Of a stretch of DNA of 64,000 bases, positions 1-64,000 are shown piece after piece; position 1 is the stretch's first letter, and each line of letters opens with the position of its first letter. A program made the position numbers and the translations under genes. This DNA comes from an uncultured Bacteroidales bacterium (GTDB taxonomy: Bacteria; Bacteroidota; Bacteroidia; Bacteroidales; P3). The stretch is taken from contig CAJOFL010000020.1 in the NCBI GenBank assembly GCA_905233895.1, positions 1 through 64,000 on the forward strand. The letters are read 5' to 3'. The notes under the pieces are model-generated. The model did not search any database. It saw only the letters and a program-made list of their open reading frames with translations, and had not been told where the DNA came from.

Positions 1-100
1 CCTATATTTGCCCACCTCGAACCGCCCAAAAAACTTTTTTCCGCAGGTTCGGAAAAAGTTCGTATCTTTGCAGTCAATTAATAACCCTTAAAAACATGCT

Positions 101-1531
101 ATGAAAAGATTGACAATATTGTGTTTGTATACCGTTTTATTGGTTTCTCTGTCTCCCGCCTCGGCGCAGGACACTATATTTGGTGTTTACCCATATTATC
201 ACTATAATTGGTATGAATATTGGACAAGCGGACACACTCACGACGATGCTCCTTCTTGCATTTTAGATGGTAACATATACGGATATCCTTTTGTTTTTTT
301 ATGCGGCGTATTCGGTACTCCGCAAGTTATGATACCGGATATATTTGTCCAAGAAATTGCTGTAGAGATGCATTCTGTAACAACATTGAAAGTTAAGGGG
401 ATTACATTACCTATACTTAGTTTGTCCGACTATTGGGTTCGTGACGGGAGTTCTATTTTCAGGAGTTCTCTATTTGACTTGAATCCTGAAGACATATCTG
501 TTCACTATAATGTATACAACAAGAGTATGTCGTTGATATACACACAATCCAAATGTCTGGCAACATTTGATGACACCTCACGATTCATAGAATTTGGCCT
601 CAAACAACTGCCCGAATACGATGGATGGGCGATTAACACATTCGCTCCTTATTATACACCAATGTATGACTTGTTTTTCGATACAACGCTAATTATGACC
701 GATACATTCTATGTCAGCGAAACAATAACCTACGACAACGATACGACAAAACTATATCCATGTATCCCCATATTAAAAGAGCTGCATGGATATGGTGGAA
801 CTACTGGATTAATTCCATGGGAGAGACGGCTATACCGCGACACGTTGTATACCGGTGCATGGCACGAGGAGGAATGCGGCTGGCATATCACCGGTTTTTT
901 CCCAATCATCGAGCGCGACGGCGACACCTGCCCGCAGGTGCGGAACGTGGAGTACTACAAGGGCAGCCCGACGCAGTTCTTCCTACGGTGGCAACGCGGC
1001 GCCAACCACTACGACTGGCAGGTCAGCTACGGCCCGGCGGGCATCGCCCCCGAGGACGGCTCCCTGCTCACCTTCAACCAGCCGCAGACTACGCTCATCA
1101 CTGCCGACCCTGACAGCCACTACGTGGCCTACGTCCGCGCCCGCTGCCGCTTCGCCCGCGACGAGTGGGGCCCTTGGAGCGATTCTGTGAGCATCCACCT
1201 CAACGCCACCGGCATCAACCACCAACTACCAACTCCAGACTTCACGCTCACCCCCAACCCTGCCAGCGGTACGGTGACCATCGGCGGTATCGAGGGCGAG
1301 GCCACCATCGAGATTATCGACATGGCCGGCCGCAAAATAACTGAACACTCAACACTGAGCACTGCACACTCAATCGACATCAGCCGCCTGCCGGCGGGTT
1401 CGTATGTAGTCCGCATCACCACGCCGAAAGGCACCGCTTCGCGGATGCTGGGCGAGGGATTCCGTTTTTTTGAACAGTTGTACCAATGGCTGCCACGCAA
1501 TAATTGCGTGGTGGCTGCGTTATTAATAGGT
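101..1531 (+). CDS. Secreted protein with signal peptide and T9SS type A C-terminal sorting domain (N-terminal part of the 1412-aa ORF)
   Basis: N-terminal MKRLTILCLYTVLLVSLSPASAQ signal peptide; C-terminal 'FTLTPNPASGTVTIGG...IEIIDMAGRKI...LPAGSYVVRITTPKGTASRML' is typical of T9SS sorting domains. The ORF continues in frame into a nuclease-like protein. Confidence 0.75.
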
Positions 1532-4339
1532 ATGGAACCTTTCCTGATGACAGTGGCGCGACGCATCCTGGCCGAGAACCCGGGGCGGACGGAGCAGGTG
1601 TTGGTGGTGTTCAACAACCACCGCCCCGAGCTCTTCTTGCGCGAGCAGTTCAAGAAAATATCCGCCGCGGAAGGGAAGTCTTTCTTCCTGCCGAAAACGA
1701 TGGTGATCGACGACCTGGTGGCCCAAATGAGCGGCCTGGAGGTGGTACCCCCTGAGTTTCTCATCTTCGAGCTCTACCGCATCCATACCGAACTGGAGGG
1801 CGACGAACGCAAGTACCAGACCTTCGAGGAGTTCATTCCCTTCGGCGAGATGATGCTCAGCGACTTCTCGGAGGTGGACCGCTATATGGTCGACGCCCGC
1901 GACCTCTTCCAGAACCTGCACGGACTGAAGCAGTTGGGCGAATGGAACATCGAAGACCCCGAGATGAGCGACTTCCAGCAGCGCTACCTCCGCTTTTACC
2001 GCTCGCTCTACACCTACTACAGCCGCCTGCGCGAACGCCTCGAGGCCCGCGGCCAAGCCTATGCCGGAATGGCTTACCGCAAGGTGGCCGACGACATCGG
2101 TCGACTTGTAGGCCAATATGACTGGCATTCCGTCTACTTTGTGGGATTCAACGCAATCTCGGAGTGCGAGAAGGCCATCATTGGCGAGTTCGTGCGCGGC
2201 GGCCACGGCCACCTGCTGACCGATGGCGACTCCTACTATTACGACGACCCGCGCCAGGAGGCCGGATACTTCCTGCGCAAGCACAGCCCCGAGTTTGCCG
2301 ACCTGGGGCACTACGGCCCGTCGCTTTTCGCCACCAGGGAAAAGAAAATCACCATCGTGGAATGCCCCGAGAATGTGCTGCAATGCAAGTTCGCCGGACA
2401 ACTGCTGGCTGAACATCCGGAATGGATTGCCGACGGCACGGACGGCACAGCCATAGTGCTGGCCGACGAAAGCCTGCTTATCCCGACCCTCAACGGGCTG
2501 CCCGAACTGGCCGGCCACGACTACCGTGTGAACGTCACCATGGGCTTCCCCTATGCCGACAGCCAGCTGCACTCGCTGGTGCTCAAACTCTTCACCCTCT
2601 ACCGCCGTCACAATGAGCGCGGCTACTACCACACGGACGTGGTGGACGTGCTTGCCGACTGGTATGTCAGCCGCCTGACAGGCCTGGCCGCCGCACGCCA
2701 CACGGTGGAATCAAGGCTCGAGAAAGGAAACCTTGTGAGGGTGACGGCAGAGAAACTGCAGGAGTTGATGCCCGGTTTCGATCTCACCCAAATTCTTCCC
2801 GACGGCGAACTGACTCCCGACGAATGCCTGGAGCAGGTACGACGTGTGGTGGCGCTTTTGGCTGCCGACGGCGCACTTACCGACAACGCACGAGAGCGGC
2901 AGGCAGTCGGCGCTATGGAAGAGGTGGCGGAATATCTTGGACGGCTGCAGGCCGAATACCACTTCATACAAAGTATCGACACCCTCGAGAAGATATACCT
3001 GCGCATAGCACAGCGGCACAATATAGCCTTCCTCGGCGAACCCCTCTCGGGCATGCAGATACTGGGTATGCTCGAGACCCGTAACCTCGACTTCCGCCGA
3101 GTCATCCTCCTCTCGGCCGGCGAAGGGGTGCTGCCCGCCGCACGAAGTGCTTCCACCCTTATACCGCACGAACTGAAACGGGCCATGAACATGCCCACAT
3201 ACGAGGAGAAAGACAGCGTCTACGCCTACAACTTCTACCGCCTGCTGCAACGCGCCGAGGAGGTATATCTGGTCTACAGTTCCGACGCAGCCAGCGCCGG
3301 CAAGGGAGAGGAAAGCCGTCTGCTGAAACAGATACGCCTGGAGATGGCTCGCCGCTTCCCGAAAACGGTGAAGGTGACCGACTGGGTGGTCGACACCGGC
3401 GGCGGCCTGCACCGCAACGACGGGAACGAGGCCGGCACAGCCACCGTCATCAAGAGCGAGGCGGTGCTACAGACCCTCTACCGCAAATCGGAGAAATACG
3501 GCTTCTCGCCGACATCACTCGACCACTTCGTGGAATGCCCGCTGAAATACTACTACATGAGCGTGATGGGCCTCCGCGAGGAGGAGGGCGTAGAAGACGA
3601 CATCGACGCCTCGGAACTCGGCGAGGCAGTACACAACGTGCTGAAAACCATCTACGAACCCTTCGTAGGCCGACGTATTGAAGCCGCCGCAATCAAGAGT
3701 GCGCTCAAGGATATCGAGCCCTTGCTCGACAAGGAGATGGAACACCTCATGGCCGGTGGCCGCAGCAGCGACGGAAAGAATCTCTTCCTGCGCTCGGTGG
3801 CCCTGACCCAGTTGAACCGAGTGCTGGAACGCGAAGCCACCATAGCCGCAAGCCACAACCTGGAGATTGTAGCCGCCGAGAAGGACTACAGCTACACCCT
3901 TTGGGAGCAGGATGGGCACCCCATCAGAATCGGAGGCCGTGTGGACCGAATCGACCGGCTCGACGGAATGCTGCGAGTTATCGACTACAAGACCGGAAGC
4001 CTGGCCGACAGCGAGATATCATTCACCGACCGCAAGGCGGCGATGCCAGGCAAATGGCTGCAGCTGATGTGCTACGCCTTGATGTACCGCCGCCAATTCC
4101 CTTCTGACGAGACACTTCGCACTGGGATCTACCCGCTGAGATACCTGCGTTCCGACGTCAGATTGGCAAGCTGGAACCGTCAGGAAGAAATCACCAACGC
4201 GCTGCTCGACGATTTCGAGGAACGCTTGCGCGAGATGCTAGCATCGCTGCTCGACCGAGAACAGCCGTTCGTTCCAACCCCAAGCCCCACCGCCTGCCGA
4301 TACTGTCCGGCAGCCGCATTTTGTCCGGCGAAAAACTAA
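1532..4339 (+). CDS. PD-(D/E)XK nuclease family protein (AddB/RecB-exonuclease-like)
   Basis: In-frame ATG at 1532 (MEPFLMTVARRIL...); C-terminal nuclease motif 'LRVIDYKTGS' and terminal Cys cluster 'CRYCPAAAFC' as in AddB-type nucleases. Confidence 0.8.
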   Translation: MEPFLMTVARRILAENPGRTEQVLVVFNNHRPELFLREQFKKISAAEGKSFFLPKTMVIDDLVAQMSGLEVVPPEFLIFELYRIHTELEGDERKYQTFEEFIPFGEMMLSDFSEVDRYMVDARDLFQNLHGLKQLGEWNIEDPEMSDFQQRYLRFYRSLYTYYSRLRERLEARGQAYAGMAYRKVADDIGRLVGQYDWHSVYFVGFNAISECEKAIIGEFVRGGHGHLLTDGDSYYYDDPRQEAGYFLRKHSPEFADLGHYGPSLFATREKKITIVECPENVLQCKFAGQLLAEHPEWIADGTDGTAIVLADESLLIPTLNGLPELAGHDYRVNVTMGFPYADSQLHSLVLKLFTLYRRHNERGYYHTDVVDVLADWYVSRLTGLAAARHTVESRLEKGNLVRVTAEKLQELMPGFDLTQILPDGELTPDECLEQVRRVVALLAADGALTDNARERQAVGAMEEVAEYLGRLQAEYHFIQSIDTLEKIYLRIAQRHNIAFLGEPLSGMQILGMLETRNLDFRRVILLSAGEGVLPAARSASTLIPHELKRAMNMPTYEEKDSVYAYNFYRLLQRAEEVYLVYSSDAASAGKGEESRLLKQIRLEMARRFPKTVKVTDWVVDTGGGLHRNDGNEAGTATVIKSEAVLQTLYRKSEKYGFSPTSLDHFVECPLKYYYMSVMGLREEEGVEDDIDASELGEAVHNVLKTIYEPFVGRRIEAAAIKSALKDIEPLLDKEMEHLMAGGRSSDGKNLFLRSVALTQLNRVLEREATIAASHNLEIVAAEKDYSYTLWEQDGHPIRIGGRVDRIDRLDGMLRVIDYKTGSLADSEISFTDRKAAMPGKWLQLMCYALMYRRQFPSDETLRTGIYPLRYLRSDVRLASWNRQEEITNALLDDFEERLREMLASLLDREQPFVPTPSPTACRYCPAAAFCPAKN

Positions 4340-4405
4340 AAAACACTTCGACACAATAAAACAAGGCCTGCATCGTTAATAAAGACGTGTAAGAAAACCA
4401 CCATT

Positions 4406-5584
4406 ATGGACCTCGGCACCTATTTCGAACCCATCGACAGCGCCATTGTCGACTTCAGCACCCGCGAATTCCGCCCGATGCTAGGCGACAGTGTGCTGGC
4501 GCATACCGCCACCGGCGGCTTCCCCGACATCGATGCCGCACAACTGGTGCTGCTGGGAGTCAAGGAAGACCGTGCATCGACGGAGAACCCCGGATGCGCC
4601 GTGGCTCCCGACTATGTGCGGCACTACCTCTACCGCCTGGCAGTACCTCATCCCGACTTCGCCCTTGTCGATCTCGGCAACATAGAACCTGCCGCCACAA
4701 CGCGCGACACCTACTTCGCCCTCATCGAGGTGATGCAATACCTGCTCGACCGCGGAAAGACCGTGATGGTGCTCGGCGGCTCGGACGACCTCGTGTTCCC
4801 CATCTACAAGGCCTATGAGGTGCTAGGTCGCGTAATCAACATCTGCTCCGTCGACTCGCGTTTCAACCTCGAAGGCGGCGACGAAGTCAACTCGTCCAAC
4901 TACCTGCAGCACATCATCCTGCAGCAACCCAACTACCTATTCGACTATGTCGGCATGGGCTATCAAAGCTACTTCGTAGGCAAGGAGATGGTCGACCTGA
5001 TGGATGAACTGAAATTCAGTACCCGCCGCCTTGGCGAACTTCAGGCCGACATCGAACGCTGCGAGCCGCTGGTGCGCTATAGCGACGTGGTTGCAGTGGA
5101 TATAAGCGCCGTGCGCCAAAGCGACGCACCTGCCAACGCCGTGCCCTCGCCCCACGGCTTCTACGGCGAGGAACTCTGTCGCATTTCACGCTTTGCAGGC
5201 ATGAGCGACAAGACCTCCACCTTCGGTCTCTTCGAGATGAACCCCGCTTTCGACCGCGAAGGACAGACGGCCCACATGCTGGCACATGCCCTATGGTTCT
5301 TCATCGAGGGATTCCATTTCCGCATGGGAGACTTCCCCTCACGCGACAAGCAGTCATACCGCCGTTACACCGCCATGCTGGCCGACCACGGCATCGAGAT
5401 TGTCTTCTACAAGAGCCTCAAGAGCGACCGCTGGTGGATGGAGGTTCCCTGCGACGACGAAGAGCGCCGCCAGCGATACCTGCGCCATACCCTCATCCCC
5501 TGCAACTACAGCGACTATCAACGCGCCATGGAGAACGAGATTCCGGAACTCTGGTGGCACTACTACAACCGCCTCAACGGATGA
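4406..5584 (+). CDS. Arginase/formimidoylglutamase-like (ureohydrolase fold) protein with apparently degenerate metal ligands
   Basis: 'VMVLGGSDDLVFPIYKAY', 'SVDSRFNL', 'VVAVDISAVRQSDAP', 'GFYGEELCRISRFAGMSDK' resemble the Bacteroidota ureohydrolase-like family. Confidence 0.7.
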   Translation: MDLGTYFEPIDSAIVDFSTREFRPMLGDSVLAHTATGGFPDIDAAQLVLLGVKEDRASTENPGCAVAPDYVRHYLYRLAVPHPDFALVDLGNIEPAATTRDTYFALIEVMQYLLDRGKTVMVLGGSDDLVFPIYKAYEVLGRVINICSVDSRFNLEGGDEVNSSNYLQHIILQQPNYLFDYVGMGYQSYFVGKEMVDLMDELKFSTRRLGELQADIERCEPLVRYSDVVAVDISAVRQSDAPANAVPSPHGFYGEELCRISRFAGMSDKTSTFGLFEMNPAFDREGQTAHMLAHALWFFIEGFHFRMGDFPSRDKQSYRRYTAMLADHGIEIVFYKSLKSDRWWMEVPCDDEERRQRYLRHTLIPCNYSDYQRAMENEIPELWWHYYNRLNG

Positions 5585-5642
5585 AGTGAGAAGCGAAAAG
5601 TGAAAAAACTTATCAACGTATTAACGTATCAACGAAATCAAC

Positions 5643-5813
5643 ATGGACCTCAATTTCAAGATAAAAATTGACCAACTCATCAGCGAGGTGTCGGCCTTGA
5701 CCGACCTCACGACCAAAATTGCCGTACTGAACTACATACAACAGGAGTCAGGCTTCCTGCTCTGGCAACTCGAAGATGAACAGAGAATCGACGAGGATTC
5801 GCGTGACTATTAA
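5643..5813 (+). CDS. Small hypothetical protein (56 aa)
   Basis: ATG at 5643, TAA at 5811-5813: MDLNFKIKIDQLISEVSALTDLTTKIAVLNYIQQESGFLLWQLEDEQRIDEDSRDY. Tightly packed before the LptE-like gene; below the cutoff of the ORF track. Confidence 0.5.
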   Translation: MDLNFKIKIDQLISEVSALTDLTTKIAVLNYIQQESGFLLWQLEDEQRIDEDSRDY

Positions 5814-5816
5814 AAA

Positions 5817-6365
5817 ATGGTAAACAAGAGATTAAAAATGAGAAACCGGTTGACTCAATGCATGGCATTGGTCCTTGTTTTTCATTTTTCACTTTTCATT
5901 TTCAGCGGATGCTCCGGTGGCTATTCCTTCACAGGTGCCTCCATACCGCCTGGGGCAAAGACCATCGCTGTATCCACATTCCCCAACAACGCCCCGACGG
6001 TCAACCCGCAGCTCAGCCAGAAACTCAGCGACGAGTTGCGTAACATGTTCAGCGGACAGACTTCCCTCTCGGTGCTTCCCTCCGGCGACGGCGACATGGA
6101 AGTCAGCGGCGAGATAGTGGGCTACGACACCCGTGCCTCGGCCCTTTCGAGCAGCGACGAGGTGTCGATGAACCGCCTGACCATCACCATCAAAGTACAC
6201 TTCGTCAACAATATCGACCACGACGCCGACTTCGACCAGCAGTTCTCGCGCTACCGCGACTATCCCGCCTCGCAGGACTTCTCCTCGGTGGAAGCAAGCC
6301 TTGTGAGTGAGATTGTAACTGAACTATGCGAGGATGTCTTCAACAAAGCCGTGGTAAACTGGTAG
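5817..6365 (+). CDS. LptE-family lipoprotein (LPS assembly)
   Basis: Lipobox 'FIFSGCSGGYSFTGASIPPGAKTIAVSTFPN' and overall pattern of Bacteroidota LptE-like proteins. Confidence 0.75.
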   Translation: MVNKRLKMRNRLTQCMALVLVFHFSLFIFSGCSGGYSFTGASIPPGAKTIAVSTFPNNAPTVNPQLSQKLSDELRNMFSGQTSLSVLPSGDGDMEVSGEIVGYDTRASALSSSDEVSMNRLTITIKVHFVNNIDHDADFDQQFSRYRDYPASQDFSSVEASLVSEIVTELCEDVFNKAVVNW

Positions 6366-8044
6366 CGCCGCTTCTGACGCTACTGGCCACCGTCGTTTAC
6401 CTTCTCACAATGGACCGCTCGGCCTCGTGGTGGGATTGCGGCGAGTTCATCACCACTTCATGGTTACTCGAGGTCGGGCACCCCCCCGGAGCACCATTCT
6501 ACCAACTGGTGGCCCATTGCATGATGCTCCTCTCTTTCGGCAATCCCATGCTCGTAGCCCCCCTGAGCAACGCCCTCTCCGCCATCTGCGGCGGCATCAC
6601 CGTAGGCCTGCTCTACCTTACCATCCTCGAACTAAACACCAAACACTTAACACCAAACACCAAACTAGGTGCCGCGATAGGTGCCCTTTGCTATCTCTTC
6701 TGCGACACCGCATGGTTCTCGGCAGTGGAGAGCGAGGTGTACAGCATGGCAATGTTTTTCTGCTCACTGGACGTCTATCTGATGCTCCGTTGGCGACGCA
6801 CCGGAAATGCCAGGCTGCTACCGCTCATCGCCCTGTTGCTGGGCCTCGGCGTATGCGTCCACCTGATGACGCTCCTTGTGCTTCCGGCACTACTGCTTAT
6901 ATATATCCTAGGTGCCAAGCGGCAATGGCTGCGTGGACTTATTCACATACTGCCATTGTGCCTATTTCTATTCGTCATAGGCCTCACCCCCTATGCCATA
7001 ATCCCTATCCGCGCCGCCGCCAACCCGCCCATCAACGAAGGTCATCCCGCAACGGCACAGGACTTTAAGAAATACCTCCAACGCGAGCAATACGCCAAAG
7101 CACCGCTTTACCCACGTATGTGGCGCGACCGCGATACTGCCAACTGGGATGAATGGACCCTCGGAACCAAAGGAGTGATTGGCAACACGGTATACTACTT
7201 CGGCTACCAACTGACCTATATGTACGGCCGATACCTGATGTACAACTATATCGGCCGCGAGAATTTCCATTGGCATTGTATTGTACTATTCATCCTGCCA
7301 GCCCTGCTTGGAGGATATGGACTCTGGCGCCACCGGAAACACGACCGCAGCAACTACTGGATAGTGATGCTGCTATTCCTCTTCGGCGGCGTGATTCTCA
7401 ACCTATACCTCAACCACCCATGCTATGAACCACGCGAACGCGACTACGCCTATGTGCTGTCCATCTATGCAGTAGCAATATGGATTGGTGTCGGCGCCAG
7501 CGAGATAAGCGGCAAGTGGCGTTGGACCTTACTGCTCGCCCCACTACTGATGGCAGTGGGCAACTGGAGCGACCACGACCGGCACAACTGCCACTCGGTA
7601 CACGACATATCTATGACCCACCTGCAGAGTTGCGACCCCGACGCCATCCTCATCACCCTGGGTGACAACGACACCTTCCCTCTATGGTACCTGCAGCAGG
7701 TTGAAGGCATCCGAACCGACATTGACATCTATAACATCAACCTCACCGGATTTGGCCAGACGATGCGAATCATCCAACGCAACCGCGACAAGCGACCAAT
7801 ATATGTATCGTACTATTTCTTCCAGCGAAATGCCGAATACTACCCTAACCAGTTGCGATGTGAAGGATTCTGCTGGCGGTTGGTATCCCCATCGGAGGTG
7901 GACAATACCGAACCCCTGCAGCGCCACTTGCGTGATTCCATACGCTTCAACATAACGAAACACGAATACGTGCCGCGAGTATCGCAGCGCTTCTTGGAAA
8001 TACCTGAAAAATACTGGACTACCGCCAGCGGAGAGTCTCAATAA
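6326..8044 (+). CDS. DUF2723 multi-pass membrane protein (putative glycosyltransferase)
   Basis: 'MDRSASWWDCGEFITTSWLLEVGHPPGAPFYQLVAH' DUF2723 signature; multiple TM segments. True start may be internal. Confidence 0.8.
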   Translation: MRGCLQQSRGKLVAPLLTLLATVVYLLTMDRSASWWDCGEFITTSWLLEVGHPPGAPFYQLVAHCMMLLSFGNPMLVAPLSNALSAICGGITVGLLYLTILELNTKHLTPNTKLGAAIGALCYLFCDTAWFSAVESEVYSMAMFFCSLDVYLMLRWRRTGNARLLPLIALLLGLGVCVHLMTLLVLPALLLIYILGAKRQWLRGLIHILPLCLFLFVIGLTPYAIIPIRAAANPPINEGHPATAQDFKKYLQREQYAKAPLYPRMWRDRDTANWDEWTLGTKGVIGNTVYYFGYQLTYMYGRYLMYNYIGRENFHWHCIVLFILPALLGGYGLWRHRKHDRSNYWIVMLLFLFGGVILNLYLNHPCYEPRERDYAYVLSIYAVAIWIGVGASEISGKWRWTLLLAPLLMAVGNWSDHDRHNCHSVHDISMTHLQSCDPDAILITLGDNDTFPLWYLQQVEGIRTDIDIYNINLTGFGQTMRIIQRNRDKRPIYVSYYFFQRNAEYYPNQLRCEGFCWRLVSPSEVDNTEPLQRHLRDSIRFNITKHEYVPRVSQRFLEIPEKYWTTASGESQ

Positions 8045-8678
8045 GGTGATCTATATCCTCCTGTATGTAGTTGAGAACCGGCGCCAACGAATCGTTGTTG
8101 GGCGTACGGTTAAGGTATAACGCACCGCGCAGGAAGTGGTGAACAGAGTCGGTGGCATAAAACTGGTACGTGGAGGCTACATTGCGCCCCTTGAGGTGCC
8201 ACCTGACAGCATGTACCGTGTGGTCGTCGCTTTCGAATACCTGCTCGTCGATACCAGAGGCGAACTTATAGTGCTTCTCAAGAAGTCGCGAGGAGGTATC
8301 TATCTGACCACGAAGGTCGTCAGCACCGGCAAGGTGCTTATAGGTGAGAAACACAACACCATCCCATTTCGGATAACGGATATCAAGCCACACCTCACCC
8401 TTGGGGGCATCCTTCTCCGCCAGTTCGACGCAATCGTTTGCTTCGAAGATGAAAGGGAACATCTTGAAGGTGGAGCCACTGAGAACAACCATTGTATCGC
8501 CACTTCCAAAAAAGATGGTATCGCCATGCTTGTACGTAGGCAAGGTATCTACAAGCCAATAGTTGTGTTCCGGCATATCGATACGCAGGTAAGCCTGCGG
8601 CTTGGGAGAATATTCGTTGTTATGGCACCCGACAAGGAGCATCAGGCCAAAAACAATCAGTATCTGTATTTTCTTCAT
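8019..8678 (-). CDS. gldD: Gliding motility lipoprotein GldD
   Basis: MKKIQILIVFGLMLLVGCHNNEYSPKPQAYLRIDMPEHNYWLVDT...; GldD-like pattern 'PKPQAYLRIDMPEH'. ORF-track start 8729 replaced by the internal Met preceding the lipobox. Confidence 0.8.
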   Translation of the reverse strand: MKKIQILIVFGLMLLVGCHNNEYSPKPQAYLRIDMPEHNYWLVDTLPTYKHGDTIFFGSGDTMVVLSGSTFKMFPFIFEANDCVELAEKDAPKGEVWLDIRYPKWDGVVFLTYKHLAGADDLRGQIDTSSRLLEKHYKFASGIDEQVFESDDHTVHAVRWHLKGRNVASTYQFYATDSVHHFLRGALYLNRTPNNDSLAPVLNYIQEDIDHLIETLRWR

Positions 8679-8691
8679 CTTTAACTGAACA

Positions 8692-9354
8692 CTAAACACT
8701 AAATTCCTTTCCTTCAAGCATCGGCACAAAATTGAAGATGCCGAAGCGTTCGATTTTCCATTCTTCCTCGGTAGGACCCAACTTGGTGATGCGGAGCATT
8801 TCCTGATCCACTTCGCCGAGAGGGATTACCATGATGCCGCCCTGCTTGAGTTGTGCCATAAGGGCTTCGGGAATGGATGGCGCTCCACAGGTGATAAGCA
8901 CACGGTCGTAGGGGCCATAATTCACCTCGGTAAGACCCTGATAGCCATCTCCCAGAAAGCAACGGGCATTGTAGCCCAATTGTTGCAGCAGCGGTTTTGT
9001 ACGGTCGAAAAGGCCTTTCTGCCTCTCGATGGTGAACACACGGGCGCCCATACGGCAAAGAACGGCAGTCTGATAGCCGCTTCCGGTACCGATTTCCAGC
9101 ACTTTCATGCCGCGCTGCACCTGCAGCAACTGGCTCTGCATGGCGACCGTCGAAGGGCGCGAGATGGTCTGATCGAACCCAATCTTCACCGGTGCCTCGT
9201 CGTATGCCACCACATCCAAACCCGCTCCGAGGAAGAAATGACGCGGCACATCGGACATTGCCTTGAGCACGGCGGCATCGGTGATACCGCTTTCCTTAAG
9301 GTTTTCCACCATCCTAAGACGGAGGCCTTTGTGGGTATAGGTGTCCTGCATCAT
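8692..9354 (-). CDS. pcm: Protein-L-isoaspartate O-methyltransferase
   Basis: 'MKVLEIGTGSGYQTAVLCRMGARVFTIERQKGLFDRTKPLLQQLGY', 'GPYDRVLITCGAPSIPEALMAQLKQGGIMVIPLG'. Confidence 0.92.
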   Translation of the reverse strand: MMQDTYTHKGLRLRMVENLKESGITDAAVLKAMSDVPRHFFLGAGLDVVAYDEAPVKIGFDQTISRPSTVAMQSQLLQVQRGMKVLEIGTGSGYQTAVLCRMGARVFTIERQKGLFDRTKPLLQQLGYNARCFLGDGYQGLTEVNYGPYDRVLITCGAPSIPEALMAQLKQGGIMVIPLGEVDQEMLRITKLGPTEEEWKIERFGIFNFVPMLEGKEFSV

Positions 9355-10406
9355 TCTTCTACGCCTTGGAACGACTGGGCACGGAGTTCGATAGTGGTGT
9401 TCTGCGGAGTGACCATCACCGCCGGCATCCCCTCCTCGGTGATGTATCCGATGATATGTATCCCCTCGATAGTCTTCACTTTATCATAGTCTTTCTGGCT
9501 GACGGTGAAGAGCAACTCGTAGTCGCTGCCCCCGTTGAGAGCACAACTGACGGGCATCATGTTCTTGCTCATCTCGGAGCAGACGCGCGACGTCTGGTAG
9601 TCGATGGGGAGACGCTCCTCGTAAACCTCGCATCCGCAATGCGATGCGCGGCAGATGTGCAACACACTGTCGGCCAGTCCCGCACTGACATCGGTCATCG
9701 ACGTGGGAACAATGCCCTGTTCGGCCAGCACCTTGACGATATCCATACGGGGTTCCGGCTTGAGATAACGCTCTAACACATAGTCCAATCCCGAGAGGTC
9801 GGGCTGGAAATTAGGGTTGGCCTGGTAGGTAACCTTTTCACGTTCAAGGACCAAAAAACCGGCGTATGCCGAGCCAAGGTCGCCGCTCACGCATAGCAGG
9901 TCGTGGAGCGAGGCACCCGAACGGTAAGTGACGGCAGCGGAATCGGCCTCACCTACGGCGGTGACTGTGAGCACCATACCGGAACGCGATGTGGTGGTCT
10001 CGCCGCCAACCAGGTCGATATCATAGCGTTCGCAGCAAAGGTGTATACCCGCATAGAGTTCATCCAGAGCCTCTACCGAGTAGCGGTTGCTGACGGCCAC
10101 GCTCACCAGCACCTGGCGCGGAGTGCCGTTCATGGCGGCAATATTGCTCACAGCAACAGCCACAGCCTTGTATCCCAGGTGTTTCAACGGGGTGTACATC
10201 ATGTCGAAATGCACCCCTTCCACCAAAGTCTGGGTAGTAACGAGGGTCTTGCGCGACCCTTCGCCAAGCACGGCGGCATCGTCGCCTATACTGCTGACTG
10301 TCGATATGTTACGATTACGGAAGCCGTCGGTAATCCTTTCGATGAGGGCGGCCTTGCCCATCTGGCTTATCTCGGTACGCCCTTCGTGGTATTGCAGTTG
10401 TTCCAT
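9351..10406 (-). CDS. thiL: Thiamine-monophosphate kinase
   Basis: 'SIGDDAAVL', 'VEGVHFD', 'VSNIAAMNGTPRQVLVSVAV', 'DLVGGETTTS'. Confidence 0.92.
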   Translation of the reverse strand: MEQLQYHEGRTEISQMGKAALIERITDGFRNRNISTVSSIGDDAAVLGEGSRKTLVTTQTLVEGVHFDMMYTPLKHLGYKAVAVAVSNIAAMNGTPRQVLVSVAVSNRYSVEALDELYAGIHLCCERYDIDLVGGETTTSRSGMVLTVTAVGEADSAAVTYRSGASLHDLLCVSGDLGSAYAGFLVLEREKVTYQANPNFQPDLSGLDYVLERYLKPEPRMDIVKVLAEQGIVPTSMTDVSAGLADSVLHICRASHCGCEVYEERLPIDYQTSRVCSEMSKNMMPVSCALNGGSDYELLFTVSQKDYDKVKTIEGIHIIGYITEEGMPAVMVTPQNTTIELRAQSFQGVEE

Positions 10407-10408
10407 GG

Positions 10409-11143
10409 TTATCCAATGAGTTTGTCAATCAATATGGCCGCGGCAACGGCGGCGTTGAGGCTCTCGGCGGTGCCGCCGAGGTTGGGGATTGTAACAGGGT
10501 GGGTGACTTGGGCCAAGGCCTCGGGCGAGATGCCGCGACCCTCGTTACCGACCAGCAGCACAGCCTGTTCGCCGGCGAGTCCGCGTTCGACACGTTCTCC
10601 GTCGAGGGTGGCACCATATACGGGCAGGCCGCAATCGGAGAGCCACTGAGGCAGGTCGACATATTCGACACTGGTGCGAAATACAGCCCCCATCGACGAC
10701 TGCACCACCTTCGGGTTGTAGCAGCTCACCGTGTCGCGGCTGCATACGATACGGCGAACACCGTACCAGTCGGCGGTACGCATGATAGTACCGAGGTTTC
10801 CTGGGTCTTGGATGCGGTCCAACGCCAGTATAAGCGGGGAGTGGGGAGCAATGGGCGAGACGTTGTTCTTGGGCCGGCGGAGGAGCATCCACACCTGGTT
10901 CGGGGTACGCATCAGGCTCAACCGCTCCAGCTCGGCCTGGCTCACCTCGTAGAAATCGCCCGATTCCAACCAGGCGTTTCCCGTAATCCATTCCGCTGTG
11001 GCACAGGCACACACCACCTCGGCACCGGCGGCGAGGGCTTCGGCGGCCATCTTCGGCCCTTCGACGACGAACAAACCCTCCTCGTCCTGTCTCTTTTGCA
11101 GGCGATAAGCGGCCAGTTCCTTGAGTTTTGTCTTCGAAATCAC
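10409..11143 (-). CDS. TrmH/SpoU-family RNA 2'-O-methyltransferase
   Basis: 'LDRIQDPGNLGTIMRTADWYGV', 'LLVGNEGRGISPEAL', 'IPNLGGTAESLNAAVAAAILI' SPOUT motifs. Confidence 0.9.
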   Translation of the reverse strand: MISKTKLKELAAYRLQKRQDEEGLFVVEGPKMAAEALAAGAEVVCACATAEWITGNAWLESGDFYEVSQAELERLSLMRTPNQVWMLLRRPKNNVSPIAPHSPLILALDRIQDPGNLGTIMRTADWYGVRRIVCSRDTVSCYNPKVVQSSMGAVFRTSVEYVDLPQWLSDCGLPVYGATLDGERVERGLAGEQAVLLVGNEGRGISPEALAQVTHPVTIPNLGGTAESLNAAVAAAILIDKLIG

Positions 11144-11220
11144 GGTGCAAAATTACACAAAAAAACCGAACCAACGAACGATTTTTTCAAAAACAATCAA
11201 TCCTCTGATTATCAGCGTTA

Positions 11221-11316
11221 TATAATGTTAAAATTCACCTAAACGCAACAACGCCAGAGGGTTAGACCCACCTTCGCCTGATCAACGCCTGATCAACGCC
11301 TGATCAACGCCTGCCT
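11221..11316. repeat. Intergenic 96-bp repeat, copy A, with ~3.5 tandem 11-bp units (CGCCTGATCAA)
   Basis: Aligns without gaps to 59262-59357 (about 12 mismatches by eye; last ~47 bp identical). Contains 'cgcctgatcaacgcctgatcaacgcctgatcaacgcctgcct'. Confidence 0.9.
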
Positions 11317-11603
11317 TTCTCCGACAGGAGGAAGGTAGGTGAACGCGACCCAATCACAAATATTTTTTTATCAAAAAGAATTATTTTTGTCAAAAATGGT
11401 GAATTTTTGCCTGGAGGGCAGACCGAAAACAGCGTTTTCATAGCACTGACAACGGAACGCTACAAATAATATTATTTATAACTAATTATATTTCAAGCAT
11501 TTACCCCCCACGCAGTTTTAACAAAAAAAATTTGGATTTAACATTTATATTTCATTACTTTGCACTCGATATTCATTGTACAAACCCATAAAAAACAATC
11601 ACC

Positions 11604-14600
11604 ATGAAAAAAACTATTCTTTTGTTTATTTTGGTGGCCTTTATGCTACCCGTTAGCACCATGGCTCAAACCGTTTTCCTAGAGAGGTTCGACGGAAGGG
11701 GTGCAAACATTCCTGTCAACCAAACAGGCATCCTCCCCATGGATGGGAATACGGCGTACACCAGTTTCGACTGTTCCGGCACAGTAGCGCTCGAGTTGCT
11801 CGCCATCCCGGACAACATCGTCTACATCCCGATTTTCCCGGGTTCGCCAATCAACACTCTCGCCATGAGTTTCACCACTCATCCGAGCCAAACCGTCTCA
11901 AACGGCTATCTGGATGTGGGTTATCTTATCGACCGCATGGACCCCTATTCTTTCTCCATTATGGAGACCTATAACTGCAGCGACAGCGATTTCCTGTCCA
12001 ACTGCAGCGTCGAGAAACTTGTCTCCTTCGACAGCGCCCCCTCCTATGCGCAGGGTATGGCATTCAGGTACCGTCCTGCAACCGAATCCTCCAACAGTTG
12101 GTTCCTAGATAATATTCAGGTATTTACCCCTAACGGATGCGACATGCCCAGCAGCATTTCCATCACCAACATCACTACAACCTCGGCCGTGATGAATGTC
12201 ACAATGGCCCCCTCGACAACTGGCTATATCATCTACGACCTCGATGAAGATCAATTTATCGACACCTGCTACACAAGTACCTATACTTTCAATTCTCTGA
12301 CACCCAGCACTATTTACGATTATATTGTCTATCCGTTGTGCTCCTCGGGCCGTGGTGGACGAGGCGTATTTGTATCGTTCACAACCGAATGCGCAGTACC
12401 ACCCATCCCCTATCATGAAAACTTCAACAACTGTCTCGACAATGGAAACGTGCCCCTTTGCTGGCTTGCGCCGCTTCCCTCTACCAACACCTGCGGCGTC
12501 TTGCCAGTTGGCAACTCCGAAATCTTTGGCAATTCACTGGTTACAAACAACGGCTCGGATTTGTTGGTATTGCCTGCCCTGGAAGTCGGTTCTGAGGTTG
12601 GCGTGGTTCGGCTGGCGTTTATGTATGTCGGCGGACAGCAGAACGACAGCGTACGCGTGGGCATGATCAACAATGCCGGTACCCCGTCGACATTTACAGA
12701 ATTCGCCGTCGTCCGTCAAGACAGCACCGGCGACTACACTAACGATTTGCGTACTTACTACACATATATCAACACCAGCCTCCTGCCAGACACCGTTCGC
12801 TTCGCTCTTTGGGCTTATGGCTCGGCCAGATTCGACGAAATCGACATCCGGAGGGTCAATCCGTCGTGCAACATGCCGGAATCGTCGTCAATCGACGTAA
12901 GCAACGACACCATCACACTCTACTGGCAGAATCCGGACAACAGTACAATGCAGAATTTCCGTGTTCTATACAGCACCAACTACTCCTGGCCAGGCCTGCC
13001 GGGCTATACTGATTCCGACACCACCACGGTTTTTGTCAGTCAAGACACTACCTTGACCCTCATTGGTCTCACACCACGAACCGTATTCTACTTCTGGGTG
13101 CAGCCCGAATGCGGCGACTCTTCCGACTGGTATTTCATGGGCCAGGTCGAGGCTCAGTGCCCGACGGGATACAACGCCCCGTACTATCTGGATTTCACCT
13201 CTGGCTATCCAAACCTGGCAATTCCCGAATGCTGGAACGTGCTTTCCTCAGACGCGATGTATTCTCGGCCGTTTGTATTCAACAGAGACGGCATTGGAGC
13301 TCTTGAACTCATGAACCACAATAACTCTTCCACCAACTTTATTGCAATGCCATACATCCGCCTGCAGGCCAACAACATGATGGTCACTATACAGGCCAAT
13401 ACCACCTTCGACGCCGAATACCTTGAAGTTGGATACATAACCGACCCCACCGACATGTCCGGCTTCGTGGTGCTCGACTCAATCCACTCCGAGGAAATTC
13501 GCGATTTCGACATCTACACCTCCTCTGTGCCCGACTCCGTGGACACCATATACATAGCTTTCCGCTACAACAAAATACGTACTGCCCGTATCTACACTGT
13601 CCTTGTGGACGAAATTCCCACCTGCATCCGCCCCTATGAGATGACGGCTGATACCGTAGGCCACAACTTCGCCACTCTCACCATCGACGGCGACTCGACA
13701 ACGATATACGAGGTGCGCTACTCCACCGACAACAACGTCGATTCGGCCAACACGATGATTGTAAGCTCCCTGACATTCACTATCGACTCGCTGCAACCGC
13801 TCACCACCTACTACACATGGGTGCGCACCATCTGCGGTTCCATCTACAATCAGAGCGAATGGAGAACCGGAGCCTCGTTCACCACCACCTGCGGCGCAGA
13901 TCCATGCCCCCTCAACATCCAACTCTACGAACCCAACCCCAACATGCCCGTGTCGATAGCAATTATGATGGGATGTGGAGTCAATGCCTACTACCATGAC
14001 TCTGTATTCCTTTGCAAAATCGGGAATACTGAGAACCAAACCAGCAGCTACGACGAAACCCTCTGGGTCTGCCCCGAAATGGCACCTATAAATCTCCATG
14101 TCGACGCAGGTGAGTATGGCGCTTTCGGCGGATGGATGTTCCAGATGGGAATCAATGTAACCCTGGCCGACAGCACTGTATACAACTACGACGCCACCAT
14201 ATTCCCCCACGGCTCCACCTTCCTCGTGCTCGACCATCCTTGCCCCACTTGTCCGACCGTAGAAAGCATCAATATCGACAGCGTAGCCACCGACCTCGTG
14301 GCCATCAGCTGGACTCCGGCCGACTCTACCGACTCCATCTTCTATATCTATCTTGACAACGTGATGGTCGACAGCGTTTTCGCAACCTATAGCTACACCT
14401 TCACCGGACTTACCCAAAACACCGGTTATTCCATCGGCGTTGCTAACGACTGCAACGGTACACCATCCACCATCGTCACCCGCGACACCGTTACCGTATG
14501 CGACATGTTCGAACCCTGCCCCATCCGCGTCAGTCTCAACGATGCCGGCGGCACAGGCTGGATTTTCAACAATCACGTCCAGGTATGGTCGAACAACTAT

Positions 14601-15942
14601 ATGGTTGCCGACGTACACAGCGCCGCCACGGCTCCCACCATTATCACCGAGGATGTCTATGTATGTAGCGGCGATTCCGTACGTATCGTATGGGTCGGTG
14701 TCGGCAACTCGGCTATTATATGGAGCGAAATGAATAACATTATAGACATCTACAACGGCGACGGAACCTGGATGGGAGGCGACACCGCCATTGCCCAAAC
14801 ACCCGACCACGAAATCGTGACCTTCATGCCCGTCTGCCCGTGCGATGCACCCACCATCCTATCCACCGAGGCTGACTCAAACTCCATAACCGTCCGCTGG
14901 GATGAGAACGACAGCACAGAAGTGCAGATAAGCACCGACGAGAACTTCACCGACGCAATCTCCGTATTTACCAACCTGTTCTCGCACACCTTCGACAGCC
15001 TGACAGAAAACACTGTCTACTACTTCCGTCTGCGTACCCTCTGCCCCATCGGAGGCCGCACCTCGGAATGGGTCGAAATTTTCGACACCACCCTCCACGG
15101 CTCCAGCTATGTCGATCCCAACACCCATCGTCCTTGCCCCGCTCCTGAAGGCCTAGGCGTTCTCTCCACCACCTACACTTCCGCCACCGTCGGCTGGCAT
15201 CCCACCGGCGACGAGCCCGAATGGGAGGTTGCCGTCACCGTACAGGGCGAAGTCCGTCTTGACACCGTGGCCGATACCATCTACACCATCACCGGCCTCT
15301 GGCCCGAGGTGCCCAACTACATCAGCGTCCGCGCCCTCTGCGGTGAGAACCACGTCGACGGCGAATGGAGCGACACCATCACCTTCTTTACCGACGTCTG
15401 CCAGCCCGTACCGGCAACCAGCATAGGCATCGGCGACCTGACCTCCAACTCCGCCTCCGTCTCGTGGCAGACCATGGAGAACTCGCTCGGCTACGAACTA
15501 TTTCGGCGAGCCAGGCTTCTATGTCAGCGATGCCACTATCGTCAACCTGCCGCAGGAGACCCCATTCTACACCATGGAAAACCTCGAGGCAGAAACCGAA
15601 TATGAGTTCTTCATCGTCAACCGCTGCACCGAGACACTCACCTCTGCCGCCACCGGCCGCATCCAGTTCGCCACACTGGCCGAGACCGGCATAGCCACCG
15701 TCAACCCCGACGCCTTGACCCTCTCTCCCAACCCCGCCTCGGAGATGGTTACACTGAGCGTCACCGGCATCGCGGCGCCCTTCACAGTCGAAGTGGTCGA
15801 CATGACCGGCAAGGTACTCTCCACCCTGAACGCCGAACATTCGACGCTGCAGCTCGATGTCAGCCTGTTCGCCCAGGGCGCCTACTTCATCCGCGTCACC
15901 GGTGAGAACATCTACACTGTTAAGAAACTCATAGTGAAATAG
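11604..15942 (+). pseudogene. Large fibronectin-III/adhesin-like secreted protein with T9SS sorting domain, interrupted by a frameshift near 15501
   Basis: ORF 11604-15605 (signal peptide, repeated FN3-like segments) loses frame at 'ctatttcggcgag'; the continuation ORF carries 'TLSPNPASEMVTLSVTGIAAPFTVEVVDMTGKVLSTLNAEHSTLQLDVSLFAQGAYFIRVTGENIYTVKKLIVK'. Removing one T restores the frame. May be a sequencing error rather than a true pseudogene. Confidence 0.8.
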
Positions 15943-15965
15943 GTTTTAGGATTTTGATTTTACCG

Positions 15966-16006
15966 CATTATGGGGGGCGCCGCACAGCACCCCCCATAAT
16001 GTTTTT
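15966..16006 (+). terminator. Rho-independent terminator
   Basis: Perfect 12-bp inverted repeat CATTATGGGGGG (15966-15977)/CCCCCCATAATG (15990-16001) followed by TTTTT. Confidence 0.85.
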
Positions 16007-16095
16007 CTATGGGAAGTATGGCTTAAAGGAAACCTGCCGAAATTATAACGGCACTCCCCATACGAAATATTTTTTGCCAATTCAAAAAAAAAGCC

Positions 16096-16103
16096 TATCT
16101 TTG
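16096..16103 (+). promoter_or_regulatory. Bacteroidota-type -7 box TATCTTTG
   Basis: 'cctatctttgcagactg', 88 nt upstream of the 16192 start codon. Confidence 0.55.
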
Positions 16104-16191
16104 CAGACTGAAGTATACCCCGGCACGACCGCGCAAAAGCGGCACAAGGGGTTGATTGACTATATATTAGAAACAAAGTAAATACACAATA

Positions 16192-18011
16192 ATGAAGAGA
16201 AATCTTTTCCTCGTGGCCCTCATGGCCCTGATGCTGACCGGTTGCAACGGACTGTCGAAGATGAAATCCGGAGCCCACAAGGTGCGCTACCAAGCCAATC
16301 CCAACCCCGTCGAGACGATGGACGACAAGGTGGTGGTGAAATTCACCGGCCAGATACCTGAGAAGTACTTCAATAAGAACTGCGCCGTGTTCCTGCAGCC
16401 GGTGTTCACCTGGGAAGGTGGCAACATCCCGCTCGAACCCCTCACCCTCAAGGGCGAGAAGGTGGCCGGAGACGGCACCGTGGTTGACTACGCCAAGGGC
16501 GGCCGCTTCACCTACAGCGACATGTTCGACTTCAAACCCGGCATGGAAACCGGCCGCGTAGTGCTCAACCCCGTGGGCTACAAAGCTGCCAACACCAACG
16601 AGGATGCCCGCTTTGCCGACGACGTGAAGCGCGACAACAAGGGTGTTGAGTTCGGCCCCGTCCTCATTGCCGACGGCGTGAACAACACCTCATCGTGGGT
16701 CGATATCAAGGGCAATATCTCCATCTCGCCCATCAACTACAACAAGACCCAGGGCATCGTCGAGACCGCCGACATCTACTTCCTCAACGGCACCTCCGAC
16801 CTCGACTGGAACTTCCAGATGAACCAGAAATTCGACGCCCAAGGCTCGCTGCAGCACCTCAAGCGCGTCATGCTCGAACAGGGTCTTCCCAAGCAGATAA
16901 GCATCACCGGATGGGCCTCGCCCGAAGGCGAGGAGACCAACAACGTGGGTGTTTCGAAGAACCGCGCCGATGTGGCCACCGCCCAGCTTAACAAGATACT
17001 TGACGAAGTGCTCGATGTCATGGCCCGCCGCGCCAAGGTGAAACCCCAGGATGTGGCCTATTACAAATATCAGCAGCTCAAGCAACTCATCATCACCACC
17101 CGTGCCTCGGGCGAAGACTGGGTCCACTTCGTGGTTATGGTCGAAGCCAGCGACATTCAGGACAAGCATGCCATCATCAATATCGTCGAGACCCAGCAGA
17201 ACCTCGTCAAGCGCGAGCAGATGATCCGCAACATGGCCGAGGTCTACAGCGAGCTGAAGGATGAAATCTTCCCCAACCTGCGCCGTGCACAGATTGCCCT
17301 CTACTACAGCGAAGCCCGCAAGACCGACGCTGAACTGGCCAAGCAGGCCTCACTCAACCCCGCCAAACTCACCTTCGACGAGCTGATGTACGCCGCCTAT
17401 ATCAACTACAACTACGACACCAAGCTGAAATACTACAAGTGGGCTACCGAAAACCACCCGCAGGAGTGGGCCGCTTGGAACAATGCAGGCGCCATCGCCT
17501 TCTACCTCGAGGACTATGCCGAAGCCGAGCGCTACCTCAACGTGGCTCGCGACCTCAACCCACACAACCCCGACATCCTCAACAACACGGCGAACTTCGC
17601 CTTCCTCTTCGGCGGCACCGATAACGACACCATTACGACTGCGGGTCTCAGGGCAGCAACGATGCCGACGCCAACATCCCCATCCTCAACCTCAAACGCG
17701 GCAACTACCAGGAAGGCCAGAAAGCCCTCAAGGGCAACCCCTGCACTTACAACCTTGCCTTTGCCCAGCTGATGAACGACCAGGCCGGTACCGCCATCCG
17801 CACCCTCGACTGCTGCCTCGACCAGAACGCCGAAGTCAACTACCTTCGCGCCGTCTGCTATGCCCGCCAGGGTGACAAGACCAACTGCCTCAAGAACCTC
17901 AAGGCCTCTATCGACGACAACTACGACTACAAGAAGAAAGCCGCTGTCGATACCGAATTCAAGGAGTACTGGGATGACGAGGAGTTCAAGCTGATAATCA
18001 AGCTTTGGTAA
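16192..18011 (+). pseudogene. TPR-containing OmpA-like lipoprotein, frameshifted near 17651
   Basis: Lipobox 'MALMLTGCNG'; OmpA-like 'QISITGWASPEGEETNNVGVSKNRADV'; TPR 'EDYAEAERYLNVARDLNPHNPDILNNTANFAFL'. The frame changes to the 17772-18011 ORF ('MNDQAGTAIRTLDCCLDQNAEVNYLRAVCYARQGDKTNC'). Adding one G at GGG 17651-17653 restores it. Confidence 0.75.
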
Positions 18012-18012
18012 G

Positions 18013-18711
18013 ATGAAGAAACAAATCCCCAATATGATAACACTCTGCAACCTGGCTTGCGGAGTGTTGTCGGTTTTAGCGGCCATCGGTTACGGCTTCC
18101 CGACCCAGGCGGCACTGCTTATCTGCATGGGTATCCTGTTCGACTTCTTCGACGGTATGTCGGCCCGCCAGCTGGGTGTCAGCTCACCCATGGGCAAGGA
18201 ACTCGACTCGCTGGCCGACGTGGTGACCAGCGGCGTGGCTCCAGCGGCGATACTGTTTGAACTCACATACAACCAACTGTTCGACAACGGCTCGTGGTGG
18301 CTGTCCATAGCCTTCCTGTTCATACCCCTCTTCGCTGCCTACCGTCTGGCCAAGTTCAACATCGACCCTCGCCAGAGCCACTCTTTCCTCGGACTGCCCG
18401 TGCCCAGCCAGGCACTGGTGTGGGTGGGGCTGGCTTTGAGCCAGTGGTCGAATACGGTCTGTGGCTCATGGGTTGGTGCCATCGTGTTGGTCAGCCTCCT
18501 GCTCGACGTGCTGATGGTCAGCGAGCTGCCGCTCTTTTCGCTGAAATTCAACTTCAAAGACCTCAGTTGGAAGGCCAACTCGGTGCAGTACATCTTCCTC
18601 ATTGTCTGCGCCGTCATCATAGCCATTCTGCGTGACTGGATAGCAATCTCCGTAATAATCCTGTGGTATATCATCCTCTCCCTCTTCACACAGCGACGTC
18701 ATGCTGAATGA
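18013..18711 (+). CDS. pssA: CDP-diacylglycerol--serine O-phosphatidyltransferase
   Basis: 'MITLCNLACGVLSVLAA', CDP-alcohol phosphatidyltransferase motif 'DFFDGMSARQLGVSSPMGKELDSLADVVTSGVAPA'. Confidence 0.9.
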   Translation: MKKQIPNMITLCNLACGVLSVLAAIGYGFPTQAALLICMGILFDFFDGMSARQLGVSSPMGKELDSLADVVTSGVAPAAILFELTYNQLFDNGSWWLSIAFLFIPLFAAYRLAKFNIDPRQSHSFLGLPVPSQALVWVGLALSQWSNTVCGSWVGAIVLVSLLLDVLMVSELPLFSLKFNFKDLSWKANSVQYIFLIVCAVIIAILRDWIAISVIILWYIILSLFTQRRHAE

Positions 18712-19915
18712 CTTGAAGAATATCCAGATAGCCGACTACGACTATCCCCTGCCCGACGAGCGTATAGCGCGCTATCCCCTTGCGGAACGCGACCAGTCGA
18801 AGATGCTCTGTCTCCGCGACGGAGTAATCAGTGAGCATCATTTCCGCGACCTCCCCGGACTTCTCCCCAAGGAGACGATGCTGGTGTTCAACGACACCAA
18901 GGTCATCCACGCCCGTCTGCTTTTCCGCAAGGCCACCGGCGCGATAATCGAAGTGTTCTGCCTCGAGCCCTACCACATGGCCGTGAGTGAGGCATTCGAG
19001 CAGCGCGAGCAGAGTTCGTGGGTCTGTATGGTGGGCAATAACAAGCGCTGGCGCGGCGACGACCTATACGGACAATGTCTGGTCGACGGGCAACCCTGCA
19101 CTTTCACCGCCACCCGGCGCGACCAGGAGGGTCAGGCCTGGGTGGTCGACTTTCGCTGGACAGGCGGCTTCTCCTTCGCCGAAGTAATCGAGAACGCCGG
19201 CGTCATACCCCTCCCACCCTACCTGCGACGCGATGCCGAGGAGAGCGACGCCACCCGCTACCAGACCGTCTATGCCGAGCACCAAGGCTCGGTGGCTGCG
19301 CCCACCGCCGGACTTCACTTTACACCTGCTGTACTCAACAACCTGAAAGCCAACAATATCCTCACCGAATACCTAACCCTCCATGTTGGCGCAGGTACTT
19401 TCAAGCCCGTAAGTACCGACACTATCGGCGAGCACGAGATGCACGTGGAGAAGGTCTTCGTCACTGAGGAAAACCTCCGCCACCTGACCGCCCATGCCGG
19501 CAAGCCCCTCGTAGCCGTTGGCACCACCTCGGTGCGCACCTTGGAAAGCCTCTACTGGTTCGGCGTACAGCTCTGCGAGCAGCCCGATGTAGACGGAATG
19601 GCTGTGTCGCAATGGGATCCCTACACCCTCGACGACCACGGACTCGGCTTTGCCGAAGCCTACGGCAATATCCTCCAGTGGATGCGCCGCAAGGGGCTCA
19701 GCCACCTCAGCGGCGAAACCCAGTTGATGATAGCCCCCGGCTATCGATACCGCACCGTTACCGGTCTCGTAACCAACTTCCATCAACCCAAGAGCACCCT
19801 GCTATTGCTAGTATCGGCATTCATCGGCGAAAAGTGGCGTGAATGCTACCGCTACGCACTCGACCACGACTTCCGTTTCCTGAGTTACGGCGACTGCTGC
19901 CTCTTCCTGAAATAG
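18701..19915 (+). CDS. queA: S-adenosylmethionine:tRNA ribosyltransferase-isomerase
   Basis: 'DYDYPLPDERIARYPLAERDQSKML', 'APTAGLHFTP', 'LHVGAGTFKPV', 'VAVGTTSVRTLES'. Confidence 0.93.
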   Translation: MLNDLKNIQIADYDYPLPDERIARYPLAERDQSKMLCLRDGVISEHHFRDLPGLLPKETMLVFNDTKVIHARLLFRKATGAIIEVFCLEPYHMAVSEAFEQREQSSWVCMVGNNKRWRGDDLYGQCLVDGQPCTFTATRRDQEGQAWVVDFRWTGGFSFAEVIENAGVIPLPPYLRRDAEESDATRYQTVYAEHQGSVAAPTAGLHFTPAVLNNLKANNILTEYLTLHVGAGTFKPVSTDTIGEHEMHVEKVFVTEENLRHLTAHAGKPLVAVGTTSVRTLESLYWFGVQLCEQPDVDGMAVSQWDPYTLDDHGLGFAEAYGNILQWMRRKGLSHLSGETQLMIAPGYRYRTVTGLVTNFHQPKSTLLLLVSAFIGEKWRECYRYALDHDFRFLSYGDCCLFLK

Positions 19916-20616
19916 TTCCCCCTGCGTTGTACTCACTCAAAACCATAGCCAACGCCCTATTCCCAGCCACCTGCGCCTGCTGCGGCGATGTACTGATGAC
20001 CGGAGAACGTCAGGTGTGCGTAAGATGCCTGGCCAACCTAACCCGCACAGGTTATTCCTCCTACCCTGACAACCCCGTCGAGCGAGCCCTCATGAGCCTC
20101 ATACCCTACAAGCAGGCCACCGCCATGCTTGTCTATAACAAGAACAGCACCGTGCAACGCCTCATCCATGCCATGAAATTCCACGGCCGCTGCGATTTGT
20201 GCACAATCATGGGCCGCCAACTGGGCCTCGACCTCATGGGCAGCGGCCGTTTCGATGATGTGGACCTGCTCCTGCCCGTACCTCTCCACTGGCGGCGAAG
20301 GCTCAGCCGCGGCTACAATCAGAGCGAACTCCTTTGCCGTGGCATCGCCGAAGTGATGCAACGGCCCATAAGCGTCGGCGACCTCGTCCGCTTCAAGTAC
20401 ACCCGCAAGCAGAGCCAACAGACCCGCGGCCGGCGCAGCTCGAATGTCGATGGAGCCTTCCGTGTGGCGCATCCGCAACGGCTGGCTGGGAAACATGTCC
20501 TGCTGGTAGACGACGTGATCACCTCTGGTTCCACCCTTGCCGCCTGCGCCAAAGCCCTCGTCACAGTACCAGACATCCGCATCAGCGTTGCCACCCTCTC
20601 TATCGCCGGCAGTTGA
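19843..20616 (+). CDS. ComF-family phosphoribosyltransferase-like protein (start uncertain, likely about 19927)
   Basis: N-terminal Cys cluster '[19 protein letters not shown]'; '[23 protein letters not shown]'; PRPP motif '[21 protein letters not shown]'. Confidence 0.88.
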
Positions 20617-20684
20617 TGCCAAATTATTTTACCCGCCCACACAACATTTCTGAAAGATACGCGTTATCAAGTAATATACGTGTT

Positions 20685-21479
20685 ATGAAACAATACCTCG
20701 ACCTACTGCAACATGTGCTTGACCACGGCACAGAGCGCCTTGACCGCACCGGTACAGGCACAATCGGCGTGTTCGGCTACCAGATGCGCTTCCCTCTGAG
20801 CGACGGTTTCCCCGTACTGACCACCAAGAAGTTGCATCTACGCTCAATTATCTATGAACTGCTGTGGTTCCTGCGTGGCGAGACCAACATACAATACCTC
20901 CACGACCACAAAGTGAGCATCTGGGATGAGTGGGCCGACGAGAACGGCGACCTAGGGCCCGTATACGGCAGCCAGTGGCGTTCTTGGCCCGATGGGCGCG
21001 GCGGCACCATTGACCAAATTACCAACGTAGTCAACGAAATAAAGCAAAACCCCTATAGCCGCCGCCTGATGGTGACGGCCTGGAACCCCGCCGAGATACA
21101 GGACATGGCACTTCCTCCTTGCCACTGCCTGTTCCAGTTTTATGTAGATAACGGACGCCTCTCGTGCCAGCTCTACCAGCGGAGCGCCGACATCTTCCTC
21201 GGAGTACCGTTCAATATAGCAAGCTATGCGCTGCTCACGATGATGATGGCGCAGGTGTGCGGACTGGAGCCGGGCGACTTCGTCCATACTTTCGGCGACG
21301 CACATATCTACAAGAACCACCTCGACCAAGTACGCCTCCAGCTCACTCGCGAGCCGCGGCCCCTGCCCACCATGCATATTAACCCCGAAGTGAAAGATAT
21401 CTTTGGCTTCGATTATGAAGACTTCACCCTCGAAGGCTACAATCCGCATCCGCACATAAAAGGAGAAGTTAGCGTATGA
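20685..21479 (+). CDS. thyA: Thymidylate synthase
   Basis: [36 protein letters not shown]...[12 protein letters not shown]...[25 protein letters not shown]; 264 aa. Confidence 0.95.
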
Positions 21480-22483
21480 CACAGACGCAAAAGGCGACAG
21501 CACCAAGAAACAGAACCCTTACGGTAAGTTCCGCAGAGTATGCCACACTGCGGAATAAGTTGGTCACGTTGGAACAACTTCAACGTGAGGGAAAGTTTAT
21601 TGGCAAAACCATCAATGCCAACATTATGGATGTGCTGCCCATGCTCCCCGATGCGTTTGCCGACCTTATTATTATCGACCCGCCATATAATCTGTCGAAA
21701 GATTTCAACGGAAACAAGTTTTCCGCAATGAAGGACAGTGACTACACAGATTATCTCCGCCAATGGTTACCTGCAGTAGTGGCCAAACTTAAGTCTACTG
21801 GCACATTGTATCTATGCGGCGACTGGAAATGCACCGCCGCCATGCAGCAAGTGCTGTCGGAACACTTGTATATCATCAACCGTATCACATGGCAACGCGA
21901 GAAAGGACGAGGAGCCATGAGAAACTGGAAAAACAGCATGGAGGATATCTGGTTTGCAGTAAAAGATTCACGACAGTACTACTTTGATGTCGAAGCCGTC
22001 AAGGTCAAACGCCGTGTCGTTGCTCCCTACCGCATTAACGGCAAACCTAAAGACTGGGATGAGACCAATGATGGCAATTACCGAATCACCTACCCGTCGA
22101 ACTTCTGGGACGATATCAGCGTACCATTCTGGTCCATGCCTGAAAACACTGACCACCCCACGCAGAAGCCTGAGAAACTTATAGCAAAGTTAATACTGGC
22201 ATCATCGCGGGAAGGCGATGTAGTCTTCGACCCATTCCTTGGTAGTGGCACAACCAGTGTAGTGGCACGAAAATTGAGCAGAAGGTATTGCGGCGTGGAA
22301 ATTAATGAGGATTATTGCTGCTGGGCGGAGAAACGCCTCCTTATGGCAGATACCGACAAAACAATACAAGGCTTCTCGGACGGCGTGTTCTGGGAAAGGA
22401 ACAGCTCCACATCGGCAAAAAAGTCACGATTCATCGCCAATCCTCCAGTACAATTCCAACAAACCTCAATGTTCAATGCATAA
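21476..22483 (+). CDS. Site-specific DNA methyltransferase (type II, probably N6-adenine)
   Basis: Catalytic motif IV '[15 protein letters not shown]'; SAM motif I '[28 protein letters not shown]'; '[14 protein letters not shown]'. Confidence 0.9.
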
Positions 22484-23141
22484 CGAAATGACCAACATAT
22501 ACAAAACACTGGAGGCCACTGCTGCAAACGTACTAACCTTACTGCAACGCGAAGGTACGAGGATACTCACCCCCAATGCCGTCAACTCTCCCCGCGCCGT
22601 TGGCGACACTGTGCAAGAGTTCCTGGCTAGCGAGCAAGGCCTCAGCACATGCTTCCCTGAATGGTTCACGGCCGACTTTGAAAGCGGCTTTGCACGTCGC
22701 TCGATGGAAGACATGGCCTTCCAGTCGGGCACCCACTATTTTGCTGTGGACTGCAAGACCCACAACCTCAACACCGATTTCAACATGCCCAATCTCATAT
22801 CGGTGCGAAGACTGGCCAATTTCTATGCAAACGACACTAATACCTTCTGCCTCCTGATTGTAGAATATACCGTGGAGAATGGGCTCATCGAATACCGCAA
22901 CTGCTATTTCAAGCCTATAGAAGCCTTGGACTGGGATTGCTTGACTTTTGGTGCACTTGGCTGGGGGCAAATCCAGATTGCCAATGCCAATATTCTTCAT
23001 TTTATTAATAATATTGACAGAAAGGCTTGGATGATTGAATTATGTGACAGAATAGACGCTTTCTACTGTGAAGAAATCGGGAAAATTGGAACACGTCGCC
23101 AATGGTTCGACAATATAAGGCAATATTGGATTAATAAATAA
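22476..23141 (+). CDS. Putative type II restriction endonuclease (PD-(D/E)XK fold), overlapping the methyltransferase
   Basis: ATG at 22476 or 22488. 'RRSMEDMAFQSGTHYFAVDCKTHNLNTDFNMPNLISVRRLANFY' carries an E/D...D-x-K signature; C-terminal 'GTRRQWFDNIRQYWINK'. Start overlaps the MTase stop. Confidence 0.75.
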   Translation: MHNEMTNIYKTLEATAANVLTLLQREGTRILTPNAVNSPRAVGDTVQEFLASEQGLSTCFPEWFTADFESGFARRSMEDMAFQSGTHYFAVDCKTHNLNTDFNMPNLISVRRLANFYANDTNTFCLLIVEYTVENGLIEYRNCYFKPIEALDWDCLTFGALGWGQIQIANANILHFINNIDRKAWMIELCDRIDAFYCEEIGKIGTRRQWFDNIRQYWINK

Positions 23142-23146
23142 CGAGA

Positions 23147-24238
23147 ATGCAGATAAATAAACATACATGGTGCATCATTATGGCTGGCGGACTGGGGAGC
23201 CGATTCTGGCCTATCAGCCGTACCGACAACCCCAAGCAGTTTATTGATGTGATGGGGGTGGGGCAGTCAATGCTGCAGCTTACCTTCCACCGTTTCGAGA
23301 AGATATGCCCACGGCAGAACATAGTGATTGTCACCGGCGACCAGTATGTAGACAGCGTCCGTGAACAGATTCCTTCTCTCCTGCCCTACCAGGTGCTCGC
23401 CGAGCCGCTGCGTCGAAATACCGCCCCCTGTGTGGCCTACGCCGCTGCAATCATTAGCCAAATTGACCCCGAAGCCACACTCATCGTTTCCCCTTCGGAC
23501 CATGCTATTTTCCACGAGGAGAAGTTTATTGCAGATATACAGCAAGCAGTTCAGACCGTCGCCCTACGCCAATGGATTATCACCCTTGGAGCACAGCCCA
23601 TTCGTCCTGATACAAGCTATGGATATATTCAATTTAACGAGCACCCGTCACTCCCTCGTGCGCTGAATCTCCACAAAGTTGTCACTTTCACCGAGAAGCC
23701 TCCCATCGAAATGGCTCGCCAGTTCATTGCTAGTGGTGAGTTCTATTGGAACTCGGGTATCTTCGTATGGAGTCTGGCGGTGCTACGCAAAGCTTACGAG
23801 ACCTACCTGCCGGCAATTGCTGAGACCTTTTTCTCACTGGGATTCGGCACTTCATGGGAGGACTTGGAAAGGGTATATTCGCAATGCGAGTCAATCTCCA
23901 TCGATAACGGCATCATGGAAAAAGCGGACAATGTTCATGTGCTGACCGCCTCGTTCGGATGGAGTGATGTAGAGACATGGGATTCGCTCTACGACGTATC
24001 ACATCGTGACAAGGACGGCAACGCCATCGTCAGCGGCAATGTGTTCACCTATGACACTCACAACACCCTGGTAGTGATGCCAAACGACAACAGCAAGACG
24101 CTGGTTCTCGAAGGACTTGACGGATATATAGTGGCCGCCAGCGACGACACCCTCATGATTTGCCGCCGTAAAAACGAAGAACTGGTCTTCCGCTTTTCCA
24201 GTGACGTGGAACTGAAAAAACTGATTGATAACAAATAA
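23147..24238 (+). CDS. manC: Mannose-1-phosphate guanylyltransferase
   Basis: '[25 protein letters not shown]', '[15 protein letters not shown]', '[28 protein letters not shown]', '[12 protein letters not shown]'. Confidence 0.9.
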
Positions 24239-24252
24239 AACAATATACACCA

Positions 24253-25656
24253 ATGAAACGCTACGAGATTAAGTATCTACTGAAAGAAGATGTGAGCGCC
24301 CTGATGGGCACCACGATATGTGTAAAAGGCTGGGTGCGCACCAAGCGCGGCAACAAGAATGTCGCCTTCCTGGCGGTGAACGACGGCTCTATTATCCACA
24401 ATATCCAAGTCGTCGCTGACCCCGCCAAGTTCGATGAGGAGCTGAAACGTATCACAACCGGTGCCTGCATCGGTGTGGAGGGTAAGCTCGTCGAGAGCCA
24501 GGGCTCTGGCCAAGCCGTCGAGGTGCAGGCCGAGAGCATCATTGTATACGGCGAAGCCGACCCCAACACATACCCACTCCAGAAGAAGGGTCACTCGATG
24601 GAGTTCCTGCGCGAGATAGGACACCTGCGCCTGCGCACCAACACCTTTGGTGCCGTCATGCGTCTGCGCCACAATATGGCTATGGCCATCCACACCTTCT
24701 TCCACGAGCGCGGCTTCTTCTACTTCCACACGCCCCTCATCACCGCCAGCGACTGCGAGGGCGCCGGCGAGATGTTCCATGTCAGCACGTTAGACCCCGA
24801 AAACCCGCCCCGCAAGGAGGATGGAACCATCGACTGGGAGCAGGACTTCTTCGGCAAGTTCACCGCCCTCACCGTCAGCGGACAGCTCGAAGGTGAGCTC
24901 GGTGCCACTTCACTTGGTAAGATATACACCTTCGGCCCCACTTTCCGTGCCGAGAACAGCAACACGCCGCGCCATTTAGCAGAATTCTGGATGATTGAGC
25001 CCGAGATGGCCTTCTATCAACTCGACGAACTCACCGCCCTCGAGGAGGAGTTCATCAAGTACTGTGTCCGCTGGGCCCTCGACCACTGCATGGACGACCT
25101 CGAGTTCCTCAACAAGATGATTGACAACGGCCTCATTGAGCGCCTGAGGAGCGTCATCGACACCGACTTCGTGCGCCTGCCCTACACTGAGGGTATCAAA
25201 ATACTAGAAGAGGCCGTCGCCAAGGGCCACAAGTTCGAGTTCCCCGTCAGCTGGGGCGTCGACCTGGCCTCGGAGCACGAGCGCTACCTGGTGGAGCAGC
25301 ACTTCAAGAAGCCCGTCATCATGATTGACTACCCGAAGGAGATCAAGGCCTTCTATATGAAGCAAAACGACGACGGCAAGACCGTGCAGGGTACCGACGT
25401 GCTCTTCCCGCAGATTGGCGAAATTATCGGTGGTTCGGTCCGCGAGGAGAACTACGACAAGCTGATGACCCGCATCAACGAGCTGAACATCCCGATGAAG
25501 GATATGTGGTGGTACCTCGACACGCGCCGCTACGGCAGCTGCCCGCACGCCGGCTTCGGCCTCGGCTTTGAGCGCCTGATGCTCTTCGTCACCGGCATGG
25601 CCAACATCCGCGACGTCATACCCTTCCCCCGCACCCCCAAGACCGCCGAGTTCTAA
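24253..25656 (+). CDS. asnS: Asparaginyl-tRNA synthetase
   Basis: Class II aaRS: '[23 protein letters not shown]', '[18 protein letters not shown]', '[28 protein letters not shown]', '[27 protein letters not shown]'. Confidence 0.95.
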
Positions 25657-25701
25657 AAACACTCCTTGGTAAAAATATTTCATCATATCATAATTAATTC
25701 G

Positions 25702-25709
25702 TATTTTTG
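25702..25709 (+). promoter_or_regulatory. Bacteroidota-type -7 box TATTTTTG
   Basis: 'ttcgtatttttgcactt' upstream of the rubrerythrin start at 25756. Confidence 0.55.
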
Positions 25710-25755
25710 CACTTGATTTGAAAACAGAATATTAATCCTAAAAACAAAGACAATT

Positions 25756-26295
25756 ATGAGCAAAAAATTCATCTGCCCCGTGTGCGGCTACGTCTATGAA
25801 GGCGACGAGATGCCCGAGAAATGCCCCATTTGCGGCAAACCCATGCAGGAAGTGAAGGAAGACATCAAGACCTGGGCTGCCGAGCATATCGTCGGCGTGG
25901 CCAAGGATGCCCCCGAAGATATCAAGATGGACCTCCGTGCCAATTTTGAAGGCGAGTGCAAGGAGGTGGGTATGTACCTAGCCATGGCCCGTGTAGCTCA
26001 CCGCGAAGGCTATCCCGAGGTGGGTCTCTACTGGGAGAAGGCCGCCTTTGAGGAGGCCGAACACGCCGCCAAGTTTGCCGAACTGCTGGGCGAAGTCCTG
26101 ACAGACAGCACCAAGGAGAACCTCAAGATGCGCGTCGATGCCGAGTACGGTGCCACCGCCGGCAAGACCGACCTTGCCAAGCGTGCCAAGGCCCTTAACC
26201 TCGACGCCATCCACGACACTGTCCACGAAATGGCACGCGATGAGGCCCGCCACGGCAAAGCCCTCGAAGGTCTGCTGAACCGCTACTTTAAATAA
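25756..26295 (+). CDS. Reverse rubrerythrin (N-terminal rubredoxin domain plus diiron ferritin-like domain)
   Basis: '[24 protein letters not shown]' at the N-terminus, followed by ferritin-like '[14 protein letters not shown]' and '[17 protein letters not shown]'. Confidence 0.9.
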
Positions 26296-26305
26296 GCTGT
26301 AAGCT

Positions 26306-27427
26306 GTGAGTTTCCGCACCACCATATCCTATGTGCTTTGGCCACTGACCATGTGGTATGCCGTAGGCGTGGCGGTGCGGAACTTCTTTTATTCCATGGG
26401 GTTGCGCAAGCAGGAGGCTCCACACATCACTACCATCGGGGTTGGAAACCTCTGCACAGGCGGGAGCGGCAAGACTCCCCACGTGGAGTACCTGCTGCGA
26501 TTGCTGGCCAATCGTTACCCTACGGCCATGCTCAGCCGTGGCTACAAGCGCAAGAGCAAGGGCTATGTGATAGACAACGGCAGCCACGATGTATCCCTTC
26601 TGGGCGATGAACCCGCTATGATTGCCGCCAAGTTCCCGCAGGTGCGGGTGGCGGTGTGCGAGAACCGTGTGGAAGGAGTGAAGCGGCTGATGGAGGTACC
26701 GGAGATACCGGAGGATTCAGAAGAATCTGATGGTTCAGACCATCCTGAAGCCACCCAGTTAGTCATCCTCGACGATGTCTATCAGCACCGCAGCATCAAA
26801 CCTAACATAAACATACTTCTCACCGAGTTCCGCCATCCTTATTTCCGCGACCGCATACTGCCCTATGGCAACCTGCGCGAGTTCCGCAGCGGCCGTAACC
26901 GCGCCAGCATTGTCATCGTCACTAAGTGCCCGGCCAACCTCAACCCAGTGGACCGCCACAATATCATTGCCGACCTACGGTTGCAGAACTACCAGAAGGT
27001 GTTCTTCTCCTACTTCAAATACGGCGACCTCCGTACCTTGGACGGAAAGAATGCAGACATTGACCTACGCAAACTGGACGGGGTGCTGGCCATTACAGGG
27101 ATTGCACACCCCGAGCAGATGATAGAGGAACTTCACCGCAGCTGTAAGGTGCAGCACCTAGCTTTCGCCGACCACCACAACTATACTAAGCGCGACATGG
27201 CTCGCATACGCGAGACTTTCGACGCCATCCGCGGCGAACGCAAGATTATAGTCACCACCGAAAAGGATGCCATACGCCTGCGCGACATAGTCGACGAACT
27301 GCCGATTTACATGCTGCCCATCGAGGTGGCTTTCCACAAAGAAAAAGACCTGGATTTCGACCAGGTCATTGATTCCTCCGTCAAAGAGAATATCTCGTTC
27401 CTCAGCAAACTCAGCATCTGGAGCTGA
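26306..27427 (+). CDS. lpxK: Tetraacyldisaccharide 4'-kinase
   Basis: 'TIGVGNLCTGGSGKTPHVEYLLRLL', 'AMLSRGYKRKSKGY', 'LLGDEPAMIAAKFP', 'VILDDVYQHRSIKP'. Confidence 0.92.
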   Translation: MSFRTTISYVLWPLTMWYAVGVAVRNFFYSMGLRKQEAPHITTIGVGNLCTGGSGKTPHVEYLLRLLANRYPTAMLSRGYKRKSKGYVIDNGSHDVSLLGDEPAMIAAKFPQVRVAVCENRVEGVKRLMEVPEIPEDSEESDGSDHPEATQLVILDDVYQHRSIKPNINILLTEFRHPYFRDRILPYGNLREFRSGRNRASIVIVTKCPANLNPVDRHNIIADLRLQNYQKVFFSYFKYGDLRTLDGKNADIDLRKLDGVLAITGIAHPEQMIEELHRSCKVQHLAFADHHNYTKRDMARIRETFDAIRGERKIIVTTEKDAIRLRDIVDELPIYMLPIEVAFHKEKDLDFDQVIDSSVKENISFLSKLSIWS

Positions 27428-27428
27428 A

Positions 27429-28385
27429 CTATTTCTTTATATAGCTGAGGAAGTCCAAATCAATACTTAGCGATATGAAGGGCTTCATGAGCCAAGCTTT
27501 GGCTGTGACGTCGTCAATGCTTTCGCCGTAGATAAGGGGAGTCGAAGTGTCGCGGCCTTCGGCCAATATCTGGTATTCGGCCACGTTGAATCCGGCAGTG
27601 AGGTAGAAGAAGTCCACGAAGCGGAAGCTTGTGCCGACATAGAAGTTCTTGAAGAGGTTGCTGCCACCGAAGCCCACATATAGGCCGAGGTCATAGGCGA
27701 AATCCTGGTCGAACTTGGGTATCTCGCCAGTCTTGAGCTCATGGGGCTTGTTGAAGAATCTGGTCATATCCCAAAGCATGACCGATGCGCCAGTGACGTA
27801 GTCGAACTCAATGTTGCCGGCATTACGGTTGGCGATGCGGCGTGCGCCGTTGGCGTCGAGACGGATTTCCCAAGCGGGAGTGCGGAAGAAGCGCATGGCA
27901 ACACCCTGAATGGGGCGAACCTTCTTCTTGCGGTTGGTGGCGGCAGCTACCTTTTCCTCGGCAGCTTTGGCCCGCTCGGCCAAATATTTGTTGGCCTCCT
28001 CCTTGCGAACAGCCTCAATCTCGGCGACGCGTACTATGGAGCGCAACGAGTCGACCATGTGGATGTAGTAGTTGCGCTCGGCCTCCAGTTTTTCCTTGTC
28101 CACGCCGTTGGCCGAGAGGATTTCACGATAGAATTTCTCCTTCTCGCGCAAAGCGCTGAGGGCAGCGGTGTCGGCGACACGTTTGACGATAGTATCGGTA
28201 CGTAGGATATAGACCGAGTCGACGCGCAGTAGTGTCACCGTGTCGGTGTGGAGTAGGTAGATGGTGTCGCGCTGCGGTTCCCAAGCGCCCACTCCCTCAT
28301 CGGTGAGAGTGTCAGACACTACGGGAATCTGCGCCCGTAGCCCGAACGGCAGCAGAATCAACAGTATTATCAGCAGGCGTTTCAT
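27429..28385 (-). CDS. Hypothetical envelope protein (signal peptide, coiled coil, C-terminal barrel-like region)
   Basis: [21 protein letters not shown] signal peptide; coiled coil '[29 protein letters not shown]'; ATGA-type overlap with hisS. Confidence 0.55.
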
Positions 28386-29734
28386 CTGAGTTTCTCTATC
28401 AATTGGGCAATGGTGAGTGTCTCCTGCGAGCCGGTGGCCATGTCCTTGAGGGTGACTGTACCGTCGCGCATCTCGCTTTCGCCAACGAAAGCCACAAATG
28501 GCACGGCACGGCGGTTGGCGTAATCCATCTGCTTCTTCATTTTAGCGGCGTCGGGGTAGACGAGGGTGGCGATGCTCTGGGCGCGGAGGCGAGCAGCTAT
28601 GGCGACGCAGGCGGCTTGCTCGGCGGGGCCGAAGTTGATGAACATCACGCGGGCGGAATGGGCCAAATCAGCCGGGAAGCGGTCAAGTTCTGTGAGCACG
28701 TCGTAGATGCGGTCGGCACCGAAGCTGATGCCCACGCCGCTGACATCAGGCATGCCGAAGATACCGGTGAGGTTGTCGTAGCGGCCACCGCCACAGATGG
28801 AACCTATCTGCACGTCGAGGGCCTTGACCTCGAAGATGGCTCCAGTGTAGTAGTTGAGTCCGCGGGCAAGGGTGAGGTCGAGCTCGACGCGGTTGGAGAT
28901 GCCGGCGGCAGCTATGAGCGAGAAGAGTTCGTTGAGCTCGGCAGCGCCTTTCTTGCCCACCTCGACATTGGCGAACATGCCGTCAAGTGCAGCGAGTTTG
29001 GTTCCAGTGTCACCGCTTAGGGCAAAGACCGGCCCAAGGGCCTGTATCTGTACGTCAGTGAGTCCGCGCTCGGATAATTCAGCGCAAACACCGTCGAGGC
29101 CTATCTTGTCCAGTTTGTCTATGGCCACGGTGATATCAACAATCTTTTCTGGTGCACCAATCATCTCGGCGATGCCGGCAAGCACCTTGCGGTTGTTAAT
29201 TTTGACGCATACGTTGATGCCCAGTTTTGTGAACACCATATCGATCATCTGCACCAGTTCCAATTCGTTGAGGAGCGAGGTGGAGCCAATCATGTCGGCA
29301 TCGCACTGGTAGAACTCGCGGTAGCGGCCTTTCTGTGGGCGGTCGGCGCGCCATACGGGCTGCAGCTGATAGCGACGGAAGGGGAAGGCGAGCTGGTCGC
29401 GGTGCTGGACGACGAAGCGGGCGAAGGGCACGGTGAGGTCATAGCGCAGGCCGCGGTCGCAAATCTGCGGCGCCACCTTATGATAGTCCTGATGGAAGTC
29501 GACTCCTTCCATGAAGTCACCCGAGTTGAGCACCTTGAAGAGCAGCTTGTCGCCCTCCTCGCCGTACTTGCCCATTAGGGTCGAGAGGTTTTCAAGCGAC
29601 GGGGTCTCGATGGGTTCAAAGGCAAAGGCGCGGAAAACCGAGCGGATAGTGTCGAAAATATAGTTGCGGCGCGCCATCTCGAGCGGCAGGAAATCGCGCG
29701 TTCCCTTGGGTATTGAGCATTTTACGTTTGCCAT
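28382..29734 (-). CDS. hisS: Histidyl-tRNA synthetase
   Basis: '[21 protein letters not shown]', '[15 protein letters not shown]', '[25 protein letters not shown]', '[13 protein letters not shown]', '[13 protein letters not shown]'. Confidence 0.94.
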
Positions 29735-29754
29735 AGCGGTCAGTTTTGAGGGTG

Positions 29755-29762
29755 CAAATATA
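29755..29762 (-). promoter_or_regulatory. Bacteroidota-type -7 box TATATTTG (upstream of hisS, minus strand)
   Basis: Plus strand reads 'gtgCAAATATAct', reverse complement TATATTTGcac; it abuts the stop codon of the upstream peptidase ORF. Confidence 0.5.
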
Positions 29763-30539
29763 CTACTTTTTGCGGATATGACGTAAAAAAACTTCCGTGG
29801 CGAGCCACCCGAGGCTCACACCGATGAGGTTGGCCACCATGTCGTTGATGTCGAATCCGCGGTAAGGGAGGAGCCACTGCCCGCCTTCAGTCACAAGACC
29901 AATGAGGCATGAAAGGAGCCAAAGCAGACACCAGCGGCGGCGTGGCGCAAGATCCATCAGGAAGAGCGGCATAGGCAGGAACACGGAGGCGTGGAGCAGG
30001 TGGTCGAGCCGAAGGCCGAAGATATAGTTGTCAAGCGGCACTCCGAGACCGTTGAGCGGGGCCCACATGAGGACTGCCAGCGCGGCGAAATACCACGGCC
30101 GGAGTTGTTTGCGTCCTTTCTGGCCGAGGAAGCGTATGGCGGTGTTGCGCATGCGCTTGCGGCGCAGCGAGCGGCGCGAGAGGCGTTCCCAGTGCGGATC
30201 GCCAACTGTGAAGGCACGGCCGTCACGGTCGTGGGCAGCCACCAGACGCGCCACAATGTCGGTGCGGTATACCTGCTCGGTACTGTAGCAGTTGTCGCCC
30301 TGGATGATGTAGCGGTCTCCCTCGATGGCAATAACGCGGTGTAGCAGATGAAGTCCGGCGTAGCGGAAGAGAACTACGTCGCCCACCTGCGGGTCGGCCT
30401 CGAGTGGCGCCAGCGTCACGCGGTCGCCGTCGGCTAGGGTGGGTTGCATGCTGGTGCCGCGAAGCACGATGGTCACCGGCCCACCCTCGCGCAACCGTTC
30501 CTCAACGGCGGCGAAGAATATGTGATTCTCAACTTCCAT
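29763..30539 (-). CDS. S24/S26-type (SipW/Sec11-like Ser/His) peptidase domain fused to a C-terminal VanZ-like membrane domain
   Basis: N-terminal '[59 protein letters not shown]' (Ser at GTSM, His at LLHRVI, GDN box); C-terminal TM region '[69 protein letters not shown]' (VanZ-like). Confidence 0.75.
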
Positions 30540-31377
30540 AAATGGTTCTATGACTCAAGCAGGCCGCGTCGGCGTCGGGAAGGCAGCCGAGAAGGTAGGC
30601 GGGGGTGTGTTTTATCACTGCCGAGACGAAGCGCACCGTCATGTCGAGGCAGCGCTCATCGTGGGCCATTGCCGGCGGGCAGGAGGGCTGCAGCGCGGCG
30701 AAGGCCTCGATGGTGGCAAGTCGCCGTATGTTATTTTCAGGCCGTTGCTCTAGTCGCAGGAGTGCGGCCACGGGGTAGTGCTCCTGGCGGTAACAGTGAG
30801 TCTTGCCGCTCCAGGGCGAGCCATAGACCACGGCCGGGCCATCCTTGGCGGCGGCCAGTATAGGGCTGTCATCGTTGAGGAGATAGGTGCCAGGGATATT
30901 CTCGAGCCAGAGGCGGGTGTGGGTGCTTTTGCCGGTACCGCTCTCAACAGCACGGCCGTCGCAGACCACCACTGACGAATGCACCGGCATCCGTCCACGA
31001 CCGGCTCCAATCATGCAGTAGGCCAGCCAAAGGGCGAAGCGCAACTTGCCGTCGCTGTCCATGGTAGTTACAGCGGCTCCTAAAGGTTGGCGCGGGTCAA
31101 AACGCACCTCCTCCGATGAACTGAAGCGGTAGTGGTAGATTCCATCGGCATCCACGCCGAAGTAGCACTCGACATTGCCATCAAGAATCTTAAAGCGATG
31201 TAGTTCACACAGTTGAGACATCTGTAGGCAGGAATCTAGAGCAATGACGATGTCTGGATTATTTTCTCCGCACAAGGCGAACGCCGTCATGCCTGGTAGA
31301 GCCATTGCCCGCCCAACCGAGTCGCCGCCCGTGAGGGCCAATGCAAGTCCGCCAATTGCCAACTGCGCGCTACTCAT
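30529..31377 (-). CDS. HPr kinase/phosphorylase-related P-loop protein (serine-kinase-like)
   Basis: 'VHSSVVVCDGRAVESGTGKSTHTRLWLENIPGTYLLNDDSPILAAA...VVYGSPWSGKTHCYRQ': HPrK-like HS/P-loop/DD arrangement. Confidence 0.7.
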   Translation of the reverse strand: MSSAQLAIGGLALALTGGDSVGRAMALPGMTAFALCGENNPDIVIALDSCLQMSQLCELHRFKILDGNVECYFGVDADGIYHYRFSSSEEVRFDPRQPLGAAVTTMDSDGKLRFALWLAYCMIGAGRGRMPVHSSVVVCDGRAVESGTGKSTHTRLWLENIPGTYLLNDDSPILAAAKDGPAVVYGSPWSGKTHCYRQEHYPVAALLRLEQRPENNIRRLATIEAFAALQPSCPPAMAHDERCLDMTVRFVSAVIKHTPAYLLGCLPDADAACLSHRTIYGS

Positions 31378-31642
31378 CTATAATCATATCATTTTGGCGC
31401 ATCTCACGCACCCATTTTTCGGCGTCGAGCCGCGCGGTGGTCTCGTCCACCTCGTACTCGTCGGTAAGTACACGCACGGCGTCATCCACGCCGAACTCAC
31501 GGCCGCGCAGTTGGTTGTAGAGCAGCAACGAGCTCTCGTTCAGCGCAATGACAGTGGTCATATCCGTTCCGTTCACGCCGACACGCATCACGATATGCTC
31601 GCCGGCCACCTCGCGGACCTTCATCTTGGGGTTGATTCTCAT
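31370..31642 (-). CDS. PqqD-like / RiPP recognition element (RRE) family protein
   Basis: 90 aa 'MRINPKMKVREVAGEHIVMRVGVNGTDMTTVIALNESSLLLYNQLRGREFGVDDAVRVLTDEYEVDETTARLDAEKWVREMRQNDMIIDE'; PqqD winged-helix pattern (beta strands, 'ALNESSLLLYNQL', 'LTDEYEVDETTARLDAEKWVREM'). Confidence 0.75.
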   Translation of the reverse strand: MRINPKMKVREVAGEHIVMRVGVNGTDMTTVIALNESSLLLYNQLRGREFGVDDAVRVLTDEYEVDETTARLDAEKWVREMRQNDMIIDE

Positions 31643-31668
31643 CGTCCAAAAGTATTGTTTTCAGGCTG

Positions 31669-31676
31669 CAAAGATA
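31669..31676 (-). promoter_or_regulatory. Bacteroidota-type -7 box TATCTTTG driving the PqqD/HPrK/S26 unit
   Basis: Plus strand 'ctgCAAAGATAcgactttttt', reverse complement 'aaaaaagtcgTATCTTTGcag', about 26 bp before the PqqD start codon. Confidence 0.6.
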
Positions 31677-31913
31677 CGACTTTTTTCCCGTTCCTGCAAA
31701 TATTTTTTATATCCAGTCACGGTGTTGCCCCTTACTTGACACGGCGTTGGGAGGTAGTTGTAAACTTGTTGAGTAAAAACGCCTCTACCAAACGCGTTAT
31801 AGTGTTTCGCTAATAAGTTGATTCTCTATCTCGTGAGACCTTGCAAACTGACGGAACCTCACTTTTTTTCACCGTCTATATACGATTTTCAACCTCTATC
31901 CGTTATTAAAAAT

Positions 31914-33524
31914 ATGGGTAGAAACAACAAGCAATCGCAGGCAGGAAACCTAATCCTCATCCTTGTGGCCATGGTGCTGGGGGTGCTGATAGGGCTTATG
32001 TTTGCCTCCAAGCCCGTGATGTCGCCGCAGTCGACGACTTTGCAGGGTAAGGTTGACGAGGTGCTTGACCTGGTCGAGTCGCGCTATGTCGACCGCGTCG
32101 ACCCCGACACTCTCGGCGAGCGGCTCCTCTCGGCGATGCTCAGCGAGTTAGACCCACACAGTTCCTACTTTTCGGTCCGAGAGACAGAACGGAACGACGA
32201 GATGATGCGCGGAAACTTCGACGGCGTGGGTCTTGTACTGCGCCGCGAGGGCGACACCACGTATGTGGGCCAGGTACTTCCCGACGGTCCGTCGGTGGTG
32301 TCGGGTATCCTTCCGGGCGATATGATTCTCACGGTCGACGGGGTTCCCGTCTCAGGTGTCGGTATGCCGGCCGATTCGGTGGTAGCGCGCCTTCGTGGAG
32401 CGCCTGGCTCGGAGGTTACGGTTGAAGTGCTGCGCGAGGGCGACATGATGATTTCCTTTATCCTCCGTCGCGGACGGGTACCACACCATACCATGCCCTA
32501 TGCCGCAATGCTTACCGACACCATTGGCTACATCCGCCTCACCTCTTTCGCCTCTACCAGCCACGATGAATTCCTCGCCGCCCTCCAGCAACTGAAGCGG
32601 CAGGGGATGAGATATCTGGTGTTCGACTTGCGCGACAACGGGGGCGGTTCGCTCAGTGCCGCTACCGACATTGTCGGCGAACTTCTTCCCGTAGGAAGAC
32701 TTATCGTCTACACCCAGGGTGCCCACCAGCGTCGCCACAACACCTACGCCCGTATGAACGGCAGTTTCACCACCGGCGGCGTCACCGTGCTGGTCAACGA
32801 GAACTCGGCTTCCGCTAGCGAGGTGGTGGCTGGTGCCTTGCAAGATAACGACCGTGCCACCATCGTGGGCCGCCGTACCTTCGGCAAAGGTTTGGTGCAG
32901 GCCGAATACGAGCTGGCGGACGGCTCATCGGTACTGCTCACCACCGCCCGCTACTACACCCCCTCGGGCCGTTGCATCCAGCGTTCCTACGCCGACGGTA
33001 CCGAGGAGTACTACCGCGAATATTTCAATCAACTCATCGACGAGGCCTACGCCGACAGCATGACTATGGCTATTCTCGATTCCACACCCTACCAGACCGT
33101 CGGCGGCCGTACCGTCTACGGTGGCGGCGGTATCGCCCCCGATGTGCCGATGGCCTACCGCAAGGACAGTTCGTTCGTCTACCTCAACCGGCTCTCTTCC
33201 AAGGGTCTTGTCGCCAAGGTGACGTTCGACTATGTGAAGATGCATGCCCGCTCGCTACTCGACCGCTACCCCGATGCCGATGCGTTCCGTCGCAACTTCC
33301 GCACCGATGAAGCCTTGCTGCAACGTTTGGTAGCTGAAGGTGAGCGAGTCGGTATCGCGAAGGATTCCGGCAGCCTGCAGCGCCAGCGTTCCTACATCAT
33401 GGCGCTCCTCAAGGCCAACATAGGGCAGTCGCTCTACGGCGAGCGCGGGTTCTACGACACCTATATCCTCTTCGACGACGACCTCCAGCAGGTGCTGGGA
33501 ATGCTTAAACATAAGAAATTATAA
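31914..33524 (+). CDS. S41-family carboxyl-terminal processing peptidase (PDZ plus Ser protease)
   Basis: PDZ region 'FDGVGLVLRREGDTTYVGQVLPDGPSVVSGILPGDMILTVDGVPVSG'; catalytic region 'VFDLRDNGGGSLSAATDIV', 'VLVNENSASASEVVAGALQDNDRATIVGRRTFGKGLVQ'. Start trimmed from the ORF-track position 31818. Confidence 0.92.
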   Translation: MGRNNKQSQAGNLILILVAMVLGVLIGLMFASKPVMSPQSTTLQGKVDEVLDLVESRYVDRVDPDTLGERLLSAMLSELDPHSSYFSVRETERNDEMMRGNFDGVGLVLRREGDTTYVGQVLPDGPSVVSGILPGDMILTVDGVPVSGVGMPADSVVARLRGAPGSEVTVEVLREGDMMISFILRRGRVPHHTMPYAAMLTDTIGYIRLTSFASTSHDEFLAALQQLKRQGMRYLVFDLRDNGGGSLSAATDIVGELLPVGRLIVYTQGAHQRRHNTYARMNGSFTTGGVTVLVNENSASASEVVAGALQDNDRATIVGRRTFGKGLVQAEYELADGSSVLLTTARYYTPSGRCIQRSYADGTEEYYREYFNQLIDEAYADSMTMAILDSTPYQTVGGRTVYGGGGIAPDVPMAYRKDSSFVYLNRLSSKGLVAKVTFDYVKMHARSLLDRYPDADAFRRNFRTDEALLQRLVAEGERVGIAKDSGSLQRQRSYIMALLKANIGQSLYGERGFYDTYILFDDDLQQVLGMLKHKKL

Positions 33525-33528
33525 CACC

Positions 33529-34563
33529 ATGAAACGACTGATACTGTTAACCCTACTTGTAGCGGCAATGCTTTCCGTCCACGCGCAGAAGACCACCCTC
33601 ACCGGCACACTTGCCGGTGCCACCAACGATGCCAAAATGGTGGTCAGCGAAGTACGTGGCGGGAAACTCGTTCCAACCGACACCGTCGCAATCGATTCGC
33701 GCGGACGCTTCAAAATCGAACGTCAGACCGCCGACGAACTTTTCTTCGCCCTCTCGCTCGCCGGACAGCAATGCCAGCCGCTGCACGTTATCCTGCTTCC
33801 ACGTGAACGTGTGGAGATATCCCTGCGCTACCGCATCGACCTCGCTGCACTTCAACTAACCGATGCTCGTGGTTCCGAGAATATGCGCATGTACCAGAAA
33901 TACAACGCCTTTGCCATTGCTGCTACCGACAACCCCTCGCTGCAGTCCACCATACCCGACTCGATGGAAACCCTTATCCGCAACCACAGCACCGAGTTGA
34001 TGGCTGCATTTCTCGTCACCTACTTCGAAAGCGCTTTCGACCAATACTACGACCTCTACAAGACCGTACGCGACGGTACCAAACCGCGTTATCCAAACAA
34101 CGAGTTTGTGAAACATGTTGACCAACGTGTGAGTTCGGTCGTTGCCATTGGTTCCGAAGCACCCGACATTGTATTGCCCGACCCCGACGGTGTGGAACGC
34201 CGATTGAGTGACCTGCGAGGCAAGGTGGTGCTCATCGATTTCTGGGCTTCGTGGTGTCGCCCATGCCGGGCAGAGAACCCTAATGTCGTACGCCTCTACC
34301 ACACCTATAAGGAACGTGGGTTCGAGATATTCTCCGTATCACTCGACAACGGTCGCGAGGCCTGGATTAACGCTATCAAGGCCGACGGACTTGTATGGCC
34401 CAACCATGTGAGCGACCTACGTGGCTGGAGTTCTGCTGGAGGCCGCCTCTATGGTATTATGTCGATTCCCGCCACAGTGCTCGTCGACCGCAACGGCAAG
34501 GTATTGGCACGCAATTTGCGGGGAGCTCAATTGGAACAAAAACTAAAAGAAATATTTGAATAA
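33529..34563 (+). CDS. TlpA/ResA-type thioredoxin-like protein with N-terminal DUF4369-like domain
   Basis: Signal peptide; 'VLIDFWASWCRPCRAENPNVVRLYHTYKERGFEIFSVSLDNGREAW' (CRPC motif). Confidence 0.88.
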   Translation: MKRLILLTLLVAAMLSVHAQKTTLTGTLAGATNDAKMVVSEVRGGKLVPTDTVAIDSRGRFKIERQTADELFFALSLAGQQCQPLHVILLPRERVEISLRYRIDLAALQLTDARGSENMRMYQKYNAFAIAATDNPSLQSTIPDSMETLIRNHSTELMAAFLVTYFESAFDQYYDLYKTVRDGTKPRYPNNEFVKHVDQRVSSVVAIGSEAPDIVLPDPDGVERRLSDLRGKVVLIDFWASWCRPCRAENPNVVRLYHTYKERGFEIFSVSLDNGREAWINAIKADGLVWPNHVSDLRGWSSAGGRLYGIMSIPATVLVDRNGKVLARNLRGAQLEQKLKEIFE

Positions 34564-35642
34564 TGATAACGACAACACAGATAGAGATGGCCCTAGGCCA
34601 TGTAAACGACCCCGACCTCGGTCGCAGTCTCACTGAACTGGGCATGATTGAGAATATTAAGGTGGACGGCAAGAAGGTCTCATTCGACCTTGTGCTCACC
34701 ACCCCTGCCTGCCCCATGAAGAAGAAGATGAGCGACGACTGCATAGCCGCCATCCATGAGTTGGTTGACCGCGAAGCCGAGGTGAACATCAACCTTACCT
34801 CCAAACCTCAACCCGACCCCAAGGAGGAGTTCAAGGAGGTCTTTGAGCATATCCACAACACCATTGTTGTGGCCTCCGGAAAAGGCGGAGTGGGCAAGAG
34901 CACTGTAGCCGTCAACCTGGCCATATCACTGGCAAAGACTGGTGCAAAGGTAGGCCTCGTCGATGCCGATATCTACGGCCCTTCCATACCAATCATGCTC
35001 GGTGTACACGACGAAGAGGTATACGGTCACCGTGTGGGCGAAAAGACCTATATGCTACCTATTGAGAAATACGGTATCAAGCTTATGTCGGTCGGCTTCT
35101 TCGTCGATGCCGACAAAGCCCTTGCCTGGCGCGGCCCCATGGCCAGCGGCGCACTGAAGCAGATTGTGGGCGAGACTTGGTGGGATGAAATCGACTATCT
35201 GGTTGTCGACATGCCTCCCGGAACCGGCGACATTCAACTCACTCTGGCTCAAACTATGCCTGTAACCGGCGCAATTATCGTAAGTACACCGCAACAGGTG
35301 GCTCTTGCCGACGTGGTGCGTGGGGTGGAGTTGTTCCGCAACGAGGCGGTGAACATCCCGGTACTTGGTTTCGTCGAGAATATGGCTTATTTTACCCCCG
35401 CCGAACTACCTGACAACAAGTACTATATCTTCGGTAAAGGCGGTTGCCGCCGGATGGCCGAAGAGATGAACATCCCCCTTCTGGGCGAGATTCCGCTGGT
35501 GCAGAGTATCGCCGAAAGCGGCGACAGCGGCAAGCCGGTGGCCCTTTTCAATCCATCCGATACTAAGGACCCCGTCCGCGACGCATTCGACGAACTGGCC
35601 CGCAACACCATCACCGAAATCTGCAAACTCAAAGTTAAATAA
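34563..35642 (+). CDS. apbC: Mrp/NBP35/ApbC-family Fe-S cluster carrier ATPase
   Basis: N-terminal MIP18-like domain; 'VVASGKGGVGKSTVAVNLAISLAKTGAKVGLVDADIYGPSIPIMLG', 'VVDMPPGTGDIQLTLAQ'. Confidence 0.92.
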   Translation: MITTTQIEMALGHVNDPDLGRSLTELGMIENIKVDGKKVSFDLVLTTPACPMKKKMSDDCIAAIHELVDREAEVNINLTSKPQPDPKEEFKEVFEHIHNTIVVASGKGGVGKSTVAVNLAISLAKTGAKVGLVDADIYGPSIPIMLGVHDEEVYGHRVGEKTYMLPIEKYGIKLMSVGFFVDADKALAWRGPMASGALKQIVGETWWDEIDYLVVDMPPGTGDIQLTLAQTMPVTGAIIVSTPQQVALADVVRGVELFRNEAVNIPVLGFVENMAYFTPAELPDNKYYIFGKGGCRRMAEEMNIPLLGEIPLVQSIAESGDSGKPVALFNPSDTKDPVRDAFDELARNTITEICKLKVK

Positions 35643-35644
35643 TT

Positions 35645-35890
35645 ATGACCGACCAAGAGAAACCCGCCATTGAGCAAAAAGTGAAGAACGCCCTTGCCCA
35701 GATTCGCCCCTACCTCCAGCAGGACGGTGGTGATGTGGAGTATGTCGACATGACCGCCGAAGGGGTTGTCATCGTGCGCCTCAAGGGCCATTGCGGTTCC
35801 TGCCCCCACGCCATGCAGACACTCAAGCAGGGTATCGAGCAGGCCATCAAAAAGGTTATCCCCGAAGTAAAATCCGTTGAAAAAATATGA
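35645..35890 (+). CDS. NifU C-terminal domain protein (Fe-S scaffold)
   Basis: 'VKNALAQIRPYLQQDGGDVEYVDMTAEGVVIVRLKGHCGSCPHAMQTLKQGIEQAIKKVIPEVKSVEKI' (CGSCP motif). Confidence 0.92.
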   Translation: MTDQEKPAIEQKVKNALAQIRPYLQQDGGDVEYVDMTAEGVVIVRLKGHCGSCPHAMQTLKQGIEQAIKKVIPEVKSVEKI

Positions 35891-36432
35891 TCTACACCAA
35901 AACAGGCGACGGAGGAACAACGTCACTGGTGGGCGGTAGCCGAGTCGCTAAAGACGATAAGCGCGTTGAAGCCTACGGAACAGTCGACGAGCTGAACTCG
36001 CATATAGGCCTGCTGGCCGAGATTATGCGCCAACGGCAGGGAGGCTACTACGAAGAACTCAAAGCCGTGCAGCACAACCTCTTCACTATTCAGACCCTCC
36101 TCGCCACCGAGGACGAGACTATCTACGCCCGATTGCCGCAGTTGCAGTTCGAAGAGGTGGAAATCCTGGAACGCCAAATCGATACAATTACCGATATGCT
36201 TCCGAAACTTCATAATTTTGTCATCGCTGGAGGCAATATGACCGGTGCCCAATGCCACGTGTGCCGCACCGTCTGTCGGCGGGCAGAACGCTGCATAGTA
36301 TCTCTGGCTCACGATGTTAAGGTCGATGAGGTAATTCTTCGCTATATCAATCGCCTTTCCGACTACCTTTTTGTCCTTGCACGCTACGCAGTTATTGCCG
36401 AAAGCAAGGCCGAGGATTTGTATATCAACTGA
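35887..36432 (+). CDS. Cob(I)alamin adenosyltransferase (PduO type)
   Basis: 'MIYTKTGDGGTTSLVGGSRVAKDDKRVEAYGTVDELNSHIGL', 'CRTVCRRAERC', 'ILRYINRLSDYLFVLARY'. Confidence 0.92.
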   Translation: MIYTKTGDGGTTSLVGGSRVAKDDKRVEAYGTVDELNSHIGLLAEIMRQRQGGYYEELKAVQHNLFTIQTLLATEDETIYARLPQLQFEEVEILERQIDTITDMLPKLHNFVIAGGNMTGAQCHVCRTVCRRAERCIVSLAHDVKVDEVILRYINRLSDYLFVLARYAVIAESKAEDLYIN

Positions 36433-36467
36433 TTGTAAAAAATATTTTGTAGTATCCGAAAAAGGTG

Positions 36468-36475
36468 TACTTTTG
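36468..36475 (+). promoter_or_regulatory. Bacteroidota-type -7 box TACTTTTG
   Basis: 'aaaggtgtacttttgcaaaa' upstream of the 36499 start. Confidence 0.5.
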
Positions 36476-36498
36476 CAAAAATTTTTGAGAAAAAGAGT

Positions 36499-36720
36499 AT
36501 GTATTGGACACTTGAATTAGCATCGAAACTGGAGGACGCTCCCTGGCCTGCAACCAAGGAAGAACTTATTGATTATGCACAACGTACAGGCTCCCCTATG
36601 GAGGTAATCGAGAACTTGCAGGAGATTGAGGACGAAGGCGACCAGTACGAGAGCATCGAAGATATATGGCCTGATTATCCCACAAAGGAAGACTTTTTCT
36701 TTGAAGAGGACGAATACTAA
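36499..36720 (+). CDS. DUF2795-family small protein
   Basis: 'MYWTLELASKLEDAPWPATKEELIDYAQRTGSPMEVIENLQEIEDEGDQYESIEDIWPDYPTKEDFFFEEDEY'. Confidence 0.75.
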   Translation: MYWTLELASKLEDAPWPATKEELIDYAQRTGSPMEVIENLQEIEDEGDQYESIEDIWPDYPTKEDFFFEEDEY

Positions 36721-37510
36721 ATCGAATTACACCGTATCCATTGTCGGTTCCGGCAACGTGGCCACCCACCTTGCGCTGGCGCTCCATGGTGCCGGCCATT
36801 CCATAGTGCAGGTGCTTTCGCGCGAATACGACCATGCCAGCCTCCTCGCCTCTCGCGTGGGAGCCGAGCCGGTCGACAAAGCAGGGATGCTCCGCCCTGG
36901 AGCTGACTTCTACCTGCTCGCCGTCGCCGACGACGCACTCTACGACCTCGGGCTTGATCTCCATTTCCCCGAATCCATCATTCTCCATACCTCTGGGGCA
37001 ACCCCCGCCGAAGTGCTCAACCGCGTCAGCCACCACTATGGCGTCGTCTGGTCGCCACAGTCGTTCCTGCGCGACATAGCGATGGACTACCGGCATCTCC
37101 CCATCTGCATCGAGGGTAGCGACGATCGCACAGCAGACGAGATAGAACGGCTCTGCTCTTCGTTCTCCGACTGCGTTTACCGGCTCGATTTCGCCCAGCG
37201 CCGATGGGCCCACCTTGCCGCCGTCCTGGTCAGCAACTTCGGCAACGCCATCAATGCCCTCGCCCAACAGACCATGCACGACCACGGGATGGACCCCGAA
37301 ATGCTGCGCCCACTGGCCGAGCAGACCCTCAACAAGTGGAACTTCGGCAACCTGCGTGCCCAGCAGACAGGGCCAGCCATCCGGCACGACGAGAAGACCC
37401 TCTCCGTCCACCGCCGCCTCCTGGCCGACCAGCCCCAACTCCTCGAGTTGTACAATATCATGACCAAAATCATACAACATCCCGAAAAAACCAGAACTAC
37501 TGGCCAATAA
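36702..37510 (+). CDS. Rossmann-like / DUF2520 domain oxidoreductase (start approximate; probable TTG overlapping the preceding gene)
   Basis: 'NYTVSIVGSGNVATHLALALHGAGHSIVQVLSRE' Rossmann GxGxxA; 'HLAAVLVSNFGNAINALAQQTM...RPLAEQTLNKW' DUF2520. No ATG near the conserved N-terminus. Confidence 0.82.
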
Positions 37511-38289
37511 TGTTCATCGACACCCACTGCCACCTCTATGACGAAGCCTTCGACTCGGACCGCCCCGAAGCCGTCGGACGGGCTATAGCAGCAGGTGTTG
37601 AGATAATGCTGCTGCCCGATATCGACAGCCAATCCACACCGCAACTTGACTCGCTGATGCAGGCTTCACCCGAGCACTTCCGCCCCATGGCAGGCCTCCA
37701 CCCAACTTCCGTCGACGACAACTTTGAACGGGAACTCGCCCACGTCCACGACCGCCTTTTCAATCCCCAACAGACAATATCACCATTCGTTGCCGCAGGC
37801 GAAATAGGCATGGACCTCTACTGGGACCGCACCTTTGAAGAGCAACAGCGGGATGTATTGCGGCGCCAGATGATATGGGCCGACGAGCTCAGTCTTCCCG
37901 TCGCATTGCATATCCGCAAGGCCCACAACGAAGTGTTCTCCATCCTGCGCGACCTCAACCGGAAGGCCTACCGCGGTGTGATGCACTGCTTCGGAGGCAG
38001 TGTGCAAGAAGCCGCCCGCGCAGTCGAGATGGGCTTCCACCTCGGTATTGGCGGCGTGGTCACCTTCAAAAACGCCACCCTCGCCGAAGTGGTGAAAGCG
38101 ATGCCGCTCGAACGGCTCCTCCTCGAGACCGACGCCCCCTATCTCAGCCCCGTACCCCATCGCGGACAACGCAACGAGAGTGCCTACATTCCCCTCATCG
38201 CCCAGCGCATCGCCGACCTCAAAGGCGTCACCCTCGACGAGGTGGCCGAAGTCACCACCGCCTCCGCCCGCGAGCTTTTCCAAATATAA
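37510..38289 (+). CDS. TatD-family hydrolase (metal-dependent DNase)
   Basis: 'MFIDTHCHLYDEAFDSDR', 'AAGEIGMDLYWDRTFEEQQRDVLRRQM', 'LLLETDAPYLSPVPHRGQRNESAYIPLIAQRIADL'. Confidence 0.92.
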   Translation: MFIDTHCHLYDEAFDSDRPEAVGRAIAAGVEIMLLPDIDSQSTPQLDSLMQASPEHFRPMAGLHPTSVDDNFERELAHVHDRLFNPQQTISPFVAAGEIGMDLYWDRTFEEQQRDVLRRQMIWADELSLPVALHIRKAHNEVFSILRDLNRKAYRGVMHCFGGSVQEAARAVEMGFHLGIGGVVTFKNATLAEVVKAMPLERLLLETDAPYLSPVPHRGQRNESAYIPLIAQRIADLKGVTLDEVAEVTTASARELFQI

Positions 38290-38371
38290 AGCCAACTGCC
38301 TTATTTACAACGGATAACAGGCTTTATTCATGTCTATCTTCTTCGGTATCAGCTCAGTATGGTGCATGTGT

Positions 38372-38459
38372 CCGAGATAAGTCCGTGTTAAGACCGTATC
38401 AGGACCGTGCATCCTTGCACCAGAATGCGACCTGTTCCCTAGTCATCCCTATGTTATAG
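38372..38459. repeat. Intergenic 11-bp-period array, copy 1 (CCGTGTTAAGA-like units)
   Basis: CCGAGATAAGT|CCGTGTTAAGA|CCGTATCAGGA|CCGTGCATCCT|TGCACCAGAAT|GCGACCTGTTC|CCTAGTCATCC|CTATGTTATAG; related to 45776-45874. Confidence 0.75.
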
Positions 38460-38566
38460 CCTTGTTGGCAGCTACATGTTTGTTTCCAACAACTCAGCCG
38501 TGTCAAAGAATTCTCTCGGTTTCGAAACCAGTGCAAAGATACAACCCATTCCCCTTTCTGCCAATC

Positions 38567-38592
38567 AAAGATACGCATATATGCATATCTTT
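38567..38592. repeat. 26-bp near-perfect palindrome AAAGATACGCATA/TATGCATATCTTT
   Basis: 12 of 13 bp pair; no loop. Confidence 0.7.
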
Positions 38593-38626
38593 TCGCCTAA
38601 CGGCTGTAAACATGCTAATTGCAATA

Positions 38627-38658
38627 CCGGGTTGCGCATAAGGATATGCGTAACCCGG
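38627..38658. repeat. Inverted repeat CCGGGTTGCGCATA-AGGA-TATGCGTAACCCGG
   Basis: 14-bp arms with a single mismatch (G-T wobble) and a 4-nt loop. Confidence 0.8.
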
Positions 38659-38678
38659 ATTCCAATCTCGTAGACGCC

Positions 38679-38699
38679 GGTAACCGGTAACTGGTAACT
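38679..38699. repeat. 3 x 7-bp GGTAACC/T array, copy 1
   Basis: GGTAACC|GGTAACT|GGTAACT followed by CGCATTGC; cognate copy at 45887-45907 followed by CGTATTGC. Confidence 0.75.
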
Positions 38700-38836
38700 C
38701 GCATTGCAAACGGGATTTATGGCGGCAAGTGGAAAGTGGCAAATTATTTTTTTGCAGTGTTAAGAAATTTTAGTAATTTTGTAGGCTGATAGTTTGGCAA
38801 ACATTTATTGAAATAATAACGTAAAATATTGTAATT

Positions 38837-40018
38837 ATGTACACTAAATTCCAACAGCACCTGCAGAAAGAGCTGGCCGACATCGAGGCCGCCGGTCTTT
38901 ACAAGCATGAACGCATCATTGAGAGCCCCCAGGGCGCCGAAATCATGGTGAAGGGCAAGAAGTGCCTCAACTTCTGCGCCAACAACTACCTCGGTCTGGC
39001 CGACAACCCCGAGCTTATCGCCGCCGCCAAGAAGGGCATGGACGCCCGCGGTTTCGGTATGGCCTCGGTCCGCTTCATCTGCGGCTGCCAGGATTTGCAT
39101 AAGCAGCTCGAGAAGAAGATTGCCGAGTTCTTCGGCACCGAGGACACCATCCTCTACGCCGCCTGCTTCGACGCCAACGGCGGTGTCTTCGAGCCCCTGC
39201 TCACCGAAGAGGACGCTATCATCAGCGACGCCCTCAACCACGCCTCAATCATCGACGGTGTGCGCCTCTGCAAGGCCCAGCGCTACCGCTACGCCAATGC
39301 CGATATGGCCGACCTCGAGGAACAGCTCAAGGCCGCTCAGAAGAACCGCTTCCGCATCATTGTCACCGACGGCGTCTTCTCGATGGACGGCAACGTCTGC
39401 CCGCTGGACAAGATCTACGAACTCGCCAACAAGTACGACGCAATGGTGATGGTCGACGAAAGCCACTCCGCCGGCGTGGTCGGCAAGACCGGCCGCGGTG
39501 TCACCGAGCGCTACAACCTGCGCGGCAAGATTGAAATACTCACCGGCACATTAGGAAAAGCCTTTGGCGGCGCCATGGGCGGCTTCACCACCGGTAAGAA
39601 GGAAATCATCGACATGCTGCGTCAGCGCAGCCGTCCATACCTCTTCAGCAACTCGATGGCTCCCGGCCTCGTGGCCGCCGGAATCCGCATGTTCGAGCTC
39701 ATGAGCGAGACCAACGCCCTGCAGGACAAACTGCACGAGAACACCGACTACTTCCTGCGCCGCATGAAGGAGGAGGGCTTCGACTGCAAACCCTCGGAGA
39801 GCGCCATCTGCGCCGTCATGATCTACGACGCCGCCAAGAGCCAGCAGTATGCTGCCAAAATGCAGGAAGAGGGCATCTTCGTCACCGGCTTCTACTATCC
39901 CGTCGTTCCGAAGGGCCAAGCCCGTATCCGCGTGCAAATCAGCGCCGCCCACGAGCATGAGCACCTCGACAAGTGCATCGAGGCCTTCAAAAAGGTCCGT
40001 GCCGAAATCGAAGGCTAG
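38837..40018 (+). CDS. kbl: 2-amino-3-ketobutyrate CoA ligase / glycine C-acetyltransferase
   Basis: 'CLNFCANNYLGLADNPELIAAAKKGMDARGFGMASVRFICG', 'MVMVDESHSAGVVGKTGRG', 'ILTGTLGKAFGGAMGGFTTGKKEIID'. Confidence 0.93.
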   Translation: MYTKFQQHLQKELADIEAAGLYKHERIIESPQGAEIMVKGKKCLNFCANNYLGLADNPELIAAAKKGMDARGFGMASVRFICGCQDLHKQLEKKIAEFFGTEDTILYAACFDANGGVFEPLLTEEDAIISDALNHASIIDGVRLCKAQRYRYANADMADLEEQLKAAQKNRFRIIVTDGVFSMDGNVCPLDKIYELANKYDAMVMVDESHSAGVVGKTGRGVTERYNLRGKIEILTGTLGKAFGGAMGGFTTGKKEIIDMLRQRSRPYLFSNSMAPGLVAAGIRMFELMSETNALQDKLHENTDYFLRRMKEEGFDCKPSESAICAVMIYDAAKSQQYAAKMQEEGIFVTGFYYPVVPKGQARIRVQISAAHEHEHLDKCIEAFKKVRAEIEG

Positions 40019-40036
40019 TAACGCTTAAGGGTTAAC

Positions 40037-40127
40037 AAGTCAACGAGTCTACGAGTCAACAAGTCTATGGGCCACCCATCCGACTTCCAGACTCGCAGAC
40101 TCGTAGACTTTTAGACTCGTAGACTCC
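40037..40127. repeat. Palindromic array of 8-bp units (GAGTCTAC-type, then its complement) immediately upstream of ribD
   Basis: AAGTCAAC|GAGTCTAC|GAGTCAAC|AAGTCTAT (40037-40068) and CAGACTCG|CAGACTCG|TAGACTTT|TAGACTCG|TAGACTCC (40088-40127); arms 40045-40067 and 40104-40126 pair at 21 of 23 positions. Confidence 0.85.
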
Positions 40128-40130
40128 CCC

Positions 40131-41066
40131 ATGGAAGACCCCGACGTGAAATACATGCAACGGTGCCTACAGCTGTCCGTGTGCGGGCTGGGGCGTGTGC
40201 GGCCCAATCCGCTTGTGGGATGTGTCGTGGTGAAAGACGGACGCATCGTCAGCGAGGGTTTCCATCAGGAATACGGCCACAACCATGCAGAACGCAACGC
40301 ACTGCTGCGAGATGGCGATTTCCGCGGAGCCACACTCTACGTCAACCTCGAACCTTGTTCGCACTACGGCAACACCCCGCCCTGTGCCGACCTCATCATA
40401 GAAAAAGGCATCCGTCGGGTGGTATGCTGCAACGACGACCCCAACCCCCTCGTCGCCGGCAACGGATTTCGCAAACTGGAGGCTGCAGGCATCGAGGTTG
40501 TACGTCATCTGCTTGAAGAAGAGGGGCGTGAGTTGAACCGCCGCTTCTTCACCTTCATGGAGCGGCGCCGCCCCTACATCGTATTGAAATGGGCCGAAAG
40601 CAACGACGGATTTATGGCCCCAAGCCCCTCAGAGGGAAACGCGAGGTACTGGTTGAGTACCCAGAAGCAGAACCGCCTCAACCACTGTTGGCGCACCGAG
40701 GAAGCAGCAATACTGATAGGTTCGGAGACCTACCTCCGCGACCACCCTTCCCTTACGGCCCGCCACTATCTTGGGCCGCAGCCACAACCCGTTGTACTCG
40801 ACCGGCGGGGGCGCCTCAACGATGTTCCATCCAATTGGCTCCACCTTCAGACGGCAACCGTCGAAGAGACCCTTACCGCACTCTACGAACGTAAAATACA
40901 GAGCGTCATAGTTGAAGGTGGCCGTCAAATACTGGATGCATTCATCTCGAGCGGCATTTACGACGAGGTGCGCATCCTGCGCAGCCCGCTCAATCTCGGA
41001 GGCGGCCTGAAGGCCCCCTCCATTCCACCCGTTGCTGTGAGCCGGCTGCTTGTCGTAGAGCCATAG
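40131..41066 (+). CDS. ribD: Bifunctional riboflavin biosynthesis deaminase/reductase
   Basis: 'MQRCLQLSVCGLGRVRPNPLVGCVVVKDGRIVSEGFHQEYGHNHAERNAL', 'YVNLEPCSHYGNTPPCADLII', 'VIVEGGRQILDAFI'. Confidence 0.93.
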   Translation: MEDPDVKYMQRCLQLSVCGLGRVRPNPLVGCVVVKDGRIVSEGFHQEYGHNHAERNALLRDGDFRGATLYVNLEPCSHYGNTPPCADLIIEKGIRRVVCCNDDPNPLVAGNGFRKLEAAGIEVVRHLLEEEGRELNRRFFTFMERRRPYIVLKWAESNDGFMAPSPSEGNARYWLSTQKQNRLNHCWRTEEAAILIGSETYLRDHPSLTARHYLGPQPQPVVLDRRGRLNDVPSNWLHLQTATVEETLTALYERKIQSVIVEGGRQILDAFISSGIYDEVRILRSPLNLGGGLKAPSIPPVAVSRLLVVEP

Positions 41067-41135
41067 ATAGCCAGCGATTCACCTTCGCGAAAGGGTCCTC
41101 CAAAAAATTTATTTGCGTATATCGGAAAAAAAGTG

Positions 41136-41143
41136 TACTTTTG
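41136..41143 (+). promoter_or_regulatory. Bacteroidota-type -7 box TACTTTTG
   Basis: 'aaagtgtacttttgcagcg' upstream of the 41180 ORF. Confidence 0.55.
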
Positions 41144-41179
41144 CAGCGCTTTTAATAGTGTGAACGAGACTGCAAAATA

Positions 41180-41476
41180 ATGTTCGACTTCGAGACAACA
41201 GTTGCCGGTATAGAGCACAAAGTGAGGTTGTTGGCCGACGAGGTGGCGCGGCTGAGGACGGCGTTGTGCGAGAAGGAGGACCAGTGTCGCTCCCTGGAAA
41301 AAGCATTGGAAAACAAAGAAATATTAATAAACAACCTAAAAGAAGAAAACAAAGTAATCAAGTTAGGGAACAGGCTAACGGAGAATGGCAACAGCACAGA
41401 GTTGAAACTGAAGATAAACCAGATGATTCGCGCAATAGACAAGAGTCTGGAGATAATTAAAAACCAGGAGATTTGA
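41180..41476 (+). CDS. Small coiled-coil protein preceding zapA
   Basis: 98 aa, heptad-rich 'GIEHKVRLLADEVARLRTALCEKEDQCRSLEKALENKEILINNLKEENKVIKLG'; close to a promoter box and directly adjacent to zapA. Confidence 0.7.
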   Translation: MFDFETTVAGIEHKVRLLADEVARLRTALCEKEDQCRSLEKALENKEILINNLKEENKVIKLGNRLTENGNSTELKLKINQMIRAIDKSLEIIKNQEI

Positions 41477-41769
41477 TGGAAACAGTTGCAGCATCGGTAG
41501 CAATACTTGGACGTACGTACAAACTCCGCGTTGCAGCGGAGGATGAGGAGGCATTGCGCAAAGCAGCCGAAGCGATTGACACACAAGCCAAGAACTACGG
41601 CAACCTCTATGCCTACAACGACCATCAGGATCTGCTGGCTATGGTGGCACTGACGCAAATCACCCAACTGACCAAGATACAGAACTCGCTGCGCTACAAG
41701 GATACCGACCTGGCGCAGAAACTGCAGTCAATAGACAGTGTGCTCGACGGTATACTGCATCCGGTCTGA
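41476..41769 (+). CDS. zapA: Cell division protein ZapA
   Basis: 'ASVAILGRTYKLRVAAEDEEALRKAAEAIDTQAKNYGNLYAYNDHQDLLAMVALTQITQL'. Confidence 0.85.
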   Translation: METVAASVAILGRTYKLRVAAEDEEALRKAAEAIDTQAKNYGNLYAYNDHQDLLAMVALTQITQLTKIQNSLRYKDTDLAQKLQSIDSVLDGILHPV

Positions 41770-41774
41770 ATCAG

Positions 41775-41925
41775 TTTGTAAACTCAACACCATTCAAATA
41801 CCGAGTCAGCTCAGGGGTGGGTAAGCTGTATGGCCGATACACCCGGCGCTCAAATCCTACATTCCCAGGGTTTACCACAACTCAGCAGTACCGGATGCGG
41901 TTTTTCTGACCAAAAACCTGTGCAA
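41775..41925 (+). ncRNA. ssrS: Probable 6S RNA (ends approximate)
   Basis: ~200-nt non-coding gap between zapA and rny, the usual 6S neighbourhood. Partially complementary outer arms ('ccgagtcagctcag' / 'ctcagcagtaccgg'), 'gtgggtaa' opposite 'tttaccac', and perfect apical hairpin TGTAT-ggccg-ATACA at 41827-41841. Confidence 0.45.
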
Positions 41926-41977
41926 AAGCCCTCACAACGCCGACCTCCCTGCAACAAACAAAAACTCAACACACACT

Positions 41978-43519
41978 ATGACAGTATTATGGATTATATT
42001 CGGACTGGTGGCCGGCGGCGGAATAGGCGTCTTGTTGACCACCACGGTACTGCGCAAAAGCCTGCTCAGCAAAAGCCAGCAGGTGCTCAAAGATGCCGAA
42101 GAAAAAGGTGAAATCATCAAGAAAGAAGGTGAACTCAAGGCAAAAGAACGCTCTCTTCAGCTGCAACGCGAGCACGACAAGCGCGTTAGTGAGCAGAACA
42201 ACAAGATGCGCGAAGCCGAGAACAAACTTAAACAGCGTGAGCAAACCCTCAACCAGAAAGTCGACGAACTCCAGAAGAAAAGTGCTGAACTCAAAGGGGT
42301 CAGCGACAAGCTCAACGTCGAAATCGAGAGCCTCCACAAACGCCAGGCCGAAGTGGAGAAAGTCTACCGCGAAAGCGTCAGCAAACTGGAGCACATCGCC
42401 GGCATGAGCGCCGACGAAGCCAAACAGCAGCTCATCGAAAGTATGACCGACGAGGCACGCGCCGAAGCCAGCACCACCATCATGGACATCGTCGAGGAGG
42501 CCAAAATCACCGCTAACGAGCAAGCCAAGAAAATCGTCATCCAGAGCATTCAGCGCACCGCCACCGAAGCTGCCGTCGAGAATACCGTTAGCGTATTCAA
42601 CCTTGAAAACGAGGAAGTCAAAGGCCGTATCATCGGTCGCGAAGGTCGTAACATCCGTACCCTTGAGAACCTCACCGGCGTGGAAATCATCATCGACGAC
42701 TCGCCCGACGCCATTATCATCAGTGGATTCGACCCCGTCCGCCGTGAGATAGCACGCCTCTCGCTCCACAAACTGGTCACCGACGGCCGCATCCACCCTG
42801 CCCGCATCGAGGAAGTGGTAGCCAAAACCCGCCGCCAGATTGAACAGGAAATCAACGAAGTGGGTAAGCGCACCTGCATCGACCTCGGTATCCCCAATCT
42901 CAACCACGAGCTTATGCGCATGGTGGGCCGTATGAAATACCGCTCCTCCTATGGCCAAAACCTCCTGCAACACAGTCGCGAAGTGGCCAACCTCGCCGCC
43001 ACAATGGCCGCCGAACTGGGTCTCAACCCCAAAATGGCCAAACGTGCAGGTCTTCTTCACGACATCGGTAAAGTACCCGAGACCGACCCCGAGCTGCCGC
43101 ATGCCATCTTCGGCATGAAACTGGCCGAAAAATACAAAGAGCATCCCGACATCTGTAACGCCATTGGTGCTCACCACGACGAGATGGAAATGAACAACCT
43201 CATCTCGCCCATCATCCAGGTGGCCGACGCCATCAGCGGTGCCCGTCCCGGTGCCCGCCGCGAGGTGGTCGAAGCCTATATCAACCGCCTTAAGAAACTT
43301 GAGGATATGGCAATGTCTTACCCAGGAGTAGTGAAAACCTATGCCATCCAAGCTGGCCGCGAATTGCGCGTTATTGTCGGTGCCGACAAGGTGAGCGACA
43401 TTGAGGCCAACAAACTCAGCTACGATCTCTCCAAGCAAATCCAAAGTGAGATGACATACCCAGGACAAATCAAGGTCACTGTCATCCGCGAAACCCGTGC
43501 TATCAACTACGCCAAGTAA
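41978..43519 (+). CDS. rny: Ribonuclease Y
   Basis: N-terminal TM plus long coiled coil; KH '[48 protein letters not shown]'; HD '[29 protein letters not shown]'. Confidence 0.95.
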
Positions 43520-44488
43520 ATGCTCCTCAACGCTATACACTGGAACGTCGACCCCATTGCCATCCACATCGGCAGCGGAGGTTTACGCTGGTATTCGCTC
43601 GGATTTCTGCTCGCCTTCGGCGTTGGTTACTGGATATTAAGCCGCATGTACAAACGCGAGAAAATCGACTCGCGCTACCTCGACAGTCTGGTCATCTACA
43701 TCTTCCTCGCCGTACTCCTGGGCGCCCGACTGGGCCACTGCCTCTTCTACGACTTCGGCTACTACTTCACCGCAGAACACTGGGTGGAGATATTCTGGCC
43801 CTTCTCCGGCGGACACTTCGTGGGCTACCAGGGGCTCGCCTCACACGGTGCAGCTTTTGCCATCCTCCTGGCCTTATGGCTCTACTGGCGCAAGTACAGC
43901 ATGAATCCATGGTGGATACTAGACCGTATGGTCATCGTCGTAGCCCTTGGAGGTGCCTTTATCCGATGTGGTAACCTTTTCAACAGTGAAATCTACGGCA
44001 CCACCACCGACCTCCCTTGGGGATTCATCTTCGAGCGTAACGGGGAAGTGGAACCCAAGCATCCCACCGGACTCTATGAGGCCCTCTCATATCTGACCAT
44101 CTTCGCCGTATCGCTGTGGTACTACAGACACAAGAAAGGCGCCTTTAAGACCGGCTCAATCTTCGGATGGTGGCTCGTGGCCCTTTTCGGCGCGCGCTTC
44201 CTCATTGAATTCGTCAAAACCAACGGCGTCATAGAGGGGAGCGACCTTCTCAAAGGCCAGTGGCTCAGCATCCCCTTCATCGTCGGCGGCCTCGTAATAG
44301 CCTGGCTCGCAGCCAAAGGCAAACTCCCCCAGGGTGCTTTTCCGAAAGGAGAGAACACGGCCATCGTGGCCAAATGGAAAGAGAAAGATCTCAAAGAAAA
44401 ACGCAAGAATGCAGAGCGCGAAAAACGCATACAAGAAATGAAAAAAGAGCTTGAAAAGCGCAAACAAGAAAAGAATAACAAGAAATGA
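43520..44488 (+). CDS. lgt: Prolipoprotein diacylglyceryl transferase
   Basis: 'GLRWYSLGFLLAFGVGYWI', 'GARLGHCLFYDFGYY', 'GLASHGAAFAI', 'GGAFIRCGNLFNSEIYG', 'HPTGLYEAL'. Confidence 0.93.
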   Translation: MLLNAIHWNVDPIAIHIGSGGLRWYSLGFLLAFGVGYWILSRMYKREKIDSRYLDSLVIYIFLAVLLGARLGHCLFYDFGYYFTAEHWVEIFWPFSGGHFVGYQGLASHGAAFAILLALWLYWRKYSMNPWWILDRMVIVVALGGAFIRCGNLFNSEIYGTTTDLPWGFIFERNGEVEPKHPTGLYEALSYLTIFAVSLWYYRHKKGAFKTGSIFGWWLVALFGARFLIEFVKTNGVIEGSDLLKGQWLSIPFIVGGLVIAWLAAKGKLPQGAFPKGENTAIVAKWKEKDLKEKRKNAEREKRIQEMKKELEKRKQEKNNKK

Positions 44489-45231
44489 AAACACTCATAT
44501 TGGTACGCCACGGAGAAAGCGCGTGGAACAAACTCAACTTATTCACCGGTTGGACCGATGTAGACCTCACTGAAGCTGGTTTGGTCGAAGCCTGGGAGGC
44601 CGGCAAACTGCTGAAAGCAGAAGGCTACCGTCCTGAACTTTGCTTCACCTCCTATCTCAAACGCGCCGTAAAGACTCTCAACCAGATGCTCGACGCAATG
44701 GATATGGACTGGCTACCCGTGCAGAAAAGCTGGCGCCTCAACGAGAAGAGCTACGGTGCCATACAGGGGCTCAACAAAGCCGACACCGCCGCCAAGTACG
44801 GCGACGAACAGGTGCTCCTCTGGCGCCGCTCGTTCGACGTGCAGCCCCCTGCGCTCGACCTCAACGAAGAGCGTTCGCCACGCATGGATCCACGCTACAA
44901 CGAGATTCCCGACAATCTCATCCCCCTCACCGAGAGCCTGAAGGATACTATCGAGCGTCTTATGCCCTACTATCGCGGAACTATCCTCCCCGCTTTCGAA
45001 AACCGCAACACACTCCTTGTTGTCGCACACGGAAACTCGTTGCGCGGCATCGTCAAAGAACTCAAAGGTATGTCGAACGAGGAGATTATCAAGTTCAATT
45101 TGCCTACCGCGGTGCCCTATGTGTTCAAATTTGACGACCGCATGAATCTTGTGAGCGATGAATTTCTCGGCGACCCTGAAGTAATCGCCGCCAAGATGCA
45201 AAGCGTTGCAAATCAAGCGAAGAAGAAGTAG
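44485..45231 (+). CDS. gpmA: 2,3-bisphosphoglycerate-dependent phosphoglycerate mutase
   Basis: 'LVRHGESAWNKLNLFTGWTDVDLTEAGLVEAWEAGKLL', 'NEKSYGAIQGLNKADTAAKYG', 'VVAHGNSLRGIVKELKGMSNEEI'. Confidence 0.95.
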   Translation: MKTLILVRHGESAWNKLNLFTGWTDVDLTEAGLVEAWEAGKLLKAEGYRPELCFTSYLKRAVKTLNQMLDAMDMDWLPVQKSWRLNEKSYGAIQGLNKADTAAKYGDEQVLLWRRSFDVQPPALDLNEERSPRMDPRYNEIPDNLIPLTESLKDTIERLMPYYRGTILPAFENRNTLLVVAHGNSLRGIVKELKGMSNEEIIKFNLPTAVPYVFKFDDRMNLVSDEFLGDPEVIAAKMQSVANQAKKK

Positions 45232-45302
45232 AGCAAGGAAGACTAACGATAAAGCTGCAGGGGTGAATTGAAAAAAAATTTTGTCAGTTGGAAAAATGTT
45301 CG

Positions 45303-45310
45303 TACTTTTG
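45303..45310 (+). promoter_or_regulatory. Bacteroidota-type -7 box TACTTTTG upstream of the tRNA cluster
   Basis: 'aaaatgttcgtacttttgcaccc'. Confidence 0.55.
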
Positions 45311-45365
45311 CACCCGCTTTTGAGAGATGAGAGAGCGGTGCTTTTAAGTCAGACCAAAGACACAC

Positions 45366-45456
45366 GGAGAGGTGGGTGAGTGGCTGAAACCAACAGTTTG
45401 CTAAACTGTCGTACTCGATTAGGGTACCGGGGGTTCGAATCCCCCCTTCTCCGCCA
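45366..45456 (+). tRNA. tRNA-Ser(GCT)
   Basis: GGAGAGGTGGGTGAGTGGCTGAAACCAACAGTTTGCTAAACTGTCGTACTCG...GGGGGTTCGAATCCCCCCTTCTCCGCCA; anticodon GCT, long variable arm, encoded CCA. Confidence 0.92.
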
Positions 45457-45480
45457 AAAGACGCCCAAAGGCGTCTTTTT
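45457..45480 (+). terminator. Terminator after tRNA-Ser
   Basis: AAAGACGCC-CAAA-GGCGTCTTT followed by Ts. Confidence 0.7.
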
Positions 45481-45499
45481 TTATGGTGCAATTGCCATT

Positions 45500-45574
45500 C
45501 GGGGCATAGCGAAGCCCGGTTATCGCGCCTGCTTTGGGAGCAGGAGATCCCCAGTTCGAATCTGGGTGCCCCGA
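45500..45574 (+). tRNA. tRNA-Pro(TGG)
   Basis: CGGGGCATAGCGAAGCCCGGTTATCGCGCCTGCTTTGGGAGCAGGAGATCCCCAGTTCGAATCTGGGTGCCCCGA; anticodon TGG; CCA not encoded. Confidence 0.92.
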
Positions 45575-45583
45575 CGAGAGATT

Positions 45584-45660
45584 GGCCCTGTAGCTCAGCT
45601 GGATAGAGCGAGAGTCTTCTAAACTCTAGGTCCTGCGTTCGAGTCGCAGCAGGGTCACCA
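45584..45660 (+). tRNA. tRNA-Arg(TCT)
   Basis: GGCCCTGTAGCTCAGCTGGATAGAGCGAGAGTCTTCTAAACTCTAGGTCCTGCGTTCGAGTCGCAGCAGGGTCACCA; anticodon TCT; encoded CCA. Confidence 0.92.
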
Positions 45661-45667
45661 AAGATGA

Positions 45668-45698
45668 TAGCCCGACCTGTGTGTCGGGTTATTTTTTG
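45668..45698 (+). terminator. Terminator after the tRNA cluster
   Basis: TAGCCCGAC-ctgtgt-GTCGGGTTA followed by TTTTTT. Confidence 0.8.
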
Positions 45699-45775
45699 AA
45701 ACGCATCTACCAGTGTATACGAAAATCCACACATTTCGGACAAGTATCGAGGGGAGGTTTTTCTTGGGGTCAACT

Positions 45776-45874
45776 CCGTATTAAGTCCGTGATGACTCCG
45801 TGTTAAGTCCGTGATAAGACAGTGTGACCACCTACCTGAGTGCTACCTGACCCTTTGTCAACCCTATGTTAAAT
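45776..45874. repeat. Intergenic 11-bp-period array, copy 2
   Basis: CCGTATTAAGT|CCGTGATGACT|CCGTGTTAAGT|CCGTGATAAGA|CAGTGTGACCA|CCTACCTGAGT|GCTACCTGACC|CTTTGTCAACC|CTATGTTAAAT; related to 38372-38459. Confidence 0.8.
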
Positions 45875-45886
45875 CGGAGGCTACCC

Positions 45887-45907
45887 GGTAACTGGTAACC
45901 GGTAACT
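45887..45907. repeat. 3 x 7-bp GGTAACT/C array, copy 2
   Basis: GGTAACT|GGTAACC|GGTAACT followed by CGTATTGC. Confidence 0.75.
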
Positions 45908-46007
45908 CGTATTGCCATCAGGTTCTTGAATGGATGTTTTTTTATAATTTCTGACCAACAGACACACCGTTCCCTATTTTTTTACATCGCGTATTACTTT
46001 TTTTTCG

Positions 46008-46015
46008 TATTTTTG
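46008..46015 (+). promoter_or_regulatory. Bacteroidota-type -7 box TATTTTTG
   Basis: 'ttttcgtatttttgcattt' just upstream of the 46038 start. Confidence 0.55.
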
Positions 46016-46037
46016 CATTTTAATACAAGCCATCAGA

Positions 46038-48290
46038 ATGAAAAAACACTTAATAATATTATCACTTATCCTGTTGGTATTAAGCACACTGCGAATTACG
46101 GCACAAACGGTCGACTCGGTCGATGTCATTGACTACGACCTCTCGCTCGACCTCTCGAACGGGGCGCCGTTCGCTGCAAGGGCGGTATTGACGGTACGAC
46201 TAGAACGTGCTATCGAGACGATGAGTCTTCAGCTAATGGGGAATGTCGACTCGTTGAAGGTGAACGTATTAGCTGTTGCCGAACCTGATCTGGCACAGAT
46301 ACCGGTATCCGGCATTGCACCAAACGACACGTTCACTGTCATTGTTGTATATCACGGCCGCAACTATGTGGAGAGCTACGGTTGGGGAGGATTCCACTTC
46401 GACAACGACATGAGCTATAACCTCGGTGTGGCATTCAACGAGGATCCGCACTCAATCGGGCGGGCGATGTTCCCCTGCCGCGATAATTTCACCGACAAGG
46501 CCACCTACACGCTGCGTGTGAAAACCCGTAACGGCTGGACGTCCGAGTGCGGCGGGATTAAGCAGAGTGCAACGGTGGATACCGCCGGTTGCGAACACAG
46601 CGTATGGCGCATAGGATGGCCCACACCTCCCTACCTGGTATCCGTAAGTCAGGCCAACTATCGCAAGATACAGACCACCGCAGCTGGTTATCCGATGACC
46701 CTCGGCTTCACCACCCAAGACAGCGCAATGGTGGCGCAGACGTTCCAGCAGATGGACGCCGTAGTGCCGATGTTCGAGCAATGTTTCGGGCCCTACCGCT
46801 GGGAAAGGATTGGATATATCGCCACCAAGAAGGGCTCGATGGAACATGTGAATAACATTGCCCTCTCGCGCTCGTTTATGGCGGACCCCACATCACAATA
46901 CGGATGCATCACCATACCACACGAATTCGGCCACGCATGGTTCGGCAACCTCGTCACCTGCCGCACCGAGGCAGACATGTGGTTCAATGAAGGCGGAGCC
47001 TCGTTCACCAGCGAAGTGGCACGTGAAGCCACCGACGGGCACGAGGCGGCCATCAAATTCTACCAAGAAAACCTTGAGAGCGTAATACGTACCACACATG
47101 TGACCGACGGAGCCTACCTTCCCTTGAGCCCGATGCCGCACTCGCTCACCTACGGTTCAACCACCTACGACAAGGGGGCGCTCGTATGGCACTCGCTGCG
47201 CGGCTATCTGGGCGATTCGGTATTCTACGCCGCCATGCGGCGCCTGTTTGCTGAAAAGGCTTTCGACAACGTCGATGCCTTTGAGGTACGCGATAGTCTT
47301 TCGGCATTTACCGGCGTAAACCTCACCGATTTCTTTGACTTCCACGTCTTCACCCCAGGTTTTATCGACTATTACATCAACCTGATAAACGACACGCTCT
47401 ACATCAGGCAACAAGGAGTGGGCACAGACTCTATCATGCGGTCGAGCCGCATACCAGTGACTTTTGTGGCCGCCGACGGCCAAAACGAGAAACGTTGGTT
47501 TAGTCTCTCGGGAACCGATACCGCAATTGCTGTTACAGGTCTACCCTTCACCCCCCGCTACTGCCTGCTTGACCGCGATTGTGAAATCTCCGACGCAGCC
47601 ACTCGCGGCGAGAAACTGCTCAATAGTCACGGACGGCATGCGTTTTCTTCGACCCACTTCACCGCCAATGTATCCTCAAACAGCAACCAGAACATCATGT
47701 ACGTCGACCACCATTGGGGCCACCCCGACGGACTGGATACCATTGAGGGCGTGGTGCGCTCAGCCGGACGTTACTGGATTATCGACGGCGACTTTGACCA
47801 TACCAGCGGAATTGGCGGCCGATTCGATTACTCATGCACCAGCGGACTAGACGCAGGCTTCTACGACAACGTGCAATCCATCGACTCGATTGCATTGATG
47901 CACCGATGGAACAGCCGCTCTCCCTGGAGGTGCATCTCGCACTACCATTCTTCAACCTCAGAAGGCTATTTTACCTGCACCCTTATGCCTGGTGAATATA
48001 CGCTGGCTGTTGTCGATACCGCCCTGTTGGACATAAACCACACTTCACCCCTCGCCCCTAACACAACCCTTTTCCCAAATCCACTGCACCATGGAGAGGC
48101 ACTAACCTTCAAAGCGCCGTTCGACGGGCTATACGACATCACCATTCTCGACGCTACAGGCCGGAAAATATGGAGTAAGAAAGGATGTCATCAAGGCCGC
48201 CGCCTGCACCCCAACCTGCCTGCTGGAACATATTTAGTCATAATTGAAAATAAAAGTGTATCTTTGCAATCGAAATTAATACAACTATGA
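46038..48290 (+). CDS. Secreted M1-family metalloaminopeptidase with T9SS sorting domain
   Basis: Zn motif 'IPHEFGHAWFGNLVTCRTEADMWFNEGGASF' (HExxH-x18-E); signal peptide; C-terminal 'PNTTLFPNPLHHGEALTFKAPFDGLYDITILDATGRKIWSKKG...LPAGTYLVIIENKSVSLQSKLIQL'. Confidence 0.88.
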   Translation: MKKHLIILSLILLVLSTLRITAQTVDSVDVIDYDLSLDLSNGAPFAARAVLTVRLERAIETMSLQLMGNVDSLKVNVLAVAEPDLAQIPVSGIAPNDTFTVIVVYHGRNYVESYGWGGFHFDNDMSYNLGVAFNEDPHSIGRAMFPCRDNFTDKATYTLRVKTRNGWTSECGGIKQSATVDTAGCEHSVWRIGWPTPPYLVSVSQANYRKIQTTAAGYPMTLGFTTQDSAMVAQTFQQMDAVVPMFEQCFGPYRWERIGYIATKKGSMEHVNNIALSRSFMADPTSQYGCITIPHEFGHAWFGNLVTCRTEADMWFNEGGASFTSEVAREATDGHEAAIKFYQENLESVIRTTHVTDGAYLPLSPMPHSLTYGSTTYDKGALVWHSLRGYLGDSVFYAAMRRLFAEKAFDNVDAFEVRDSLSAFTGVNLTDFFDFHVFTPGFIDYYINLINDTLYIRQQGVGTDSIMRSSRIPVTFVAADGQNEKRWFSLSGTDTAIAVTGLPFTPRYCLLDRDCEISDAATRGEKLLNSHGRHAFSSTHFTANVSSNSNQNIMYVDHHWGHPDGLDTIEGVVRSAGRYWIIDGDFDHTSGIGGRFDYSCTSGLDAGFYDNVQSIDSIALMHRWNSRSPWRCISHYHSSTSEGYFTCTLMPGEYTLAVVDTALLDINHTSPLAPNTTLFPNPLHHGEALTFKAPFDGLYDITILDATGRKIWSKKGCHQGRRLHPNLPAGTYLVIIENKSVSLQSKLIQL

Positions 48291-48904
48291 GCAAAATAAA
48301 GACCCTGTTATTAATCTCATTACTAAGCCTTTCGCTGTCAGTAAACGCCCAATTTTCGCAGCTTGGCCCAAAGAACGAATTTATGATAAAGGTCGAGGGA
48401 GGCTACGCTCCCTTCATGGGGAACACCGGTGAAGCCGGTGACTTCGGCTACTATCTCAGCAAATTCCACCATGCTGCCACATTAAACGTAATGGCTGGAA
48501 TCAATATCAGTCAGGACTGGTTCGTAGGCGGCGGCGTGGGAGTGAACTACTACCACAACCTAAAGCAAGGGCTGGCCGACCCATACCCCGGAGTCAACTT
48601 CTTCGTTGACTTCGATTTCCGTCCTATATGGAAAGCCGTTATGGGGCTTGACTATCAGCCCACCACCATCAAGTTCGCCCCCCTCGTGGGTGGTCGTGCC
48701 GGCGGTAGTCTGCTTATGGGCGATGCCGACCAATACGGTACCACATTCACCCCCATGGCCGAATTCTACGGCGGCATCAACTGGTACTATATGCACGGCC
48801 TGCGCAACATGGAACACAACTGGCACTCATTCTATGCCACCATCGGCGTAGCATTCATGCAGCAGACCGTATTCCTGCCCATACGCCTCGGATGGCGCTG
48901 GTAA
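48287..48904 (+). CDS. Hypothetical outer-membrane beta-barrel protein
   Basis: Signal peptide 'MSKIKTLLLISLLSLSLSVNAQFS'; alternating aromatic strands. Confidence 0.6.
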   Translation: MSKIKTLLLISLLSLSLSVNAQFSQLGPKNEFMIKVEGGYAPFMGNTGEAGDFGYYLSKFHHAATLNVMAGINISQDWFVGGGVGVNYYHNLKQGLADPYPGVNFFVDFDFRPIWKAVMGLDYQPTTIKFAPLVGGRAGGSLLMGDADQYGTTFTPMAEFYGGINWYYMHGLRNMEHNWHSFYATIGVAFMQQTVFLPIRLGWRW

Positions 48905-48918
48905 ACCCCACCTAAACA

Positions 48919-49263
48919 ATGCAAAGCACCCGCCAGAATAAAATCTGCCGCTTAATACAGCAGGATATGGGCGACATCTTCCTTCGCGAGACGAAATCCG
49001 TCTTCGGCCCATCGCTCATAACCGTTACCGGGGTCCGTATAACACCCGACCTTTCCATTGCCCGTATCCACGTGTCGCTAATGATTATTGGCGAAGGAAC
49101 AAAAGAAGGTCTACTGCAACAGATACGCGAAAACACTCCCGACCTACGCCGACGACTGGGTCTGCGAGAAGGAAAGCAGTTGCGTATCATACCGCAGCTT
49201 GAATTCTACCTAGATGACTCGCTCGACTACATCGAAAACATCGAGCGCCTGCTGAAACAATAA
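48919..49263 (+). CDS. rbfA: Ribosome-binding factor A
   Basis: 'MQSTRQNKICRLIQQDMGDIFLRE...LITVTGVRITPDLSIARIHVSLM...LRIIPQLEFYLDDSLDYIENIERLL'. Confidence 0.9.
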   Translation: MQSTRQNKICRLIQQDMGDIFLRETKSVFGPSLITVTGVRITPDLSIARIHVSLMIIGEGTKEGLLQQIRENTPDLRRRLGLREGKQLRIIPQLEFYLDDSLDYIENIERLLKQ

Positions 49264-49265
49264 CA

Positions 49266-50504
49266 ATGAAACTCGAGGCTCTTATCGCCGTTCGATACCT
49301 CTTCACCCGCGGACAGAAGTCGGTGGTGCATGTTATATCATGGATCTCTCTTATCGGACTGCTAGTGAGCACCGCAGCCCTAATCATTGTTCTTTCTGTA
49401 TATAACGGTATCGGAGAACTTACAAAGACCCTATTCAACACCTTTGACCCAGAGCTGGTAATAGAACCATCCGAGGGCAAAACTTTCCATATGGCCGACA
49501 TCGACCTAACCAATGTGGATGGAATAGAATACACATCACAGATTGTATCGGAATCAGCATGGATCACATACGACGACCGACAGTCAATTGTCACTCTACG
49601 CGGTGTAGACAAAAACTACTGCGTCATTTCCGGACTAGACACATTTCTACGCGACGGCGTTTATTCACTTAACATCGGCGATGATGGATACGGACTGATT
49701 GTAGGTGGCGAAATCTACTATCATCTGGATATGCGATTACATTCCAACATACCGGCAGTGATACACATACCGAAACGTGGAACCACTTCCATCGGGTTCT
49801 CTATGGACGAAGCATTCAATATCGGCTACGCTTACCCTATGGCTTATTTCTATATCCAACAGGATATTGACCGACGCTACGTAGTGTGTGATAATTCACT
49901 TGTCCGTCGACTGATGGGCTACTCTCCAGATGAATGCACAGCCATTGCCCTTAAACTAAAACCAGGTGTCAGTGTACAGAAAACAAAAAAGACTCTTAAC
50001 ACTCAATTCTCAACTCTTAACTCTCAACTCACTGTAAAGGATCGCTACGACCAACAGCCCCTGTACTTCAAGATATTCCGTTCCGAACGGTTGGGAATCT
50101 ATCTCATCCTCTCTCTTATAGTTCTCATCTCCACCTTAAGTCTGGTGTCCTCCCTCTCCCTGCTGATAATAAACAAACGGAATGATATATTCACCTTACG
50201 AAGTATGGGTATGACCGAGCCGCAACTACGCCGCGCCTTCTTCGCTGAAGGCTTATTGATATGTCTCGTTGCTGTTATAGCAGGACTTGCTATCGGATTT
50301 ATAGTATGCTGGCTACAACAGCAGTTCGGCATAATACGTATGGGAGACGGCAACTTCGTCGTCAATGCTTTCCCTGTGGATATGCGTGGTACCGACTTTC
50401 TGATAACCTTCTTATTGGTAATGGCTATCAGCAGCCTTTCTGTTGGCCTCACTATCAGCCGCCAACGAGTTAGCAAGGTAGAAAGTTACAGATGCAACTC
50501 GTGA
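49266..50504 (+). CDS. ABC transporter permease (LolC/E/FtsX-like)
   Basis: '[50 protein letters not shown]'; C-terminal FtsX-like TM segments. Confidence 0.85.
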
Positions 50505-51694
50505 CCCATACGGTCTTGCTTGGTCTTTAGGTAGCGTTCGTTATATTTGTTGGGCTCGATAACGATGGGAACAATCTCGGTAACCTCTAGACCATAGCCC
50601 TCCAATCCAGTTCTCTTTACAGGATTGTTAGTGATGAGACGCATCTTGCTCACATGCTGGTCGCGCAGTATCTGTGCTCCGATACCATAATCTCTCTCGT
50701 CTGCCTTAAAGCCTAATTTAAGATTTGCATCTACAGTGTCGAAGCCCTGTTCCTGTAGATGATAAGCCTTCAACTTATTGACCAACCCTATTCCACGGCC
50801 TTCCTGACTCATATAAGCAACAAGACCCTTCCCCTCGTGCTCAATCATTTCCATTGCCCTATGCAACTGATCGCCGCAATCACACTTGCAAGAACCGAAT
50901 ATATCGCCAGTAGCACAGCTGCTATGCACTCGCACAAGCACCGGTTCACCCTCCTCCCATTCGCCCTTCTTGAGCACCATATGAGTATTGCCATTATCAA
51001 GCTGAGTATAAGCAATCAACTGGAAATTTCCCCATTGTGTGGGCAGAAATACCTCTTCCTCCTTACGGATTAGAGTTTCATGCGCTACTCTGTAGGCTAT
51101 AAGATCCTTAATAGTAATTATTTTGAGCCCAAAACGCTTGGCTACCTCTTGCAACTGAGGCATACGTGCCATTGTGCCGTCGTCGTTTATAATCTCAATG
51201 AGGGCACCTGCGGGCTGGAGTCCAGCAAGACGGGCAAGGTCAACGGCTGCCTCGGTATGCCCAGCACGAACCAAAACACCTCCGTTGCGGGCTCTTAATG
51301 GATTGATATGACCTGGACGGCCAAGATCCTCAGCACGTGTAGCAGGACTGGCCAATGCACGGATAGTCGAGGCACGATCGTGCATAGACACACCCGTAGT
51401 GCATCCGTCCTGCAAATTGTCCACCGTTACAGTGAAGGGAGTGCCTAAGAGCGACGTATTGTCATGCACCTGCATGTCAAGCTGCAACTCGTGACAACGT
51501 TGCTCGGTAATTGGTGCACAGAGTACTCCGCGACCATTTTTGAGCATGAAGTTTACGTGTTCGGGAGTAATCTTCTCTGCGGCCATAATAAAGTCGCCCT
51601 CGTTCTCCCGATCCTCGTCGTCAACAACAATGACGAATCGGCCCTCTCGGAAATCCTTGATGGCCTCTTCTATTGTGTTCAATTTGAAATCCAT
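50486..51694 (-). CDS. ribBA: Bifunctional 3,4-dihydroxy-2-butanone-4-phosphate synthase / GTP cyclohydrolase II
   Basis: '[39 protein letters not shown]', '[19 protein letters not shown]', '[28 protein letters not shown]', '[18 protein letters not shown]'. Confidence 0.94.
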
Positions 51695-51698
51695 CTCC

Positions 51699-52211
51699 TT
51701 ATTTCAGTCCTAGTTTCTTTTTAACCAAGGGCATGATGTCATCGCTATCCTGAGAATAGAGAATTGCGGCTGTTCCAGCATCAAGGATATACGTATAGCC
51801 GCCCTCCTTCGCCACGTCTTCAATAGCCTTCTTTGCACGATCAATGATAGGTTTCAATAATTCCTGTTCACGGGTCTGCAACTGTTCCTGTGCATTTTTC
51901 TGAAATTCTTCGATGCGAGCAGCCATATCCTGAATCTCACGCTGCTTGGTCTGGCGAATTAGTTCAGTCCAACCTGCTTGGCCAGCAACATATTCGTTAT
52001 AACGTTTCTCTGCCTCTGCCTGCATGGACTTAAGGGTACTCTCCAATTCTGTCACTTCCGCTTGAAGGACAGCTTGAGCCGAGTCACGACCAGGCATAAT
52101 CTGCATTAAATCATTGGAGTTGATGTGTCCAAGTTTAATGTTTTTCTGGGCCATTGCGTTGCCGCCGAAAGCGAGCATGCATGCCATCATTGCAATTAAT
52201 GTCTTCTTCAT
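51699..52211 (-). CDS. OmpH/Skp-family periplasmic chaperone
   Basis: Signal peptide; '[50 protein letters not shown]'. Confidence 0.88.
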
Positions 52212-52236
52212 TTTGTTATTTGTTTTTTATTTGTTT

Positions 52237-52869
52237 TCATTTGGTAGCCTTCAGCGGCATTCCTTCCTTGGGGTCACGTCCCGGAGGGCGCATCTCGGGA
52301 TTGGCTGGTCTCTTCTTCTCTCCGACGCCATCCGTAGGTTCGCTCGAAGACCCCGGTTTTACTCCCAGTAACTCAAGTACTTCATCACTTATATCATACT
52401 TCTTGCTAGCATAAAGAACAGTGGATGAACCTGCCTTGTCAAATACAAAGGCATAGTTCTTTTCCTGTGCAATACGCTCAATAGCAGCATAGACCCGATC
52501 CTGAACAGGTCGCAATAGCTCTGCGCGTCTTTTATCCAAATCACCACCAGCTCCGAAATACTGTTGTTGCAAATCGCTTATTTCTTTCTCTTTGGCCTTA
52601 ATATCTTGCTGACGTCGCTTCTTGAGGTTCTCAGGGAGCAAATATGACTCCCGCTCATATTCTGCACGCATAGATTCTAAATCGCCCCGTTTCTCGGCCA
52701 ATTCAACAGACCAGTCTTCCACGTAACGATCAATACGTTTCTGTGCCGCCGTGTAATCTGGCATCTGCTTGAGAACATAATCGGTATTGACAACAGCATA
52801 TTTTTGCGCTTCTATAGGCAGAATCGCCAACATGAAGATTGCTATAATGAAGATTCGTTTCATGTTCAA
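52237..52869 (-). CDS. OmpH/Skp-family periplasmic chaperone (second paralogue)
   Basis: 'QKYAVVNTDYVLKQMPDYTAAQKRIDRYVEDWSVELAEKRGDLESMRAEYERE'. Confidence 0.88.
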   Translation of the reverse strand: MNMKRIFIIAIFMLAILPIEAQKYAVVNTDYVLKQMPDYTAAQKRIDRYVEDWSVELAEKRGDLESMRAEYERESYLLPENLKKRRQQDIKAKEKEISDLQQQYFGAGGDLDKRRAELLRPVQDRVYAAIERIAQEKNYAFVFDKAGSSTVLYASKKYDISDEVLELLGVKPGSSSEPTDGVGEKKRPANPEMRPPGRDPKEGMPLKATK

Positions 52870-55442
52870 TCGAGGCTTTGACCGATAGAAAAATGGAACT
52901 GACTACCACCGCTGGTTCCGTCAAAGCCATAGCCCCAATCGACACCTATTAAACCTTGGAACATAGGCATATAAAGACGTACTCCAAGACCAGCAGAGTT
53001 ATACATCTTGAAAGGCTGAAACTCACGAATGTCGGCCCAACTATTACCACCTTCAAGGAAACCAACTACCCAAAAAGTTAAAGCAGCACTTTCAATAATA
53101 GGCTGACGTAATTCAATAGTGAAACGGTCGAAGACCGAAGCCCCCGAGGTTGGGCTAAGCGAGTTGTTAGTGTATCCACGCAGCGGTACCACTTCGCGTC
53201 CATCAAGCATCCAACTTGAAAGACCGTCACCACCAAGGAAATATCGTCCAAAAGGTGAGAGCCCAATATCCTCGTTATAATATGACATAAAGCCAAAGCG
53301 GAAACGTGTGTTAAGCACCACATCACCAACGAGATTAAGCATCCATGATCCACGGACATTCACTTTGTAATACTCAATCCATTTGTATTTATCCTGTGGT
53401 GTGGCATTTGAATAATCCTTACCACTAAAAAGCGAATATGGAGGGGTAACAAAAGCACTTACACTCACTTCCGATCCACTACGGGCATAAATAGGCGAGT
53501 CAAACGAGTTGCGAGATAGTGTGAATGCATAATTGAAATCATTGGCAGCACCATCAGTAAAGATACTTGAACTAAGGTTATAGTTGTCGAGAATATAGTG
53601 CTTATAAGAAATACCATGGCTGATAATGAAATAGTCGTCAGGCCACTTGAGACGCTTGGAAAAACTGATACCCGCACCAGTAATCTGCAAACTATAATAC
53701 TTCTCTGAACCTTTATCGGCATAGAAACCATTGCTGTATAGGTTGTGATATACTGTACCTGTGAGGCTCTGTGCACGGCGACCGCCCAGCCACGGTTCAG
53801 TGAACGATGCGCTTATAGCATAGTAGTATGTTCCGTTAGTTACGGCATTGAACGAGAGTTTCTGACCATCGCCAGCAGGCAATGGCGCCCATGCAGCACG
53901 ATTGAAAATGTTGCGGACACTAAAATTATTAAGCGAGATACCCACCTGACCGATAACCATACCACTACCATAGCCTCCTTGAAGATTGAGTTGACTAGTG
54001 GATCCTTCTTCAACTTTGTATACAATATCAACTGTGCCATTATGTTCATCTGGACGAGGTTCAGGTTTAATACTCTCCTGCTTGAAATAACCAAGAGTTA
54101 CCAATTCACGCTGGCTGCGGATAAGCGCATCGCGGCTAAAAAGATCACCGGGGCGAGTATGCAGCTCACGCATGATAATTTTATCGTTGGTGATGGTATT
54201 GCCCTCCACCCAAACATTTCTTATTCGTGCCTGTTTCCCTTCAACAATGCGAATCTCAATATCTATTGAGTCACCCTCTACAGCCACCTCGACCGGTGTC
54301 GCCTTAAAGAAAAGATAACCATTATCGGCATAAAGCGACGTAATGTCAGTGCCAGATGGATTATACGTGATATTCTGTTCAAGGACGGTACGGTTATATG
54401 GGTCACCCTTTTCGATACGGAGCGAGCGGTGGAGTACTTCATCAGGATATACTGTGTTGCCACTAAAAGTGATGTTGCGGAAGTAGAAGCGCTGGCCTTC
54501 ATAAACGTCCACCTTAACTTTGAGGCGATCCTGTTTTGCTTTCTTCTTTTCACTGATATTCAAATCACCATCAGACACCTGCCAAACAGTATCCTTAACT
54601 ATGCGGGCATCGCGATAACCTTCCTCATTGTAGTAGTCAAGAACCTTCTGAAGATCCTCCTGAAAATCAATCTCTACATAACGACTTTTTTTCCAGAAGG
54701 CTTTGGTAAATATTCGCAGCTTCCAAGGCTCCATGTTACTCGACCATAAACGTTTACGGTAATGCACATCACGGGTTTTCTCCATCTTGCTCTGAAGTAC
54801 AAGCATTGAAACCTGCTCATTCCCGGAAAATATCAGAGAGTCAATCTTCACCTTCTTGCCACGATTTACATGGAAATTGACGATGACACGACCCGAAACT
54901 GTGTCCGGCTCGGTATCTGCAGTGACATCGGCACGAGTATAGCCTTTGTCAATATAATAACCCTTAATCTTATTCACTGAGGTTCGAAGCAGATTCTCCG
55001 TAACTACGTCACCAGTTACTATGTTGAGTTGTTCCTTCAATTTATCAGCCTCTCCTTTTTTTACACCATAGAATTTGAATTTCTCCATTCTAGGACGTTC
55101 GCTAAGGCATATTTTGAGAAAAACCATGCGTCCCTGTATGCGAGTCACTTTGATTTGAACATCCTCAAATATACCATGCTTCCATAAATTTTCCACTGCT
55201 GCCGACACTTTGTCTCCTGGAAGCTGGATATCGTCGCCCACCTGCAGACCTGCCACAAGCTGAACAACACGTGTATCAAAGTTGTCAGCACCCTCAAAGT
55301 CGATACCGCCGATTTCGTATGTTTTAGGAGTAAGATAGTCCAGGTCATACCCTTCGTTACCGACAACAACCTGTGCTTCAGCATACAATGCACTGACGCA
55401 TAGCACAGTCCATGTCAGCAGGAGTATCTTTATTTGCTTCAT
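52866..55442 (-). CDS. bamA: Outer membrane protein assembly factor BamA
   Basis: Tandem POTRA-like domains plus C-terminal barrel; 'VKVDVYEGQRFYFRNITFSGNTVYPDEVL'; 'RYFLGGDGLSSWMLDGREVVPLRGY'; OmpH and uppS neighbours. Confidence 0.92.
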   Translation of the reverse strand: MKQIKILLLTWTVLCVSALYAEAQVVVGNEGYDLDYLTPKTYEIGGIDFEGADNFDTRVVQLVAGLQVGDDIQLPGDKVSAAVENLWKHGIFEDVQIKVTRIQGRMVFLKICLSERPRMEKFKFYGVKKGEADKLKEQLNIVTGDVVTENLLRTSVNKIKGYYIDKGYTRADVTADTEPDTVSGRVIVNFHVNRGKKVKIDSLIFSGNEQVSMLVLQSKMEKTRDVHYRKRLWSSNMEPWKLRIFTKAFWKKSRYVEIDFQEDLQKVLDYYNEEGYRDARIVKDTVWQVSDGDLNISEKKKAKQDRLKVKVDVYEGQRFYFRNITFSGNTVYPDEVLHRSLRIEKGDPYNRTVLEQNITYNPSGTDITSLYADNGYLFFKATPVEVAVEGDSIDIEIRIVEGKQARIRNVWVEGNTITNDKIIMRELHTRPGDLFSRDALIRSQRELVTLGYFKQESIKPEPRPDEHNGTVDIVYKVEEGSTSQLNLQGGYGSGMVIGQVGISLNNFSVRNIFNRAAWAPLPAGDGQKLSFNAVTNGTYYYAISASFTEPWLGGRRAQSLTGTVYHNLYSNGFYADKGSEKYYSLQITGAGISFSKRLKWPDDYFIISHGISYKHYILDNYNLSSSIFTDGAANDFNYAFTLSRNSFDSPIYARSGSEVSVSAFVTPPYSLFSGKDYSNATPQDKYKWIEYYKVNVRGSWMLNLVGDVVLNTRFRFGFMSYYNEDIGLSPFGRYFLGGDGLSSWMLDGREVVPLRGYTNNSLSPTSGASVFDRFTIELRQPIIESAALTFWVVGFLEGGNSWADIREFQPFKMYNSAGLGVRLYMPMFQGLIGVDWGYGFDGTSGGSQFHFSIGQSLD

Positions 55443-55532
55443 TTATTTCGTTGTTTATCTACAATCTGTCTACCCAATGATATAAATAACTCACTTCCCC
55501 AGACTTTATTATATTGTACCTGAAAAAATTTT

Positions 55533-56312
55533 TTATTTCCCCTCTACTTGAGCCTCTGTTTTGCCAAATCGTCGCTGACGTCCTTGGTAGTCAAAAATGG
55601 CGGCATAGAAGTCCTCATGGCGGAAGTCAGGCCAAAGTTGGTCACTGAAATACAATTCAGTATATGCCATTTGCCATAAAAGGAAATTGCTGATACGCAA
55701 TTCACCACCGGTACGGATAAGAAGATCAGGATCGGGATATTCAGCCGTGGTAAGGTAATGGCGCAGAGTCTCCTCATCAACCAAAAGTGGGTCAAGACCC
55801 TCACGACAAATACGTTTCAAGGCTTCAGCGATTTCCCATCGAGAGCTATAGCTCAAGGCCAAGATAAGTGTAGTGGCAGTGTTTCCAGCAGTCTGGTCTA
55901 TACAACGCTGGAGGGTAGTGCGTGAACGTTCAGGGATGCGTTGCATGTCACCAATCATTCTCAAGCGCACATTGTTGTCCATCAGAGTCTTGGTCTCGTC
56001 TAGCACAGCCTTGATTAGCAATTCCATCAGTCCATCGACCTCGGCTTGTGGCCGATTCCAATTCTCAGTACTGAAAGTATATAGGGTCAGATACTTGACC
56101 TCGAGTTGCACTGCAGCTTCAACTGCATGGCGTACAGCCGTGATGGCACTCTGATGGCCAAATATACGCTCATGCTGCTGACGCATGGCCCAACGCCCAT
56201 TTCCATCCATAATTATGGCCACATGCTGTGGTATACGAGTACGGTCAATTTGGTCTATTGTTGTCATATCCAATGTTGTATTTATAGTTTGCAACGTTTC
56301 GAACGGGTCCAA
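55533..56312 (-). CDS. uppS: Isoprenyl transferase (undecaprenyl diphosphate synthase)
   Basis: 'HVAIIMDGNGRWAMRQQHERIFGHQSA', 'LTLYTFSTENWNRPQAEVDGLM', 'DLLIRTGGELRISNFLLWQMAYTELYFSDQLWPDF'. Confidence 0.94.
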   Translation of the reverse strand: MDPFETLQTINTTLDMTTIDQIDRTRIPQHVAIIMDGNGRWAMRQQHERIFGHQSAITAVRHAVEAAVQLEVKYLTLYTFSTENWNRPQAEVDGLMELLIKAVLDETKTLMDNNVRLRMIGDMQRIPERSRTTLQRCIDQTAGNTATTLILALSYSSRWEIAEALKRICREGLDPLLVDEETLRHYLTTAEYPDPDLLIRTGGELRISNFLLWQMAYTELYFSDQLWPDFRHEDFYAAIFDYQGRQRRFGKTEAQVEGK

Positions 56313-57142
56313 CCTAAAAGTGTTTCAAGGTTGATGCCGACAGAGAGATGCAAATATGCATACCAGTCATCAAGCGAGTCGTCACCACGCTTGATACCTA
56401 TGGCGTTTACATACCCTTCAATCACCTCGCCACTGCGGTCAGATAGCATGATAGACAACTCAGGATTGCTGGAATTATGTGATACTGCATCGGCACCCGC
56501 ATAGGTTGTGCTCACATCGTCAATGTAGTCGGTCCATGTCTTGCGGAAACCATATTCCATACTGACACATAAAGTCTTGTTCAATCGGGCTTTAATTCCC
56601 ACACCGAACGGAATCATTAGTTGAACCAATTGATATGGCTCACGGTCAGGGAATTGGAGCGACCCTTGTCCTTCGGTATGTAGTGGCTGTAGGCGAACCC
56701 ACTGGATGTTACCCTCTGCATCTACATATGAAGCCATTGGATCGAAATAGAACAGGCCAACTCCTCCATACATATAGAACACCCAACTTTTGTCAGTAGC
56801 GCCGACTCCGTAGTTCCAGAAATTGAACTCACCTATCGCAGACATTTCTACTATCTTTGATTTGAAACTTAGGTTGCGCCTCTCGATATAGTCGCCGCTA
56901 TGCACATTGCCGTATGCTGCCTCGTAGCGCACAGCCCAGCGGTTATCCAAACTGGTGTGCAAGCCAAAACTAAAAGCTGGATCAGGAAGAGACAGTGCGC
57001 TCTGATTGTTTAAGTCGCCGATATAATTCATGGCACCACCCGAAAAGACGACATGACTCCTGCGGAGAAAGTCGTCCGGTTGTGCCATAAGAGGCAACAC
57101 CGTCAGCAACAGAAACAACGTTATGAACGTAACTTTATTCAA
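56282..57142 (-). CDS. DUF6089-type outer membrane protein
   Basis: 'FSGGAMNYIGDLNNQSALSLPDPAFSFGLHTSLDNRWAVRYEAAYGNVHSGD'; conserved position upstream of uppS-bamA. Confidence 0.7.
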   Translation of the reverse strand: MNKVTFITLFLLLTVLPLMAQPDDFLRRSHVVFSGGAMNYIGDLNNQSALSLPDPAFSFGLHTSLDNRWAVRYEAAYGNVHSGDYIERRNLSFKSKIVEMSAIGEFNFWNYGVGATDKSWVFYMYGGVGLFYFDPMASYVDAEGNIQWVRLQPLHTEGQGSLQFPDREPYQLVQLMIPFGVGIKARLNKTLCVSMEYGFRKTWTDYIDDVSTTYAGADAVSHNSSNPELSIMLSDRSGEVIEGYVNAIGIKRGDDSLDDWYAYLHLSVGINLETLLGWTRSKRCKL

Positions 57143-58136
57143 CGGTGGGCCACTTTATTGAACGGCAAATACCGTCGACCTGCATCAAGTAGTCTCGCTT
57201 GTCAAAACGCGGACAATACACAAAACCAATAAGTTCCACTATCTGCGTACCGTCAGGTGAAAGCAGCGTGTAACTGACGAAGGGGCCACCCATGAAGTCA
57301 CCGAACAGACGCCATAATCCACGACACTCAACGGCATACTTCACTCCCTCGAAATCGACGACCCGGTTCTGGATATCAATCCTGCGTTCGGTACCCATAT
57401 AACTGCCCTCTGCTGGGCCGGGAACATTGCGGCGCATTGTAGTATCGAGGCGATTGAGAATCTTCGCAGCATCGAACTGGTTCTGGTCGCGATAAGGTTC
57501 CGTATGCACCAACACATTGAGGTCGAAGTCTTTGGTGCGTTTCATCAGCCATACAAAGCCATCATCATCCTTGGCCATCATAAACTCCTGTGGCACATTC
57601 AACGTAAAGCCGAACTTTTTCTCTACCCGTTTCATGAGGTCTACATTGCGGTCACGGTAGAACACATTGGCCATACGGCGGTATTCAGTGGCATAAAGCT
57701 CAGTAATGATACGGTCTGAATAACGCCGCAAAAGGTTGCAAAGCGAAGCCTCACTAGTGGCTGCTATATCAATAACCACCTGGGGCTCAGCCCATTTGTC
57801 ATGATGAATATACAGTTTGTCAGGATTACCCTCCTTGATATCACAGAGAACAATATTGCGATGCATCTGGAACATCTGGGTATTCTCCAACGATGAGACG
57901 GGGATGGAAACTACGCTGAAGCGCGGCTCCGCCTGTGGCAACCCCTCCTGCGGAGCACGGAAAATAGAGTCAATCAACTCTTTAGTGGCTCCGGTATATA
58001 GTCCACGGTCGGCAGCAAGAATCATTTCTTGAGTTTTGCCTGAGGATGACTTCTTGACAATAGCCTCGTTTTCGCGACTATGGCAGGCCGTGAGCAGCAT
58101 GGCCGCTGAGAACATGAGAATTAGAATACGTTTCAT
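57135..58136 (-). CDS. DUF4837-family lipoprotein
   Basis: Lipobox 'SAAMLLTACHSRENEAIVKKSSSGKTQEMILA'; overlaps the DUF6089 gene. Confidence 0.65.
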   Translation of the reverse strand: MKRILILMFSAAMLLTACHSRENEAIVKKSSSGKTQEMILAADRGLYTGATKELIDSIFRAPQEGLPQAEPRFSVVSIPVSSLENTQMFQMHRNIVLCDIKEGNPDKLYIHHDKWAEPQVVIDIAATSEASLCNLLRRYSDRIITELYATEYRRMANVFYRDRNVDLMKRVEKKFGFTLNVPQEFMMAKDDDGFVWLMKRTKDFDLNVLVHTEPYRDQNQFDAAKILNRLDTTMRRNVPGPAEGSYMGTERRIDIQNRVVDFEGVKYAVECRGLWRLFGDFMGGPFVSYTLLSPDGTQIVELIGFVYCPRFDKRDYLMQVDGICRSIKWPTVE

Positions 58137-58139
58137 TTT

Positions 58140-59132
58140 CTATATTTTGTTTCTTGTTTTCTTACCGTTACGCCATGCATGAAAATCACGTATGGCTTGG
58201 GCGATAGGGGTTTCTGGCAAACCCAAATCACTGATAGCATGACTATTGTCATAATATTCATGTGCCATCAACTGGCGTACATTGACGGTTGAAAGTTCGG
58301 TTCGGATTCCAATGCGGCGCATAATGTCGCCTATTGCACCTGCAGCCAAAAGAAAACCGTCAGGTACCACCATAACCTTTTGTCTGTAGCCCATCACCTC
58401 GGCTTGCATTTCATATAACTCTTTGACAGTAAAGCATCCATGACTATTGACTGCAATATACCGATATCCATTATGCCCTCGTTCCAAAGCATTTACCATC
58501 GCAACAGCAACATCACGCACATCCACAAAGGCTTTACCCCCACTGGGTGCTAACATCAGTCGGTTTTTGTATGCGGCAAGCAACAAACGGCCAGATGATG
58601 GCTTAACATCCATAGGACCAATCATATATCCCGGATTGACAATAATAACATGCCAATCTGTATTATTCAGTGCAGCATCAAGCAGAATGGACTCTCCTTC
58701 TCTCTTGGAATCAGCATAATAACTGTCAGCAAAAGGTGATCTGGCGGGTTCATTTTCATCGGCAGGGTGCCCCTCCGACCCATACCCAATGGTATTGACC
58801 GTAGATGCATGCACTAAATTCTTGATTCCATGACATTTCATAGCATCGACAATAGTGCTGCAAAGGTCGCAGTTAATAGTCTGGTAGTCCTCACGATGCA
58901 ACAGGCTCATATCAGTCACCCCTGCACAATTGACTATAGCGTCACAACCCTCGGCCGCCGCAATCACCGTCGCAGCGTGGTCAATCCGACCAACAACGCA
59001 CTTGTAATCAATCCCTTCAACCTGTATGGCATCAGGATGACGCATCACTGCCACCACATTGTGGCCACATGCGACAAGTCGTTGCAACACGTTGTGTCCC
59101 AACAATCCGCTGGCTCCAAGGAGCAACACTTT
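58140..59132 (-). CDS. NAD-dependent epimerase/dehydratase
   Basis: 'MKVLLLGASGLLGHNVLQRLVACGHNVVAVMRHP', 'HASTVNTIGYG', 'YADSKREGESILLDAA'. Start trimmed to the internal Met. Confidence 0.88.
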   Translation of the reverse strand, partial: KVLLLGASGLLGHNVLQRLVACGHNVVAVMRHPDAIQVEGIDYKCVVGRIDHAATVIAAAEGCDAIVNCAGVTDMSLLHREDYQTINCDLCSTIVDAMKCHGIKNLVHASTVNTIGYGSEGHPADENEPARSPFADSYYADSKREGESILLDAALNNTDWHVIIVNPGYMIGPMDVKPSSGRLLLAAYKNRLMLAPSGGKAFVDVRDVAVAMVNALERGHNGYRYIAVNSHGCFTVKELYEMQAEVMGYRQKVMVVPDGFLLAAGAIGDIMRRIGIRTELSTVNVRQLMAHEYYDNSHAISDLGLPETPIAQAIRDFHAWRNGKKTRNKI

Positions 59133-59261
59133 CATGTAAATAATAACGCCACACACTGGCATTTATTGCATTCACGACAAAAAATGCCCGAAAATGGGCA
59201 ACAACAGAATATTTTGAATTGCGAAATCCCAAAACATCCAATTGGCTGTTTTTCAACATAA

Positions 59262-59357
59262 TAAAATGTTAAAATGCACATAACTACAAGAATGCCAGAA
59301 TATTAACCCCACCTTCGCCTGATCAACGCCTGATCAACGCCTGATCAACGCCTGCCT
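59262..59357. repeat. Intergenic 96-bp repeat, copy B, with ~3.5 tandem 11-bp units (CGCCTGATCAA)
   Basis: Gapless alignment with 11221-11316. Confidence 0.9.
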
Positions 59358-59420
59358 AACACCACCCCCTATACCGCATACACAAATGAAAAAAAATTTG
59401 GCCATTTATTACTAAAAGTG

Positions 59421-59428
59421 TATATTTG
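59421..59428 (+). promoter_or_regulatory. Bacteroidota-type -7 box TATATTTG
   Basis: 'aaagtgtatatttgcacttg' upstream of the 59496 start. Confidence 0.55.
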
Positions 59429-59495
59429 CACTTGTGACAACCTGCCACCAACCAACCAATCGCACTGACAATTAATAACTTAAAACAAATACACA

Positions 59496-60248
59496 ATGAA
59501 AAAAACATTATCAGTTATTGCTGTAGCCGTTGCTTTGGCTTTCGGTTTCAGTGCTTGCGAAGGTGATGACCTCGGTCTTCTTGGCCACATCAACCTCACC
59601 ACCTCCAACGCCATTGGAGATCAGGCCTATACCAACGACCAGACCTTCGAGTTCCACTCGGCCATCTGCAACGCCAATTTCAGCAATGTCGCCATCCATA
59701 TCGACTCGCTCGATATCGACACCGTCCTCAACGGCAACCTAGGTGCTGTGTTTGTGGGCCTGACTGACAACCTGCTCAGCGCCGACGACTTCAACAACAT
59801 CACCTACCCGCTTTGCGGCATCAACCTGCGCGACACTGTTCCCGGCACCTATAACTTCACCTACAACATCGACTGGAGCTTCATCGAGAGCATCGACACC
59901 ACCAGCCTCAACAAACTGATCACCAGTGGTCTTGCTGTCAGCGGCAGCCTTGGAAACCTCTTTGCAGTGGTAGCCGACGAGAACTCGTTCTATGTCGCTG
60001 TGGCCGGTAACATCAACATCACCGAGTTTGGTGGTAACGGCAGCCTCGTGAAGGGTAGCCTCAACAACCTGATGTGCATCTACGTCACCCGCGCACACCT
60101 TGAGACCCTCCGTGCCATGCCTGCTTCGCAGCGCGAATCCCTCAACCTGCTGACCGAGTTCCCGTTCCTCACCTTCAACGGAAACATGGAAAGCCGCCGC
60201 GCGAGCATCGAGACCGTCATGCAGGCCCTCGAGAACATGGATGAATAA
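59496..60248 (+). CDS. Hypothetical lipoprotein (acidic residues after the Cys, possibly surface exposed)
   Basis: MKKTLSVIAVAVALAFGFSACEGDDLGLLG; lipobox FSAC. Confidence 0.65.
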   Translation: MKKTLSVIAVAVALAFGFSACEGDDLGLLGHINLTTSNAIGDQAYTNDQTFEFHSAICNANFSNVAIHIDSLDIDTVLNGNLGAVFVGLTDNLLSADDFNNITYPLCGINLRDTVPGTYNFTYNIDWSFIESIDTTSLNKLITSGLAVSGSLGNLFAVVADENSFYVAVAGNINITEFGGNGSLVKGSLNNLMCIYVTRAHLETLRAMPASQRESLNLLTEFPFLTFNGNMESRRASIETVMQALENMDE

Positions 60249-60996
60249 ACGCGGAGTACTGCTCCTTGCATTGCTTGCCGCAGCCTTGTGCCCAGCGGCA
60301 GCGCAATTCACACCGACCGCCCAAAACGCCCGCGAGGGGGCTTTGGGCGGTTGCCTTGTATCCTTGCCCAGCAATCAGACTTTCGTCGACATCTCTTGGC
60401 GACAGGGATTCCTCGCCGCAGGAATGGCCACCAAGAAACTGAACGTCTCGCTGCCTTTAGGACATCGTGGCATTACCACCGTCAGATACTCACATTTCGG
60501 CGACGGCGCATACCACGAACAACAAGCCACTGCCGGCATCGGAATGGCGGTAAACGAATGGCTAACTGCCGGAGTCTATGCCATCTACAGCAATATCGGC
60601 ACCAACGACGCACACTACGACAGCCAGCACTGGCTCGACGGCGGCATCGCACTGCAAACCGTTGCATCCAAGACCTTTAGCGCCTATCTTACAGCCAATA
60701 GCCGACGGTGGAGCACAACAAGGCCCATTGGTGGACGACTTGGGGCAACATATCGGCCAACCGACGGCCTGCTCACCGTGGCCGAATTGGCAGCCGACGA
60801 GTTCACACGGTTCCGCTGCGGAATGGAATACACCTACGAACATCACCTCGCAGCACGCATAGGACTTGCCACTAATCCGCTGAAAATGACATTCGGCATG
60901 GGCTATTCCGACAGCCACTACCATATCGACTTCGCCACCGAAGTGCATCCCACGCTTGGCCTTTCACCTCAAATATCGCTTGGCTTATGTCTCTGA
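60241..60996 (+). CDS. Hypothetical outer membrane protein, weakly PorV/PorQ-like
   Basis: Signal peptide; 'TPTAQNAREGALGGCLVSLPSNQTFVDISW...' porin-like strands; overlaps neighbours. Confidence 0.5.
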   Translation: MNKRGVLLLALLAAALCPAAAQFTPTAQNAREGALGGCLVSLPSNQTFVDISWRQGFLAAGMATKKLNVSLPLGHRGITTVRYSHFGDGAYHEQQATAGIGMAVNEWLTAGVYAIYSNIGTNDAHYDSQHWLDGGIALQTVASKTFSAYLTANSRRWSTTRPIGGRLGATYRPTDGLLTVAELAADEFTRFRCGMEYTYEHHLAARIGLATNPLKMTFGMGYSDSHYHIDFATEVHPTLGLSPQISLGLCL

Positions 60997-62846
60997 AAGC
61001 ATGGTTGTTGGTGATATTCGCAATTGCGCCGTTTGTGGCATCGGCACAGGTGGACGAGGCATTAGAGCAGATGGTTGCCGAAACAGAAAGCGATGACCAG
61101 GCTGCAGCATGGGCCGACTGGCTGACGGAAATCCACGAAAACAGGATTAACCTTAACGATACCGCCACGCTCAACGCTCTGCCGTTGCTCTCCCCGTTTC
61201 AGGTGAAGGCTCTGAAAAACTATATCTCGCTCTACGGTCAACTGCTGTCGCACAAGGAATTGCGTTTTATTCCGGGATTTGATAGCACACTGGTCGCTCT
61301 GCTGGAAAACCTTACCGTGGTCGAACCGTTCTCTCCGCCACAACGGCTCCGTCTAGCCGACGGACGGAATACGGTTATTGCTGGCATGGGCGGAACCCTG
61401 GAACAGGCTGCCGGCTACCGTGACGGACGCTACGACGGGGATGCACTCCATTCGCAACTGATTTATTCATACAACCTGAACAATAGGATAAGCCTGCGCC
61501 TGGTGGCGGAGAAAGACCCCACCGAGCCATGGGGCAAAGGCAATTTCTACAGCTATCACCTCATGCTCAACGATATTGGACGTCTAGAGCGACTGATCGT
61601 CGGACGGTATAACCTTCAGTTTGGCCAAGGGTTGACACTCTGGACAGGCCTCCATCCCTTTAACCTGCTAGGCGCCACACCGCAGCGATTCGGTCGCGGA
61701 GTGAGGCCATCCTCGACTTTCTACGAAGATGGCTACCAAGAAGGTCTAGCTGCCACAATGCGGCTGGCAAAGGTCTGGCATCTGTCGGCATTTGCATCAA
61801 AAACACATGGAACAAGACTATTAGGCGGCCATCTGGAATACCGCAACGGCAACCTCATTGCCGGCCTTACGGCCGTCAACACTGCACTCGACGACAGCAT
61901 CGCACCTGCAAATCGAGTTTACAATCAGGATTATTTCCGCGGCAATCGCCTGACGAATCTGGGAGTCGATGCCACCTGGCAGTGGCGTCGGCTGACGCTA
62001 TATGGCGAGATAGCCATGTGCGACAGCGGCGCAACCGCAGCCATTGGGGGCGCACGGCTGACATTAAACGACCGTAACAGCCTTGGAATCAGCTACCGCA
62101 ACTACAGCCAACACTACCACAACCTCAACGCTCAACCATACGCTATCGGCGACGGACGCAACGAACGGGGCTGGACTCTGGATGCAAAAACGCGCCTACC
62201 GCTGAATATCGACGCCATGCTAAGTATTGACCTGCACTGTTTCCCGTCGCTGCGTTATGGCTCATACCATCCGTCGTCGGGAGCATGGATACGCTCACAA
62301 TTGAGCCGCCGCCTCGGACATGGAACCACAGCCACCCTCCGTTATGCATACCGCCAAAAAGACCGTAACATACCCTACTCCACCGCCAGCACTTACGAGC
62401 ACGAAGAAACTCTGCGACAGCAACTTCAGGCCACACTGCACCACGAGCACGGACACTGGATGTTCGACACCAAGGCGGCCCTCGCCGGTTTTGAAAGCAA
62501 CAGCAGCGGTATCCAGCGGGGCTGGGCAGTGATACAGCAGGCGCGTTTCACCTACCGCCTGTTGCGGGCTACCGCAGGCGCAAGCCTTTTCAACGTGGAT
62601 GGATATTATACCCGCATCTACCTGAACGAGAGTTACCTGCAGTATAATTTCACCATGCCGTCATACTACGGACAAGGGATTCGCGCCTTCCTCATCATTC
62701 AATGCGACCTGGGAAAGAATCTGGCCATAGCTGGCAAATACGCTATTACTCACTACTTTGACCGCACCAGCGTCGATAGCGGCGCCGCAGAAACCGAGGG
62801 CCCAAACAGGCAGACGGCCTACCTCCAGTTGCGCTGGAAGTTTTGA
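60987..62846 (+). CDS. Helix-hairpin-helix-containing predicted outer membrane barrel protein
   Basis: Signal peptide; HhH-like 'ENRINLNDTATLNALPLLSPFQVKALKNYISLYGQLLSHKELRFIPGFDSTLVALLENL'; C-terminal barrel-like region ending 'TAYLQLRWKF'. Confidence 0.65.
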   Translation: MSLKAWLLVIFAIAPFVASAQVDEALEQMVAETESDDQAAAWADWLTEIHENRINLNDTATLNALPLLSPFQVKALKNYISLYGQLLSHKELRFIPGFDSTLVALLENLTVVEPFSPPQRLRLADGRNTVIAGMGGTLEQAAGYRDGRYDGDALHSQLIYSYNLNNRISLRLVAEKDPTEPWGKGNFYSYHLMLNDIGRLERLIVGRYNLQFGQGLTLWTGLHPFNLLGATPQRFGRGVRPSSTFYEDGYQEGLAATMRLAKVWHLSAFASKTHGTRLLGGHLEYRNGNLIAGLTAVNTALDDSIAPANRVYNQDYFRGNRLTNLGVDATWQWRRLTLYGEIAMCDSGATAAIGGARLTLNDRNSLGISYRNYSQHYHNLNAQPYAIGDGRNERGWTLDAKTRLPLNIDAMLSIDLHCFPSLRYGSYHPSSGAWIRSQLSRRLGHGTTATLRYAYRQKDRNIPYSTASTYEHEETLRQQLQATLHHEHGHWMFDTKAALAGFESNSSGIQRGWAVIQQARFTYRLLRATAGASLFNVDGYYTRIYLNESYLQYNFTMPSYYGQGIRAFLIIQCDLGKNLAIAGKYAITHYFDRTSVDSGAAETEGPNRQTAYLQLRWKF

Positions 62847-62855
62847 AAACCGAAA

Positions 62856-63593
62856 TCAGGATTGGCTCTTGATTACTCCATCCGCTTCGAGAGCCTTGTA
62901 GGTCTTCTCTGCAGCCAACTGCTCGGCGGCCTTGATGGAATACTCTACACCTGTTTGCTGCGGTTGGCCGTCGATATTAACACGGCATTCGTACTCTTTT
63001 CGGGCGCCATGGTCCGTAGGACGCGACGAAACAACCTCGAAGGTAATCTTCCTGTGGGATTTCTGACCCCAGTCGATAAGCTTGCTTTTGTAGTTCCAGT
63101 CGCTGACAGCGATACTGTCCACATCAAGGTATGTGCGCAGTATACGATCGACAATAACGTGTCGAGTGAAGCGGTATCCCTTCTCGATGTACATTGCTCC
63201 CACCAGCGCCTCGAATGCATCTCCTCCCAGACTTTTGAACACACCCGACGAATTGCGCTGGTATTCCACCAGTTCCTGCAGGCGTATTTTGCGTGCAAGC
63301 TGCCCCAAACTGGCACGGCTCACTATTTTCGACCTAAGTATGGTCAGGAAACCTTCGCCTTCATAGGGGTACTTCTTATACAGATATTCCGCCACAATGG
63401 CACCTAACACGGCATCGCCAAGATACTCCAGCCGCTCGTTGTTGATACGGTGACCGTGTACGTTCTCCGACTGCGAGCGATGAGTGAATGCAATGCGATA
63501 GAGTTCGGTTCTACGCGGTGTGTAGCCGAGAATATTCTTAAAGAATTGATAGAACTCCGGACTCTCCTTTTGCTTCTTGCGGAACAGCGGCAT
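62856..63593 (-). CDS. rnc: Ribonuclease III
   Basis: 'NERLEYLGDAVLGAIVAEYLYKKYPYEGEGFLTILRSKIVSR', 'LGGDAFEALVGAMYIEKGY', dsRBD at the C-terminus. Confidence 0.95.
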   Translation of the reverse strand: MPLFRKKQKESPEFYQFFKNILGYTPRRTELYRIAFTHRSQSENVHGHRINNERLEYLGDAVLGAIVAEYLYKKYPYEGEGFLTILRSKIVSRASLGQLARKIRLQELVEYQRNSSGVFKSLGGDAFEALVGAMYIEKGYRFTRHVIVDRILRTYLDVDSIAVSDWNYKSKLIDWGQKSHRKITFEVVSSRPTDHGARKEYECRVNIDGQPQQTGVEYSIKAAEQLAAEKTYKALEADGVIKSQS

Positions 63594-63596
63594 CGG

Positions 63597-64000
63597 TCAA
63601 TATTTCCTGAAGGCTAGACAAACATTGTGGCCACCGAAACCAAATGCGTTGCTGAGGGCGAACTCAACTTTACGCTGTGCAGCATGGTTGAAAGTGAAGT
63701 CAAGGGCGGGAATTTCGGGGTCGTCGTTGAAGTGGTTGATTGTGGGGGGAACGACACCGTTCCTGATGGCAAGAATGGTAGCGATAGCCTCCACTGCTCC
63801 TGCAGCACCCAGAAGGTGCCCTGTCATCGACTTGGTGGAGTTGATAGCCATACGGTAGGCATGGTCGCCAAAAAGGCCCACAATGGCCTTAGGCTCGGAA
63901 ATATCGCCTATTGGAGTCGACGTACCATGGGTATTGATGTGGTCGACATCGGTAATAGACATACCTGACTCCTCGACAGCCTGGCGCATAGCATTGATGA
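63597..64000 (-). CDS. fabF: 3-oxoacyl-ACP synthase II, C-terminal part (truncated by window edge)
   Basis: 'HINTHGTSTPIGDISEPKAI', 'INSTKSMTGHLLGAAGAVEAIATILAI', 'SNAFGFGGHNVCLAFRKY'. Confidence 0.93.
   Translation of the reverse strand, partial: INAMRQAVEESGMSITDVDHINTHGTSTPIGDISEPKAIVGLFGDHAYRMAINSTKSMTGHLLGAAGAVEAIATILAIRNGVVPPTINHFNDDPEIPALDFTFNHAAQRKVEFALSNAFGFGGHNVCLAFRKY

Follow-up and report, generated by a model that had tools for sequence, protein, structure and literature searches.

Linear polyphosphorylated peptides (LPP) were published in May 2026 as a RiPP family with the components LppA, LppB, LppK, LppS, LppD and LppN (PMC13381572). LppB is the RiPP recognition element (RRE), LppK phosphorylates Ser3 of the core and LppS is a SipW-like leader peptidase (triad S29/H68/D93) that requires LppB; LppN and LppD are also part of the set (PMC13381572). 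The precursors follow the pattern YxxPxVLxHQxIxFETxxS, the Ser of which is the phosphorylated residue, and the family is stated to be restricted to Bacillota (PMC13381572). Phosphorylated lasso peptides have been described as well, namely paeninodin, pseudomycoidin and Bsf, with BsfA phosphorylated at Ser3 (PMC10368454). Here we describe an operon from an uncultured Bacteroidales bacterium that is probably a compact Bacteroidota version of LPP-type RiPP maturation machinery, and which would act on YxAP peptides encoded in trans. The support is computational, and consists of the protein families, their catalytic residues, conservation of the unit, a peptide family, its co-occurrence with the kinase, and adjacency of peptides and kinase in some genomes.

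The window, i.e. the whole 64-kb stretch of DNA that was analysed, comes from a 2.34-Mb draft assembly of 68 contigs. It contains the following features:

31669..31700, minus strand: Bacteroidetes-type promoter, TTTG-N20-TATCTTTG (two-box motif search)
31370..31642, minus strand: PqqD-family discrete RRE, 90 aa (Pfam PqqD, PDB profile match)
30529..31377, minus strand: HprK/PEPCK-fold peptide kinase, LppK/BsfK-like, 282 aa (AlphaFold2, Foldseek, invariant residues; one copy in the genome)
30922..30948, minus strand: Walker A segment of the kinase, altered (V-ESGTGKST, residues 144-152; 12 bp are missing in frame between 30946 and 30945)
29763..30539, minus strand: S26 peptidase (SipW/archaeal-type, Ser/His/Asp) with a C-terminal VanZ-like membrane tail, 258 aa (Pfam; catalytic S30, H67, D82)

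A preliminary description of this DNA had read three overlapping minus-strand ORFs here, and its coordinates, sizes and overlaps (8 bp between RRE and kinase, 11 bp between kinase and S26) are exact. The promoter-like box that it placed upstream of the unit is real and fuller than described, being a two-box promoter (TTTG-N20-TATCTTTG) that ends 26 bp before the first ATG, that of the RRE gene. Matches to the two-box motif number seven in the window against 0.58 expected from shuffled sequences. The neighbouring hisS had been credited with its own box, TATATTTG, which is indeed present at 29755-29762; however, the two-box search of the window found no TTTG partner for it, leaving a separate hisS promoter, and thus independent transcription, unsupported. 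Judging by reading of the sequences, the flanks are housekeeping genes, with hisS downstream and a C-terminal processing protease upstream on the opposite strand. As described before, neither a cyclase nor an obvious precursor lies nearby: the genes that flank the triplet include no recognisable cyclase, and no peptide of the YxAP family occurs anywhere in the 64-kb window. No exporter adjoins the triplet in the window, nor in loci L034-L063, and the PF14907 NTP transferase is absent from the operon.

The 90-aa protein matches Pfam PqqD at 41.6 bits (cut-off 23.4), and a profile built from 20 of its relatives finds the lasso RRE TfuB1 as its best PDB match (6jx3_B, E 4.6e-7). Both results support its identity as an RRE of the lasso/PqqD type, as had been suggested. 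The third ORF matches both S26 (33.4 bits, cut-off 22.9) and VanZ (38.3 bits, cut-off 30.1), and the predicted catalytic residues S30, H67 and D82 are conserved in 102, 103 and 100 of 103 sequences, respectively, which bears out the Ser/His-type S26 peptidase with a VanZ-like tail. For this protein, single-sequence structure prediction gave a pLDDT of 43.9 and we make no claim on its topology. The 282-aa protein has no Pfam match and weak NCBIfam matches (ScmC at 14.8 bits against a cut-off of 125), while a sequence search of the PDB returned P-loop noise only, so that a fold search was needed. Its AlphaFold2 model (pLDDT 95.7) was matched by Foldseek to PEPCK (1.5e-7) and HprK/P (1.2e-3), in agreement with the HPr-kinase relationship claimed earlier. 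The HprK/PEPCK superfamily includes the lasso-peptide kinases, whose H-G-G-G-K-S-D-D motif is kept in the family of this protein. Residues H133, K150, S151, D169 and D170 are invariant among 62 sequences, and BsfK has a matching H/K/S/D/D catalytic motif (PMC10368454).

The kinase is a single-copy gene in the window genome and is present in 31 of 101 genomes of the family and in 29 of 31 of the genus. RRE, kinase and S26 stay together in about 28 genomes while the flanking genes change: the triplet is found next to hisS, a PBP1A-type gene, glmS, ackA, or polyprenol-phosphate mannosyltransferase-like and dipeptidyl-peptidase-like genes (names again by reading of the sequences). Beyond the family, at least 593 kinase relatives were found in 85,462 species-representative genomes, all of them, among the matches listed, in Bacteroidota. 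Among the best 80 of these at least 593 relatives (loci L122-L201), the kinase is directly followed by S26 in 74, is preceded by an ABC exporter in 38 and has an NTP_transf_5 gene in its vicinity in eight. The grouping of RRE, kinase and S26 is thus more than chance, and conservation of the triplet as a unit, which the preliminary description had proposed to check in related genomes, holds across several housekeeping contexts. Two architectures can be told apart, a compact triplet with VanZ-tailed S26 and no exporter versus an exporter cluster with a short S26. Long-tailed S26 and exporter are nearly exclusive (19 and 35 loci, both in 1, neither in 7; p = 2.6e-9), a pattern that is partly phylogeny. 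One may speculate that the membrane tail of S26 compensates for the missing exporter. In Alistipes-type loci (L150, L178, L199) the kinase-S26 pair adjoins a UvrD-like helicase gene, and no RRE was found in the locus.

The coupling of kinase and S26 also bears on whether the operon could be left over from, or accessory to, a phosphorylated lasso cluster (paeninodin/Bsf type) with its cyclase elsewhere. RRE, kinase and NTP transferase are common to the phosphorylated lasso systems (PMC10368454, PMC13381572), and the leader motif of the peptides described below is lasso-like. Nonetheless, in 74 of the best 80 loci the kinase goes together with S26 instead of with the lasso leader peptidase PF13471, which was found in none of nine genomes, the window genome and eight others. 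The absence of PF13471 makes a lasso cluster a most improbable origin.

Candidate substrates emerged from Bacteroides, Dysgonomonas and Prevotella records, in which small ORFs close to the kinase have in common Y.(A/S)P.(hydrophobic)E..EV.VE.GF..S. A profile of seven such peptides (A3), independent of those of the window genome, found three peptides in that genome, on contigs C24, C42 and C26 (E 2.7e-4, 0.06 and 0.07), all clear by inspection, with leaders MKKQYLPPTITVVTFKVENGYASS..., MNMEKKLYNAPQITVVTFRAERGYAESG... and MAGKTYQAPEIIVVRFAMERGYALST... Adding these three gave profile A4, which finds them, as rows of the profile itself, at E 6e-15 to 2e-13. Across the set, 56 of 63 distinct peptides fit Y..Px9E.G, and Ser stands at position 20 in 53 of these 56. 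The leader reads YxAPx(I/L/V)...ExG(F/Y)AxS, ending in ExG(F/Y)A with the near-invariant Ser just after. The family has no convincing Pfam or NCBIfam match, and when the sequences were reversed as a control, the regular expression matched none of 25618 small ORFs. In some genomes the peptides adjoin the kinase: in L313 the genes for peptide, kinase, S26, NTP_transf_5 and ABC exporter follow each other in this order on one strand, and in L169 and L200 the peptide is directly upstream of the kinase.

The occurrence of the peptides follows that of the kinase. Peptides matching A4 are present in 31 of 31 kinase-positive genomes of the family, with up to 23 copies per genome, and absent from G080 and G085, the two genomes of the genus that lack the kinase; these counts are not phylogenetically independent, and the pattern in the genus may reflect one loss event. 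G005 and G028 have one Pro-less peptide each and no detected kinase; a sensitive kinase profile likewise found no kinase in these two genomes, nor in G080 and G085. Peptides without the leader Pro (YxKATVEV) are seen in genus g5 (L277, L282, L283), occurring in G038, where S26 is not adjacent, and in G005 and G028. In a survey of 295 genomes of the order, with kinase carriers defined by a kinase E below 1e-30, peptides were found in 12 genomes, 8 of them among the 18 with the kinase and 4 among the 277 without it (Fisher p = 1.5e-8; p = 1.6e-7 without the window genome), again without phylogenetic independence of the counts. The remaining positive genomes at this level fall in six other families. 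Ten of the 18 carriers gave no peptide match, perhaps because the short profile fails to reach diverged peptides. The suggestion that the substrate is encoded elsewhere is supported by a candidate family in trans whose presence tracks the kinase.

A further reading of the triplet is that it serves the TIGR04133 radical SAM/TIGR04134 lipoprotein system, with RRE and kinase acting on MYGVP lipoproteins modified by the radical SAM enzyme. TIGR04133 occurs in 31 of 31 kinase-positive family genomes, and contig C35 of the window genome encodes a TIGR04133 radical SAM enzyme, a lipoprotein and a 49-aa lipopeptide. In G017 (L051/L167) lipoproteins, radical SAM, RRE and kinase even form one operon, in which the radical SAM and RRE genes overlap by 4 bp. 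However, G017 is the only case among the radical SAM loci examined where RRE and kinase stand beside the radical SAM gene; in the window genome the latter is on another contig. Moreover, G080 and G085 keep TIGR04133 although they lack the kinase, the association with the kinase at the order level is weak (8 of 18 versus 61 of 277, p = 0.04), and the TIGR04134 lipoproteins look Sec/SpII-exported and lack the kind of YxxP leader that the peptides have. Although the family survey and G017 spoke strongly for it, this reading failed on G080, G085 and the order-level test, and we consider it unlikely. A literature search found no publication on TIGR04133/TIGR04134. The loci themselves show some features of their own. 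On C35 (L094:6828-8639) TIGR04133 is preceded by a TIGR04134 lipoprotein of 182 aa and the 49-aa lipopeptide, both with MYGVP, and this lipopeptide (MKVRILKAKHWLMLALLSLMGFASCSKDDKEDDIRMMYGVPEKTYNPRN) resembles a lipidated RiPP precursor reduced to the minimum. In G038 (L098:6716-8825) the TIGR04133 gene comes directly after a tandem array of four to five lipoproteins, of which several carry YG(C/T/V)P. A YGxP-like motif near the lipidated Cys is found in both radical SAM subtypes, suggesting a modified site. The G017 locus (L051:9203-12390), with two YGxP lipoproteins, radical SAM, RRE and kinase and no S26, might be a hybrid of both systems.

Returning to LPP-type maturation of YxAP peptides, food for further study is the company that the peptide genes keep. 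By our own regular expressions, which are approximate, a lipoprotein or T9SS-CTD-like gene lies within 200 bp on the same strand in 33 of 47 peptide loci, and a lipoprotein is directly downstream in 23 of 47, as opposed to 28 of 371 control genes scored as lipoproteins by the same rule. These neighbours include PARCEL/LRR-type, BACON/FISUMP-type and C10-protease-T9SS proteins; in the window genome, the C42 peptide begins 24 bp past the gene of a 606-aa lipoprotein. Tentatively, one central cytoplasmic operon for recognition, phosphorylation and cleavage could serve many peptide genes spread over the genome, every one of them with its own surface lipoprotein or T9SS-secreted protein as partner, and the phosphopeptides could be small partners, tags or regulators of surface proteins rather than antimicrobials. 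If true, this would provide the LPP type with a function and with a trans-acting organisation, neither of them described so far.

By homology, maturation might proceed as follows. The RRE would bind the leader YxAPx(I/L/V) of short cytoplasmic peptides encoded elsewhere, and the kinase would phosphorylate the near-invariant Ser just past the leader, in ExG(F/Y)AxS. The S26 peptidase, anchored by its membrane tail, would then cut off the leader near G(F/Y)A from a peptide presented by the RRE. S26 enzymes usually prefer a small residue at the cleavage site, and some of the peptides carry E, Q or V there, which makes the placement of the cut tentative. The variable core, rich in Gly, Asp and aromatic residues, would exit through an exporter encoded outside the operon; its partners or targets would be the surface lipoproteins and T9SS-secreted proteins encoded next to the peptides.

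The kinase step calls for caution in this genome. The P-loop reads LGESGTGKST in 30 relatives (one with LGDSGVGKST) and AVESGTGKST in the window kinase, which lacks four residues just before it, including the first Gly of Walker A; among the relatives compared, this is seen in this genome only. In BsfK, full activity depends on the equivalent Gly163 (PMC10368454). The missing residues make the activity of the window kinase doubtful, and the enzyme may be impaired here; the deletion is known from a single MAG, in which assembly or strain error and decay are both possible. One could thus imagine that the triplet matures YxAP peptides with an inactive kinase in this species, RRE-guided cleavage alone remaining. 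The 12-bp in-frame deletion and the mere three peptide copies in the genome fit such a scenario, as do the intact catalytic residues elsewhere in the kinase and the open reading frames of all three genes; the possible error in a single MAG and a fold prediction that stays confident through the loop (block 141-150, pLDDT 89) speak against it, and we hold it to be quite improbable. Recognition, phosphorylation and cleavage as originally suggested gain credibility from the lasso-like RRE, the kinase motif of the family, the S26 triad and the in-trans peptides; in this genome the altered loop puts the activity of the kinase in doubt.

How does the system compare with those already described? The lasso systems share with it an RRE and an HprK-like kinase of a family with the common H-G-G-G-K-S-D-D motif, as well as a YxxPxL leader, but the operon has S26 in place of a transglutaminase-type B2 peptidase, and no cyclase in the locus. 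Likeness to SynChlorMet (ScmC kinase-like, ScmD PqqD-like) comes down to ScmC being the only NCBIfam likeness of the kinase, far below cut-off, and the locus has no ScmE/ScmF radical SAM enzymes. The window genome also encodes TIGR04133/TIGR04134, which in one case shares an operon with RRE and kinase and whose association with the triplet is weak outside the family. A literature search for PqqD with HPr kinase in Bacteroid- found no publication. Nevertheless, the label "uncharacterised" given to the system holds only in part: the homologous gene set has already been characterised in Bacillota as LPP (PMC13381572), while the Bacteroidota peptide family is unlabelled. The function of LPP is not known from the 2026 description, and a Bacteroidota set with its own unlabelled precursors would enlarge the class greatly and assign a role to three genes whose annotation in many gut bacteria is vague. 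The peptide genes beside surface-protein genes offer a concrete clue to the role of the phosphopeptides.

The differences from LPP are several. Besides the phylum (Bacteroidota versus Bacillota), the leader is YxAPx(I/L/V)...ExG(F/Y)AxS with a Tyr-to-Ser spacing one residue longer, the operon has neither the MsbA-like exporter nor the PF14907 NTP transferase, S26 is fused to a VanZ-like tail, and multi-copy precursors are encoded in trans beside surface-protein genes. Three PF14907 copies do exist elsewhere in the window genome, in sugar/polysaccharide-type loci that hold no cluster-type exporter and no peptides. We do not claim membership of the LPP clade, given that the operon is short of two cluster genes. 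On the other hand, both systems combine a discrete RRE, an HprK-like kinase (altered at Walker A in the window copy, intact in relatives) and a SipW-like Ser/His/Asp S26 leader peptidase, whose S30/H67/D82 parallels S29/H68/D93 of LppS, with precursors in which a YxxPx(hydrophobic) leader is followed directly by a conserved Ser. Many Bacteroidota loci add an ABC exporter and some a PF14907 NTP transferase, and some of the clusters lie within polysaccharide loci, as in LPP. As far as sequence tells, the system would work like LPP.
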